Assembly (NCBI GenBank): GCA_030424665.1
Contig: JAUHWN010000009.1
Span: 1 to 54,662 of the forward strand
Origin: Bdellovibrionia bacterium
GTDB taxonomy: Bacteria; Bdellovibrionota; Bdellovibrionia; Bdellovibrionales; JAGQZY01
Reading direction: 5' to 3'
Length of the DNA: 54,662 nt
In this document: one piece after another, positions 1 through 54,662 of the stretch
How positions within the stretch are numbered: the stretch's first letter is position 1
Layout: every line of letters starts with the position of its first letter
Notes under the pieces: model-generated
What the model was told of the DNA's origin: nothing
What the model saw: only the letters and a program-made list of their open reading frames with translations
Databases searched by the model: none
Made by a program: the position numbers and the translations under genes

Positions 1-1625
1 AGTAAATCACTTGCATTTTGGTAGTAGAGAACAGATGTGTTCTTGATTTTCTTGTCGTCAGATGTGTAAGTGACAACACCTTGAGTTGCTCCAAGAACTT
101 CAGGATCGGTATTTTCAGCTCCACCGAAAAGTACCAAAGAGTTGTAACGGTACCAATAAGGTGAATCAACAAAAGACTGAGAGTAAGAAAGTTTGAATTC
201 CCAGTTTTCGCTTGGAAGATAAATAAAAGCGAGTCGTGGAGAAACTTTTTGTCTATTGTTTCCAGTTCTTCTTACTTTTTCGTCGTAGCGAACTCCAAAG
301 TTTAGAATGAACTCGTCGCTAAAAAAGTGTTTGTTCTGAAAGAATGCCGAGTAAATAGCCTCAGAGCCCGGAGCAAGAAGTTGTGCACCAGGAGTATTCG
401 CTGGGTCGGGCAGGCCAACTCCGGCGTTACCGACAGAACCATTAAAGTTACCGCCCGTCATACCCATGATGATAGAATCAATAACTTCAAAAGTATCAAC
501 CTGGACACCAGCGAGGAAAGTTCCTTTGCCGCCCATAAAGTCGTCATAGCCTTTGTCCACAGTTGTAGTAAGACCCATGTTTTGATCTTGCCAGCTAATC
601 ATGAGACCACCCTGGCTGCCAACCGTACCAGTAGCATTGGCTGTAGCAAGGATTCCTTCAATATTTGTATTGTCGTAGTAAGGATTGACCGTAATTCCCC
701 ATCCGCCGCCAAGCTCGCCGACATATTTACCGCCGAGGTGTTGGTGTCCGATGGCTAGTCCAGGACCCGTCCCACGGAAGGTTCTAAAGCCGTTGTACTC
801 GTAAGCACCAGATCCACCATTGTTAGCATAGGGCTCACCCCAATTGGTTTGTCGAGAAGCACCAAAGAATGTCCAATTTCCTCTAGAGTGGGTGATACCG
901 AAATCATGTGCAGGAGGATCGTCAACGCGATCAATTTGCAAGTCGCCAGTATTAGCTGCTCCACCAATGTGTGGATCGTCAGCCTTAAGCTCTTGTTTAG
1001 TTCCATCAGCGCGATAGAACTGACCCCAAAGTAAAGTATCAGAGTCATCACTACTAGAACCATGAAGAAAGCGGAGGCGCCCTTGACCAGCGTTTCCGAA
1101 GGAACCATCAACCATTGTACCGTTTACGTCTTTACCCTTTTTCGTGATAAGGTTTACCACTCCCGAAAGAGCAACGTTACCATAGAGTGAAGAACCAGGG
1201 CCTCGAAGGACCTCAATGCGCTCGACATTATGAAGAGCAATACCGTAGTCGGGTTGAGCCGTTAGGTAAGATCTTGAGTTGATTCTATGACCATTAATCA
1301 TGATCAAAACTTTTTGCTGAGACGTAGCGTAAATACCACGTGGAGCAAAGTTAAGCTCGTTTCTATCTTCTGCATCGGTGTAGCCCGGTACAAAAGTGAT
1401 TAAAGCTTCGTGAATGTTTCGAATACCAGCCTGTTTGATCATTTCTTTCGTAATAACAGTCACAGGAACAGGTGCTTCCCTTAAACTTTCTTTCTGTCTG
1501 GATGCAGACTCGACTTCCATATTGAGAAGGTCACCAAGGGACATCTCAATTAGGTCGCTGTCGTCGGCAAATGCATTAACACTTACTAGAGTGAGCACTA
1601 ATGCCAAAATTCTTTTGATGCTCAT
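1..1625 (-). CDS. TonB-dependent outer membrane receptor, C-terminus cut off by left window edge
   Basis: Reverse strand read from ATG at 1625 gives MSIKRILALVLTLVSVNAFADDSDLIEMSLGDLLNMEVESASRQKESLREAPVPVTVITKEMIKQAGIRNIHEALITFVPGYTDAEDR...VERIEVLRGPGSSLYGNVALSGVVNLITKKG: signal peptide plus typical plug domain. Open at the window edge so absent from the ORF track. Confidence 0.9.
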   Translation of the reverse strand, partial: MSIKRILALVLTLVSVNAFADDSDLIEMSLGDLLNMEVESASRQKESLREAPVPVTVITKEMIKQAGIRNIHEALITFVPGYTDAEDRNELNFAPRGIYATSQQKVLIMINGHRINSRSYLTAQPDYGIALHNVERIEVLRGPGSSLYGNVALSGVVNLITKKGKDVNGTMVDGSFGNAGQGRLRFLHGSSSDDSDTLLWGQFYRADGTKQELKADDPHIGGAANTGDLQIDRVDDPPAHDFGITHSRGNWTFFGASRQTNWGEPYANNGGSGAYEYNGFRTFRGTGPGLAIGHQHLGGKYVGELGGGWGITVNPYYDNTNIEGILATANATGTVGSQGGLMISWQDQNMGLTTTVDKGYDDFMGGKGTFLAGVQVDTFEVIDSIIMGMTGGNFNGSVGNAGVGLPDPANTPGAQLLAPGSEAIYSAFFQNKHFFSDEFILNFGVRYDEKVRRTGNNRQKVSPRLAFIYLPSENWEFKLSYSQSFVDSPYWYRYNSLVLFGGAENTDPEVLGATQGVVTYTSDDKKIKNTSVLYYQNASDL

Positions 1626-1957
1626 ACGTTTGTCTCCCTCATTAAAGATAGGTTGTTCTTTAAAGACTTAAGTCCTCTGTTTTAATAGGTTTAGTTTTTG
1701 TATAATTTGTGTAAATAGCAATTAATTTAAGGGGTTGATGCCACGTGTCTCCTTTAAAAATAAGACCATTAAGGTTGCAGTATAAAAATTGATTTTTTAG
1801 GTCGAGGAAATCTTTCAAATCCTCGTAGATACTCTACTTTTCATAGGCTTTATTCTATCTGGGTCAAGGGCTAATAAAAGTCCGGTCTGGTGGTGGCTTA
1901 GGGCAAAGGGACTTACTCTATTATAGAAGAGAGAGTCACTCTCATTGGAGAAATAGT

Positions 1958-3547
1958 ATGATAAGTCGACAAATTTCAGATTGGTCGATCCGGAAGAAGT
2001 TTATTACGATTTTGAGTTCTGGATTAATGGTTCTACTGGTTTACTTTCTTAGTAATGGTGTCATCTCACAAAACAATCGAAGCAACTTGAAGTCCATCGT
2101 CGATACCCATTTACCGATCATTGAACAATCAGAAATTCTCGCCAATAAAATTAATGCCGTACGTTCCGCCGTCGTTGAAACCGCCCTTTCACAGAACATG
2201 GAAGGGATCGGAGAATTAGATCAGGTCAACCGAGAGGTGCTTGCAGAGTTTCAAAAAGCAAAACAGATTGATGAAGAATTTAGCACGCGCTTTAAAGTGA
2301 TTGAGAGTAAATATTCGTCGACCTTTACTGAAATGAATGAGCTTATTCAAAATGTCATCGCAGGCCTTGAAGAGCTTTCAGCGGTTCAATTAAAAATAGG
2401 AACATACTCTAAAGACCTCATTCAAAGGGAACAAGAGTTAGCGACGATCAAAAGAAGAGCAGATAAAAATATGCGTTCTGCGATAGAGTCAGTTAATTTT
2501 GGTGGAACCTTGCTACTCATCGTTGGAATAGTAATTCTAATTTCTGCAATTCCGTTCTCTTTTTTCTTTTACTCGGTGATCAACCAATCTCTCCTTCAGG
2601 CGGGTGAAAGGTTAAAGTCTGCGGCTGAGCGCGTTTTGAAAATTTCAGAGCAGGCGAACTCTGCTTCAGTTGAATTGGCCTCGCGGTCGACGGAGCAGTC
2701 TGAGGTGGCCAATAAAACTGTGTCGAGTATGTCAGAAATGAAATCTCTGATGGATGAGACCCTAAATAATTCGACCCAAGCTGTGCAAATATCTGAAGAC
2801 AGTTACGAAGAAGCCAGAAACGGAACAGTGGTTGTCGATGAGCTACGAGACAGTATGGAAGAGGTTGAAGCAATCTACGATCGTTTGCAAGAGGTTAATG
2901 ATATGGTTGACCTTATTCGCAATAAAACTGATGTCATCAACGATATCGTTTTTAAAACGCAGCTTCTATCATTTAACGCGTCTATTGAGGCTGCCCGCGC
3001 AGGACAGTACGGTAAAGGTTTTGCCGTTGTCGCCCAGGAAGTGAGTAAGCTCGCAGAACTTTCGGGGAGTGCATCTTACGAAATTGGTCAGCTCCTTGAG
3101 GATTCGGCCAAAAGAATTGCTGAGACAATTGAAAATACCAAAGAAAAGGTGAATGCAGCCAATGATATTTCGCAAAAAGCCTCGGGAGTGTTTACGGGTT
3201 TGAACGACCGATCGGGCCAAGTGAAGAACATGGTAAATTCAATTTCAGACTCGGCCAAAGAGCAATCTATAGGTATCCAGCAGGTTGGTGATGCAATGAG
3301 TGAGTTGAATCAATCTGCCGAAGAAACAAAAGATATGGCTCGTTCAATAACTGATTTGTCGGAGGCATTGAGAGCTCAGGCCAACTCGCTCGTGGCCACG
3401 ATCTCTAATCTAAACGGTCTTATTTCTGGCGACGACATCTCTGGAGGAGAAGCACTTAATGATGATTCATTCCAAGATGATTATTCTGGTTTTGAAGACG
3501 ATGACAACGACGACGACGGTGGTTTCGACGAAACAATGACGGCTTAG
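1958..3547 (+). CDS. Methyl-accepting chemotaxis protein with Asp-rich C-terminal tail
   Basis: Two TM segments flanking a periplasmic helical domain, and an MCP hairpin-tip region '[38 protein letters not shown]'. Confidence 0.93.
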
Positions 3548-3654
3548 TCTATTGCCTTTCTCCAGCAAAATTTCTTAAGCTAAGAATAAGTGAATTACCA
3601 CCCATAAAAGAAACAAAGTGCGACCTTTAATGATTAGTCGACGGTCAACGAATC

Positions 3655-4269
3655 CTAAATAATGACTGCAAAAAATAACTGAGCAAATAGGTGAAATACT
3701 AAAAAGTATGAGCCTATGAGTTTTAACTTCTCTAGTCCGTACCTATGGGTGACGAGGGGAGAGTGCCAGGCGTAGCGATTATAGCCGGGTTCGAAATTGA
3801 TATGATTGTAAGTTGTGTGTAGGAAGTAGGCATCGACCGCCTGGGAACACACGACTGCAATTAAATAAAAGCTGGCGAAAAGATCACTAATATTTAAGTC
3901 GAGATCTTGCCTCACTATAAACCTCAAACTCACTATGAGTGCAAGAGCACTCATGATCCTTACAACTGCCCGGAGTCTTAACTGATCTAACTTTCCTTTT
4001 ACATGGAGACCTATTTCAAGAGTTATCAAGACTGTGGCAAAAAAGATGTTTAGACCGAGAAGTATATAAAAACTCTCATTGAGTTGAGGGAGTAAAAAGT
4101 AAACGAGTCCCATTGGAAACCAAGAGATCAAGGTGTAAGACCACCAAAGTAGACTGGGGTAATCGATTTTGTACTTTTCACGAAGATCTTTTTTGGCCCA
4201 AAAAACGAGACTGACTCCCAAGACAACCAGTGGCCAAATGCTAAGACAAATTTGAAAGATCGTTTTCAT
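3655..4269 (-). CDS. Hypothetical multi-pass membrane protein
   Basis: 204 aa ORF with several hydrophobic helices; no family recognised. Confidence 0.65.
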   Translation of the reverse strand: MKTIFQICLSIWPLVVLGVSLVFWAKKDLREKYKIDYPSLLWWSYTLISWFPMGLVYFLLPQLNESFYILLGLNIFFATVLITLEIGLHVKGKLDQLRLRAVVRIMSALALIVSLRFIVRQDLDLNISDLFASFYLIAVVCSQAVDAYFLHTTYNHINFEPGYNRYAWHSPLVTHRYGLEKLKLIGSYFLVFHLFAQLFFAVII

Positions 4270-4338
4270 GACTGAGACTTCAACTGCTGAGGTTTAACCC
4301 CATTAAACACATTGAAGCCCCATCAATCCATAAAAATA

Positions 4339-4848
4339 TTAATTGATTAAGTTTTCACTGCTCGTCGGCGTAGTCGAAGCTTCGCTACTTCTGGCAGCCC
4401 AAATAGACTTTAAAGCCTCCGGATCGTCATTCCACAAATGTTTCGATTGAACGAGTTTCTCCACGAGTTTTTCGAGGGCCTCTTCCTTTTCAAGCGGATT
4501 GTCGTTGAGTAAGGCTTGTGATGATGACTCTTCTAAGAATTTAGAAGCGAGTTTGTGAGCCTGTTCTTTTCTAATTTTCTTAAATTTTTGCTTTGGAACT
4601 AGAAAATAAACAAGTTCGCAATCCATTGCCTGTGCGACTCGATCTAGATTTTTAATTGAGATTTTCCCCTCAATCTCATTTTGTTCTAGCTGATAAAGGC
4701 TCGGACTTGAGATGCCTAACCTTGCAGCAAGTTGTTTCTGAGTCATCCCCAGTATTCTTCGGAAATTTCTAATCCATGAACCGATATTTGGGATTTGTGC
4801 TTTGAGATCACGCAGCCCTTCGATTTGTTTCTTAGTATCAGTGTCCAT
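4339..4848 (-). CDS. XRE-family HTH regulator resembling 'mobile mystery protein A'
   Basis: 'IGSWIRNFRRILGMTQKQLAARLGISSPSLYQLEQNEIEGKISIKNLDRVAQAMDCELVYFLVPK' has the HTH_3 plus 'xALxCELVYxLVPK' signature of that family. Confidence 0.8.
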   Translation of the reverse strand: MDTDTKKQIEGLRDLKAQIPNIGSWIRNFRRILGMTQKQLAARLGISSPSLYQLEQNEIEGKISIKNLDRVAQAMDCELVYFLVPKQKFKKIRKEQAHKLASKFLEESSSQALLNDNPLEKEEALEKLVEKLVQSKHLWNDDPEALKSIWAARSSEASTTPTSSENLIN

Positions 4849-4931
4849 ATTCCCCTCCCCTTGGAGGTGATTAGAGTAGAGCCTTATTGAAAAATCAAGT
4901 TTTCAACAAGAATTTCATAATGTTCACTGAC

Positions 4932-6530
4932 CTAACGCATTAAGTTGTCGAGAAGAGGGCCCTTCATAGCGACGACCGAAGGCAAAGGTTTTGCGTTATT
5001 GCCTTTTGGCCAATGACTGGTGAGCTTTCCGACCTTTTGTGAGCTGGAGCCAGGGTGTTGGACCGAGAGAAAAAGAGTTTTTCCATCCTCACTAAAACAA
5101 GGCCCGGTGAGTTCACTGTCAACGGGGCCATTGGCAACGCGAATCACTTCACCTCTTTGCGGACCACTGAAGGGAATAACAAACAGAGAATTGTTGCCGA
5201 AGCTTTTCCAATGGGAACGGTTCATCAATGACTCAGATATATCACAAGTCATCCATAGGTTTCCTTTGGGGTCGAAGCAAAGGTTGTCTGGGCAAGAAAA
5301 GCCTTCCTCGAGTCCACCTTCTTTCCAGGTCGTTGCCTTAAAGGTCAGGCTGGTAAAGTCAGATTGGTCTTCTTGAAATCGCATTATAGAACCATGAAAA
5401 ACATCTTTTGTTTTATTATTCGTGCAACTTAAATAGATGTCTTTAGTAAAAGGGTGGACTTCAACATCTTCGGGGCGATCAAGAGGAGTTCCACCTGCGA
5501 GTTTGGCGGCCTTTCTTGTTTCTATAAGAAGTTGCTTTTGTTCCGAAAAATGTTTCTTTAGAATAGGGTTTTCGTGAGCATCTAATATCTCCCAGCGTCC
5601 CTTACCGATGTTGGCGACGTAGAGTTTTCCGCTTTCAAGAGAGTTGGGCCCATCGGAGATAAATTTGTAGAAGCACTCGTTAACTTTGTCATCCCCCATA
5701 TAGACAACCACTCTTCCGTCTTTGGCACGGACACAGGTGGCACTTTCATGGGCAAATCGACCAAGAGGTAAAAGCTTCTTTGCTCGAGCATTATTCAGAG
5801 GATCTATTTCTACGACCCAACCATAGTGCTCTGGAGCTTGTGGATCTACCTCTTCCCAAGAGAACTCTTTACTTTTTGATACTTTTCTAATTTTGCCTTC
5901 ATAACTAACCTCTCCATAGAAGTCCTCGTAATTTTCTTCACAGGTTAAGACCGTGTTCCATGGGGTTCTTCCTCCGGCACAATTAGCGAGAGTGCCCTTG
6001 GCCATTTTCGCCCCAAGAACCTCAGCTCCTCCAGAAAAGGGAATTGGAGTGGTACCGTCGATACGGGCGTTGAAACGACTGTCGCGAAGAACAGTCCATT
6101 GACCTGCGAGGTTCTTTATGTGGCAAATTGATCCCCCAACCATTTTTTGTTCGAGTTCCACTTGATCTTTACTTCTTGCAAAAGGATTTTTTTGGCCGAG
6201 ATTTACGAAGAAAGGGTCGATGAATTCGTGGTTGGTCCATAGTAGGGCTTCGTTTGTTTTTCCAGGAAGAGGTATAATGCAATTGTAATCACAATTAAAA
6301 CCAAAGACCTTTCCACTGCCGAGAGAATCGCCGTAACTATTCAGAATATAAAAATCGAGTTCTTTGTGAGTGACGAGTTGATCATGGGAGCTCACTTCAA
6401 GGGGAAGTATTTTCTGACTCGATAGACCTTGGCTAGCGCATCCAGGTAAGCATGTACCGAGGGCCATGCTCAAGCTTGCTCCTCCTAGAAACTCAATAAA
6501 GTCTCGTCTTTTCATCGAATCCATAGTCAC
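4932..6530 (-). CDS. PhoX/DUF839-type Tat-exported phosphatase-like protein
   Basis: Tat signal 'MKRRDFIEFLGGASLSMALG'; 'TPWNTVLTCEENYEDFYG', 'GWVVEIDPL', 'FAHESATC', 'RPEDVEVHPFTKDIYLSCTNN', 'CPDNLCFDPKGNLWMTCD' match PhoX-like proteins. Confidence 0.87.
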   Translation of the reverse strand: MTMDSMKRRDFIEFLGGASLSMALGTCLPGCASQGLSSQKILPLEVSSHDQLVTHKELDFYILNSYGDSLGSGKVFGFNCDYNCIIPLPGKTNEALLWTNHEFIDPFFVNLGQKNPFARSKDQVELEQKMVGGSICHIKNLAGQWTVLRDSRFNARIDGTTPIPFSGGAEVLGAKMAKGTLANCAGGRTPWNTVLTCEENYEDFYGEVSYEGKIRKVSKSKEFSWEEVDPQAPEHYGWVVEIDPLNNARAKKLLPLGRFAHESATCVRAKDGRVVVYMGDDKVNECFYKFISDGPNSLESGKLYVANIGKGRWEILDAHENPILKKHFSEQKQLLIETRKAAKLAGGTPLDRPEDVEVHPFTKDIYLSCTNNKTKDVFHGSIMRFQEDQSDFTSLTFKATTWKEGGLEEGFSCPDNLCFDPKGNLWMTCDISESLMNRSHWKSFGNNSLFVIPFSGPQRGEVIRVANGPVDSELTGPCFSEDGKTLFLSVQHPGSSSQKVGKLTSHWPKGNNAKPLPSVVAMKGPLLDNLMR

Positions 6531-6713
6531 TCCTTAAACATCTAATTTAATACGAGATTCTCGATATTTACAGTGACAATTTCGGCGGTAATGAAAACAA
6601 AACAGACACTGAATAGAAAGTCTGTAGGGGTAAAAAGGGGGTGAACGGGAATCCATGGAATCTGAGTTTGGTCTGGCCTGTGCATTGATTAAGTGGATCG
6701 AGGAAAGGACTCA

Positions 6714-7907
6714 ATGAAGACAGGAAATTCACCATTTTCTATCATTTTAACCTGTTTATTTGCCTGTAGCCTTTTGGTTGCAGCTAAAGCGAAAAAAACG
6801 GATGTGGAACCTGGGTCTGCCGCCATCGAGCGTGTAAAATCTGAATCGGGCCTCAGTCAAAAGGCGGGGGCAAAACTATCTAAGAAGACAAAAAAAGGCA
6901 AGAAGACCGGCAAAAAGAAGAAGACTCTTGCTAAAAAGAAGTCTGTTAAGAAAGTGCCAAAAACGAAAAAACTTGCAAAAAAGCCTATTTCAGAAGAGCG
7001 ATTAAAGCGTTTGCAGAAGATCGCTCGCGCAAAAAAGTTAGCTAAAATCAAAAACGAAAAGCGTAAGAAAGTAGCTCGAAAGAAGAAACTCAACCGCAAG
7101 AAAGCCAAGTCTCACAAGATGCCAGCTAAGCTGGTCACAAGTGCTAAATCAATAAAACCTAAAAAGCCGAAAAAGAATTGGGGTATTAACTTGAGGTACG
7201 GTGTTTCAACCGACTTTACTGATGATGTTGAACCCCGTCTTTACAATCACTCAATGGGCGTTAGAGGTTCCTATCGATTTTTAGGGAAGTATTCGACTTC
7301 TCTCGGATTCGGTATGCGCTATGTATCCGCTGGAGATGTTGTTCGAGTCGATAATAATGACCGTGATTTTAGTGCGGGGATATCAAATATCAATTTAGGC
7401 CTTTCATTTCCAATTATGAAAAAAGACAAGTCATACACTTGGAGCGGGAGCGCTGGCTACGTGGTTCCAACCAGTGAGACGGCCCAGTATGAAGGCTACA
7501 AAGGAATCGTATCTGGAAGTACTTCGGTGAGCCTTCCGTTTTTTGACGGAATCTATAGCATGAGTCACTCTTTAAGTAGTTCATACATCATAAATACTTT
7601 TGAGTACTCGCCAGTTTCGGATGCTATAAACTCAGACCTTTCGACATCCTATTCATTTGGTAACTCGTTTAAGTTAGGTTTAGGATTTCGGTTTAGTCTA
7701 AGCTTCGGAATCGATGCGACTCACTACCTCGATAGTTCTTGGATTTATTCTTATAACAACGGTGCGAGTCTTTCTTATTCAATTCAAGCTTTCTCTGCCA
7801 GTCTAAGTTTTAGAAATGGTAGTTATGCAGACGACCCTGGTGTTACCCTGTGGTTTGTCGATCAGTATCGCCAAATATTCAGATTTGGGATGGGTTACAG
7901 TTTTTAA
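6714..7907 (+). CDS. Exported protein: Lys-rich linker followed by a probable outer-membrane beta-barrel
   Basis: ATG at 6714 has upstream 'gaggaaagg'. Signal peptide, ~100 aa Lys/Arg-rich segment, then alternating aromatic/polar strands ending in '...FRFGMGYSF' (C-terminal Phe). Confidence 0.75.
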   Translation: MKTGNSPFSIILTCLFACSLLVAAKAKKTDVEPGSAAIERVKSESGLSQKAGAKLSKKTKKGKKTGKKKKTLAKKKSVKKVPKTKKLAKKPISEERLKRLQKIARAKKLAKIKNEKRKKVARKKKLNRKKAKSHKMPAKLVTSAKSIKPKKPKKNWGINLRYGVSTDFTDDVEPRLYNHSMGVRGSYRFLGKYSTSLGFGMRYVSAGDVVRVDNNDRDFSAGISNINLGLSFPIMKKDKSYTWSGSAGYVVPTSETAQYEGYKGIVSGSTSVSLPFFDGIYSMSHSLSSSYIINTFEYSPVSDAINSDLSTSYSFGNSFKLGLGFRFSLSFGIDATHYLDSSWIYSYNNGASLSYSIQAFSASLSFRNGSYADDPGVTLWFVDQYRQIFRFGMGYSF

Positions 7908-8038
7908 TTTTACGCCCAAATTGTCTATTCTGTCTGATTTATAAACAGAATCAATCCGAGGAATAAGCTCTATTTATAGGGGTTTATGGCATCTATGTTG
8001 CTCTAATAGAGGGTAGCGAGCAAGCTGGGAGTTTTATA

Positions 8039-9559
8039 ATGAATACTGGAATTATCAAATTTTATTGCTTTATGGTGACATGTTGTTTGCTCATCGTTGC
8101 CTGTGGACCGGGTACGATGAGGCCCAAAAGAGCTGATCTCATTGGCGGTAGAGCCCCCGTTAACCTTAAAGCACTGACCCAGGATCGCGATCGATTCAAT
8201 CAAGTTATTGAACGGTACTATTCAGACTATGAGATGAATACTTCGGTTAACTTAGCCCTAAAGAACAAGGTTGAAGGGATCAGTTTTACTGGAAGAGATA
8301 TCACCGAAGACGAAGCGAGCGAAACGGCGGTCGCCTCTGATATAACACTAGAAATCCTATTGATGGGACGAGATGCTAGTTTGAGTTTCAGTCGTCGAGT
8401 AGGATCGACCCACCAGCCCCTCGAAATGACTGCAAGTGATTCGAATAGCAACCCTGAGGGGTCAGAAGTTCAGTTACAAAAAGTAGAAATCATTTGTTTT
8501 GATTCCTGTAATTTTATTTTCGTGATGATTGATGGTCTCGTGCAGGGTAATGGCGAGGCCGTAAGCCGACTGGCTGTCCTCGCTAAGATTGTTGAGCAGA
8601 ATGGATCCTTTGTGATTCAGACGGCTTTTCCTGCGGGAATTAAAACCATTGAGCAAGCACGAAGAGAGCGAGAAGGAGCTGGGCCCGAAGCCGCTGCTCC
8701 CGAAGAAGAAAGAGCTGCCTGCCGTGCCGTTCAATCCGAACAGGTTGTAAGTCGTCCCGACTGCTGGGAAGAGCTTCAATCGAATATGTCTGATGAAATA
8801 AAGGTTGCCGCTTGTCAGGCTAACCGAGAAGTCGCTGCGGATCTCTTTAATTGTGATGATTTGCTTGAGGCTCTACCTGCCGAGTTGTCTCCTGTGGACC
8901 CAACTTTGTCTGGTGACGAACTTGAGTTGAGACGGCAAGCAGAGCAACCTCGTTGTGATGCTATAACTAATATTGAAGAAAGAAACTCAGACCCCGTTTG
9001 TACAGAATTATTCGGAATGCGCGAGGGACCAGCCACAGAGCCCGAGCCAGAAGTCAGTATGGATAACCAATGTATGGATGGAAACCCTCTTCCTATTCTT
9101 GAGCAGTGTCGTGCCCACTATAGAGAGCAAATTGGAATGGGTCATGGCGGTGATGTCACTGTTATAGATACTTTGATTGCACTCGTTGAAGGTTATTGTC
9201 GTAGACAGGAATCTGCTGGATCACCAGACTCTTCATGTCAGTCAACTCTCGATGGGTTGAATGAAGAAAAGAATGAGTTGATGGCCGATGCTGTCGTCGA
9301 TGGTCCTGAAGCCACAGGTGTTAATGAAGATGGTTTTGCCATTGATAGCTCTGAATGTAATGGTGACACCGATCAAGAGGGGAATCCTATTCCAATTGAT
9401 CATGCTTCGGCGAATTTTGCGGCGATGCTCACCTGTCAAATTAACTTTAGAGCCGGTTGGCCGCAGTATAACCTAAACGCTTGTGATGCGGACGAGCCTC
9501 GTTGTAACCAAGAGGCAGCTGATGAATCTAGAGACGCTTTTGATGCTGCGGGTGGGTAG
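8039..9559 (+). CDS. Putative lipoprotein, Cys-rich, unknown function
   Basis: N-terminus MNTGIIKFYCFMVTCCLLIVACGPG has a lipobox-like IVAC. Confidence 0.7.
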   Translation: MNTGIIKFYCFMVTCCLLIVACGPGTMRPKRADLIGGRAPVNLKALTQDRDRFNQVIERYYSDYEMNTSVNLALKNKVEGISFTGRDITEDEASETAVASDITLEILLMGRDASLSFSRRVGSTHQPLEMTASDSNSNPEGSEVQLQKVEIICFDSCNFIFVMIDGLVQGNGEAVSRLAVLAKIVEQNGSFVIQTAFPAGIKTIEQARREREGAGPEAAAPEEERAACRAVQSEQVVSRPDCWEELQSNMSDEIKVAACQANREVAADLFNCDDLLEALPAELSPVDPTLSGDELELRRQAEQPRCDAITNIEERNSDPVCTELFGMREGPATEPEPEVSMDNQCMDGNPLPILEQCRAHYREQIGMGHGGDVTVIDTLIALVEGYCRRQESAGSPDSSCQSTLDGLNEEKNELMADAVVDGPEATGVNEDGFAIDSSECNGDTDQEGNPIPIDHASANFAAMLTCQINFRAGWPQYNLNACDADEPRCNQEAADESRDAFDAAGG

Positions 9560-9561
9560 CC

Positions 9562-9825
9562 TTATTTTAAGGGCTTAGCTCGACGAAAATCTTTTAAGCT
9601 AAAATGACCATAGGTTTTTTTGAGGTACATATCTCGTACCTCTACTTCGATGTCTTCTCTGACTTCTGCGATGTACATTTCTGTGATTGTTCCAAGATCG
9701 AGCAAATGGGCCAAATAGGCATCGGCGACCCTTGCGATCAGCTCGGACTCGCTATCGCCAGCGAAAAGATCGCTATAGAGGTAATCCTCAAGTATTTGAA
9801 AGAGTAGGTCGGTCTCTTTTTGCAT
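9562..9825 (-). CDS. Hypothetical small protein (87 aa)
   Basis: Compact ORF convergent with 8039..9559 with a 2-bp gap; acidic helical sequence. Confidence 0.55.
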   Translation of the reverse strand: MQKETDLLFQILEDYLYSDLFAGDSESELIARVADAYLAHLLDLGTITEMYIAEVREDIEVEVRDMYLKKTYGHFSLKDFRRAKPLK

Positions 9826-9894
9826 TCGTTCTCCTACTTTCCGTTTCGGGAAGGGCCTGCTAAACTTTTACAGTAAGAATGAATTTTTAGACCG

Positions 9895-11169
9895 ATGGCG
9901 TGGAGTATCTGCTTGAAAGCACTCAGTATTCTGGAAATTGACGAACTTATAGAGAGCTTGCAGCCCTTGGTCGGGGGGCAACTTCAAGATGTCTTCATGG
10001 CGGGACAGAGTATATTCATAGAAATTTACAATAACTCTCAAAGCCTTTGGCTGCAGTTTGTTCTCGATAAGCTCTGCCCACTTGTATTTCTTCACACTGA
10101 ACGCCCGCGCAAAGACAAGAATCTATCAAGCCCTGTGCTCCTTTTTTTAAAAGCCCATGGACGAGGGAGAAGAGTCTTTAAGGTTCAAAGATTAGCTGAG
10201 TTTGGTCGAGTAATTGAAGTCCAATTGGGCCGCGAGGAGGCCACCTATATAGACTTTCGGATGTTTCCACACGGGATGAATCTCAGTGTGAGAACTCCTG
10301 AAAAGGAAGTCCACTTGTTCAAGCCAAAAGAATTGGAAGCCCATCCCAATGATTCTTTGACGGAGGACCCAAAGCCTCGGTCCAGGCAAGAAATTTGGGA
10401 TCAGTACTTTGCGAAAAAACAAAATAGAACAGCAAAAAGTGATCCCGAGAAGATAAGAAAAGCGCGAATTAAAAAGATTGAAAAGGCCATTCTTAAAGTC
10501 GAAAAAGACATTGAAGCAAAGAAACCAGAAACCTGGCAAAAGCTTGGGGAAATTCTATCTTCTCAGGGAGACAAAGCTCTAGCCGATGATTTTATCGAGT
10601 TATATGATTCAAAAGAATCTCTATCTTGGAATATCAATAACTGTTTTGAGAAGGCCAAGAGTCAGCGTAAAAAATTGGCAGGTCTCAATGATCGACTCGA
10701 AGATTTAAAAGTAGAGCTTGAAGGCGTCAAAGCCGGGGAAATTTCAATTGAAGCAGGTTCATCGAGCAAAGAGAAGGGTGATCTTTTTAAGGAGTCGGGT
10801 GCAAAAGGGCGAAAGCGTCATATTGCCGAAGACCTCTTTCTCTATGTCGGAAAGTCAGGAAAGGACAATCTTCAGCTTCTGCGCCGAGCAAAGGCCTGGG
10901 ATTATTGGCTTCACATTCGAGATTTACCAGGAAGTCATGGCATTCTCCGACGCAACAAAGGGCGAAAAATTAAAGATCATGAGCTCGAAGAGGCTGGGCA
11001 GTTCGTGGCTTCAGCCAGTCTTGGAGGAAAAAAGGAGTTTCGCGACGGGGAGATCATCGACCTCATTGTCACGGAAATTCGTTATGTCCAGCCCATTAAG
11101 GGCGATAGGCATGGCCGAGTGACGATCAAGAACGATCGAAACCTCAGAATCCGTTTTAAAGCCCTTTAA
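9895..11169 (+). CDS. Divergent NFACT-family (RqcH/fibronectin-binding-like) protein
   Basis: C-terminal NFACT-R-like 'LFLYVGKSGKDNLQLLRRAKAWDYWLHIRDLPGSHGILRR', central coiled coil, N-terminal region compatible with NFACT-N. Confidence 0.8.
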   Translation: MAWSICLKALSILEIDELIESLQPLVGGQLQDVFMAGQSIFIEIYNNSQSLWLQFVLDKLCPLVFLHTERPRKDKNLSSPVLLFLKAHGRGRRVFKVQRLAEFGRVIEVQLGREEATYIDFRMFPHGMNLSVRTPEKEVHLFKPKELEAHPNDSLTEDPKPRSRQEIWDQYFAKKQNRTAKSDPEKIRKARIKKIEKAILKVEKDIEAKKPETWQKLGEILSSQGDKALADDFIELYDSKESLSWNINNCFEKAKSQRKKLAGLNDRLEDLKVELEGVKAGEISIEAGSSSKEKGDLFKESGAKGRKRHIAEDLFLYVGKSGKDNLQLLRRAKAWDYWLHIRDLPGSHGILRRNKGRKIKDHELEEAGQFVASASLGGKKEFRDGEIIDLIVTEIRYVQPIKGDRHGRVTIKNDRNLRIRFKAL

Positions 11170-11266
11170 AGGCACGGACTGTCAAAAAGGACAATCTTGA
11201 CTAATGACCCCGAAGAATTAGCTTATTAAGGTAACTTGATACAGTTTTCTTCGGAGGTTGGAGCTC

Positions 11267-12235
11267 GTGATTGAAATTAAAAATCTCACAAAGCGTTATG
11301 GGCGTATTCTTGCCGTCGACGATATTAGTTTTGAAGTAAAGAAAGGGGAAGTTGTTGGTTTTCTCGGGCCTAATGGTGCTGGAAAAACAACGACCATGAA
11401 AATCATTTCTGGTTTCATGGGGCCGTCGAGTGGCGAAGTCAAACTCGATGGGTTAGATGTCTTTGACAATCCAATAGAGGTCAAAAAGCGCATCGGTTAT
11501 CTGCCTGAGACGCCTCCTCTTTACCTTGAACAGCGTGTGGAGGAGTTCCTTTATTTTGTTGCGAATATTAAACTCACCCCTAAGGACCAAATTAAGAAGT
11601 TGGTCGATGGAGCCATAGAAAAAACCAACCTCGGTGAAGTTAAAAATCGAATCATTGGTCATCTTTCTAAGGGATTTCGCCAAAGGGTGGGAATTGCTCA
11701 AGCTCTCGTATCGAACCCGAAAGTTTTAATACTTGATGAACCTACGGTGGGTCTTGACCCGCGGCAGGTCGCTGAAGTTAGAGAGCTGATAAAGAGCTTA
11801 CGCGGAGAACATACAATTATTCTTTCAACTCATATACTGCCCGAGGTTCAAGCGACCTGTGAACGAATCATTATCATCAATAAGGGGCGAATTGTTGCTA
11901 AAGACAGTCTCGAGGAACTGACCAAAAAAGTTCAGGGGCATAAGAGTTTAGAAATTCGAGTTCTCGATTATAAAAAAGATATTGAAGATGAGTTGATGGC
12001 ACTGGATGGAGTTTACTCTTTGAATTCTCGAGCTAATGGTAAGGGAACCCATTTGACTCTCGAATTCAATGGCTCCGAGGAGTTGCAATCGGATATTGCC
12101 AGTCGAGTTGTAAAAAAAGGGTTGGGCTTATTAGAGTTAAAAGCCGCATCCGTTAATCTAGAAGACATCTTTATTAAACTAACAAACCGTGATTCAGTGA
12201 ACGAAATAAGTGATGATTCGGAGGCCCTGTCATGA
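11267..12235 (+). CDS. ABC transporter ATP-binding protein (GldA-like)
   Basis: Walker A 'GPNGAGKTT', signature 'LSKGFRQRVGIAQAL', Walker B 'VLILDEPTVGLDP'. The track starts at TTG 11258; GTG at 11267 preceded by GGAG is more likely. Confidence 0.92.
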   Translation: MIEIKNLTKRYGRILAVDDISFEVKKGEVVGFLGPNGAGKTTTMKIISGFMGPSSGEVKLDGLDVFDNPIEVKKRIGYLPETPPLYLEQRVEEFLYFVANIKLTPKDQIKKLVDGAIEKTNLGEVKNRIIGHLSKGFRQRVGIAQALVSNPKVLILDEPTVGLDPRQVAEVRELIKSLRGEHTIILSTHILPEVQATCERIIIINKGRIVAKDSLEELTKKVQGHKSLEIRVLDYKKDIEDELMALDGVYSLNSRANGKGTHLTLEFNGSEELQSDIASRVVKKGLGLLELKAASVNLEDIFIKLTNRDSVNEISDDSEALS

Positions 12236-14580
12236 ATGCAATTCGAAGTGTTGCCACATTGTTTTGGAAAGACTTTAAAGCGATTTTTGTAAGTCCTCTC
12301 TTTTATATAATTACATTTTTTTGTACGGCTATTTGGTCACTGATGTTTTACACGGGCATTTGGCAGTTTTCTCAATTATCACTCCAGGTAGCGAGTCGTT
12401 CACGAGGAGAAATGCAGGGGCTAAATATTCAGGAACATCTGTTTAAAAATCACGTAGGTCTCGTAAATTTCTTGATGATTTTTGCTGTAGCGGCATTAAC
12501 CATGCGTCTAATTTCAGAAGAAAAAAGGCAAAAGACATTCGATCTCCTTTGGACGAGCCCGGTTGAAGCCTGGCAGATTGTTTTTGCCAAGTTTCTCAGT
12601 GGTGTCGCTGCCTCTTGGGTTTTGATTTTCGTCTCGTCGCTCTACCCAATAAGTGCATCGTTGTTTGCAGACTTTGCTTGGGGACCACTGCTCTCCTCAT
12701 ACATCGGGATGGCGATGGTGGCGGCTTGCTATGTGGCTGCAGGACTCTTTGCCTCGGCCTTAACTCAAAGTAGTGTGCTCAGTGTTTTTATAGCTCTTGT
12801 TTTTAATTTAAGTTTATTCCTTGTAGCCATTGGGGCTGACCTTTCGACAAACCCAATAGTGATTTCGATCTTTAAACATATCGCGATCATGACCCATTTC
12901 AATGATCTCCTTAGTGGCGTAATTAAGCTCAGCTCTCTGGTTTTGTTTTTGAGTTTGTGTCTATTTCTCGGAATGATGGCAGAGAACGCTATTAAATTTT
13001 CAATGGTGTCGCTTGAAGGAAAGAAGATAGGCCTAGCGTCGAAAATTCTGTTTATTTTGTCTGGAGTTTTTGGTGTTACAACTCTCGTTTCTTCATTTTT
13101 AATGGGTGCCTGGTATGACTTCTTATGGGTTCTATTGGGGCTGGCCATTATGTTCCTCGGCCTGGCGGTAGCGCTCGAGTTTGCACTCTTTAGTTCTTTC
13201 TTGGCTCTAAAAACCACGAGACGGGGAATTAATGTGGGGGCGGTTGGAGCTTTAATATTTGTTCTTTTGGTTGCGATCAATTACATAACCTATAAAAGAG
13301 ATGTCACTTGGGATGTAACTCCTAATCAAGTGAATACATTGTCCAGTCAAACACAAAAAGTACTTGCGGCTCTCGATGATCATCTTCGTATCGTTCTTTT
13401 ATTTGCAGACCCTCGGGTAAGAACTGAAGTCGAGCAACAAGTTGGCCCTTTAATTCGAAACTACGAGAATTATACTAAGAAAGTTGTGTACGAAAATCAT
13501 AACGTGGTTAAAAAGCCAAGTATTGCAAAGGAGTTTGGGTTCAATCGAGGAGCCTATGGACTTTTTATGAGCTATAAGGGCCGCAAGAAAGTTGTGAAGA
13601 ATGTCTCCGAAGAAGACTTCACAAAAGTCATGACAAAATTGACGAAAGATGAGGAAAAGGTCATTTACTTTGTCACTGGTCATGGCGAGTTTCCACTTGA
13701 TGCCAAAGAGAACGAACCACAGGCTCTCTCCTTTTTAAAGGAGGAGCTAGAGAGCGTGTTTTATAAAGTTAAGTCACTTAATTTGCGCAATCAGGATGTG
13801 CCTGAAAATGCGAGTCTCATCGCTATTGTCGGACCACAAAGAGGACTTTTAGAGGGTGAGATCAAGAAGCTAACGGACTTTGCCTTTAATGGCGGGCGAA
13901 TTTTGATTGCGGCAGATCCGGCCCAAGAACATAATGTAGGTGAGCTCACTGAAAAATTAGGTGTTGAATTTGCAGACCATATTGTTCTCGACGATACCGG
14001 CCAACTCGTTGGTCGAGGCCCTACGACATCCTTCGGAATTCCGTCAAAAGCCAGCGAAATTACCAGAGACTTCCCTGAGTCGCCTTCGCTCCACACAATT
14101 GCCTCGCCACTTAAGAAGACGGCCGATGCTAAGAACTTTAAGTATGAGGAATTGATTACCTCTCAAACAAAGACCCAGAGTGTGTCGGAGCTAAAAGAAA
14201 ATGCGCCGATTGTTGGTAATGGTCCTTTTACTTTAGGTTACCTAGTTACAGGAAAGTTAAAACGCCTCGAGCCCGAAGATGGTACGCCAACTCTCAAAAC
14301 TTCAGACAGTGAATTTAAGGCCATCATTTTTGGTGATAGTGATTTTCTTTCGAATGTTGATATTAAGAACCAGCTTAACTACAACTTAGCTCTGAATAGC
14401 ATTAACTATCTAACTGATGACACTGATGTTATAGGGATTCGACCTAAAATGGCCGAAACCACCCAGATCAATATGTTGCAAACCGAAGCTTCTATTTATC
14501 TTCTAGCATTTATTCTTCCTTTGCCGCTTTTGTTTCTTGGTGGAGGGGCCGTGACTTGGTTTAGACGGAGGAGCTCATGA
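12232..14580 (+). CDS. ABC-2 permease fused to GldG-like auxiliary domain
   Basis: N-terminal ABC-2 membrane domain; C-terminal 'VNTLSSQTQKVLAALDDHLRIVLLFADPRV...' GldG/ABC_transp_aux-like domain and final TM. ATGA overlap with the upstream gene. Confidence 0.85.
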   Translation: MNAIRSVATLFWKDFKAIFVSPLFYIITFFCTAIWSLMFYTGIWQFSQLSLQVASRSRGEMQGLNIQEHLFKNHVGLVNFLMIFAVAALTMRLISEEKRQKTFDLLWTSPVEAWQIVFAKFLSGVAASWVLIFVSSLYPISASLFADFAWGPLLSSYIGMAMVAACYVAAGLFASALTQSSVLSVFIALVFNLSLFLVAIGADLSTNPIVISIFKHIAIMTHFNDLLSGVIKLSSLVLFLSLCLFLGMMAENAIKFSMVSLEGKKIGLASKILFILSGVFGVTTLVSSFLMGAWYDFLWVLLGLAIMFLGLAVALEFALFSSFLALKTTRRGINVGAVGALIFVLLVAINYITYKRDVTWDVTPNQVNTLSSQTQKVLAALDDHLRIVLLFADPRVRTEVEQQVGPLIRNYENYTKKVVYENHNVVKKPSIAKEFGFNRGAYGLFMSYKGRKKVVKNVSEEDFTKVMTKLTKDEEKVIYFVTGHGEFPLDAKENEPQALSFLKEELESVFYKVKSLNLRNQDVPENASLIAIVGPQRGLLEGEIKKLTDFAFNGGRILIAADPAQEHNVGELTEKLGVEFADHIVLDDTGQLVGRGPTTSFGIPSKASEITRDFPESPSLHTIASPLKKTADAKNFKYEELITSQTKTQSVSELKENAPIVGNGPFTLGYLVTGKLKRLEPEDGTPTLKTSDSEFKAIIFGDSDFLSNVDIKNQLNYNLALNSINYLTDDTDVIGIRPKMAETTQINMLQTEASIYLLAFILPLPLLFLGGGAVTWFRRRSS

Positions 14581-15977
14581 GGACTTTAGTATTTGCAGCT
14601 ATTGTTCTGTCTGTAGTCGCCTACGGATACTTTGGGGTATATGAACAGGACAAGAAAGAAGCCGAAGAAGAGCAAGAACAAGCGCGTCTTATCAATGTCG
14701 AGGAAGAAGACGTCAGTAGTTTTAGTCTAGCTAATGGAAAAGACATTAAAGAATTTTCATATAAAGACGGGCAGTGGTTTATACATACTCCTGTCGAAGA
14801 GGTAGCCGATCAACAAAGAGTCACGAGTCTCGTTAAGAGCTTGATTGTAATGAAGAGTCAATCGATTGCCTTTGATTCCAGCGAAGAGTTTTCTAAAGAA
14901 GATTACGGACTGACCGGTGGATTTAAGAAGTTTGCGATTGGAACGAACGATGGCAAGGTTTATGAGTTCCACATCGGGACGCAAAAGACCTACGATGGAA
15001 ATTCGTATATTTTCGATTTGAGTAATAAGCGTCTTATGATTTTTAACAATCAAATTGATTCTTACTATAAGAAGCCACTTTTTGAATTTAGAGATAAACG
15101 TTTGGTTGTGGTGAATCCCATTCAAGAAATTAAGATAGAATTTGAAGGGGATACCTTACTTCATCTCAGTCAGAATGAGGAGCAGTGGCAGCTCAAAGGA
15201 AATACCGAAAGAAAGCTAAATACAAAAGAAGTCGATAAACTTCTGCGAAGTCTTAATGACCTCAGACTCATTGACTTGATTGATCAGGACGTTAGCAAGA
15301 AACAGTTTGGTTTAAGAAAGCCTAAGTTAAAAATCGAGTTAAACGGTGAATATCGAATTGGATTTGGTACTAATACCGACGAAAATAAATACACCTATGT
15401 AAAGGCAACGGGAAGGTCTGCCGTCGGAAAGGTATATAGTAACGTCATCGAGTCGTTTTTAAAACCCGAGGCCGATTACTATGATCTCAATTACTTGTTT
15501 AAGATAAAGAGGTCTGAAATTGATCAGATCGACATCAATGAGAGTAATCAGTTTACTATTGTAAAAGAGGAGAGTGATTGGAAGCTAAAAGAGCCTTCGG
15601 GAAAGGGCGGCCTAAATACCGCTCGAGTCGATAGTCTTTTGAATCAAATTGTGAACTTGCGGCCCACTCGTCTTCTAAAAGAAAGTCCGAAGACTTTTCC
15701 GAAAAACCCTCAAATTAAGATAAAAGATAAAAAGGGGCAGGTTCTTTTTGAATTGGTTTGGGGCGAGAAGTTTAAAAAGAATTTAAGTCCTCAGCAGGGT
15801 AAAGAAGATTACTATCCAGTAAAAACAAACCTAGGAACTGACGTTGTGGCCATACCTGGTGGAGATATTGAGCCACTCTTGCAAGGATTGCTCGTAGCAA
15901 AAAATAGCAGTGAGCAAAAAGGTGAGTCGACGAACAAGCCAGATAATAAGTCAAAAGAAACGAAAGATGTGAAATGA
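14577..15977 (+). CDS. DUF4340-like protein, partner of the GldA/GldFG ABC system
   Basis: Single N-terminal TM and repeated 'Y.D.QW.I..P...AD...V..L' units; ATGA overlap with the permease gene. Confidence 0.78.
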   Translation: MRTLVFAAIVLSVVAYGYFGVYEQDKKEAEEEQEQARLINVEEEDVSSFSLANGKDIKEFSYKDGQWFIHTPVEEVADQQRVTSLVKSLIVMKSQSIAFDSSEEFSKEDYGLTGGFKKFAIGTNDGKVYEFHIGTQKTYDGNSYIFDLSNKRLMIFNNQIDSYYKKPLFEFRDKRLVVVNPIQEIKIEFEGDTLLHLSQNEEQWQLKGNTERKLNTKEVDKLLRSLNDLRLIDLIDQDVSKKQFGLRKPKLKIELNGEYRIGFGTNTDENKYTYVKATGRSAVGKVYSNVIESFLKPEADYYDLNYLFKIKRSEIDQIDINESNQFTIVKEESDWKLKEPSGKGGLNTARVDSLLNQIVNLRPTRLLKESPKTFPKNPQIKIKDKKGQVLFELVWGEKFKKNLSPQQGKEDYYPVKTNLGTDVVAIPGGDIEPLLQGLLVAKNSSEQKGESTNKPDNKSKETKDVK

Positions 15978-16960
15978 AAAAAGTGAGCTATCAGTCGCCA
16001 ACAAGAATTGATTTAGCCGGTGGAACTTTAGACTGTTGGCCTTTATATTGTCTGTTCGGGGGAGCGAAAACCATCAATTTGGGGATCGATGTGAAAACAG
16101 AGGTTCACTTGTCATCTAATGATCAAGAAAAAATCTTAGTGATTTGCCCAGACCTAAAGTATCAGAAGAGCTTTAATTCGTGGTTGGATTTGCTTGGCTG
16201 TCCAGATAATGAACTCACTTTGCTCAAACCACATATTTCCTATTGGAAGCCCGATGGGGTTACGATTGAACTTCACTCGGAGAGTCCCATTGGTGGTGGC
16301 CTAGGGGGAAGTTCATCTCTTTGTATTTCATTGATAAAAGCATTTACTGATTTTTACGACAAAAACTTATCTGACTGGGAGATGGTCAGTTTAGCTCGGG
16401 ACCTGGAGACTCAAATTTTAGGAAAGCCAGCTGGAACTCAAGATTATATTCCGGCACTTAAAGGTGGCCTGTGTCTTATTGACTATAAAATGGGTTCAGT
16501 AGAATGGGAGAGTCCGACAATTGACATGAGTCCCTTAGAGTCATGCCTTTCACTGGTATATACGGGGCAGCCTCATCATTCTGGATTGAATAACTGGGAA
16601 ATAATAAAAGGGGCACTCGAAGGAGATGAAAAAGTCCTAGGTGCTTTGAATCAAATTAATCAAGTAGCAGAGCAGATGAGCTCGCTGGTCAAAAACTTCG
16701 ATATCGAAGAAATGGGTCGGCTTTTTACCAACGAGTTTTCAGCACGCATGGAGCTTTCGACCTCTTATATTAATGAACGCATTCTCAAGTTAAAAGAACT
16801 TGCCTTGGACAGTGGGGCAAAGGCGATTAAAGTATGTGGTGCTGGTGGTGGTGGGTGTGTTTTAGTTTTAAGTCCCCCGGAAGTAAAAAAGAAAGTTGAA
16901 GGCCACTTGTCAGAAGCTGACTTCTCGGTGCTCGATTATAAGATTTGGCGACTTCATTAA
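15974..16960 (+). CDS. GHMP-family sugar kinase
   Basis: 'SPTRIDLAGGTLD', 'PIGGGLGGSSSLCISLIKAF' and 'KVCGAGGGGCVLVL' are the three GHMP motifs; ATGA overlap with upstream gene. Confidence 0.88.
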   Translation: MKKVSYQSPTRIDLAGGTLDCWPLYCLFGGAKTINLGIDVKTEVHLSSNDQEKILVICPDLKYQKSFNSWLDLLGCPDNELTLLKPHISYWKPDGVTIELHSESPIGGGLGGSSSLCISLIKAFTDFYDKNLSDWEMVSLARDLETQILGKPAGTQDYIPALKGGLCLIDYKMGSVEWESPTIDMSPLESCLSLVYTGQPHHSGLNNWEIIKGALEGDEKVLGALNQINQVAEQMSSLVKNFDIEEMGRLFTNEFSARMELSTSYINERILKLKELALDSGAKAIKVCGAGGGGCVLVLSPPEVKKKVEGHLSEADFSVLDYKIWRLH

Positions 16961-17826
16961 TGGCAAAGAAGACGACTAAGAAGGCTGCATCTTCTAAAAA
17001 GAAAAAACTAAAGGTCCATCGTTTTGCAGGAGTTTGTCTCGGCGGAGGAAAATCTGATAAAACCGCCGTTTCGGTTTTAGAATACTATCCTTCTGAAGAG
17101 AAATTATTTATGCGGGATCTCCACGAGCCCATCAAAGCGTCAAAAGAAAAGTCCTCGGATTACTATCTCTACAGTTTACTCGAAAAAGAAGAAAAGAACC
17201 TCGAATTAATCGCTTTTGATGCGCCATTGAAGCTGCCTAAGTGTATGCGTTGTAGATTGAAATGCCCGGGTTACGAGGTTTGTGATGAACCCGAAATTAA
17301 ATGGCTATGGAAAGTTCATCGTAAGAGGGCTAAAAAGAAAAGACCCAATAAAATATTTACGCCCTATACTGAAAGATGTGTTGAACACTATATTTCAAAT
17401 GAGCTTGAAGAACAGTTTTTTCCTCCGGCAGCTTTAGGAGCTAACGGGGCTCCTCTTGGAGCAAGGGCTCAGTTTTTAGTTCGTCGAATCAAAACCCCGT
17501 GTATTGAGTTTTATCCGAAGCTGAGTCTTTGGAGGATTGGTTGTGATTTGCGAATTCAGAAAAGTTATTTGCGATTTCATCGGCATGCAATTGATTCAGA
17601 CGAATGTCGTGAGTTTATTTTACGACAACTCGTAGAAAATGAAATCGTGTTTATCTACGAACAGGATTTACGCAAAATGATTGATCGTCCCCACAGCTTT
17701 GATGCGTTCTTAGGGGCGATTACCGCCTACCTTAAATTTCGCGGTAGAACTGTAAAGCGTCCAACGGGCTTTCCGAGATCCGAGGCTTGGGTCGAGTTTC
17801 CCCATCAAGAAATTCAATGGTTTTAA
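16960..17826 (+). CDS. DUF429-like protein with Lys-rich N-terminus and Cys cluster
   Basis: 'FAGVCLGGGKSDKTAVSVLEY', 'ELIAFDAPLKLPKCMRC', 'CIEFYPKLSLWRIG', 'DAFLGAITAYL' resemble DUF429 predicted nucleases. ATG 16960 overlaps the preceding TAA. Confidence 0.65.
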   Translation: MAKKTTKKAASSKKKKLKVHRFAGVCLGGGKSDKTAVSVLEYYPSEEKLFMRDLHEPIKASKEKSSDYYLYSLLEKEEKNLELIAFDAPLKLPKCMRCRLKCPGYEVCDEPEIKWLWKVHRKRAKKKRPNKIFTPYTERCVEHYISNELEEQFFPPAALGANGAPLGARAQFLVRRIKTPCIEFYPKLSLWRIGCDLRIQKSYLRFHRHAIDSDECREFILRQLVENEIVFIYEQDLRKMIDRPHSFDAFLGAITAYLKFRGRTVKRPTGFPRSEAWVEFPHQEIQWF

Positions 17827-17861
17827 ATAGAAATTCACGCCTTAAATTTGTACAATAAATT

Positions 17862-18812
17862 ATGCTGAGAATACCAAGCACGATCATAGTCCTGATGTGC
17901 CTATTTCCGCTTTTTTTAGAAGCGCAAATAGAGCACAAGCTGATTCGAAGGGTTGCCGTCTTTCCGATAGATTCCCCATCCCGTGAGTCAAAAGCCGCCG
18001 AAGAGGCCTGGTGGAAGATGCGAGATCTGCTGGCAAAAAATGAGCGCTTTCTTGTCGCGACCAAAAGATTTCTTTTGAAGAACGATGTTTATCAGGCCCG
18101 TAAAGAGTTGGAGCCATCCGATGTGATAATCCTCGGAAAGCTTCTGGACGCTCACGCTGTTGTCGTTACATTTATAAGAGATCGAAAGATGTCTATGATT
18201 GTCTACGACGGTTATAGTGGACTCAAACTCTGGGAACGAAGTTTAAACTTTCAACCTTCGCAAACGATGAAAGAACAAATTGGCCCGGCTTCGGAGCGCC
18301 TTATGGGAGACTTCATATCTCAAGTACCTTACCAAGGGTTTCAAATATTGGATCCAGTCATGAAGACTAGTTTAGTCAATGAAGGTGATTTGAAAGTGGC
18401 GAGAGTTAACGTCGGTAGTAATGGTGATTTTAACGAGGGTGATGAAGTTCAGTGGATTCAAATTTTTCATAGCTCGACACTCCCGCTTTTTGAGTCGGGT
18501 GCAAAAATGGAAGTAGTCGCTCTCGGCAAGGTTTTAAAGTACGAAGAGGGCGTTGTTACTGTAGAAGTGCTACGATCTGCAGGAAATAAGTTTTTGGTTG
18601 AAGGTGCTTTAGTGAGATTCCCCAAGCAAGTTAAAAAGCTTCAGGAACTTTATGCCATAGAAAAAGGAATACCCAGCCGTTTAAACTTGGACACAAAGCT
18701 ATTGAGTCCAGAGGCAGCTATGGAAAAAGAAAAAGAAGACGAAGAACGATCCCTTTCTACGGTTCTCAGTTGGGTTTCTAGCCTGGCTATACTTCTTATA
18801 CTTGCATTCTAA
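17862..18812 (+). CDS. Hypothetical exported protein
   Basis: Signal peptide MLRIPSTIIVLMCLFPLFLEAQ and a C-terminal hydrophobic helix. Confidence 0.6.
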   Translation: MLRIPSTIIVLMCLFPLFLEAQIEHKLIRRVAVFPIDSPSRESKAAEEAWWKMRDLLAKNERFLVATKRFLLKNDVYQARKELEPSDVIILGKLLDAHAVVVTFIRDRKMSMIVYDGYSGLKLWERSLNFQPSQTMKEQIGPASERLMGDFISQVPYQGFQILDPVMKTSLVNEGDLKVARVNVGSNGDFNEGDEVQWIQIFHSSTLPLFESGAKMEVVALGKVLKYEEGVVTVEVLRSAGNKFLVEGALVRFPKQVKKLQELYAIEKGIPSRLNLDTKLLSPEAAMEKEKEDEERSLSTVLSWVSSLAILLILAF

Positions 18813-19958
18813 CTAGAGATTCAGAGATTTTATTTTTGGCAAGGGTTTAAAAAGCTCATTCATTTCCTCAATTCGATGGGGAACCTCACTAAAAGTGTTG
18901 AGCCAATTCTCTGGTGTCTCCATGCACAGAAACACCTTCCACAGAGGACTGTGTGATTTGAAGCGGTCAAGAATTGTCTGAAACATCTGAGTTCGAAGCC
19001 GAGAGTCGTAGCGAAGTTTACCGTCTTTACCTTGGTGCATTTCGCCGCGAAGAACTTGAGAGCTGTAACCAAATCGTTCTCTCATCATTACCTTCTGCTC
19101 GGGCTGATACCTGAGTGCTCCGAGGGAGATATAGGGTAGTTGATCGGGGCTGAATTGTTTGCAAATTTCATCGACAAGGCCCAAATAGTTTTGCTTCCAG
19201 TCGGGCGACCAAATTACCGGATCGATATGGAAGGCAATCGGAAAGCCTTTATCGACACACTTCCTTGCCGCTTGAAGACGTTTTTTTAGTGAAGCGGTTC
19301 CGTGCTCTTCATTACTGACGATAATCTCGGGGTTAATTGACCAAGAAACAATAATATTTGATTGATGTTTTAAACTGAGAAACTGATCGACATGGTCGGA
19401 TTTTGTTTTAAATTCGAGCTTCCATTGAGGGAATTCATAAAAGAACTCCATAAGATCTTTTGAGTAGAGAGTGATTGGGTCTAAACTCAATGAGTCGATG
19501 GTTTCACCTGTTCCGACGCGATAACTTTTTTCGGGGTGATCTTCTGCCATTTCACGCATTTCAGATATTGCATCTTCGATATTAGAATAAAAAGTGAGTA
19601 CTGGCGTGTTGAGATATGACTGTAGGTAGCAGTAGCTGCAGTTCATATCGCACTGAAGTCCAAGGTTGAGGACAAAATAGTTACAGCAGGCTAAACCTTT
19701 TTTTGCTCCGGGACAGCGCTTAAAGAAGCTGCCCTTAAAAGGAGTTAAAAATATTTCTTTCTTGCTCTGATCGAATTCCTCAGAGCTCAAAGCACCTTTG
19801 TGATTTGCATAAGGGTGATCTTCGACCATGATAATTTTTTCGTTCGGAAAAACGGCACGAAAACGTTCGGCGACACGGCTTTCCCAGCTCTCTTTAGAGA
19901 TATAAACTTTTTCGAATTTTGTGACGAGTTGACTGACTAAATTCATAAATTCTGCCAC
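18813..19958 (-). CDS. Spore photoproduct lyase-like radical SAM protein
   Basis: 'CPGAKKGLACCNYFVLNLGLQCDMNCSYCYLQSYLNTPVLTFYSN' (CxxxCxxC radical SAM motif in SplB-like context), 'FKTKSDHVDQFL', 'VSWSINPE', 'GFPIAFHIDPVIW'. Confidence 0.87.
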   Translation of the reverse strand: MAEFMNLVSQLVTKFEKVYISKESWESRVAERFRAVFPNEKIIMVEDHPYANHKGALSSEEFDQSKKEIFLTPFKGSFFKRCPGAKKGLACCNYFVLNLGLQCDMNCSYCYLQSYLNTPVLTFYSNIEDAISEMREMAEDHPEKSYRVGTGETIDSLSLDPITLYSKDLMEFFYEFPQWKLEFKTKSDHVDQFLSLKHQSNIIVSWSINPEIIVSNEEHGTASLKKRLQAARKCVDKGFPIAFHIDPVIWSPDWKQNYLGLVDEICKQFSPDQLPYISLGALRYQPEQKVMMRERFGYSSQVLRGEMHQGKDGKLRYDSRLRTQMFQTILDRFKSHSPLWKVFLCMETPENWLNTFSEVPHRIEEMNELFKPLPKIKSLNL

Positions 19959-20773
19959 GCTTTGATGTTTTCTGAGGACCGTTTAACAGCTTGTAGTTTG
20001 CTGTCGAGGTCTTTGCTATTCTTGGCCAAGAATTTTAATTCGATTCCTGCTTCATCTCCAATTCGTGTCCATCGAGCCTGGACAAACTGTGGAAGAGATA
20101 GTTTTTCGATCTCTTCTTTTTTTGAAGTGTCGATTTCACTAGTATTTGGAAATCTCAGTTTTTTAATTCTTTGCAGCCATTGAGCTTTGGATTCTGATAT
20201 TTGTGCCTCAAGCTCTTCTAGGGGAGTATCGTGGATAAGAAAACACTCTATCGCCAATTCCAGCAGTGAAGTCGCTTCGGACCGGGATAACTTTAATTCA
20301 CTGATCTGCAGGAGTACTTTGTTAAAAGTACAAGGATCTTCTAGTTGCGACAATATCGATAACTCTTTATAGCTTGGCTTTTTCACCGCTATCCACTCTT
20401 GAAACTCAAGAGGAGTCCGGAGGAGAGTGAGCAAAAAACTGCGAAAGATTTCATTATCTTTGAAATGATAATGTCGCTGAAGCTCAGGCCAGAACTTCAA
20501 CCATTCTTGTTTTCGGTGGGCAACAAGGAGCGTCCAGTTTCGATAAATCTTAGCCAACTCTAGGAGGTTAAGCTCACAATAGAGTTCTTTAAAAAGACTG
20601 GCTATTTCTTTATCTGAGTGATCAACGGCCATTCCCTCGTGCTCAAACCCGGCCACAAGTGTGCCCCGCCAGGCAACGGCAGGAAGAAGTGGGCTCCAAG
20701 GAGTGCTCGGAGAGAAGTTCATGTCTCGACTAAGGCGATTAATATCTTGCAAAACCATGGGGCTAGATACCAC
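19943..20773 (-). CDS. Hypothetical protein translationally coupled to the SPL-like gene
   Basis: 276 aa ORF whose 3' end overlaps the SPL-like start by 16 nt on the same strand. Confidence 0.65.
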   Translation of the reverse strand: MVSSPMVLQDINRLSRDMNFSPSTPWSPLLPAVAWRGTLVAGFEHEGMAVDHSDKEIASLFKELYCELNLLELAKIYRNWTLLVAHRKQEWLKFWPELQRHYHFKDNEIFRSFLLTLLRTPLEFQEWIAVKKPSYKELSILSQLEDPCTFNKVLLQISELKLSRSEATSLLELAIECFLIHDTPLEELEAQISESKAQWLQRIKKLRFPNTSEIDTSKKEEIEKLSLPQFVQARWTRIGDEAGIELKFLAKNSKDLDSKLQAVKRSSENIKAWQNL

Positions 20774-20841
20774 GGCCCCGGCTGAAGGTCTATAATTGGA
20801 GGAGACTTATCAGTGACATCCGTGTAAAAAGTGCATAGATT

Positions 20842-21924
20842 TTGAGTATGGCCGATTGGAAATCCCGCGCTGAAATTTCAGGGGACGTAGTCTATTTTTC
20901 TTATGTTTCTAGTGGTTTAGAAGCCGCTAGTGAAGAGGTTTTTGTTTGGGACCTGGATAAGACCTATTTAGACACGAGCTTTGGAAACCTCAGGGACCTA
21001 ATGAGAACGGCTCTCGAGAAAGCTTTCCAGAAAAAGAATGTACCCGGCACGGCTACATTGGTAACGGCTCTTAAAAACTCCTATATTCAGAGAACCGGAC
21101 GAGACCGACTGCCGATCTTTTTTATTACAGCGAGTCCGCCGCAAATCGAGGGGAAGATTCGAGAAAAGTTAGAAATCGACGAGATTTTGCCCTTTGGGAG
21201 TTTCTATAAGGATAACCTTCGAAACTTAAAACCCAGTCGCCTTTGGCGTCTCACTCAGCAAATTGGCTATAAAATCCAAGCTTTGCTGCAATTACGCTTG
21301 AACCTGAATGAAAACGTCCGTCAAGTTTTATGGGGGGATGATTCAGAGTCAGATGCGATTATTTACTCCCTCTATTCGGATATTTGTGCTCGCCGCTGGT
21401 CTGAAACAGAGCTGCGCCACATTTTAAAAAACCTTCGAGTGATCGGTGGGCAGACTGAAACCATTCTTGAACTACAAGATAAAATACCTACCGGAGATCC
21501 CGTAGAGAAGGTTTATATCAACTTGGCTACAGACACTGATCCTGACTACTACATTAAATTTGGAAGGCGTCTTGTTCCTTCATATAATACCTTTCAGACG
21601 GCTCTTGATTTGTTTCAGGATGGCCGATTAAACACCGAACAGGTTCTGCGTGTCGCTCTTGATATTACAATGAACTATGGTTTTTCATTTGATGAATTAG
21701 AAAATAGTTTCGATGATCTCGTTCGAAGAAGGATTCTCGGAGCCAATAGTGTTGAAAAGATCTTACCAGCATTGAAAGAGCACGATCTTATTGCTTCAGA
21801 CTTTGAACCGAGTCTCCAGCCTGCCAAAGAAGTCTCCCGCGTTGGAAGTCGAGTTTTTGAGCTCGATGGCGAGCATGAGCCATGGGTGCCTGAGCGCATC
21901 GACTACCTTCACGACTACCGTTAA
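20842..21924 (+). CDS. APP1-type (DUF2183) phosphatidate phosphatase-like HAD protein
   Basis: 'VFVWDLDKTYLDT' HAD motif, 'PIFFITASPPQIEGKIREKL', 'VLWGDDSESDAIIYSLYSDI'. Confidence 0.72.
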   Translation: MSMADWKSRAEISGDVVYFSYVSSGLEAASEEVFVWDLDKTYLDTSFGNLRDLMRTALEKAFQKKNVPGTATLVTALKNSYIQRTGRDRLPIFFITASPPQIEGKIREKLEIDEILPFGSFYKDNLRNLKPSRLWRLTQQIGYKIQALLQLRLNLNENVRQVLWGDDSESDAIIYSLYSDICARRWSETELRHILKNLRVIGGQTETILELQDKIPTGDPVEKVYINLATDTDPDYYIKFGRRLVPSYNTFQTALDLFQDGRLNTEQVLRVALDITMNYGFSFDELENSFDDLVRRRILGANSVEKILPALKEHDLIASDFEPSLQPAKEVSRVGSRVFELDGEHEPWVPERIDYLHDYR

Positions 21925-21945
21925 TTTTTAAACTGACCCATATTT

Positions 21946-22123
21946 CTGTGTTTATGGAATGAGGAGAATCAGGTTCTAGTTGTTCCAAGTATTCTGGGAG
22001 TCCATTTTTAGGGCCGGGCTCCTGCCCTTCTTGCCTAGTGCGCATCCGGCTGGCAAGAGCCCTAAAAATGAACCCCCATAACACTTTCCACAAAGAATGA
22101 TTCTCTTCATTTCAAAAACAAAG
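21946..22123. repeat. Long imperfect inverted repeat with three-way-junction apex, inside the IS non-coding end
   Basis: Perfect 12-bp arms CATTTTTAGGGC (22003-22014)/GCCCTAAAAATG (22059-22070); outer arms CTGTGTTTATGGAATGAGGAGAATCA (21946-21971) and TGATTCTCTTCATTTCAAAAACAAAG (22098-22123), complementary apart from a few mismatches/G.T pairs; inner hairpins GGGC-tcct-GCCC (22016-22027) and CTTGCC...GGCAAG (22030-22057). Confidence 0.85.
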
Positions 22124-22148
22124 AATTCTGATTCAATTTATAAATGAA

Positions 22149-23033
22149 CTAGTGGCAGGTTGCTTTCTTTCGGCTTTTCAAGAGGAAGTTGTTGTGAAAG
22201 TAGGTGTAGATATCAAGACGATCCTGAAGGTGGTGAATTGTTTTAGATGTGCACCAGGTCCTTCTGACCAAACAACCTAAGTTATCTCGAATCATGGCAC
22301 AAGTGTGATTGAGATAAAAAAGAGGATCGAAGCCGCCTTCCTTGAGTTCGCCTTGGCCAACGACACATCCTCTTCTTCCTCGATACTGGATGTAGTCGGC
22401 TTCGGGGAAATGTCGTGTAACAGTTTTAATGTAATGGGGATTTTGGTCGGATTCGATCGTGACCGGAGGCCCTAAAACTCTTTTAAGATCATAGAAAAGT
22501 TGCTCTCTTGTTTTGTATCTTTGGTCCTTTCTTCTGCCGTATTTTTTTCGAGACCTCTTTGCAAGTATGCCTTTGGCAGGCATAGTAGATGCTCTGGCTC
22601 CCAAAATTCTTTGTGAGTACTTTTCGACGACAACCGTAATGCTTAGGGGTTTCATTTTACTGTGCTCAAAAGTTTCCATGTCATCGAAAATAATTTCTTC
22701 GGCTGACGAGCTTTGAATTAACTGTTGTCGATTTTTCTCTCTCGCCACCCTGGCTAGAAACTTAACTTTCGAAGCGACCGTATTTTTACTGATACCCAAA
22801 AGGAGGGCGATTCGTCGTTGGGAGTTCTTGCTGGCGATGAGCTTGAGGATGATAGAATTAAGATGGCGTTTATTTTGGTGTATACACTTTTGAGTTGAGG
22901 CCTTCGAAAAAGTGGTATTACAACGGGTGCAAATGAACCGTTGGATGAATTTATAGTCGGACTTCCGTTTGAAAAATCCGTGTTTTCGAATTTCGCTGTG
23001 TTGGTGAGGGCATTTCGGGCAGTATCTCTTCAT
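22149..23033 (-). CDS. Transposase with InsA-like zinc ribbon/HTH and DDE-type catalytic region
   Basis: 'CPKCPHQHSEIRKHGFFKRK...FICTRCNTTF' zinc ribbon, HTH 'RRIALLLGISKNTVASKVKFL', 'IIFDDMETFEHSKMKPLSITVVVEKYSQRILGARAS', 'VTIESDQNPHY'. Confidence 0.88.
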   Translation of the reverse strand: MKRYCPKCPHQHSEIRKHGFFKRKSDYKFIQRFICTRCNTTFSKASTQKCIHQNKRHLNSIILKLIASKNSQRRIALLLGISKNTVASKVKFLARVAREKNRQQLIQSSSAEEIIFDDMETFEHSKMKPLSITVVVEKYSQRILGARASTMPAKGILAKRSRKKYGRRKDQRYKTREQLFYDLKRVLGPPVTIESDQNPHYIKTVTRHFPEADYIQYRGRRGCVVGQGELKEGGFDPLFYLNHTCAMIRDNLGCLVRRTWCTSKTIHHLQDRLDIYTYFHNNFLLKSRKKATCH

Positions 23034-23105
23034 GGGCTAGAGATACTGCATTTAAAATACCTATTTGAGACTATCTGGGTTCCACATGAAACTGGGTCAG
23101 TTTTG

Positions 23106-23966
23106 TTAATTTTGCAGGGCCATTTGAATAGGGTATTCAACTTCTATAGGCTGGGCCTCGAAAGACTTAAACCTCGCTCTTTCAATGACCCTGAGGAGAC
23201 AAGATTGGTATTTCTTATCTTCGATTTCACTATTAACAATGTTAGCTGCGTTCACTCGACCGGACGGCTCGATAATAAAACCAAGAGTCACTTGCCCTAA
23301 TTTGACCTGACCCTTATTGCGATTGAAGTACTTAATATAACAGCGCTGGATAAATCGTCTTTGTCCAGCAATGACTTTGTCGATGTAGTCCATCGAAAGA
23401 CTGCCCTTTGGTTCCTTGGGGCGTGGGGGAAGAGTCTTAGGGGCCGTCGGCGCAGGAGCAGGGGTTGGTTGCTCTTCGACGACTTGAATTGGTGTCGGTC
23501 TCGGTGTTTCAGCGGGTAGTTTGATGTGGATGTCGGATACGGAAGTATCTCCATCAATAAATCCCGATGGACTTTGAATGAGTTCAAAAACATTTTGATC
23601 GACTTGTGTGACGAGTTTCACCTGCCCCTGAAGGACGGTCACTTCCACTTTTCTTTCTTTGACGAAATAATCAACGATCAGACGGGAGCTTTCTTTCATC
23701 TCGAGTACGGCACCAGAATTAAATTGTAATATGGCCGATCCACCTGAGCCGGTCTCCCAAGTATCGAGATCATAAATTTCACTTCGAAAATTGACTTCTT
23801 GATCCTTGAGTTGGCCCTCTCTACGAACAAAGAGTTCTTTAACAGATTTAGCCGTGTAGCCCAACGCCACCGAGCTAGGACCTTGCTCTTCATCGTTACC
23901 ATTTGGAGTTTGCAAAATGAGATAAACTCCCAGAGCCAATCCCAACAGAACGAGAATCTGCTTCAC
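23106..23966 (-). CDS. FecR-like domain protein with C-terminal AgmX/TonB-type domain
   Basis: 'GSGGSAILQFNSGAVLEMKESSRLIV' FecR-like; C-terminal 'QRCYIKYFNRNKGQVKLGQVTLGFIIEPSGRVNAANIVNSEIEDKKYQSCLLRVIERARF'. Confidence 0.78.
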   Translation of the reverse strand: MKQILVLLGLALGVYLILQTPNGNDEEQGPSSVALGYTAKSVKELFVRREGQLKDQEVNFRSEIYDLDTWETGSGGSAILQFNSGAVLEMKESSRLIVDYFVKERKVEVTVLQGQVKLVTQVDQNVFELIQSPSGFIDGDTSVSDIHIKLPAETPRPTPIQVVEEQPTPAPAPTAPKTLPPRPKEPKGSLSMDYIDKVIAGQRRFIQRCYIKYFNRNKGQVKLGQVTLGFIIEPSGRVNAANIVNSEIEDKKYQSCLLRVIERARFKSFEAQPIEVEYPIQMALQN

Positions 23967-23984
23967 TAGAGGGAACCTCTTAAA

Positions 23985-24344
23985 TTACTTGTTTGTTTCG
24001 GCTTCGGGTGCAGGAGCCGTTTCTTCAGTCGGCTTATCTGTTTCACCAGCCTCTGGAACCATTTGTTGAGTTCCAGCGCTATTGGGAACAAGACGATCCG
24101 TAACAGAAGTCTCGGGCTTTTTAGTGATGATTGTGAGAGCAATCGAGCTCACTGCGAAGAAGATACCGAGCCACTTAGTGACTTTCGAAAGAAATGTCGG
24201 CGCACCAGTTGCTCCAAACAAACTATTTCCACCGCCGCCCGACGAGAACATGCCAGCTCCGCCACCTTTGGGGTCTTGGATAAGAATGATTCCGAGTAGA
24301 CCAAGTGCAACGAGTATATGAAAAATAGAAAGTAGAGTTTCCAT
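23985..24344 (-). CDS. secG: Preprotein translocase subunit SecG
   Basis: 'LHILVALGLLGIILIQDPKGGGAGMFSSGGGGNSLFGATGAPTFLSKVTKWLGIFFAVSSIALTI' is SecG-like. Confidence 0.93.
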   Translation of the reverse strand: METLLSIFHILVALGLLGIILIQDPKGGGAGMFSSGGGGNSLFGATGAPTFLSKVTKWLGIFFAVSSIALTIITKKPETSVTDRLVPNSAGTQQMVPEAGETDKPTEETAPAPEAETNK

Positions 24345-24441
24345 GGATCTCCTTCAATTAAACAGAGCAGCAGTATAGGGGTTCGAGGGGGTCTAGTAAA
24401 CTTTTTTTTTCGATTGGAGGCTTCAAGTAAAAGCTTAGTAT

Positions 24442-25461
24442 TTATGAGGCTTTAGGCCACTCTTCGAGAAGGTTTTCCGGGGCGGCAAAACTCTTGAGCA
24501 GGATTCCCAAGCTTCGAGCCGTGAGTTGAGCGAAGCGAAGATGGTAGTCGTTAAGGACGGGGGCCTTATCTGGAAGTCGCGCTGATAGAACTCCAAACAG
24601 GTGTTCCTTAGAGCTAAATACAGGGCAGACGATCATAGAATTGAAGCTAATGCTTTGAACTTTTTTAAGGACCTCTTGCATCTGTGGTTCGTTTTTCAGA
24701 TTGTCCAGTGCCAGCATTTTTTTACCATTGAGTACGTAATTGACCTCAGGATATTTTTGCAAGTCGATCTTAAGATCGTTGAGATCGCGATCATCACTTG
24801 AAGCGCGAACTTTTCCGATCATCAAATTGCTGTCACACTGAATGACTGACACGCGTACGGCTTTGAGTGCCATGGCCAGCATGTTTGTGAGGTTGAAAAG
24901 ACTCCGGTGAAGGTTTTCGGAGTTGAGAACTTCTTTAAGGGCCAGGTCGGTCAGGTGAAGATAGAATTGTTCCTTTTCTCGGTCGTCTTCGTTAATCAAA
25001 GGGATCTGTTTGTTCTTTTGCAAATGAAGCACGATCCGAGAAAGTATTTCAGTGGGCTGATAGGGGCGAACGATATAATCGCTTGCTCCTCTTTTGAGAG
25101 CTTCATTCACGTTGGTTTCATGACTGTGGGCTGAAACGACAAAGACGCGACAGCCATCTTCGTGCATAATTCCCGACTCTTTCATAAATTTCAAAATATG
25201 CACGGCATTCCAATTGGGGAACATGTAGTCGACGATGAGGAATTTGGGATTCCACTCCAAGAGGAGAGTTTTTAACTGTTTTGGATCTTCCACCACATTG
25301 ACGAGCATTCCATTTTCGGTCAGAAAATCGCGCAATCTTCTCGATATGGGGCCGTCGTCTGCGGCTATAATGACTCGCACATCTTTTAAATCCATATATC
25401 GATATCGGAATAATTTGCTCGTGATTTGAGATGTATTGCAGCACAGGAACTTACGCGCCAC
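24442..25461 (-). CDS. Response regulator receiver protein with C-terminal GAF-like domain
   Basis: Receiver 'RVIIAADDGPISRRLRDFLTENG...FLIVDYMFPNWNAVHIL...VSAHSHETNVNEALKRGASDYIVRPYQPTEIL', then GAF-like region. Start may be ATG at 25395. Confidence 0.82.
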   Translation of the reverse strand: MARKFLCCNTSQITSKLFRYRYMDLKDVRVIIAADDGPISRRLRDFLTENGMLVNVVEDPKQLKTLLLEWNPKFLIVDYMFPNWNAVHILKFMKESGIMHEDGCRVFVVSAHSHETNVNEALKRGASDYIVRPYQPTEILSRIVLHLQKNKQIPLINEDDREKEQFYLHLTDLALKEVLNSENLHRSLFNLTNMLAMALKAVRVSVIQCDSNLMIGKVRASSDDRDLNDLKIDLQKYPEVNYVLNGKKMLALDNLKNEPQMQEVLKKVQSISFNSMIVCPVFSSKEHLFGVLSARLPDKAPVLNDYHLRFAQLTARSLGILLKSFAAPENLLEEWPKAS

Positions 25462-25513
25462 GACGTTCTAAAAAAGAATGACAGCCTTGCTTTGGTCCAG
25501 CAAAAAGAAGGTT

Positions 25514-26137
25514 ATGGCTTTTATCGTATTTGAGGGACTGGATGGTTCCGGAAAATCGACTCTAATTAAGGCGCTAGACCAAGAGTTAGAATCAAAAAAT
25601 ATTTCGCGAATGATCACTAGAGAGCCCGGGGGAACTCCCTTGGCCGAAGAGATTCGCGGACTCCTTTTAAAAATTGGCGATGAAAAGCCCGTGGATCGTT
25701 GCGAACTTTTGCTCTATGAAGCGTCCAGGGCGCAACATGTGGACTATAAAATCAAGCCCGCTTTGCAAAAAGGGGATTGGGTCCTTTGCGACCGATTTTA
25801 TGGGAGCACAGTGGCCTTTCAATGTTTCGCAAGGGGACTCGATCGAGAGTCGACGGACTGGTTAAACAATTATGCTGTTGGTGGAACCCATCCCGATTTA
25901 ACGATACTTTTAGATCTCAGTACGGATGAATCCTTTAAAAGGCAAAACTCAAGAAATGATGAAAAAGATCGCATGGAAAGTGAGCCCACTGAGTTTCACA
26001 AAAAGGTGCGTGAAGGGTATCTGGCCCAGGCCAATGAAAACCCCGAATCCTGGCTCGTTCTCGACGCAATGGATTCTCCCGAAAAGTTACAAGCCAAGGT
26101 ACTAGCTGAGTTGGAGCGAAGAAATTGGCTAAAATAG
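25514..26137 (+). CDS. tmk: Thymidylate kinase
   Basis: 'FIVFEGLDGSGKSTLIKAL', 'REPGGTPLAEEIRGLLL', 'VLCDRFYGSTVAFQ'. Likely start ATG 25514 (track: 25478). Confidence 0.95.
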   Translation: MAFIVFEGLDGSGKSTLIKALDQELESKNISRMITREPGGTPLAEEIRGLLLKIGDEKPVDRCELLLYEASRAQHVDYKIKPALQKGDWVLCDRFYGSTVAFQCFARGLDRESTDWLNNYAVGGTHPDLTILLDLSTDESFKRQNSRNDEKDRMESEPTEFHKKVREGYLAQANENPESWLVLDAMDSPEKLQAKVLAELERRNWLK

Positions 26138-27081
26138 TCGATCGAATCAAAGGACATGAGAAAAATATCAAGCATCTCAATGCTTCTCTGAGTAGTGAGA
26201 GCTTGGCTCCGGCCTATTTATTTGTTGGGCTTCCAGGAATTGGAAAACAATTAGTGGCCAAACATATGGCCCAGTCCCTGGCCTGTGAAACTGCAAATAT
26301 AGCATGTGGACAGTGTGGATCGTGTATACGTATCGAAAAAGGCCAGAGCGAGGCGCTTTTAGAAATCAAACCCCAGTCCTCTATGATCAAGATCGAAAGT
26401 GCGCAAAAGATTATTCAATTTCTTTCATTGCGCAGTCTGAGTCGGGGACGGACTGTCATTGTTCACGATGCCCATAAGATGAACCAGCAAACGGCCAATG
26501 CCCTTTTGAAGTCGGTCGAAGAGCCTCCCGAGCACAGTCACTTTATTTTTGTTACTTCTCAAGTTGGAATGATTTTGCCGACAATTCGCTCCAGGTCTCA
26601 GCAAGTGCACTTTTCACCGCTTTCAATTGATGAGCTTAAGGCGATTGCACCAAAAGCGCCTGAATGGGCTTTGTACTCAAGCCAAGGGCGAATGGATATT
26701 GTCCAGCAATTGCTCAATGAAGGGGAGAGTCACCAAAGAAGTGATTTCATCAATATGTTCTTTTCTATTATGCACCCTCAGGGAAACATCAACTCAATGA
26801 AAGACTGGTTGGGAGATAAGGAAAATACTCAAAAACTTCTTGAGACATGGCAACAACTCACGCGAGACCTCCTTTTTGTGAAGAAAAACCTGCAGCCGCT
26901 CATTCACAGGGACCAGGTTGAGCAATTTCAAAATTATAGGTCCTTGGACGAGCAAAATTTAAATGGCTTTTTTTGGGGATTATCGAGAATATTGAAAGAT
27001 ATGGAATTTAACGTCGACCGACTCCTATCTTTAGAAGATTTAGTGGCCGACTTTAGAAATAATGATTTAAGGGAAATATAG
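26125..27081 (+). CDS. holB: DNA polymerase III delta' subunit
   Basis: 'LAPAYLFVGLPGIGKQLVAKHMAQSLAC', zinc site 'CGQCGSCIRIEKG', 'ANALLKSVEEPPEHSHFIFVTSQVGMILPTIRSRSQ'; overlaps tmk. Confidence 0.93.
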   Translation: MAKIVDRIKGHEKNIKHLNASLSSESLAPAYLFVGLPGIGKQLVAKHMAQSLACETANIACGQCGSCIRIEKGQSEALLEIKPQSSMIKIESAQKIIQFLSLRSLSRGRTVIVHDAHKMNQQTANALLKSVEEPPEHSHFIFVTSQVGMILPTIRSRSQQVHFSPLSIDELKAIAPKAPEWALYSSQGRMDIVQQLLNEGESHQRSDFINMFFSIMHPQGNINSMKDWLGDKENTQKLLETWQQLTRDLLFVKKNLQPLIHRDQVEQFQNYRSLDEQNLNGFFWGLSRILKDMEFNVDRLLSLEDLVADFRNNDLREI

Positions 27082-27086
27082 AGATC

Positions 27087-28223
27087 ATGCGTGAAGATGA
27101 TTTTGATGTAGATATAGACGACGACTTTTTGGATAACCCACCAAACTTGAAGCCTCTGCCTTCGCTCAAATCCTACAAATGGGAATTGGGTGATATTCCA
27201 GAAAGCCTCACCGAAAATGAAAAAGCTCCTCGCATGGTTCGGTCTGTGGGTGTGCGTTTTGGCGAGTTCGGAAAGGTTCACGATTTTTTCTGTGACGATG
27301 ATGAAGATATTATGGTCGATGACCCCGTTGTTGCGGAATGCCCGGGCAAGGGCGTAATGCTCGGCTGGGTGGCAAAGGAACCCATTCGCTTTGATAATAG
27401 CGAGATCAAACTGCGACTCAAAAGAATTCAAAGAATGGCATCGGACGCAGATGTTGATCAATATGAACATTTAATGGCGCAGCAAGAACGTGCGCTTATG
27501 AAAACTAAAGAGCATGTCGCACGACTTAATTTAGATATGCAAATTCTAAATGTGGAATATACATTAGATATGCGAAAAGCCATCGTGTACTTTGCCAGTG
27601 AAAACCGCGTGGACTTTAGAAATCTTCTTAAAGAACTGGTTCACGATTTGCGTGCTAAGGTCGAACTCCGTCAAATCGGAGTTCGCGATCAGGCTAAGAT
27701 GAAGGGTGGAATAGGGCCCTGCGGTGAGGAACTTTGTTGTAGTCGCCACATCAAGCGCTTCCATGCTGTGAATATTAAAATGGCTAAAGATCAAAACCTT
27801 TCCCTAAAGCCCACTCGAGTTTCAGGAATGTGTGGACGCCTTAAGTGTTGTTTGCAATATGAAAATGACGCCTATCGGTCCCTCATTAAAGGTACTCCCC
27901 ACGTCGGACAAAAAGTTAAATGTTCAAAGGGCTGTGGTCGGGTTTCTGATGTGGATGTTCTCAGACAGTTTGTCGTCGTTCAGTTTGAGGATGGTCATGT
28001 TTCTCGAGTTGATGTGAAGGATCTTTTTAGGGACGGAAAAAAGACTGAGAAGTACGAGCACAAGAACGAAAAAATGGTAGCGACGACGGATCAAGGCGAG
28101 CTTCTTCAGCAAATTGAGAAGGCAAAGGAGGATCGGGGAGCGAATGATAAATCGCAAGAGGTCCCGGAAAAGCCCCAATCCGCCGATGTCGAAAGTGAAA
28201 ACCAAGAAGAGAAAAAGAGTTAA
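27087..28223 (+). CDS. PSP1-domain protein (YaaT/RicT-like)
   Basis: 'YFASENRVDFRNLLKELVHDLRAKVELRQIGVRDQAKMKGGIGPCGEELCCSRHI...SGMCGRLKCCLQYE'. Confidence 0.93.
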   Translation: MREDDFDVDIDDDFLDNPPNLKPLPSLKSYKWELGDIPESLTENEKAPRMVRSVGVRFGEFGKVHDFFCDDDEDIMVDDPVVAECPGKGVMLGWVAKEPIRFDNSEIKLRLKRIQRMASDADVDQYEHLMAQQERALMKTKEHVARLNLDMQILNVEYTLDMRKAIVYFASENRVDFRNLLKELVHDLRAKVELRQIGVRDQAKMKGGIGPCGEELCCSRHIKRFHAVNIKMAKDQNLSLKPTRVSGMCGRLKCCLQYENDAYRSLIKGTPHVGQKVKCSKGCGRVSDVDVLRQFVVVQFEDGHVSRVDVKDLFRDGKKTEKYEHKNEKMVATTDQGELLQQIEKAKEDRGANDKSQEVPEKPQSADVESENQEEKKS

Positions 28224-28235
28224 GGGAGTTTTTAA

Positions 28236-29021
28236 GTGGCAGGATGGATTGATGTCCATACACACCTCAATTTTCTCGAAGATGAACCCGCCGAGGCTCT
28301 AAAGAAAGCCAAAGAAAGCGGTGTTGATCAGGTTATTACGATTGGTACTGAACCCAAAGATCATCCCATAGTCATTGAACTCGCCGAGAAATATTTTCCT
28401 CAGGTCCATTGTACGATCGGTGTTCATCCCCATGAAGGAATTCAGTATAATGATGAGGTCGAAAAGAGTATTCGATCCTATTTGGCCAATCCGAAGGTTG
28501 TTGCCGTAGCAGAAATTGGCTTGGATTTTTATTACAATCATTCGCCAAAACAGGAGCAGATCGAGGCCTTTCGCAGACAAATGGATTTGGCAATAGAGTT
28601 TGATTTGCCAGTTCAGATTCATACCCGAGATGCCGAAGCAGAAACTATTGAGGTACTTAAAGATTATAAATCGAAAGTGAAAGGCTTGATCCATTGCTTT
28701 ACTGGGTCGGCTGAATTGGGCCGGGCTGCCTTAGACTGCGGTTTCGATATTTCTTTTAGTGGCGTTTGCACTTTTAAAAAAGCTGAGAATTTGCGGGAAT
28801 TTGCCTTGGAAGTACCTTTGGAACGTCTGCATGTAGAGACAGACGCTCCCTTTCTCGCCCCGGTGCCCAAGCGTGGTAAGAAAAATACTCCAGCCTATGT
28901 TATTCATACGGCTGAACTTATTTCTCAGTTGAAGTCCGTCAGTCTTGAGGAGCTCAAAGAGCAGACCCGTAAGAATGCTGCTGGGCTTTTTCCGCGGATT
29001 CAGTGGGTAAATCCAGTTTAA
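28236..29021 (+). CDS. TatD-family metal-dependent hydrolase
   Basis: 'WIDVHTHLNF', 'GVHPHEG', 'VAEIGLDFYYN', 'QIHTRDAEAETIEVLK', 'GLIHCFTGSAE', 'VETDAPFLAP'. Confidence 0.94.
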   Translation: MAGWIDVHTHLNFLEDEPAEALKKAKESGVDQVITIGTEPKDHPIVIELAEKYFPQVHCTIGVHPHEGIQYNDEVEKSIRSYLANPKVVAVAEIGLDFYYNHSPKQEQIEAFRRQMDLAIEFDLPVQIHTRDAEAETIEVLKDYKSKVKGLIHCFTGSAELGRAALDCGFDISFSGVCTFKKAENLREFALEVPLERLHVETDAPFLAPVPKRGKKNTPAYVIHTAELISQLKSVSLEELKEQTRKNAAGLFPRIQWVNPV

Positions 29022-29124
29022 GACCCTTCTCAAAAGCTGCTAGAGCCCTTCTCACCCATTGTAATCACTTGCTTTTTTTTTCTAACCGTGTCAATTTCCG
29101 AGCTTCACTAACAAAGGAGTCACG

Positions 29125-30129
29125 GTGGCTTTGCGAGTCGGAATAAATGGCTTCGGCCGAATTGGTCGAATTGCTTTCAGAGCAGGTTTTGAAAAAGTAG
29201 AAATTGTTGGAATTAACGACTTATCCGGTGACGGAGAGCGGACAGCTCACCTCCTTAAGTATGACAGTACTCACGGTACTCTTCCTTGGAATATCCAGGG
29301 CGAAGGCAGTACCATGCAGGTGAATGGTAAAACCATTCCAATTAGTAGCGAGCGAGACCCCTCCAATATTCCTTGGAAAGAATGGGGCGCAGATGTGGTT
29401 TTCGAGTGCACCGGTGCTTTTAAAAAGAAGGAAGACTTTTTAAAACACGTTGATGGAGGAGCAAAGAGAGTCATCGTTTCTGCTCCGGCTCCAGAAGCTG
29501 ACTTAACTGCTGTTGTCGGAATCAATCATACAAATTATGACCCGGGTAAACACCATGTGGTGAGTAATGCTTCATGTACGACCAATTGTTTGGCTCCAGT
29601 CGCAATGGTTCTTAACGATCAATTTGGAATTGAACGGGGAATGATGACAACGGTTCACTCGTACACCGGTGATCAGAGAATTCTCGATAATGGGCACAAG
29701 GATCTTCGCCGTGGACGAGCTGCTGCCATGTCCATGGTTCCGACCACGACAGGTGCTGCTAAGGCAGTAAGTTTAGTTTTGCCTGAGCTCAAAGGTAAGC
29801 TCGACGGCATGGCTGTTCGCGTTCCCACACCCAATGTATCTCTAGTGGATCTTACTGTTGAATTGCAGAAAGCTGTTACAAAAGAAGAAGTAAATGAAAA
29901 ACTTCTTACGGCATCATTAGGTGACCTTAAGGGGATTCTTGCCTGTGAATCGGCGCCACTTGTTTCTATCGATTTTAACGGTAATACCCATAGTTCGATT
30001 GTTGATTTACAAAGTACCATGGTCATAGGTGAAAATATGGTTAAGGTTCTTTCTTGGTATGATAACGAAGCTGGATTTAGTCACCGCATGGTGGATCTTG
30101 CTCTACACATGGCTGAGAAAGGTCTGTAA
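29125..30129 (+). CDS. gap: Glyceraldehyde-3-phosphate dehydrogenase
   Basis: 'RVGINGFGRIGRIAFRA', 'SNASCTTNCLAPVAMVLND', 'SWYDNEAGFSHRMVDL'; GTG start. Confidence 0.97.
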   Translation: MALRVGINGFGRIGRIAFRAGFEKVEIVGINDLSGDGERTAHLLKYDSTHGTLPWNIQGEGSTMQVNGKTIPISSERDPSNIPWKEWGADVVFECTGAFKKKEDFLKHVDGGAKRVIVSAPAPEADLTAVVGINHTNYDPGKHHVVSNASCTTNCLAPVAMVLNDQFGIERGMMTTVHSYTGDQRILDNGHKDLRRGRAAAMSMVPTTTGAAKAVSLVLPELKGKLDGMAVRVPTPNVSLVDLTVELQKAVTKEEVNEKLLTASLGDLKGILACESAPLVSIDFNGNTHSSIVDLQSTMVIGENMVKVLSWYDNEAGFSHRMVDLALHMAEKGL

Positions 30130-31329
30130 ATGACTCGATTTTTGGATGGTATTCCGCGTATCGATCAAGTGGATCTTAAGAATAAAAGAGTTTTTATGCG
30201 TCTTGATCTGAACTGTCCGATTAAGGATGGTAAGGTTGCGGATGACACGAGAATCAAGGCGGCCTTGCCGAGTATTAAATATGCGATCGAGCAAGGTGCA
30301 AAGTTGGTTTTGGCCTCTCACTTGGGGCGTCCCGAGTCTGCTGCCGATAAACAGTATTCTTTAGAGCCGGTCGCTGAGCGACTGAATGAACTTCTGGGTA
30401 CGGAAGTTCTTCTAATGGAAGATCCTGCATCCGATGGCCCCAAAAATCTACACATCGGCCTGAATCAAAATCAAATTATTCTTTTAGAAAACTTGCGCTT
30501 TCACAAAGGTGAAAAGAAAAACGATGTGGAACTCGCACATCAGTGGGCTTCCTATACTGACGTTTATATTAACGATGCTTTTGGTGCAAGTCACAGGGCC
30601 CACGCAAGTATTGTGGCATTAGCTGAGTCAGTTGAGACGAAAGCTCTTGGCTTCTTAATGTTCAATGAAGTGGAGAAGCTGAGTCAGATTCTGGAGACTC
30701 CAGAATCTCCTTATTGGGCTATTCTCGGCGGATCAAAAGTTAGTGATAAGATTCAATTGATCGAAAACCTAATTGATCGAGTTGACGGCTTCGTTATTGG
30801 TGGGGCTATGGCTTATACTTTCTTGAAAGCCCAAGGTATTGAAGTCGGAGCATCACTCGTTGAAGGAGATAAAGTTAAGTTTGCAGGAGAACTCATCAGT
30901 CGAGTTGAAGCCCGAGACAAAAAGATTTTATTGCCGATTGATCATGTTGTAGCCCAGAGTTTGGATGAGTCGGCTCCGTGTAAATCGACGGAAAGTTCTG
31001 CAATCCCACCCGAATGGATGGGATTGGATATTGGCCCGAAGACGCAAATGCTTTATCGCGAGGAACTCAAGAACGCCAAGACCATTTTGTGGAATGGACC
31101 GATGGGGGTCTTTGAAAATCCTAATTTTGCTAAAGGAACAATGAGCTTGGCCAGTAGCTTTGCGGAACTTCAAGATGCCTTTACTCTAATTGGTGGAGGG
31201 GATTCTGCGGCTGCTGTGAACCAGTCTGGCCTTAGTGACCGCTTTAGCCACATCTCAACCGGTGGTGGAGCGAGTTTAGAATTCCTTCAGGGGAATGAAC
31301 TTCCTGGGATCAGTGTATTTAAGAAATAA
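30130..31329 (+). CDS. pgk: Phosphoglycerate kinase
   Basis: '[23 protein letters not shown]', 'LASHLGRP', '[17 protein letters not shown]', '[10 protein letters not shown]', '[10 protein letters not shown]'. Confidence 0.97.
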
Positions 31330-31343
31330 TAAAGGAGACTCCC

Positions 31344-32096
31344 TTGCGTGACTTTATCTGTGCAGCTAATTGGAAACTCAATAAAAGTCCGAGAGAAGCT
31401 GTTAGTTTCTTTAAGGAGTTTCTTCCTATTGTCGAAACGTCTAATTCCCGATCCAAGATTTTATTTTTTGTTCCAGCCATTGATTTATGGGTGAGCCAAG
31501 AAGTCTTGCGCGATACAGAAATTGGCTTTGGACCGCAAAATATATATTCAAAAAATGATGGTGCTTTTACGGGTGAAAATTCAGCCAGTGTATCTAAAGA
31601 AATTGGATGTACTCATGCTCTCGTTGGGCATAGTGAAAGACGAAGTCTCTTTTTTGAAAGTGATGAACTCATTGCCGAGAAGGTTAAAACAGTACTTGAG
31701 CAAAATTTGCATCCCGTAATTTGTTTAGGCGAATCTCTTGAAGAGAGAAAGACCGGAAAAACCAATGAAGTTATCGGTCGTCAATTAAAGGCAGCTTTGA
31801 GCCACGTTGATTCAGAGAAAAAAGTAACTCTTGCCTACGAGCCGGTATGGGCCATCGGAACTGGTGAAGTTGCCACTCCGGAAATGGCAGAAGAAGCCCA
31901 TTCCTTTTTGCGTTCGCAAATGAATGACCTTAAAGGGAGTGCCTTTTCTGAGAAGACCTCTATTTTGTACGGTGGAAGTGTGAAGCCAGATAACTGTGAA
32001 AATCTAGCGAAAATGCCTAATATTGATGGCTTTCTCGTTGGAGGAGCCTCACTCCAGGTGGAAAGCTTCTCCCAGATTTGCACAGCTCAGTACTGA
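31344..32096 (+). CDS. tpiA: Triosephosphate isomerase
   Basis: 'AANWKLNKSPREA', 'HALVGHSERRSLF', 'LAYEPVWAIGTGEVATPE', 'ILYGGSVKPDN'; TTG start. Confidence 0.96.
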   Translation: MRDFICAANWKLNKSPREAVSFFKEFLPIVETSNSRSKILFFVPAIDLWVSQEVLRDTEIGFGPQNIYSKNDGAFTGENSASVSKEIGCTHALVGHSERRSLFFESDELIAEKVKTVLEQNLHPVICLGESLEERKTGKTNEVIGRQLKAALSHVDSEKKVTLAYEPVWAIGTGEVATPEMAEEAHSFLRSQMNDLKGSAFSEKTSILYGGSVKPDNCENLAKMPNIDGFLVGGASLQVESFSQICTAQY

Positions 32097-32273
32097 AATA
32101 AGATTGATTCTAAGTAGGCAAAATATCCGAACAAAAACTTGTAACGCGAAAAGTCATTAGACACAAAATTCAATAAAATTAAGGGGTTGCAAGAAAAAGC
32201 TCGATTTTTTCTATGGCCTTTTGCTAGACTAAGGTTGGGCTTAATCTGTGGGTGGTTGTTTTTAGGAGGTTCC

Positions 32274-32504
32274 ATGAGCGACCACGATCATCGTCTTTTT
32301 ATTCGTAAGTGCCATCACTGTGAGGCAATCACAGAAAGGCAAGGGCAACCAGTAGAGCATTGCGACTCCTGCGGAAGATCACTAGGTCTCTATTACTTTT
32401 TCCGAGAAACAGAAATCGAACCATTGAGTGACGATCGGCTTAGACCGCGTCCTAATCATAAAGAATTTAATCTCCCGGTCCGGGGATTAAGTGTTTGTTG
32501 GTAA
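32274..32504 (+). CDS. Small zinc-ribbon protein
   Basis: ATG 32274 preceded by aggaggttcc; 'KCHHCEAITERQGQPVEHCDSCGRSLG' (two CxxC pairs). Confidence 0.72.
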   Translation: MSDHDHRLFIRKCHHCEAITERQGQPVEHCDSCGRSLGLYYFFRETEIEPLSDDRLRPRPNHKEFNLPVRGLSVCW

Positions 32505-32543
32505 GGCCTATCCAGTTTATAAAGGGACGAAACAGGAGGTTCT

Positions 32544-33761
32544 ATGAAGAATATTTCTGACGTCTCTTTAGACTCGGTCAAAAAAGCACGTGAGCTTATT
32601 GACTCTACGATCGTTCGCACTCCTGTTTTTAAACTGAATAATTCCAAAGATTTCTTTCCTGAAGACTGTTTTGTAAAATTAGAAAACCAACAGTTAACCG
32701 GAAGTTTTAAAATCCGAGGTGCACTCAATCGCATGAACAATCTTTCAAGCGAGCAAAGAAAAACCGGTGTTATTGCGTCGAGTGCTGGTAATCACGCCCA
32801 AGGAGTCGCCTATTCAGCGACTCAACTTGGTGTGAAAAGTCATATTGTCATGCCTGAGAATTCGCCTCTAGTAAAGATATTGGCGACTCAGAAATATGGT
32901 GGAGAAGTCATTTTAAAGGGTGAAATGTATGACGATGCCTACAAGCATGCGCGTTTTCTAGAAAAAGAAAAGGGATACTTTTTTGTTCATCCCTATCAAG
33001 ATCCTTATGTAATTTCAGGGCAGGGGACTATCGGTCTTGAACTTTTGGAACAAGTGGAAAATTTGGGCCAAGTTGTAATACCGATCGGCGGTGGTGGCCT
33101 TATCAGTGGTATTTCAATGGTTCTTAAAACCTTGAATCCCAAAATTAGAGTGGTAGGTGTTGTTTCTGCTGCTGCCCCTGGAATGAAACGGTTTTTCGAA
33201 GGTGAAGACCTTTCTAAGATGAAAGTGCAGCCAACGATTTGCGACGGTATTGCGGTCAAGAATCCAAGTCCTGAAATGTATGAGAATTTTATATCTAAAT
33301 ATGTCGATGAAATCGTATCGGTCACCGATCAAGAGGTATCACAAGGCATCGTCTACTTATTAGAGCACTTAAAGACTATGACTGAGGGCTCTGGAGCTGC
33401 AGGATTTGCAGCTCTTCTCTCTGGAAAAATTAAACCCATTAAAAATACTTGTGCTCTTCTCTGTGGAGGTAATATTGATCTCAACACTGTTTCTCGGGTG
33501 ATTGAGACGGGGCTTCGAACGCGCGGTCGCCTAGCACGTATTGCAGTCGTTGTTGATGACCTGCCTGGGTCTCTTGACCTATTAACCCACGTTATTGCTG
33601 AAAAAAAGGCCAATGTCCTCGATGTGGATCACGATCGAGCTTCGACAGACCTTCTATTGCGGCAGACTCGAATTATTTTCACACTCGAAACCAAGTCTCT
33701 TGATCACGTCAAAGAAATCAAGGACCACCTTAATCAAATGGATGGCTTTCACGTCGATTAA
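32544..33761 (+). CDS. ilvA: Threonine dehydratase, PLP-dependent, with C-terminal ACT-like domain
   Basis: 'LENQQLTGSFKIRGALNRM', 'SAGNHAQGVAYSA', 'PIGGGGLISGISMVLK', 'LCGGNIDLNTVSRVIE', ACT-like C-terminus. Confidence 0.9.
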   Translation: MKNISDVSLDSVKKARELIDSTIVRTPVFKLNNSKDFFPEDCFVKLENQQLTGSFKIRGALNRMNNLSSEQRKTGVIASSAGNHAQGVAYSATQLGVKSHIVMPENSPLVKILATQKYGGEVILKGEMYDDAYKHARFLEKEKGYFFVHPYQDPYVISGQGTIGLELLEQVENLGQVVIPIGGGGLISGISMVLKTLNPKIRVVGVVSAAAPGMKRFFEGEDLSKMKVQPTICDGIAVKNPSPEMYENFISKYVDEIVSVTDQEVSQGIVYLLEHLKTMTEGSGAAGFAALLSGKIKPIKNTCALLCGGNIDLNTVSRVIETGLRTRGRLARIAVVVDDLPGSLDLLTHVIAEKKANVLDVDHDRASTDLLLRQTRIIFTLETKSLDHVKEIKDHLNQMDGFHVD

Positions 33762-33874
33762 GCACTGGTTGAAGGTATGAACATAGGATTTACCTATAGT
33801 TAAAATTGAACCTATTAATTATATTTAATCCTGTGGTTCTAATAGTCTCCCGTAAACCAATTAAGGGGGCATAC

Positions 33875-34330
33875 ATGAACCAATTTTTAACTTTCGTATT
33901 AATCGTTCTTTTCACTCTTTCAGCTCAAGCGCAAGATTTCAACGGAATGGATATCACAGACCAGAAAAGCTTAAACCTAGCTGAGTCTTCAGTTTCAGCG
34001 GTCTTTCATTATCCTGGGCAAAATGAATGGGGCATTTGCGCGGTTCAAGTGATCGCCAGTCGCTATGGGACTATGCAAACTATTGATCAATTAGTTCAAA
34101 ACCTCGATATTTACACCATGCTTTCGGGAAATAATGGCACTCCTGTTCACATTGTGAATAAACTGTCATTCGAAGTGAAATTACTTCCTTGGACCTATGT
34201 AGACGGTGTTTCTATTGTAACCAAAGATGGAAGTTCTTTAGGAGATACAATATCTCGCGTACTCGGACCTCATTCTAAGGTCATCATGCGACCACGTTTT
34301 TGCAACTCTTCTGATGATATCCAGCCTTAA
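33875..34330 (+). CDS. Small exported protein, possibly papain/C39-like fold
   Basis: Signal peptide MNQFLTFVLIVLFTLSAQAQ; 'GQNEWGICAVQVIASRYGTMQTIDQLVQNL' resembles C39-type QxxxxxCG..slamv..yyg motif. Confidence 0.5.
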   Translation: MNQFLTFVLIVLFTLSAQAQDFNGMDITDQKSLNLAESSVSAVFHYPGQNEWGICAVQVIASRYGTMQTIDQLVQNLDIYTMLSGNNGTPVHIVNKLSFEVKLLPWTYVDGVSIVTKDGSSLGDTISRVLGPHSKVIMRPRFCNSSDDIQP

Positions 34331-34407
34331 TTTTTTAGTGAAATTGAAATATACCTTGCATGTCTATGCAATATCCTAATCCGCAAGGGCAGAGAAATCT
34401 GCCCTTT

Positions 34408-35379
34408 TTAAGTTTCGTCGGGGCCTTGAGTACCCGCAGGTGCAGGTGATGCAGCTCCATTGCATAGAGCTTCAAGATTGCGTTGGACACCATTGCGGTG
34501 AGTTTCACCCATAAGAATAACTCCGTCACCGCTTTGGGCAAATGCTCTCTCGGAAATGACCTGTTCCCTTCCAGCGTTGGCCTCGGCGTAGGATTCAGCA
34601 TTGCTGAAGTAGGCCCTCAGAGCATCATGGGCAGAAGGATTGACACCTTCAAGAGCCCGATCGATTTCAGCCTGGGTGAGAGCTCGGTTTTCGCTTCTTG
34701 CTACGTAGTAAACTTCTTCTGCCCGGTCGATTTGCTCCTGGCTAATTCCGTTGGGAGCGAGTGAAACTATGTGATCGAATGATTCTTCGTTGAGTCTTTG
34801 TGCTTGGTAGTAAGGAGCTCTCGCCTCTTCTGTCTCGAGGGGAATCGTTCGAATTCTATTGGCGACTTCTGGTGCCAACTCTCCAAGTGCGATTGAGTCG
34901 GACCTATAAAACAAGTGAAGAATATCTCTCAATCTCTCTGGTGGAAGGTTGGGTACAGTAGATAACTGTTGCTTCATATGGCGATATTCGGCAACAGAAG
35001 CTTCAAGAGAGTGATAGGCTTCCATTTCGGGTGTGGCTTCGATTCCCACCCAGCTAATAGCTTGAGATTGAAGAAGCTCTCGAAGGGCGGCAGTTTCCGC
35101 CCTTTCTCTTTCGATAACTTGAACAATGTCAGGTCTGTCAAAAAACTCTCTAACGGTTTTTGCATAGTCCTCGGGAGTTGTAGTGGCTCCGAGCAATGCC
35201 ATTAATTCCTCGCCCTGGCCCCTGAGATGACGGCTAAAGTGCGTAAAAACTTGACCGCCATTAATAGTAGCCACGTTGACACTATTACCATGACTTTGAA
35301 AGTTACAAGCCTTGGCCCTATTCAAAGGGAGGAAGAAAAATAAGACAAGAAAGAAGAGAGCGGCTCTAAGAAAAGTCAT
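34408..35379 (-). CDS. Exported protein, possibly TraB/ChaN/EreA-like
   Basis: Signal peptide; 'ISWVGIEATPEMEAYHSLE' and C-terminal 'REQVISERAFAQSGDGVILMGETHRNGVQRNLEALC'. Confidence 0.5.
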   Translation of the reverse strand: MTFLRAALFFLVLFFFLPLNRAKACNFQSHGNSVNVATINGGQVFTHFSRHLRGQGEELMALLGATTTPEDYAKTVREFFDRPDIVQVIERERAETAALRELLQSQAISWVGIEATPEMEAYHSLEASVAEYRHMKQQLSTVPNLPPERLRDILHLFYRSDSIALGELAPEVANRIRTIPLETEEARAPYYQAQRLNEESFDHIVSLAPNGISQEQIDRAEEVYYVARSENRALTQAEIDRALEGVNPSAHDALRAYFSNAESYAEANAGREQVISERAFAQSGDGVILMGETHRNGVQRNLEALCNGAASPAPAGTQGPDET

Positions 35380-35882
35380 TTCTTTTTCCGGGTAAGAATA
35401 CGAATGACCTTTTTATTGAGACGAGACAGTTTTTTGTAAAACTGGATGCAATCCTCTTTACCGAGGCATTTGACTTTCAAACTCATTCGCAGTCGATCCC
35501 ATTCTGTTTGATTTCGTGGCTCCAAAAAATATCTCGAAGCCGAATCTATATTCTTTTTGCAAAAGTTTAGTGAATTTTGGTCACTACTACTGATCCATAT
35601 TTCTTTGCCAAAAAGTGCAGGATGACATTTTGTTTTGAGTTCTTTGTTTTTTGTTAAAAGGATAGGGCTCAAAAATTTGTACTGTGGCTCACTAAAGAGC
35701 TTTACCAAATAATTTATATAAGCTTTGCGGTGCTTAGAATGAAGGCGCGCTAATTGACTAAACTCAATTAAATCTCTCGCTGTTTGGGATTTTGACTTTT
35801 CCATATTTTTGACAGGGAGACTCGTCCCCAATGTGGGGAGTAATATAAGTAAAATGAAGATAAAAGCGCGTAAGATCACCAT
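35376..35882 (-). CDS. Hypothetical exported protein coupled to 34408..35379
   Basis: Signal-like N-terminus; 4-nt overlap with downstream gene on the same strand. Confidence 0.55.
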   Translation of the reverse strand: MVILRAFIFILLILLPTLGTSLPVKNMEKSKSQTARDLIEFSQLARLHSKHRKAYINYLVKLFSEPQYKFLSPILLTKNKELKTKCHPALFGKEIWISSSDQNSLNFCKKNIDSASRYFLEPRNQTEWDRLRMSLKVKCLGKEDCIQFYKKLSRLNKKVIRILTRKKK

Positions 35883-35947
35883 TTGTTATCGGGTGCCTAG
35901 CTGTAAATCTTAAATTGAGATGTCTCATTTTAATACGAATGAAGTTT

Positions 35948-37414
35948 CTAAATATGGTCACTCGTCGGCGGAGGAAGAAATCCACCGCCGCCGGCAGTAA
36001 GAATTTTGAGGCTATCTCCAGCTTTAAAGTCAATGGTACCAGCTTCAGAAAGCTCTACTCCTTCGAGAAGATCTTTTTTATCGCGAAGAAGTTTGAGCTG
36101 GCTCATTTGCCCCTGTTTACCGCCTTTAAATCCATCGATTTTGATGCCTTGATCTGCGAGGATCCAATCAAGCTTTCCATCCTCGGTAAGGTGAAAAGTC
36201 CACGAGAGTCCTTCGCCACCATTCTTTTCACCACGGCCACCTGATTGGGGCCGCGAAACCACACCACCTACTCTAAGGGGATAGTGACTCTCTAAATACT
36301 CGATCGAAAGAGTGGCGAAATCCTTGAGCCAAGGATTCCATCCTCTCTTTCCATGAAGGTGTAGACTAGCGCCTCCACCACCGAGGAAAGGTCTTGAAAA
36401 GGATTGTCCATTGGCGAACTCGAGACCGGCTAGCAAGGGCAAACATGCATTGCTAGCGGTGATTCCTTCGCGGTGGATCTGATTGAGCATAGTGAGAATT
36501 AACTCGCAAACGAGTGGAGCCATGAGTAGTTGTGTTAGCGAATTACCGTTGGCAGTTCTCTTTTCGCTCTTGGTTCGCGGAGGTTTTATACTCAAGTATG
36601 AAAGCAAGCCATGATTTAGAGGAATGTCTCCTCCCAATGCGTAGACTAATGCGAGACTAGCACAGCTCAGATAATCAGTGTCATCAAAAGTAAAGGGCGC
36701 ATTGAGTTCACATCGATTAAAATCAATGTGAACCTGTTCCTCTTTTTGCAATTTCATTTGCAATCGACTGCCCATAAAAGTTTTACTGAGTTTCTGTTCT
36801 TCAAATCGAAACTCTTCCATAGATTCATGGGTTGTCATGAGAGTTGATCGAAAGAGAGCTTCGATGGAGCTTTTTTCAAAAAGCTGGGGGTTCCACAGGC
36901 TCAGGTCAAAAAGTTGTAGGCGTATTGTTTGTAGGCGATTAATGCTCGACAAGACTCTGTCTTTGAAGTGTGAGCCAAAGCCTGCTTCCATAGCATCGAG
37001 CATGGGTGCCTGGAGTTCGTCATTAGTAAAAACGGGAACAGGTGGGAGGCTTTGATTTGAAGAATCTTTATCAATTCCTTCCCAAATAAGATCACCCGCT
37101 AAAAACTTCTCACAAATAAAAAACAACTCTTTGGATTTAGGGCTTGCTTGAAAATACAATATGGCAACGAATTCACTGAGACCACAACCAGAAATCTCGG
37201 GATCATTGGTGAGTATGATGTCGCCATCTGAAGGTTTCAAATAATCTTTAACCAATTTGCCCGCTTGAGCCATAGCCATAAGATCTAGAGGAAGGCTTGG
37301 TTTTGCCGAGATAATTTGTCCGAGGTCATCGCAAAAACAAAAGCGGTGGGTCGAATCAAGAATTCGATCGAGTAGATTTTGCAGCTGAATACTTTTATTC
37401 GTGGCACGACTCAA
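35948..37414 (-). CDS. Hydantoinase B/5-oxoprolinase-like protein, divergent
   Basis: 'GGGGASLHLHGKRGWNPWL', 'YPLRVGGVVSRPQSGGRGEKNGGEGLSWTFHL', 'DGFKGGKQGQ', 'KAGDSLKILTAGGGGF'. Confidence 0.83.
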   Translation of the reverse strand: MSRATNKSIQLQNLLDRILDSTHRFCFCDDLGQIISAKPSLPLDLMAMAQAGKLVKDYLKPSDGDIILTNDPEISGCGLSEFVAILYFQASPKSKELFFICEKFLAGDLIWEGIDKDSSNQSLPPVPVFTNDELQAPMLDAMEAGFGSHFKDRVLSSINRLQTIRLQLFDLSLWNPQLFEKSSIEALFRSTLMTTHESMEEFRFEEQKLSKTFMGSRLQMKLQKEEQVHIDFNRCELNAPFTFDDTDYLSCASLALVYALGGDIPLNHGLLSYLSIKPPRTKSEKRTANGNSLTQLLMAPLVCELILTMLNQIHREGITASNACLPLLAGLEFANGQSFSRPFLGGGGASLHLHGKRGWNPWLKDFATLSIEYLESHYPLRVGGVVSRPQSGGRGEKNGGEGLSWTFHLTEDGKLDWILADQGIKIDGFKGGKQGQMSQLKLLRDKKDLLEGVELSEAGTIDFKAGDSLKILTAGGGGFLPPPTSDHI

Positions 37415-38703
37415 TCTTGATTTCCTCCGGAGCTGAGTAACTGGCTCTTAAAAAAAGCATAGTTTTCAACAAGCTCCAATTCAAAGGGTGGTTTTAAAGA
37501 CTCTATTCCTCGTTTTACTATTGATGCCAGCGGACCAGCAAAGTGTATTTGGTCACCCATTCTATTGAGCAGAATTTCATTGAGGATAAAACTGTAAACG
37601 GATTTTTCGAGCTGAGTTTGATCTTCGATAATACTCGAAGTTTTAGAGTTTTCAGAACTAGAAAACGAAAATAGAATTTCTTGGAATCGACTTTGAAGTT
37701 TTGCAAAATCGAAACTATCAAAAATATCGGGCCTGTCTTTTGCCTGTGCTCCTAAAATTAGAACATCAAAGACATTGGGGCGTAGGGAGGGCGATAGAAG
37801 TATGGAACTCGAACCTGGGATCGCCACATTAACCATAGCCTGTCCCCAAATACTGTGGGAGACCGGGCTAGAAGCCTGGATTTTTAATTTCTGTACATGG
37901 GGGCCGGCTTCACTGCGAATCGCATAAAAGAACTCGTCGAAACCAAAGTAAGCAAAGTCCTGAACAAGGTGACTCTTCTTAAACCAATTCTCTAAAAGAG
38001 GAAAGAAGCTTAATTCATTGCTTCCTGCCAGATCGGTGGCGCCAATGACGTCTAAAGAGGAACTCTCTCCTTCGAGTCCTTCAATAACTTTTAAATCCTC
38101 GCTTAACAAACTTGCAGTAAAACTTGTCCTGAGGCATTGGGACCAACGAACCACTTCATCTTTAAAATTATCCCAATCGCAGGACTTAAAGACTTGGTAG
38201 CCCTTTTCTTTAAAAAAGGTATAGGCCTGATTTTCGTTTGTATTATTTTCGGTGCTATGGAGAAAACAAATGGCAATCGTTTCAACTTTTTCCATCTCAA
38301 ATTTTGAATGGAGCGCTTCGAGTTCTTCTAATTCTAAAGGCTTAAGTATATCGCCAGTAGCAGAAGTTCTTTCAAAAACTGGAAAAACTCGGTCATGGGT
38401 GTCGACATAAGAAATATAATCACTCGGGATTTGGTTTTGATAGCGTCCTTGAAGATCGAGCCAATGTTCCATCCCCGAAGTCGTTATCAGGGCAGGGCAT
38501 TTAATTTGCCCGCGAATAACGAAAGACTCCGTCGGGGGTGGTAATACTTGAATTCTGGGAGTTGCGTCGCAATGCGTTTTTATGTCCGAGATCATATCTT
38601 TCGGCAGAGCCGTATGATTCCAACGATATCGGCGGTGGAAACCATCGGGGCCACTGACCTCGATAAAGTCGGTTTCTAAACTTAGTCCAAAAGTTGGCTC
38701 CAT
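37411..38703 (-). CDS. Hydantoinase A/5-oxoprolinase-like protein, short and divergent
   Basis: 'CPALITTSGMEHWLDLQGRYQN...DRVFPVFERTSATGDILKPLELEELEAL...VETIAICFLHSTENNTNENQAYTFFKEKGYQV' aligns by eye with HyuA N-domain; overlaps the HyuB-like gene by 4 nt. Confidence 0.7.
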   Translation of the reverse strand: MEPTFGLSLETDFIEVSGPDGFHRRYRWNHTALPKDMISDIKTHCDATPRIQVLPPPTESFVIRGQIKCPALITTSGMEHWLDLQGRYQNQIPSDYISYVDTHDRVFPVFERTSATGDILKPLELEELEALHSKFEMEKVETIAICFLHSTENNTNENQAYTFFKEKGYQVFKSCDWDNFKDEVVRWSQCLRTSFTASLLSEDLKVIEGLEGESSSLDVIGATDLAGSNELSFFPLLENWFKKSHLVQDFAYFGFDEFFYAIRSEAGPHVQKLKIQASSPVSHSIWGQAMVNVAIPGSSSILLSPSLRPNVFDVLILGAQAKDRPDIFDSFDFAKLQSRFQEILFSFSSSENSKTSSIIEDQTQLEKSVYSFILNEILLNRMGDQIHFAGPLASIVKRGIESLKPPFELELVENYAFFKSQLLSSGGNQD

Positions 38704-38765
38704 CTTGAATCCTCGCGCGACTATTGCTACATATAGCCATTCATTTTAAAAAGGAGCAAGTCCCT

Positions 38766-39890
38766 GTGAAAGTTTCTGAAGAAATCCGTAGTTTGATTCC
38801 CTACAAACCGGGTAAGCCAATTGAAGAGACCAAGAGGGATTATAATTTGACTGAGGTTGTTAAACTTGCCAGTAACGAAAACCCCCTCGGCCCCAGCCCC
38901 AAGGTTTTAGGTGCAATTCAAGAAGCTCTTCCCGAAATTCATCGCTATCCTGATGCAAGCTGCTTTCAGCTGAGTGAAAAGCTCAGTGGCAAGCTGGGAA
39001 TTGATAAAAATCATATTGTGTTTGGCAATGGCTCTAACGAACTCATAGACCTGGTTATAAGAGTATTTTGTGAGCCCGGTTCACGGGTATTGATGTCTGA
39101 TAAATCGTTTATTGCCTACAAAATATGCGCTCAAGCGGCTCGAGTCGAAACAAAAGAATTTGCCATGGGCAATGACTTAAAGATCGATGCTTCGGGAATT
39201 GCCGAGTATTTTGAAACTACAAATGACCCAAAAGATCGCGTTCTTTTTATTGCAAATCCCAATAATCCGACTGGGAGTTACATGGGGAATGAAGAGATTC
39301 TCAGAATCTGTGAAGCGACAAAAGGCCGTGACAATTTCATGTTAATTCTCGATGAAGCCTATAATGAATTCGTGAGGGCCCCTGATTACCCCGATGCTCT
39401 AGAGCTTGTAAAAAAATACAAACACGTAGTGAATATGCGAACAATGGGGAAGGTTTATGGCCTTGCGGGAATTCGTATTGGCTATATGATTGCTCACCCA
39501 GAACACTGTGATTACATCCACAGAGTTCGCAATCCTTTTAATGTCAATTCTTTGGCACAAGTGGCAGCTCTTGCGGCCCTTGACGATCAAGATTATTTGC
39601 AGAAAGCGCAACGTACAAATTGGGCGGGGTTGGATTATTTTTATAATGAGCTGGAAGGCCTAAAGCTTCCGTTTATTCGCTCCGAAGCCAACTTTGTTTT
39701 GTTTGATAGTCGTCGAAATGGTGGCCAGTTTACCGAAGAGCTCCTAAAAAAAGGGCTGATTGTTCGCCCGATGGCGGGATATGGACTGCCGAGGCATATT
39801 CGCCTGAGTGTGGGCTTGGAATCTGAAAATCAATTTGCTATGAAGCGAATAAAAGAAGTACTCGATATTTTACCTGAGGAGTCCCATTGA
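38766..39890 (+). CDS. hisC: Histidinol-phosphate aminotransferase
   Basis: 'LASNENPLGPSPKVLGAIQEAL', 'FGNGSNELIDLVIRVF', 'NPNNPTGSYM', 'RTMGKVYGLAGIRIGYMIA'. GTG start at 38766 with upstream aaaaagga. Confidence 0.93.
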   Translation: MKVSEEIRSLIPYKPGKPIEETKRDYNLTEVVKLASNENPLGPSPKVLGAIQEALPEIHRYPDASCFQLSEKLSGKLGIDKNHIVFGNGSNELIDLVIRVFCEPGSRVLMSDKSFIAYKICAQAARVETKEFAMGNDLKIDASGIAEYFETTNDPKDRVLFIANPNNPTGSYMGNEEILRICEATKGRDNFMLILDEAYNEFVRAPDYPDALELVKKYKHVVNMRTMGKVYGLAGIRIGYMIAHPEHCDYIHRVRNPFNVNSLAQVAALAALDDQDYLQKAQRTNWAGLDYFYNELEGLKLPFIRSEANFVLFDSRRNGGQFTEELLKKGLIVRPMAGYGLPRHIRLSVGLESENQFAMKRIKEVLDILPEESH

Positions 39891-40549
39891 GCTTAACAAA
39901 TCCAGTCATCACAATTGATGGGCCCGCGGCCAGTGGCAAATCTTCAGTAAGCCGTGAAATTGCTAAGCGTTTGTCCTGGAATTGGGTCTCTACCGGTGCT
40001 TTTTATCGGGGCCTTGCTTACGTGTCGATGCAAGAGGGAACTCCCTCTCAAGATGAAAAAGCCCTCGCTATGTTAGCAAAATCAGATTGTTGGTCGGTTG
40101 AGATGACTTCCGAGAAAACGGCTGTCATCTATCAAATGAAGGATGTGACTGCCGAAATTAATAGTGAAAAAACCGGGTCTATTGCAAGCGTGATTAGTCA
40201 GTACCCCGAAGTGAGAGCGGCTCTCTTACAAGCGCAAAGGGACTGCAGTCTCCAGCCTCCGGGCTTGATTGCCGAGGGCCGAGATTGCGGTACGGTTGTC
40301 TTTCCTGAAGCGATACTAAAAGTCTATTTAACGGCTCGAAGTGAAGATCGAGCTAAGCGCCGAGCAAAAGAGCAGGGACTTGAATTGGAGTCCACTGTTG
40401 AGGAGCAAAAACTTCGCGATGAGCGCGATGCTTCCAGAGCCTCAGCCCCCATGCAAGTACCTGAAAATGCTCTAGTTATTGACACCTCGAGCCTCGGCTT
40501 TGAAGAGGTTGTTGCACGCATTGAAAGTGAACTCAAAGGTCGGATCTAA
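39887..40549 (+). CDS. cmk: Cytidylate kinase
   Basis: 'ITIDGPAASGKSSVSREIAKRLSW', 'STGAFYRGLA', 'AEGRDCGTVVFPEA', 'RDERDASRASAPM'. Confidence 0.95.
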   Translation: MSLTNPVITIDGPAASGKSSVSREIAKRLSWNWVSTGAFYRGLAYVSMQEGTPSQDEKALAMLAKSDCWSVEMTSEKTAVIYQMKDVTAEINSEKTGSIASVISQYPEVRAALLQAQRDCSLQPPGLIAEGRDCGTVVFPEAILKVYLTARSEDRAKRRAKEQGLELESTVEEQKLRDERDASRASAPMQVPENALVIDTSSLGFEEVVARIESELKGRI

Positions 40550-40621
40550 AGGGAAAATTTTCCCGATTCCTGACTCAAATCGCCCTCCATTTGAGTTCAC
40601 AGATATTTATCAGATTTCTCT

Positions 40622-40649
40622 TTGACTTTAGGCATTTAGGCTCTATAAA
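40622..40649 (+). promoter_or_regulatory. Candidate sigma70-type promoter for rpsA
   Basis: TTGACT (40622-40627), 16-nt spacer, TATAAA (40644-40649). Confidence 0.65.
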
Positions 40650-40705
40650 TAGCCTCTCTCAAAAAATTGTGGCAATGCGTCCCTATATTGAGAAATTCTA
40701 TTAGG

Positions 40706-40721
40706 CACAGGTTCGCCTGTG
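40706..40721 (+). promoter_or_regulatory. UUCG-capped hairpin directly upstream of the rpsA Shine-Dalgarno
   Basis: CACAGG-TTCG-CCTGTG then gccGGAGGAGG ... ATG 40747. Confidence 0.7.
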
Positions 40722-40746
40722 GCCGGAGGAGGTACAAATTTACGCT

Positions 40747-42528
40747 ATGGCTGATAATCAGAACACCAAGAATCTAACAAAGGCCCAAATCGAGCGGCAG
40801 AAGATTCTTGCCCTGCTTGACGAGGGGGAAGACAAACAAGAGGAAACGAGAGAAGGTGAATTTAAAGAACTTTTTGAAGGTTCCTTACAAAATCGAGACT
40901 TTAAGGTTGGTGACGTAGTCACTGGTCGAGTTATCGAAGTTCAATCGGACTATGTCCTCGTCGACATTAATTATAAGTCAGAGGGTTTAATCGACCTCTC
41001 AGAATTTCGTGTCGTAGAAGGTAAAACTCAAATTAGTCCTGGTGACGAAGTTGAAGTTTACATCGAAAAGATTGAGAACGAAAACGGTATGGCAGTCCTC
41101 TCTAAAGAGAAGGCCGACATGCTTCGCGTGTGGAATGATATTTCTCGCGCAGCTGAAAGCGAAGAGCTTATCGAAGGTACAATCATCTCTAAAGTTAAAG
41201 GTGGTTTGAGTGTCGATATCGGTGTTAAAGCTTTCTTGCCTGGATCTCAAATCGATTTACGACCAGTTCGCAATATGGATGCTTACATTGGTAAGTCCTA
41301 TAAATTCAAAGTTATTAAATTCAATAAGAAACGTGGAAACATTGTTCTTTCTCGACGAGCTCTTCTCGAAGAAGAAAGAGAAAATCTACGTAACCAAACT
41401 ATCGATACAATGAAAGAAGGTAGCCAGGTTAAGGGTATTGTTAAAAATATCACTGACTACGGTGCATTTATTGATCTCGGTGGAATGGATGGGCTTCTCC
41501 ACATCACTGATATGAGTTGGGGCCGCGTTAAGCACCCATCTGAAATCCTTAATGTGGGCGATGAAATCGACGTACAAGTTCTTAAGTACGATAACGAGCG
41601 TGAGCGTGTTAGCCTCGGCTTGAAGCAACTCCAAGAAGATCCTTGGGAAGCGGCGAAGGCTCAATACCCTGTGGACACTCGTCTTCACGGTAAAGTTGTT
41701 TCACTAGCTGAATACGGTGCTTTTGTTGAACTCGGCGATGGAATCGAAGGTCTTATTCACGTTTCTGAAATGTCTTGGACGAAGCGAGTAAAACATCCTT
41801 CACAAGTTGTGAATGTTGGCGATGAAGTTGATGTGATCGTTCTCGAAGTGGATAGTACAAACCGTAGAATTTCTCTGGGTATGAAGCAATTGATGCCGAA
41901 TCCTTGGGATGAGCTCGGTGGAACCTATCCTCCAGGAACTATTATTGAAGGTGAAGTGAAGTCGATCACTGATTTCGGAATCTTTGTAGGTATCGAAGAC
42001 GGAATTGACGGACTCGTTCATATTTCTGACTTCTCTTGGACGAAGCGCGTTCAGCACCCGAGCGAAATGTTCAAAAAGGGTGACAAAGTTCGTGCGGCTG
42101 TTCTCGGTGTTGATACTGAAAACGAGAGATTCTCTCTTGGTATCAAACAACTTGAAGCAGATCCTTGGGCTAATATTGATCAAAAGTACTCTGTTGGTTC
42201 ACAGCACGATGTTAAAGTCACTAAGACTGCAGACTTCGGAGTTTTTGTTGAACTCGAGGCAGATATCGAAGGTCTGATTCATATTTCTGAACTCAGTACT
42301 GATAGAATCAATAAGCCAGAAGATTTCTGTAATGTTGGTGACACCGTTAAAGCAGAAGTTATTACTATCGATAGCGACGCTCGAAAAATCGGCTTAAGTG
42401 CTAAGCTTGTTAAACTTCGCCAAGAAAAAGGCGATGTTGATGAGTACATCAAAAAAGCCACTTCAACATCTAAAACCACTTTTGGTGAGATGTTCGGCGA
42501 CGCCCTCGAAGGCTTCAAAAAAGACTAA
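40747..42528 (+). CDS. rpsA: 30S ribosomal protein S1
   Basis: Multiple S1 domains ('GSQVKGIVKNITDYGAFIDLGGMDGLLHITDMSWGRVKHPSEILNVGDEIDVQVLKYD' etc.); follows cmk. Confidence 0.97.
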   Translation: MADNQNTKNLTKAQIERQKILALLDEGEDKQEETREGEFKELFEGSLQNRDFKVGDVVTGRVIEVQSDYVLVDINYKSEGLIDLSEFRVVEGKTQISPGDEVEVYIEKIENENGMAVLSKEKADMLRVWNDISRAAESEELIEGTIISKVKGGLSVDIGVKAFLPGSQIDLRPVRNMDAYIGKSYKFKVIKFNKKRGNIVLSRRALLEEERENLRNQTIDTMKEGSQVKGIVKNITDYGAFIDLGGMDGLLHITDMSWGRVKHPSEILNVGDEIDVQVLKYDNERERVSLGLKQLQEDPWEAAKAQYPVDTRLHGKVVSLAEYGAFVELGDGIEGLIHVSEMSWTKRVKHPSQVVNVGDEVDVIVLEVDSTNRRISLGMKQLMPNPWDELGGTYPPGTIIEGEVKSITDFGIFVGIEDGIDGLVHISDFSWTKRVQHPSEMFKKGDKVRAAVLGVDTENERFSLGIKQLEADPWANIDQKYSVGSQHDVKVTKTADFGVFVELEADIEGLIHISELSTDRINKPEDFCNVGDTVKAEVITIDSDARKIGLSAKLVKLRQEKGDVDEYIKKATSTSKTTFGEMFGDALEGFKKD

Positions 42529-42561
42529 GGTAGAAGCTTCCTTTTGGTAGCATTACCGCGT
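42529..42561 (-). repeat. 33-bp interspersed repeat, copy 1 (inverted orientation)
   Basis: Reverse complement ACGCGGTAATGCTACCAAAAGGAAGCTTCTACC; abuts the rpsA TAA stop. Confidence 0.9.
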
Positions 42562-42583
42562 CAGTATTCTTAAATATTATAAG

Positions 42584-42611
42584 CCCTGTTGGAAACAACA
42601 GGGTTTTTTTT
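42584..42611 (+). terminator. Intrinsic terminator downstream of rpsA
   Basis: CCCTGTTG-gaaa-CAACAGGG followed by TTTTTTTT. Confidence 0.93.
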
Positions 42612-42770
42612 ATTAGTAACTAACTTGAACTTTCTCTTTTAAATGTCGGTGGGGAATTTTATAGACACGGTAATTTTGCGAAGCTCGCAATCGAAACTCC
42701 AGATGGAATCGTTTCTATTGTAGATATCCTCTCAGCAATTCCACGCCGCTTTCGCTTACGGTAAGGATTT

Positions 42771-43094
42771 CTATTTTACGAATTTTTCGAGTCGGTCTCT
42801 GTTAATTGTTTGATTTCCAGGTGAAAATCGCGAGCCTTCAACCCATGCCATAGAATGGTCGGATTGTTGGGCCAGCCATTTTACAAAGTCTTCTTTTGCG
42901 GCAAATCTGTGCACGGGCTCCCAAATTACACAGTCGTGAACCTCACCATACTCGAAATTGTTTTCATAGAATTGCAGACCCGTCCCGCAGTAATCTCTGT
43001 GGCGGTACATGAGTTGTTCGCCGGTTAAAAGTTTATCGGCCACTTTTTCTGCGAGGTCTTTGCCATAGGGGGACTGGTCGTACTGGGTCTTCAC
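42771..43094 (-). CDS. Hypothetical protein (107 aa)
   Basis: Intact ORF between intergenic regions; no family recognised. Confidence 0.55.
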   Translation of the reverse strand: MKTQYDQSPYGKDLAEKVADKLLTGEQLMYRHRDYCGTGLQFYENNFEYGEVHDCVIWEPVHRFAAKEDFVKWLAQQSDHSMAWVEGSRFSPGNQTINRDRLEKFVK

Positions 43095-43306
43095 GCTTTA
43101 CCTTCTTTTAGAATCAAGTGTTCGCATCTAGTTATTGAGGTTTGTCTCAAAATAATACGTCAAATGAGTGGAGTTTTGCATGGCAATTAAGGGCATTAGC
43201 CTAATTTTTGGTGTTTTTTGGAATGCCAAGTCTTGTTTAGGGGCAACTAATAGGCATCGCTTTTGAATTTATATCATTTCAAAGAATAAAGAGATGTGAG
43301 GTTGAA

Positions 43307-43822
43307 GTGATGGAATATTCAAGACAAGCGAGGTTTTCTCGTCTGAAAATAATTTTGATTCTAATTATTGGGTTCAATTTACTGTGGACTGAGGTTCGGG
43401 CGCAAGATTCTGGAGTTAGCATTGATTATAGTTTTGGAATCGAGGGCTCTGATTTGCCAGTCCGGCTGAGGGCTTTTGGTACGGGAGAGATCATTCGAAT
43501 GGATTCTCGCATCTGTTTGGAGCGGTTGAACGCAGCCGTCGACGAATTGAAAGCTGAGTTGGAGGATGAAGATAAGTACAGTGTGGTGGAAGTTTTTCCA
43601 CAAGTATACGAAGGCCGAATTACTCAGGTGAATGTCCGTATCGGTGACGGTAAAGGAAGGTACTCGCAACGCAGAACAATTGACCTTCTTAAAGACAATC
43701 TTTGTAATCGTCTTGGTCCAGACTTCTTAGTGAATCAGGTCAGGCAAATTTCGAGTGAGTGGATGGTGCCTGAAGCCCCTTCAGGTGTTGATCAGAATAC
43801 ATCTGCAGGTAACGATACCTAA
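43307..43822 (+). CDS. Hypothetical exported protein
   Basis: N-terminal hydrophobic segment 'LKIILILIIGFNLLWTEVRAQ' ; 171 aa. Confidence 0.6.
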   Translation: MMEYSRQARFSRLKIILILIIGFNLLWTEVRAQDSGVSIDYSFGIEGSDLPVRLRAFGTGEIIRMDSRICLERLNAAVDELKAELEDEDKYSVVEVFPQVYEGRITQVNVRIGDGKGRYSQRRTIDLLKDNLCNRLGPDFLVNQVRQISSEWMVPEAPSGVDQNTSAGNDT

Positions 43823-43883
43823 TTCTAATCTTAGAGTTCCCCATCGAAAGTGGTGAAGAACATACATCGAGTTCGCGAAAATA

Positions 43884-43916
43884 ACGCGGAAGCGCTACCG
43901 TAAGGAAGCTTCTACC
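43884..43916 (+). repeat. 33-bp interspersed repeat, copy 2
   Basis: ACGCGGAAGCGCTACCGTAAGGAAGCTTCTACC. Confidence 0.85.
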
Positions 43917-43947
43917 TTGTGATGAGGAAGCTTCTACCTTGTGATGA
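43904..43947 (+). repeat. 22-bp perfect tandem duplication within the repeat cluster
   Basis: GGAAGCTTCTACCTTGTGATGA at 43904-43925 and 43926-43947. Confidence 0.95.
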
Positions 43948-43979
43948 CACGATATTGCTACCAAAAGGAAGCTTCTACC
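43947..43979 (+). repeat. 33-bp interspersed repeat, copy 3 (within a 36-bp perfect match to copy 4)
   Basis: ACACGATATTGCTACCAAAAGGAAGCTTCTACC; identical 36-mer TGACACGATATTGCTACCAAAAGGAAGCTTCTACCG at 43945-43980 and 45368-45403. Confidence 0.95.
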
Positions 43980-43991
43980 GTAAGCTAAGGT

Positions 43992-44306
43992 ATGAGTAAA
44001 TTTGGGGAACCTATTCAATATATACAGAGTGAGCGGATTGAGTTTCCGGATTTTGATTTCACCTATGACGGCATGGTCGATCCGGAATCAGAGCGCGAAG
44101 ATAAAACAACAGCATCTTTAAGGTATCGTTTTTTTGAGGCGAGAAAAGACGGCCACTCCTTAATATTAAAAGTCGTACACGGACAGCTACCTCCTCCTAA
44201 TCAAGATTTCGAGTTCCTGGGCAAAAAGTATCGACTTTATACTTTTTCAGGGCCGGACGGAAAACGGCTTCAAGAGCGGCATTTAATTATTGAGGAGCTG
44301 AGTTGA
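43992..44306 (+). CDS. Hypothetical protein (104 aa), first gene of repeat-bracketed pair
   Basis: ORF just after the repeat cluster; 4-nt overlap with the next ORF. Confidence 0.6.
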   Translation: MSKFGEPIQYIQSERIEFPDFDFTYDGMVDPESEREDKTTASLRYRFFEARKDGHSLILKVVHGQLPPPNQDFEFLGKKYRLYTFSGPDGKRLQERHLIIEELS

Positions 44307-45328
44307 ACGTTCCTAATGTTATTGATGGTGCGATGAGGTTTCTTAGAATTCTTGAGGAGCTCGAGCGAGGTCTCGAGGATTTTCTTGAACAAGAAAATCC
44401 ATTTGATCGTTATTACAAAGACTTAAGAGTCATAGCCTTTCGTTTAGAGGTTTTGGGTAAAGTCTACAGAAAGTTAGATCCCCGGTTTGAGGAGATTCGG
44501 ATTCAAGCCAAACTCTTAGAAGATGCGCTCGGCGCTTACGATCTAGAAAAGGAACTTCTGGAGTTTTTGGCTGAGGCCAACTCGGAACTGGGGGCTGAAT
44601 TTCAACACAGAGACTACTTGGTAGATGCCGTCGGTAATGGTCAACTCATGCAAATGGGCTTTATTTCTGATCACATTGAAAATGATTGGCTCAAGAAAGA
44701 TCGGGTCGGGCAAATCCGCTCGCAGATCATTGATTTTTCATTCTTCGAGAATAATAAGGACAGGGAGTTCTTTGGTAATCGCCTTGCAAAACGTCTACTG
44801 AAGCTTCAGGAGCGGATTGATCAGGATTACTACCCCCATGAAGAAATAGAAGTGGGCACTCATAAATTGAGGCGAGAAATTCGATATATTGCTATGATGA
44901 TTCAGTTCGCCGATGGACTCTTTACATTAGAAAGTGAGAGTTCATTTCACAGGAAGATTGAAAAAGAATTTTCACATTATCCACTGGATGAAATTCGCAA
45001 GAGCCGGTTTGTTCAATTGCCAAAGCCAGCAGTGAATAAAGAGATTCCACTGGCACAAAGCCCTTACCTTGTTACAACCCATTACATTGACCTTCTTGGA
45101 AAAGCAAAGGACTGGGGTGGGTGGATCGATCAAATTGCCGCCGTTTTTGATCGGTCAGAGAATCTTTCTCTCAACCTTACACCCGAACATTACGCCCACG
45201 ATATAGTCAGTCGGGTTTCTGGTTTTGAAGAAGCTAGCGAAACCCATAAAGAATTGCAGAAGGAAATTACCGATTCACAGATATTTTCTCGTTGGGCTAC
45301 TGACATCCAGAAAGAGATTATTTCCTAG
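44303..45328 (+). CDS. Helical protein, possibly CHAD-like
   Basis: 'LLEDALGAYDLEKELLEFL' and 'HKLRREIRYIAMMIQFADGLF' resemble CHAD-domain LGxxRD and HKLRKxxKRLRY regions. Confidence 0.6.
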   Translation: MNVPNVIDGAMRFLRILEELERGLEDFLEQENPFDRYYKDLRVIAFRLEVLGKVYRKLDPRFEEIRIQAKLLEDALGAYDLEKELLEFLAEANSELGAEFQHRDYLVDAVGNGQLMQMGFISDHIENDWLKKDRVGQIRSQIIDFSFFENNKDREFFGNRLAKRLLKLQERIDQDYYPHEEIEVGTHKLRREIRYIAMMIQFADGLFTLESESSFHRKIEKEFSHYPLDEIRKSRFVQLPKPAVNKEIPLAQSPYLVTTHYIDLLGKAKDWGGWIDQIAAVFDRSENLSLNLTPEHYAHDIVSRVSGFEEASETHKELQKEITDSQIFSRWATDIQKEIIS

Positions 45329-45369
45329 GCATAATCGTTGTCAGATAGATAGGATGCTTCTCGAAATTG

Positions 45370-45402
45370 ACACGATATTGCTACCAAAAGGAAGCTTCTA
45401 CC
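45370..45402 (+). repeat. 33-bp interspersed repeat, copy 4
   Basis: ACACGATATTGCTACCAAAAGGAAGCTTCTACC. Confidence 0.95.
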
Positions 45403-45458
45403 GGCTCTTGTGCCAAAGGCCTTTTTAAGTCAATCTAGGTGGGGTAAGGAGTTCAATC

Positions 45459-46166
45459 GTGGCCAAGAGTTCAAAAAAGAAAACAAAAGCTTCCAAGAAG
45501 AAAGTCGCTAAGAAAAAGGCGTCAAAAGCGAATTCGGCTCGACTGGCTCAAAATTTGCCTAAGAAGAAGCCCCAAAAAAAGGCAAAGAAGAAGGCAAAGA
45601 AAGTCCTAATTACTTCAAAGAGCGAGGCCAGAAAGCTTCGAAGTGCCTCTGTCCACGATATCTGGCCCGGGGAGCGGGAGCTTATTGAAAAACCGGAGCG
45701 CCTCAAATACGTGCGCAAACTCGTCAAACCCAAGGGGTGTGTTTTCTGCAAGGCGGCAAAGCGGGGTGTGAGTTTTGAGAGTCTTTGTTTGTATAAGGAC
45801 GACAAGGCCATGGTGGTTCTCAATAAATATCCCTACAACAACGGACACCTCTTGGTCTTGCCGGTTCAGCATAATGGCGAAATGGACCGCTTGGACGAAG
45901 ATATTTACCTTCGCGTCACAAAGCTGCTGAGAAGAGCCTCGGCCATCGTTAAAGAGGCCTATGAATGCGAGGCCTTAAACGTGGGCCTGAATCAAGGGTC
46001 CATGGCGGGAGCTGGAATTCCAGATCACCTCCACTTTCATTTAATCCCCCGTTGGCGAGGGGATACGAACTTTTTTCCTTTAATCGCCGATACAAAAGTG
46101 GTTATCGAAACACTTGAGCAAAGCTATGCCCGTTTGATACCTTATTTCGAGAAGCTCAAACTCTAG
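45459..46166 (+). CDS. HIT-family hydrolase with Lys/Ala-rich N-terminal extension
   Basis: 'CVFCKAAKRG', 'VVLNKYPYNNGHLLVLPVQH', 'GLNQGSMAGAGIPDHLHFHLIPRW' (HIT HxHxH). Confidence 0.92.
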   Translation: MAKSSKKKTKASKKKVAKKKASKANSARLAQNLPKKKPQKKAKKKAKKVLITSKSEARKLRSASVHDIWPGERELIEKPERLKYVRKLVKPKGCVFCKAAKRGVSFESLCLYKDDKAMVVLNKYPYNNGHLLVLPVQHNGEMDRLDEDIYLRVTKLLRRASAIVKEAYECEALNVGLNQGSMAGAGIPDHLHFHLIPRWRGDTNFFPLIADTKVVIETLEQSYARLIPYFEKLKL

Positions 46167-46174
46167 GAGAGGAA

Positions 46175-46966
46175 ATGCAGCGCGGTGGCATGAACTTACA
46201 AATGATGGCTCCCATGACCCCCATGGTGAAGAAACTGCTCATCGCAAATCTCTTCATATGGTTTGTTGTTCAGGTCATCATCGAGGGGCAGTTTTTCAGC
46301 GGTCAGCCCTTTACTCTTTTCTTTTCGTTTAGTCCGGCACGTCTCATCGAGAGCTTCAATATCTGGACGCCATTTACTTATATGTTTCTGCACGCCACGA
46401 GTCCCATGCACATCCTAATGAATATGTTGGTCTTGTGGTGGTTTGGTGGCGAATTAGAGCAGAAGTGGGGAACCCGCTTTTTCACACTCTATTATTTCGT
46501 GTGTGGGGTTGGAGCGGCATTGCTCTATAGCATTATTGTCGTGATTGCCATGCTCGCTAAGGCTAGTCAGCCCGTCCTGTGGACCGCTCCGGTAATCGGT
46601 GCCTCGGGTGCTATTTTCGGCCTCCTTTTGGCGTTTGGGATTATCTTTGGCGAACGGGTGATTTATCTTTTTATGACGATCCCTATAAAGGCGAAGTATT
46701 TCGTGATGATCATTGGGATGATTGAAATTGTTTCAAGCCTCAATACCGGGGTGTCAGGAGCCTCTTCGACGGCGAATCTGGCTCACCTTGGGGGCTTGGT
46801 CACAGGCTTTCTCTTTCTGATCTTTTGGACTCGCTATAAAGGGCAAAAGAAGACGAAAAAGCCTAAGCGCGGTGGACGCAAGCTGAAACTCGTGGTAAAC
46901 AACGACAACAAAGTCAGGGTCGAAGACGAAGATGATGGCGGGGATGGTCCCCGATATTGGAATTAG
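46175..46966 (+). CDS. Rhomboid-family intramembrane serine protease
   Basis: 'FTYMFLHATSPMHILMNMLVLWWFGGELEQKWG', catalytic 'GASGAIFG', C-terminal TM His 'LAHLGGLVTGFL'. Confidence 0.92.
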   Translation: MQRGGMNLQMMAPMTPMVKKLLIANLFIWFVVQVIIEGQFFSGQPFTLFFSFSPARLIESFNIWTPFTYMFLHATSPMHILMNMLVLWWFGGELEQKWGTRFFTLYYFVCGVGAALLYSIIVVIAMLAKASQPVLWTAPVIGASGAIFGLLLAFGIIFGERVIYLFMTIPIKAKYFVMIIGMIEIVSSLNTGVSGASSTANLAHLGGLVTGFLFLIFWTRYKGQKKTKKPKRGGRKLKLVVNNDNKVRVEDEDDGGDGPRYWN

Positions 46967-46974
46967 GAGGCATT

Positions 46975-47301
46975 GTGGCTTACATTCACGATCAAATGCA
47001 AAAATTAAAGTTTGATAACCGCATGGTGAATATCAATCTCAAGCGAGGGACTCTTACAGAAGAAGAGCTTAAGCAACACCGAGACGGCCAGCCCGATGAA
47101 TCTGCAAAAGTAGAGCGTTTCAATCTCGAAGAAGATATTAAAGATGCCTCTTCCCTAGAAGCCCACGAAGGTAATTCTCAAGATCACTCATCGCCATTTG
47201 TTGAGGATCAATCGCAAATGAATCAAGGGATGGAATCATCAAATCCATTTGGCCAAGGCATGGGTGGAAATGATCCCAATCAAGGTGGAAATACTTTCTA
47301 A
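46975..47301 (+). CDS. Hypothetical protein
   Basis: GTG 46975 after taggagg; VAYIHDQMQKLKFDNRMVNINLKRG... Confidence 0.65.
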   Translation: MAYIHDQMQKLKFDNRMVNINLKRGTLTEEELKQHRDGQPDESAKVERFNLEEDIKDASSLEAHEGNSQDHSSPFVEDQSQMNQGMESSNPFGQGMGGNDPNQGGNTF

Positions 47302-47321
47302 AGTAAAACCACATACTCAAT

Positions 47322-47353
47322 AAAAAAAGCGCCACTTCAATGGCGCTTTTTTT
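47322..47353. terminator. Bidirectional intrinsic terminator between convergent genes
   Basis: AAAAAAAGCGCCA-cttcaa-TGGCGCTTTTTTT. Confidence 0.92.
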
Positions 47354-47377
47354 ATGCTTTAATCGACTTGGTACGAC

Positions 47378-50300
47378 CTAATTTTCGTTGAGAGTACCAT
47401 CGATAGTACCGACGAGACTGGCATCAGGATCGGTCTGGTCTCCGTGGGTTGGAATCGTCGCATGAATTCGCGTGGGACGATCACAAGAGATCATAAAGCT
47501 ATCTCCAGAGCGAACAAACTGACCTTGGTCTCTCCATCCTGCGGCTTCTTCTAGGTGAGATTGACGGCTCGCTATCAGTTGATCAACGACGCCTTGTGCT
47601 CGCGCTGCATCGGATACGAGCTGGGCAAGATCGGCCTCCTGTTGTTCGCTCGGCTCCTCTGGAAGAGTTGCCCTAAAATCCCTGAGTTCAGCACTAATCT
47701 CCGCAAGGCGGGCTTGCTCTCTTTGGATGGACTCGTCTAAGTTCTGACCTGACATGAGGTAAAACTCTCGACGGGAGCGATAACTTTCAGTACGTCCATA
47801 GAGACCTTCACCTTCAGATCCGCCCATGTCGTAGTAAAACAGTGTGGGCTCACCATCGTGATTAAAGCCACCGTGAGTGAAAATCATTTGATTCGTTCGA
47901 TTAAGCTCTTCCCTCTCTTCGTCCGTAGGGCTAGGGATGGGATCGGTAATTGTCGTACATCCGCCGAATTCTCCCGTCTGAACAAGAGCGGGAAGAAAAG
48001 CGCTGTCGATGTGTTCTCTCATTTCACGATTATAAAAATCTGTGGGGTCATTATTTTCGGGGGCATCCGCATTAAGAGTACAGTATTGAGGTCTCAATTC
48101 CATTCTCTCATTACCTTCTTCGAGGCAGGCGTGGAGTTGGCCAGTCAGGTTGTCTTCTGGAAAGACTTGGCCATTATCACCCGGAACCCCTTGGCCTGGC
48201 GCGAGTCCATTAAGTGCTCTTAATACCTCACCTCGACTTGATTTTAATCCATTCTGGCCTTCGCACATACTTTGCTGGAATTGTTCTTTACTCATTCCAT
48301 AAAGTGCCTGAAAAGAGGAGTCATCTCCACCGCCACCTAAAATAGAACGGATATGTGTTTGATGGGCGAGTATCTCTCGTGCATTCATCTGACTAAAATT
48401 GTAAGTTTCTTCACCACAGTAACCGAGCTGTTGTGCGATTTCATTGGCTGTCAAAGCGCTTCGAGTTCGATCGCCTGAGTAGCAGGTTCTGGCTATTACA
48501 GAAACAAGATCTAAGTATCTCGTTGAAACTCTCTTTGTATTGAGCTGATCAGGATTGAGCTCATTGATTTGTAGGTCAAGAGAGCAGGCTACGCAGCTTC
48601 CTACCCCTTGCGGGAAGAAGTTTGTCGATTCTCCACTAGAATTAACGACCTGATTTCTACCATGACACATGTGAACTGTAGTAGGAGTTTCGACATAGTC
48701 TGGGTAAACAACAGGATTTGCTTCTTGGCCGGGCAAAACAATTGCTGATGGATTCACTTCTCCTTCGGGGACAACTGTTTCTGCGTCAGCATCGGCAATG
48801 ATGACCTCTTCAGCATCGGCTTCAGGGGCGGCAGCGATTCCCGATACCTCTGTACAGTCATTGTCAGTACAAGTTTCAGTTTCATCCACTTCCGGTTCTG
48901 GAGCGGCAGCTTCAGCATTGCTTCCTGCAGCAACAACTTCTTCGGTTTCAGCTGCAGGAGGCTCAGCACCGTACTCCACCGCTCGGCCGAGTTCATCATT
49001 CCAAACATAGTCAACGAGGCAGTCGCGATCGAGATTGAAAATTTCTTGAGTTGCCGGTTCACAGATCGTGTCACAGTCAACGTCGACGACACCTTCGGGT
49101 CTATTGGAGTCACAGACTCCATTATGAACGGACCAACGTGTGTCATCTGCGGCGGCCACTTCAGCCTCAGGGTCAGGAGTCATAACCTCTTCAGTTTCAG
49201 CTACAGCTGGAGTTCTATTGGCAGGATCGACTTCTTCCCAAGTATATTCGAAGCAGTCGCGATCGAGATCAAAAATTTCTCGGGTCGGTGGCTCACAAAC
49301 GGCATCGCAGTCGACGTCCGTTTGTCCGCCTTCCCAGCGTTGGCAGTTACCATCGTGAACAGCCCAGCCATTTTCTTCAACACCGGTTTCGGGTGCAGGA
49401 CCGACAGCTGTTTCGACCACAGGAGCTGATGCACCAATCTCAACGGCTTGACCGAGATCTGCATTCCAAGTGTAATCAACTCGGCAATCGCGATCGAGAT
49501 TGAAAATTTCCTCTGATGGGGGCTCACACACGGTATCGCAATCAACATCAGTGACATCATCGGGCAGGCCAGATTCACATCTTCCATCATGGGTGGCCAA
49601 ATGAGCGTATTGGTTAGGGACTTCACCTGTTTCAATTGCTGCCGCAGCAGCAGCTGCTGCTAGTCTATCTTCGCATTCTGTATCGCCTGCAGCACATTCA
49701 CCTTCACCATCGACAAGTGCTTCGGCGTTGGCTGGTTCAGGTGCAGGAGCTGCTGCAACAATCGCACGGGCCTCTTGCGGAAAATCAAGTTCGAGGCGAG
49801 CCAGTCGATCTCTAATTGAACGGCACTGATAGGCCTGACTGTTTCCACAGTAGTCATCAATAAAAGTCTGCATTTCTGAAATATTTTGATAACCGGTTTG
49901 CGGGTTAGCTATGAGCTGCTCAACAATCGCACGGGCCGGAAAGCCTCGGTCTGAGTAGTACTGATCTTGGCAATTGCGAAATGCTCTACGACCTCTGTTG
50001 GTGCAGTATCCGTTTCCGTGGCTTCCCATTCCAAAAATTGCGGGATTACAAAGAATTTGTCCAGCAGAACACTTGAGTTCGCCATTCCAAGTTCGAAAAG
50101 GTTCTTCATTAGGACCAATACCCTGACCACTACCATTGCTCGGAACACAATAAGGACGTCCGAAACCAGGATGCTCTTGGTAGGTAGAAGGCCATCCGGC
50201 ATAGAGACAACGATCACCGACATTAGCGGCCATGGCCTCTTGAAAGAGTCCATTGAGTAGAGCCACAAATGGATTTTCAGGTTCGTTGAGAGCAAAATCT

Positions 50301-50890
50301 CTTGGATTTTTCTTAAGCATCTCTTTTTGAATTTTTATAAGGCTATCACGTAAAGCCATGGCATAGCGAAGTTTGGTTCGTTGGTTGGCAAACTTCCACA
50401 TACCCAAAGTAACATTGAAGCTTTTCTTGCCTTTGGCGAGTTTTCTCTTCAATTTTGAGAGTTTCATCACATTGCGAGCATCTCTTCGCATTTTTAAGTG
50501 CTTCTTCTTAATGCTTAGGTAAGCGCTTTTACGAGCCTTTTTCTGTTTGAGGGCTTTAATCTTTGCCTTGCTCAGTTTTGATTTTCTCAGCTGACTGTTT
50601 CGAGCCTTAGAGTTCTTTGAAGCGATTTTTCTTTTTTGCGCTCTTTTCTTCATGCGAAGTTTTTTGAGATATTTTTGTCTCTTAAGTTTGCTGTATCTTT
50701 GCGCGCGTTTCGATTTTTTTGAAGACTTCTTTGTAAGTTTTTTACTAACTTTTTTGAGCTGAGTACGTTGGATTTTTGTTTTGCTAGTCTTCGGACTTCC
50801 GTATGAAATCATAGGAATCATTCCCACGATTACAATTATGATGATCATTAGCGCTGGCAAATCATTGTGCCACCTATTATTGGAATTCAT
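47378..50890 (-). CDS. Large exported protein: basic N-terminal region, three Cys/Asp-rich repeats, Cys-rich C-terminal region
   Basis: Hydrophobic N-terminus then K/R-rich ~130 aa; repeats '...DVDCDTVCEPPSEEIFNLDRDC...', '...DVDCDAVCEPPTREIFDLDRDC...', '...DVDCDTICEPATQEIFNLDRDC...'. Confidence 0.75.
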   Translation of the reverse strand: MNSNNRWHNDLPALMIIIIVIVGMIPMISYGSPKTSKTKIQRTQLKKVSKKLTKKSSKKSKRAQRYSKLKRQKYLKKLRMKKRAQKRKIASKNSKARNSQLRKSKLSKAKIKALKQKKARKSAYLSIKKKHLKMRRDARNVMKLSKLKRKLAKGKKSFNVTLGMWKFANQRTKLRYAMALRDSLIKIQKEMLKKNPRDFALNEPENPFVALLNGLFQEAMAANVGDRCLYAGWPSTYQEHPGFGRPYCVPSNGSGQGIGPNEEPFRTWNGELKCSAGQILCNPAIFGMGSHGNGYCTNRGRRAFRNCQDQYYSDRGFPARAIVEQLIANPQTGYQNISEMQTFIDDYCGNSQAYQCRSIRDRLARLELDFPQEARAIVAAAPAPEPANAEALVDGEGECAAGDTECEDRLAAAAAAAAIETGEVPNQYAHLATHDGRCESGLPDDVTDVDCDTVCEPPSEEIFNLDRDCRVDYTWNADLGQAVEIGASAPVVETAVGPAPETGVEENGWAVHDGNCQRWEGGQTDVDCDAVCEPPTREIFDLDRDCFEYTWEEVDPANRTPAVAETEEVMTPDPEAEVAAADDTRWSVHNGVCDSNRPEGVVDVDCDTICEPATQEIFNLDRDCLVDYVWNDELGRAVEYGAEPPAAETEEVVAAGSNAEAAAPEPEVDETETCTDNDCTEVSGIAAAPEADAEEVIIADADAETVVPEGEVNPSAIVLPGQEANPVVYPDYVETPTTVHMCHGRNQVVNSSGESTNFFPQGVGSCVACSLDLQINELNPDQLNTKRVSTRYLDLVSVIARTCYSGDRTRSALTANEIAQQLGYCGEETYNFSQMNAREILAHQTHIRSILGGGGDDSSFQALYGMSKEQFQQSMCEGQNGLKSSRGEVLRALNGLAPGQGVPGDNGQVFPEDNLTGQLHACLEEGNERMELRPQYCTLNADAPENNDPTDFYNREMREHIDSAFLPALVQTGEFGGCTTITDPIPSPTDEEREELNRTNQMIFTHGGFNHDGEPTLFYYDMGGSEGEGLYGRTESYRSRREFYLMSGQNLDESIQREQARLAEISAELRDFRATLPEEPSEQQEADLAQLVSDAARAQGVVDQLIASRQSHLEEAAGWRDQGQFVRSGDSFMISCDRPTRIHATIPTHGDQTDPDASLVGTIDGTLNEN

Positions 50891-51085
50891 TGATCACTCC
50901 CTTTTTCGCTTACTTCTATTGTGAAGGAATCACTGAAATATTCGATACTTGAGGGAGTTTGCGTCTCAGTTTGAAACGTTTTCTTTTGAAACTATTTTTT
51001 TTGTGGAGATCAATTTTTCACAGCGACAAAAATGGTCGCTGTTTTGCTGTCGAAATTTTAGTGGGTTGTAAAAAGTTTTGGAAAC

Positions 51086-52228
51086 CTAGTTAGGAATCAC
51101 ATCTTTGCCGCATTGGATGAGGTTTTGGCACATACTCACCATAGAACGTCCTCTTAATTCGTCGAGAGCAAGGCGACTTCCATCTTTCTTCCAATGTTCA
51201 CCGAGAATTTTATAGGCTCCGTTTTCTTTCTTGAGATAAAGAGTTTTTTGCCCAAAGTCGGAGTATTCATTAGATGAATACTTCTGCACGAATCGGACAA
51301 TGACTTCATTTTTGTGTTCGTAAATAACGGGGCGGGAAAGCTGAACTCCGATGGTCTGATAGCGTTCACTGAGGTCCCTTTTATATTTTTCCCACTTCTC
51401 TTTGTTCATGCCCAGAGATTTAAATTGGGAGTGATAATATTTGATGTAAGTATCGATATCACCTTGAACCCAACTTTGGCGCCAGTTTTCGACGAGCTGA
51501 TTCAGTTCTTTTCTTAGATTCTTGGCCTCTTTCCGACTTCGCATTTTGACGTTCTCTTGAATGATAACGGGAGTAAAGCCAGGTTTGTAATAGGGGTGAA
51601 GGTTCTTAATAATCTCATCCCTAACAACCACACAACCCCTAGAGCCTCGGCGCAGGGACACCGTATCGGGAACGGCGTGAAGCCAAATTCCACTTCCGGT
51701 TTTGCGTTCTAACTTGTCATAGAAATTGGGGTAGTCGAGAGTAAAGGCACGACTCCCATATCGCGAAAAGTCGAGTACTTCTGCTTCGTACTTTTCGAGC
51801 ATAAAATAAATGCCTTCAGGGGTCGCCTTATCGCCAAGAATTTTTTTATCCGATTGGTTTTTGCCAATATCTGCAGTGTAGGCGGCGACTCTTTTTACTC
51901 CCATAGGAGTTTCTTCCCAAATACTGAGTACGCGATCCGCTTTATCAACGATGAAAACGTAAGGAGAAAAGTAATTGGATTCCTTACCCAATTGAATGAG
52001 TCCCTCAGGAATAGAGTTCAATCCGTACTGACTCAGATCTCTCTGTTCAAACTTTTGGTCCTCTGGAGAAATGGATGAGGTTTCTTCATTGGCGTCGTCC
52101 TGATCATCGGAAACCAAATTCGTTTCGCTTTGTTGCTTCTGCGCATTGGACTCTAAGTTCGTGGCCTCATTGGCCATGGGACTTAAGCTAAGAAGAAAAG
52201 TGATCAAAATGACAAATAAATTACGCAT
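51086..52228 (-). CDS. YkuD-type L,D-transpeptidase with C-terminal NTF2-like domain
   Basis: 'SPYVFIVDKADRVLSIWE', 'ATPEGIYFM', 'GSGIWLHAVPDTVSLRRGSRGCVVVRDEII'; C-terminal 'WRQSWVQGDIDTYIKYYHSQF'. Confidence 0.9.
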   Translation of the reverse strand: MRNLFVILITFLLSLSPMANEATNLESNAQKQQSETNLVSDDQDDANEETSSISPEDQKFEQRDLSQYGLNSIPEGLIQLGKESNYFSPYVFIVDKADRVLSIWEETPMGVKRVAAYTADIGKNQSDKKILGDKATPEGIYFMLEKYEAEVLDFSRYGSRAFTLDYPNFYDKLERKTGSGIWLHAVPDTVSLRRGSRGCVVVRDEIIKNLHPYYKPGFTPVIIQENVKMRSRKEAKNLRKELNQLVENWRQSWVQGDIDTYIKYYHSQFKSLGMNKEKWEKYKRDLSERYQTIGVQLSRPVIYEHKNEVIVRFVQKYSSNEYSDFGQKTLYLKKENGAYKILGEHWKKDGSRLALDELRGRSMVSMCQNLIQCGKDVIPN

Positions 52229-52420
52229 ATCACCAACCGTCAGTTAATACCTTATTTTAAGGGGCTCAGAGGCATCTGCCAATGAGACTCGGCCAAAGTC
52301 CATCAACTTATTCACTATTGAGACACTTTATCGACCTAGACTTTGGTAAAAGTGTTGCAAAATACTTCTCTCAATTCAAAGGATTCCATTGAGTTAGCCT
52401 AGCGTCATTCCGAAAAGAAA

Positions 52421-52933
52421 GTGATGGCAGAGAATCCAGAAGGGGCTGAAGCGCCCAAAGGTCGAAACATTAAAAAGCTGCTCTTGCAGGTATTTGCCCT
52501 CCTTAACCTTGTGGTTATGGGTGGGGGAGCTTATTTGGTATACACCATGACCATGGGATACAAGCCTCCGATGCTTACAGAGCAGGATATCTTCATGGAC
52601 ACGCAGTTCCAAAAGCAATTCGAGAAGGGTGATCCTATTCTCTATTCCCTCGAGCCCTTTACTGTGAATCTATTAACACCGCGTCATGTGATTAATCTCG
52701 AAGTCTCCATCGAACTTCTGGACGAGGATGGTTTTGAGGAAGTTATCTCAGAGAATCCAAAGGCCCGTGACGCCATAGTTAGAATTCTCAATAAAAAAGA
52801 AAAAAAGGATCTTGAAAATATTCAGGGAAAACTTTTTTTAAAAGACCAGATCACGGTCGCAATTAACGATTTCCTCGACGAGGGTGTAGTTAAAGACGTC
52901 TACTTTTCACGCTTTGTTGTACAAGCTCGGTAA
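52421..52933 (+). CDS. fliL: FliL-like flagellar basal body-associated protein
   Basis: Single N-terminal TM, 'YSLEPFTVNLLTPRHVINLEVSIELLDEDGFEEVISENPKARDAIVRILNKKEKKDLENIQGKLFLKDQITVAINDFL'. Confidence 0.85.
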   Translation: MMAENPEGAEAPKGRNIKKLLLQVFALLNLVVMGGGAYLVYTMTMGYKPPMLTEQDIFMDTQFQKQFEKGDPILYSLEPFTVNLLTPRHVINLEVSIELLDEDGFEEVISENPKARDAIVRILNKKEKKDLENIQGKLFLKDQITVAINDFLDEGVVKDVYFSRFVVQAR

Positions 52934-52998
52934 ATCTAACCACAGCATATATTGACCCTTCCAAGGCTCTGTTTAGAATAAGATCTTGGAGGAAAATT

Positions 52999-54366
52999 AT
53001 GAAAAAGCTTTATGTTGGCCTACTCATGGTGTTCGCATTTTGTAGTGCCCATGCAGAGACGCCTCTGCAGACTAAATTGAGTTCTCAAATTCGAATTCCT
53101 GTTGAAAAGTATAAACTTGATAATGGATTGACGGTGTTACTCCACGAAGATCACAGTCTACCCATCATTAGTTATCATACTTGGTTTAGAGTTGGTTCTC
53201 GTCATGAACGTCCCGGTATTACGGGGATCGCCCATATGTTCGAACACTTGATGTTCAAAGGGACAAAGAAGTATCCGAATAAAAAATTTGACGAGTTACT
53301 CCAGGCCAATGGAGCTACAAACAATGCGTTTACTTCCCATGACTACACGGGATACTACGAGAACTTTCCAAGCGATAAGTTAGAACTCATTATGGATATT
53401 GAATCCGATCGCATGGTGAACTTAGAACTCAATGAAGAGATGCTAGGAGCTGAGAGGGAAGTCGTTAAAGAAGAGCGTCGCATGAGAGTTGATAATCGCC
53501 CAGGTGGAGTGCTCTACGAAAATATTTATAGAACTGTTTTTAGGGTTCATCCCTATCGCTGGCCGGTTATCGGTTGGATGAAAGATATTTCCAGTTATAA
53601 ACTTGAAGACTTCAAGCAGTGGTATAAGACTTACTATGCACCCAGTAACGCCGTACTCGTCATTGCTGGTGATTTTGATACCTCCAAAGTTAAAAAAATG
53701 ATTCAAAAATACTACGGTCCACTGAAGGCTCAGCCTTTGCCGGAACAGAAGTACTCCAGCGAACCCGTGCAGAGTGGTTTTCGGCAACAGGTTGTCACTA
53801 AAGATGTTCAAGCTCCTCTAGTGTCATTAGCTTATCGGGGCCCCGCTGCCAGTGACAAGGATACTTATGCTCTCGATTTGTTGGGACGAATTCTTGGAAG
53901 TGGAACTTCGAGTCGCCTTTATACGCGTCTCGTGTATAGAAACAAGAAAGCCACCTCGGTTGGAGCGTACAATGCCAGTGGAAAGGACCCAGGAGTCTTT
54001 CAAGTCAGAGTTTCTTTAAAGCCAGGAGTGCCTGAGTCGCAAATTCAACAGGCACTTTTGGGTGAGATTTATAAGATGCGAAGTACGCGTGTATCCGAAC
54101 AAGAACTCCAGAAGGCAAAGAATCAAACAATGCTTTCCTATGTGAGCTCAATGAAAACGGTTGATGGAAAGGCAAATATTTTAGCTCTCAACGAAATTCT
54201 CTTTGGGGACTATTCTGAGTTCTTCAAGGATCTCGACCGTTACAATCAGGTGACGGCCATTGACATACAGGAAGTTGCTAAAAAGTACCTAACACCCAAG
54301 CAAGCCTCTTGGGTTGTTGTTAAGCCGCGAAATGTTTCAGCGAATACACAAGGAGTTCAACAGTGA
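52999..54366 (+). CDS. M16-family zinc protease
   Basis: 'GLTVLLHEDHSLPIISYHTWFRVGSRHERPGITGIAHMFEHLMFKGT' (HxxEH). Confidence 0.95.
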   Translation: MKKLYVGLLMVFAFCSAHAETPLQTKLSSQIRIPVEKYKLDNGLTVLLHEDHSLPIISYHTWFRVGSRHERPGITGIAHMFEHLMFKGTKKYPNKKFDELLQANGATNNAFTSHDYTGYYENFPSDKLELIMDIESDRMVNLELNEEMLGAEREVVKEERRMRVDNRPGGVLYENIYRTVFRVHPYRWPVIGWMKDISSYKLEDFKQWYKTYYAPSNAVLVIAGDFDTSKVKKMIQKYYGPLKAQPLPEQKYSSEPVQSGFRQQVVTKDVQAPLVSLAYRGPAASDKDTYALDLLGRILGSGTSSRLYTRLVYRNKKATSVGAYNASGKDPGVFQVRVSLKPGVPESQIQQALLGEIYKMRSTRVSEQELQKAKNQTMLSYVSSMKTVDGKANILALNEILFGDYSEFFKDLDRYNQVTAIDIQEVAKKYLTPKQASWVVVKPRNVSANTQGVQQ

Positions 54367-54662
54367 GAGTCTTAGTAATTAACTTTTTTCTTCTTGGTGG
54401 GTTTCTGTTGCTTTCGGCCTGTGCGTCGGTGAACCTCGGAGGGGGTTCCTCCTTTGAACTCCGCGACTACAAGGAAGTGACTCTAGAAAACGGTCTAAGA
54501 GTACTATATGTCAGTGACGATAGCCTTCCATACGTATCTTTTAGAATGCTAATTGGTTCTGGTTCCGCTACGGATCCGGCGACACAGGCGGGGTTAGCGA
54601 GTTTGACCAGTGACTTATTGAGCAAGGGAACTCGCGATATGAATGCGATTCAGATAAGCGAA
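54363..54662 (+). CDS. Second M16-family protein, lipoprotein, truncated by right window edge
   Basis: GTG 54363 overlapping upstream TGA: VRVLVINFFLLGGFLLLSACASVNLGGGSSFELRDYKEVTLENGLRVLYVSDDSLPYVSFRMLIGSGSATDPATQAGLASLTSDLLSKGTRD... Confidence 0.85.
   Translation, partial: MRVLVINFFLLGGFLLLSACASVNLGGGSSFELRDYKEVTLENGLRVLYVSDDSLPYVSFRMLIGSGSATDPATQAGLASLTSDLLSKGTRDMNAIQISE

What the first reader, a model, noticed from the sequence alone, without database searches (positions are those of the whole stretch)
21946..22123. ~178-nt self-complementary element with a three-way junction inside the non-coding end of the IS
Between the transposase stop (22149) and the left TIR, almost the whole segment folds back on itself. 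Outer arms 21946-21971/22098-22123 pair with few mismatches or G.T wobbles; a TGGGaG/CCCCCA segment sits inside (21995-22000/22073-22078); then a perfect 12-bp stem (22003-22014/22059-22070). The apex holds two hairpins, GGGC-tcct-GCCC and CTTGCC...GGCAAG, with 1-2 nt linkers. No T-run follows on either strand, so it is not a standard intrinsic terminator. It could be an IS-encoded structured RNA, a transposase/host-binding DNA fold, or a barrier to read-through transcription. End-located structured RNAs are known in other IS groups (omega RNAs of IS200/IS605, bridge RNA of IS110), but this transposase is a DDE type, so a guide role would be unexpected.
Basis: partly seen in the sequence, partly recalled or inferred. 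Interest (0 to 1): 0.78.

Follow-up and report, generated by a model that had tools for sequence, protein, structure and literature searches.

The report
Insertion-sequence copy of widespread RNA hairpin
The folded stretch at the end of this jumping gene belongs to a large, apparently undescribed family of RNA-like hairpins scattered through the genomes of predatory bacteria (Bdellovibrionota), whose tip always shows the three-letter code (GGA) that the global regulator CsrA is known to grip.

Summary
On the transposase-sense (minus) strand, window 21929-22140 folds into one hairpin (-95.6 kcal/mol, z -9.4) with a two-hairpin tip. It is the 3' end of a 1,176-bp IS1-like element (9-bp target duplication). 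All 16 readable IS copies in this genome and its genus-mate keep it; the core is 95.7% identical between copies, against 77% at third codon positions. A covariance model of this core finds relatives, mostly stand-alone, in 50 of 141 genomes of the order and in other families of the phylum; a sister model finds more. None match Rfam. Across 81 elements the 3' tip hairpin varies its stem but always shows GGA, mostly as A(N)GGA(X), the published CsrA/RsmE recognition loop; CsrA is present in these genomes. In Bdellovibrio, inverted pairs sit between convergent genes, and empty sites exist. Best explanation: a dispersed structured RNA family that binds CsrA, captured here as the 3' untranslated end of an IS. 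Fold and family are well supported; transcription, CsrA binding and effect are inferred.

The parts
21929..23104 (-). IS1-like insertion sequence, 1,176 bp
   Evidence: terminal repeats (T)AAACTGACCC at both ends, 9-bp duplication outside them; same ends on other copies
21920..21928 (.). target-site duplication GTTAATTTT, left copy
23105..23113 (.). target-site duplication GTTAATTTT, right copy
22149..23033 (-). IS1-like transposase, 294 aa
   Evidence: NF033558, 54.6 bits, below its cut-off of 100
21929..22140 (-). whole hairpin element, 3' end of the IS, read in transposase sense
21929..21971 (-). outer 3' arm, containing the IS terminal repeat
   Evidence: pairs with 22098-22140
22098..22140 (-). 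outer 5' arm, an inverted copy of the IS end beside the stop codon
   Evidence: near-identical to the outer arm in copy L048
21974..22098 (-). conserved core matched by models R2 and R3
   Evidence: 112.2 bits with R3; 94.7% mean identity over about this stretch among 15 IS copies
22003..22070 (-). inner stem 22003-22014/22059-22070 and the tip it closes
   Evidence: apex region 95.7% identical among 15 copies
22030..22057 (-). 5' tip hairpin (stem 22030-22035/22052-22057) with CGGAT in its loop
22016..22027 (-). 3' tip hairpin GGGC-AGGA-GCCC (P4), the invariant CsrA-type loop
   Evidence: GGA in 81 of 81 relatives

Best explanation
The segment is one member of a large family of structured RNA elements of Bdellovibrionota: a long stem of free sequence carrying a conserved tip whose 3' hairpin shows an invariant GGA loop, mostly A(N)GGA(X). 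In this genus it has become the 3' untranslated end of an IS1-like element. Most likely mechanism: it is transcribed at the end of the transposase mRNA; the long stem protects the end and displays the tip; the GGA loop binds CsrA, which then either acts on that mRNA or is titrated by the many copies together. Shown: fold, conservation, family, dispersal, loop invariance, presence of a csrA gene. Inferred: transcription, CsrA binding, and its effect.
For: Fold z -9.4, kept in all 16 readable copies. Core identity 95.7%, against 77% at codon position 3 and 67% in the 5' non-coding end. Sense strand folds better in all 16 copies. Relatives in 50 of 141 genomes of the order and elsewhere in the phylum. 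Sister family: 97.3% of cells paired, 35 of 36 pairs with two-sided changes. G.U over A.C on the sense strand: 46 to 7 and 77 to 25. GGA in 81 of 81 P4 loops with varying stems; at least one GGA loop in 43 of 43 sister elements. Published CsrA/RsmE rule: ANGGAX on a stem, N and X variable (PMC4005645). One CsrA in every genome at least 90% complete that was checked, with the HREE stretch kept.
Against: No transcript or binding data for any element. The window P4 loop is AGGA without N or X, a form expected to bind more weakly. The models include the loop, so its invariance is partly selected for. In the sister family a tip loop can be ACGAN instead of GGA. Elements between tandem genes show no sense bias. 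In HD100 only one reported attack-phase sRNA overlaps an element I listed, crossing one copy in antisense.
Confidence: 0.55

Rival explanations
1. A REP/BIME-like 3'-end element: a very stable hairpin at gene ends that blunts transcription from both sides and protects mRNA 3' ends, with the GGA loop serving some other protein. In the IS it would insulate the transposase gene and its neighbours. This is compatible in part with CsrA binding.
For: Inverted pairs between convergent genes and empty sites; contexts 51 convergent, 50 tandem, 18 divergent over both families; published REPs also favour convergent and unidirectional gaps and form dimers (PMC3733652); HD100 transcript APsRNA6 is annotated to end in the second element of a pair.
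Against: Does not explain why the loop is always GGA while stem and loop length vary; no T-run; several elements lie between divergent genes.
Confidence: 0.27
2. A DNA-level element: a cruciform or single-strand hairpin bound by the transposase or a host protein during transposition or replication.
For: The terminal repeat is part of the stem; arms look homogenised within copies (L048, L051), as template switching in palindromes would do.
Against: Excess of G.U over A.C on one strand; most family members of this transposase lack the hairpin; most elements have no such transposase nearby.
Confidence: 0.1
3. A guide or omega/bridge-type RNA for the transposase.
For: End location in an IS and strong structure.
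Against: IS1-like transposase; transposase relatives without any structured 3' end; fold mostly found away from this transposase.
Confidence: 0.02
4. A passive palindrome, kept perfect by template-switch repair and without function.
For: Arms change freely and stay paired.
Against: The core, not the arms, is the conserved part, and the tip loop is invariant across the phylum.
Confidence: 0.04

Closest known systems
CsrA/RsmA-binding sRNAs (CsrB, RsmX/Y/Z)
   Same: GGA presented in hairpin loops, with variable stems
   Different: Here a long stem with only one or two GGA loops at the tip, dispersed in many copies and borne by an IS; no Rfam match except a sub-threshold rsmX hit on L059 (27.2 bits against gathering 56)
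REP/BIME elements (GTAG and CGTC superfamilies)
   Same: Dispersed intergenic palindromes, inverted pairs, found near gene 3' ends (PMC3733652)
   Different: About 110-220 nt with a conserved branched tip instead of a 20-40-bp palindrome; stem sequence not conserved; no RAYT seen; Bdellovibrio is not mentioned in that survey
IS1-family insertion sequences
   Same: Transposase similarity and a 9-bp target duplication
   Different: Single 294-aa frame scoring below the NCBIfam cut-off, and a roughly 210-nt structured 3' end absent from most relatives
IS200 tnpA-derived small RNA
   Same: A structured RNA from an IS transcript; its authors name CsrA as a partner worth testing (PMC12594629)
   Different: It is the 5' end of the transcript; here it is the 3' end, with stand-alone relatives
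merRNA and attack-phase sRNAs of B. bacteriovorus
   Same: Structured RNAs of the same phylum (PMC3627812)
   Different: No listed coordinate coincides with an element I have, except APsRNA6, which crosses one pair

Membership tests
CsrA/RsmA-binding RNA | GGA in the loop of a hairpin, best as ANGGAX on a stem | tested here: met
   81 of 81 P4 loops contain GGA; window loop AGGA; rule from PMC4005645
CsrA/RsmA-binding RNA | a CsrA protein in the same cell | tested here: met
   one CsrA in G000 and in 51 of 51 relatives at least 90% complete
CsrA/RsmA-binding RNA | binding of CsrA | not testable with these tools
   needs EMSA or CLIP
CsrA/RsmA-binding RNA | several GGA sites per RNA, as in CsrB and RsmZ | tested here: inconclusive
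   window tip has two (AGGA, CGGAT); 54 of 81 R3 elements have a further GGA inside P2
Any Rfam 15 family | score above the gathering threshold | tested here: not met
   no family over threshold at the elements
REP/BIME | short palindrome (20-40 bp) tagged GTAG or CGTC | tested here: not met
   elements are much longer and the flank motif is not constant by eye
REP/BIME | intergenic, preference for gene 3' ends, inverted dimers | tested here: met
   for the stand-alone elements, not for the window copy
Intrinsic terminator | G+C-rich hairpin followed by a T-run | tested here: not met
   no T-run on either strand
omega or bridge RNA | TnpB/IscB or IS110-type partner protein | tested here: not met
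   best profile is IS1
IS1 family | transposase over the NCBIfam cut-off | tested here: not met
   54.6 bits against a cut-off of 100
IS1 family | about 9-bp target duplication | tested here: met
   GTTAATTTT on both sides

The most novel reading that the evidence does not exclude
Bdellovibrionota carry a distributed CsrA-titration (or CsrA-addressed 3'-UTR) network made of mobile structured RNA elements, which an IS has recruited as its own 3' end. No dispersed or transposon-borne CsrA-target family of this kind was found in Rfam or in the papers searched.
Probability: 0.4. Interest if true: 0.92.

Novelty: new variant of a known kind. Interest (0 to 1): 0.82.

Why it matters
It adds an apparently undescribed structured RNA family, found in many genera of a predatory phylum, carrying the loop that a global regulator reads. 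If CsrA binds it, gene expression in Bdellovibrio could be tuned by tens of dispersed elements, and an IS would be seen coupled to a host regulator through its 3' end. The idea can be tested directly in cultured B. bacteriovorus.

Tried and rejected
Rfam for all parts: nothing above gathering at the elements. Guide-RNA reading: rejected on transposase type and on relatives without the hairpin. MITE reading: in G000/G001 every hairpin match lies beside the transposase or at a contig end. Pseudoknot between the conserved CCUCC and the GGAG loop: looked for by eye, no co-change. Model R1 finds nothing in G000/G001; the link came through R2/R3 and the shared motif. MAFFT alignment of cores (A6) misaligned the variants and was dropped for model-based alignment. 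Inverted duplication of the target on insertion was considered for the origin of the arms; the empty sites did not show a leftover arm, so it is not supported. Plasmid search with the transposase: none. R3 on E. coli could not be run (record not held); three genomes of the order without hits stayed empty at E <= 1.

Full report
WHAT IS THERE. The segment lies between the stop of a 294-aa IS1-like transposase (22149-23033, minus) and the left end of a 1,176-bp insertion sequence (21929-23104) flanked by a 9-bp duplication, GTTAATTTT. Read on the transposase-sense strand, 21929-22140 forms one hairpin at -95.6 kcal/mol (z -9.4; 0 of 200 shuffles as good); the other strand gives -85.3 (z -9.0). 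The base of the hairpin is the IS terminal repeat paired with an inverted copy of itself beside the stop codon.

CONSERVATION. In the window's genome (G000) and its genus-mate (G001), 16 copies have a readable 3' end and all 16 keep the hairpin, z -8 to -17. One partial copy in G000 (L015) has lost the core. Among 15 copies the apical core is 95.7% identical, as high as second codon positions (95.8%) and well above third positions (77%) or the 5' non-coding end (67%). In all 16 the sense strand folds better, with 126 G.U pairs against 40 in the antisense folds. This points to selection on a non-coding sequence read as RNA in transposase sense. In copy L048 the outer arms are nearly identical to each other and L051 looks like a hybrid, which suggests that template switching also homogenises the arms. 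Arm pairing alone is therefore weaker evidence than the core.

RELATIVES. Most other members of this transposase family that I fetched (roughly 35-51% identity) have a short or unstructured 3' end. Two with about 36% identity (L093, L096) have a long hairpin of a sister type. That sister type also occurs stand-alone. Its model R1 finds up to 26 matches per genome, with the number of scored candidates capped, in 29 of 141 genomes of the order, mainly genus g16, and none in G000/G001. On 43 distinct sister copies 97.3% of cells pair and 35 of 36 pairs show two-sided changes, with 0 of 500 shuffles as good; that alignment was fitted to the structure, so the counts lean towards it. A model of the window's own core (R2) and its re-estimate from diverse hits (R3) find relatives in 50 of 141 genomes and 27 of 66 genera of the order, and in families f17, f21, f23 and f26 outside it. 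Three genomes without hits stay empty at E <= 1. Both types share a long stem of free sequence and a tip ending in GAG-[stem-NGGA-stem]-CG. I take them as one superfamily by motif and layout, not by a formal test. Nothing reaches an Rfam gathering threshold at the elements.

THE LOOP. In 81 non-redundant R3-type elements the 3' tip hairpin varies in stem (GGGC/GCCC, GGAC/GTCC, GGCC/GGCC, GCCC/GGGC and others) and in loop length, yet the loop contains GGA in 81 of 81, mostly as AGGA, AGGAN, ANGGA or ANGGAN. In the sister family every one of 43 elements has at least one GGA tip loop, while another hairpin loop in the same elements has no such motif. The published high-affinity CsrA/RsmE site is ANGGAX on a stem; dropping N lowers affinity (PMC4005645). 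CsrA is encoded in G000 and in all 51 relatives at least 90% complete, and the three I read keep the HREE stretch. The models include this loop, so part of the invariance may be selected for, but four positions are a small part of scores of 46-112 bits.

DISPERSAL. In G028, G031 (3,782,950 bp) and G017 (3,988,594 bp), which by length I take to be B. bacteriovorus strains, the last two HD100 and Tiberius (own knowledge), inverted pairs sit between convergent genes at the three loci examined. In G063 the same genes lie next to each other with no element. Over both families contexts are 51 convergent, 50 tandem and 18 divergent (ORF calls are rough). The published HD100 transcript APsRNA6 (1,338,787-1,339,441, plus) covers a 92-aa reading frame, crosses the first element of a pair in antisense, and is annotated to end inside the second, sense-oriented one (PMC3627812). 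This assumes that the G031 coordinates are those of the paper.

HOW IT MOST LIKELY WORKS. Shown: a conserved, covarying structure on a defined strand, an invariant CsrA-type loop, dispersal, and association with an IS. Inferred: the element is the 3' untranslated end of the transposase mRNA; the stem stabilises that end and displays the tip; CsrA binds the loop(s), acting on that mRNA or being titrated by the sum of copies. The main rival is a REP/BIME-like 3'-end insulator; the two are partly compatible. A DNA-level role is less likely because the sense strand carries an excess of G.U over A.C (77 against 25 in the long stem; 46 against 7 in the sister family).

NOVELTY. The parts (CsrA-type hairpins, REP-like dispersal, IS-derived RNAs) are known kinds. 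The family and the combination were not found in Rfam 15 or in the open-access papers searched. Subscription literature could not be searched, so prior description cannot be ruled out.

Noticed in passing
L201, L202, L205 (G028); L141, L144, L149: Sister-type elements often occur as inverted pairs with 5' ends facing each other, about 110-400 nt apart, between convergent genes; G063 has the empty site at three loci.
   Followed up: partly
L048, L051 (IS copies in G001): The two outer arms of the hairpin are nearly identical in L048 and partly converted in L051, as template-switch repair of a palindrome would do.
   Followed up: partly
L015 (G000:C38, about 4800-5086): A partial IS copy has lost the hairpin core but keeps the outer arms.
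   Followed up: no
window 22149-23033: In 60 aligned transposases D117, D196 and D236 are invariant, but the motif region near residue 243 holds N-H or N-Q; which residue completes the catalytic triad is unclear.
   Followed up: no
L133, L136, L256: Some elements carry extra GGA-loop hairpins inserted in a tip loop (AAAATAGC-AGGAT-GCTATTTT, GGGC-AGGA-GCCC), as if sites were added stepwise.
   Followed up: no
L177, 1790-1871 minus: A c-di-GMP-I riboswitch (66.5 bits, above gathering) lies about 150 nt from one element.
   Followed up: no
G031 1,338,787-1,339,441: The published sRNA APsRNA6 contains a 92-aa open frame followed by an element, so it may be a small mRNA with this element in its 3' region.
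   Followed up: partly
L059 (G016): Another IS of this transposase family has a different 3' structure (z -3.9) with GGCC-ATGGAT-GGCC and a sub-threshold rsmX hit.
   Followed up: partly
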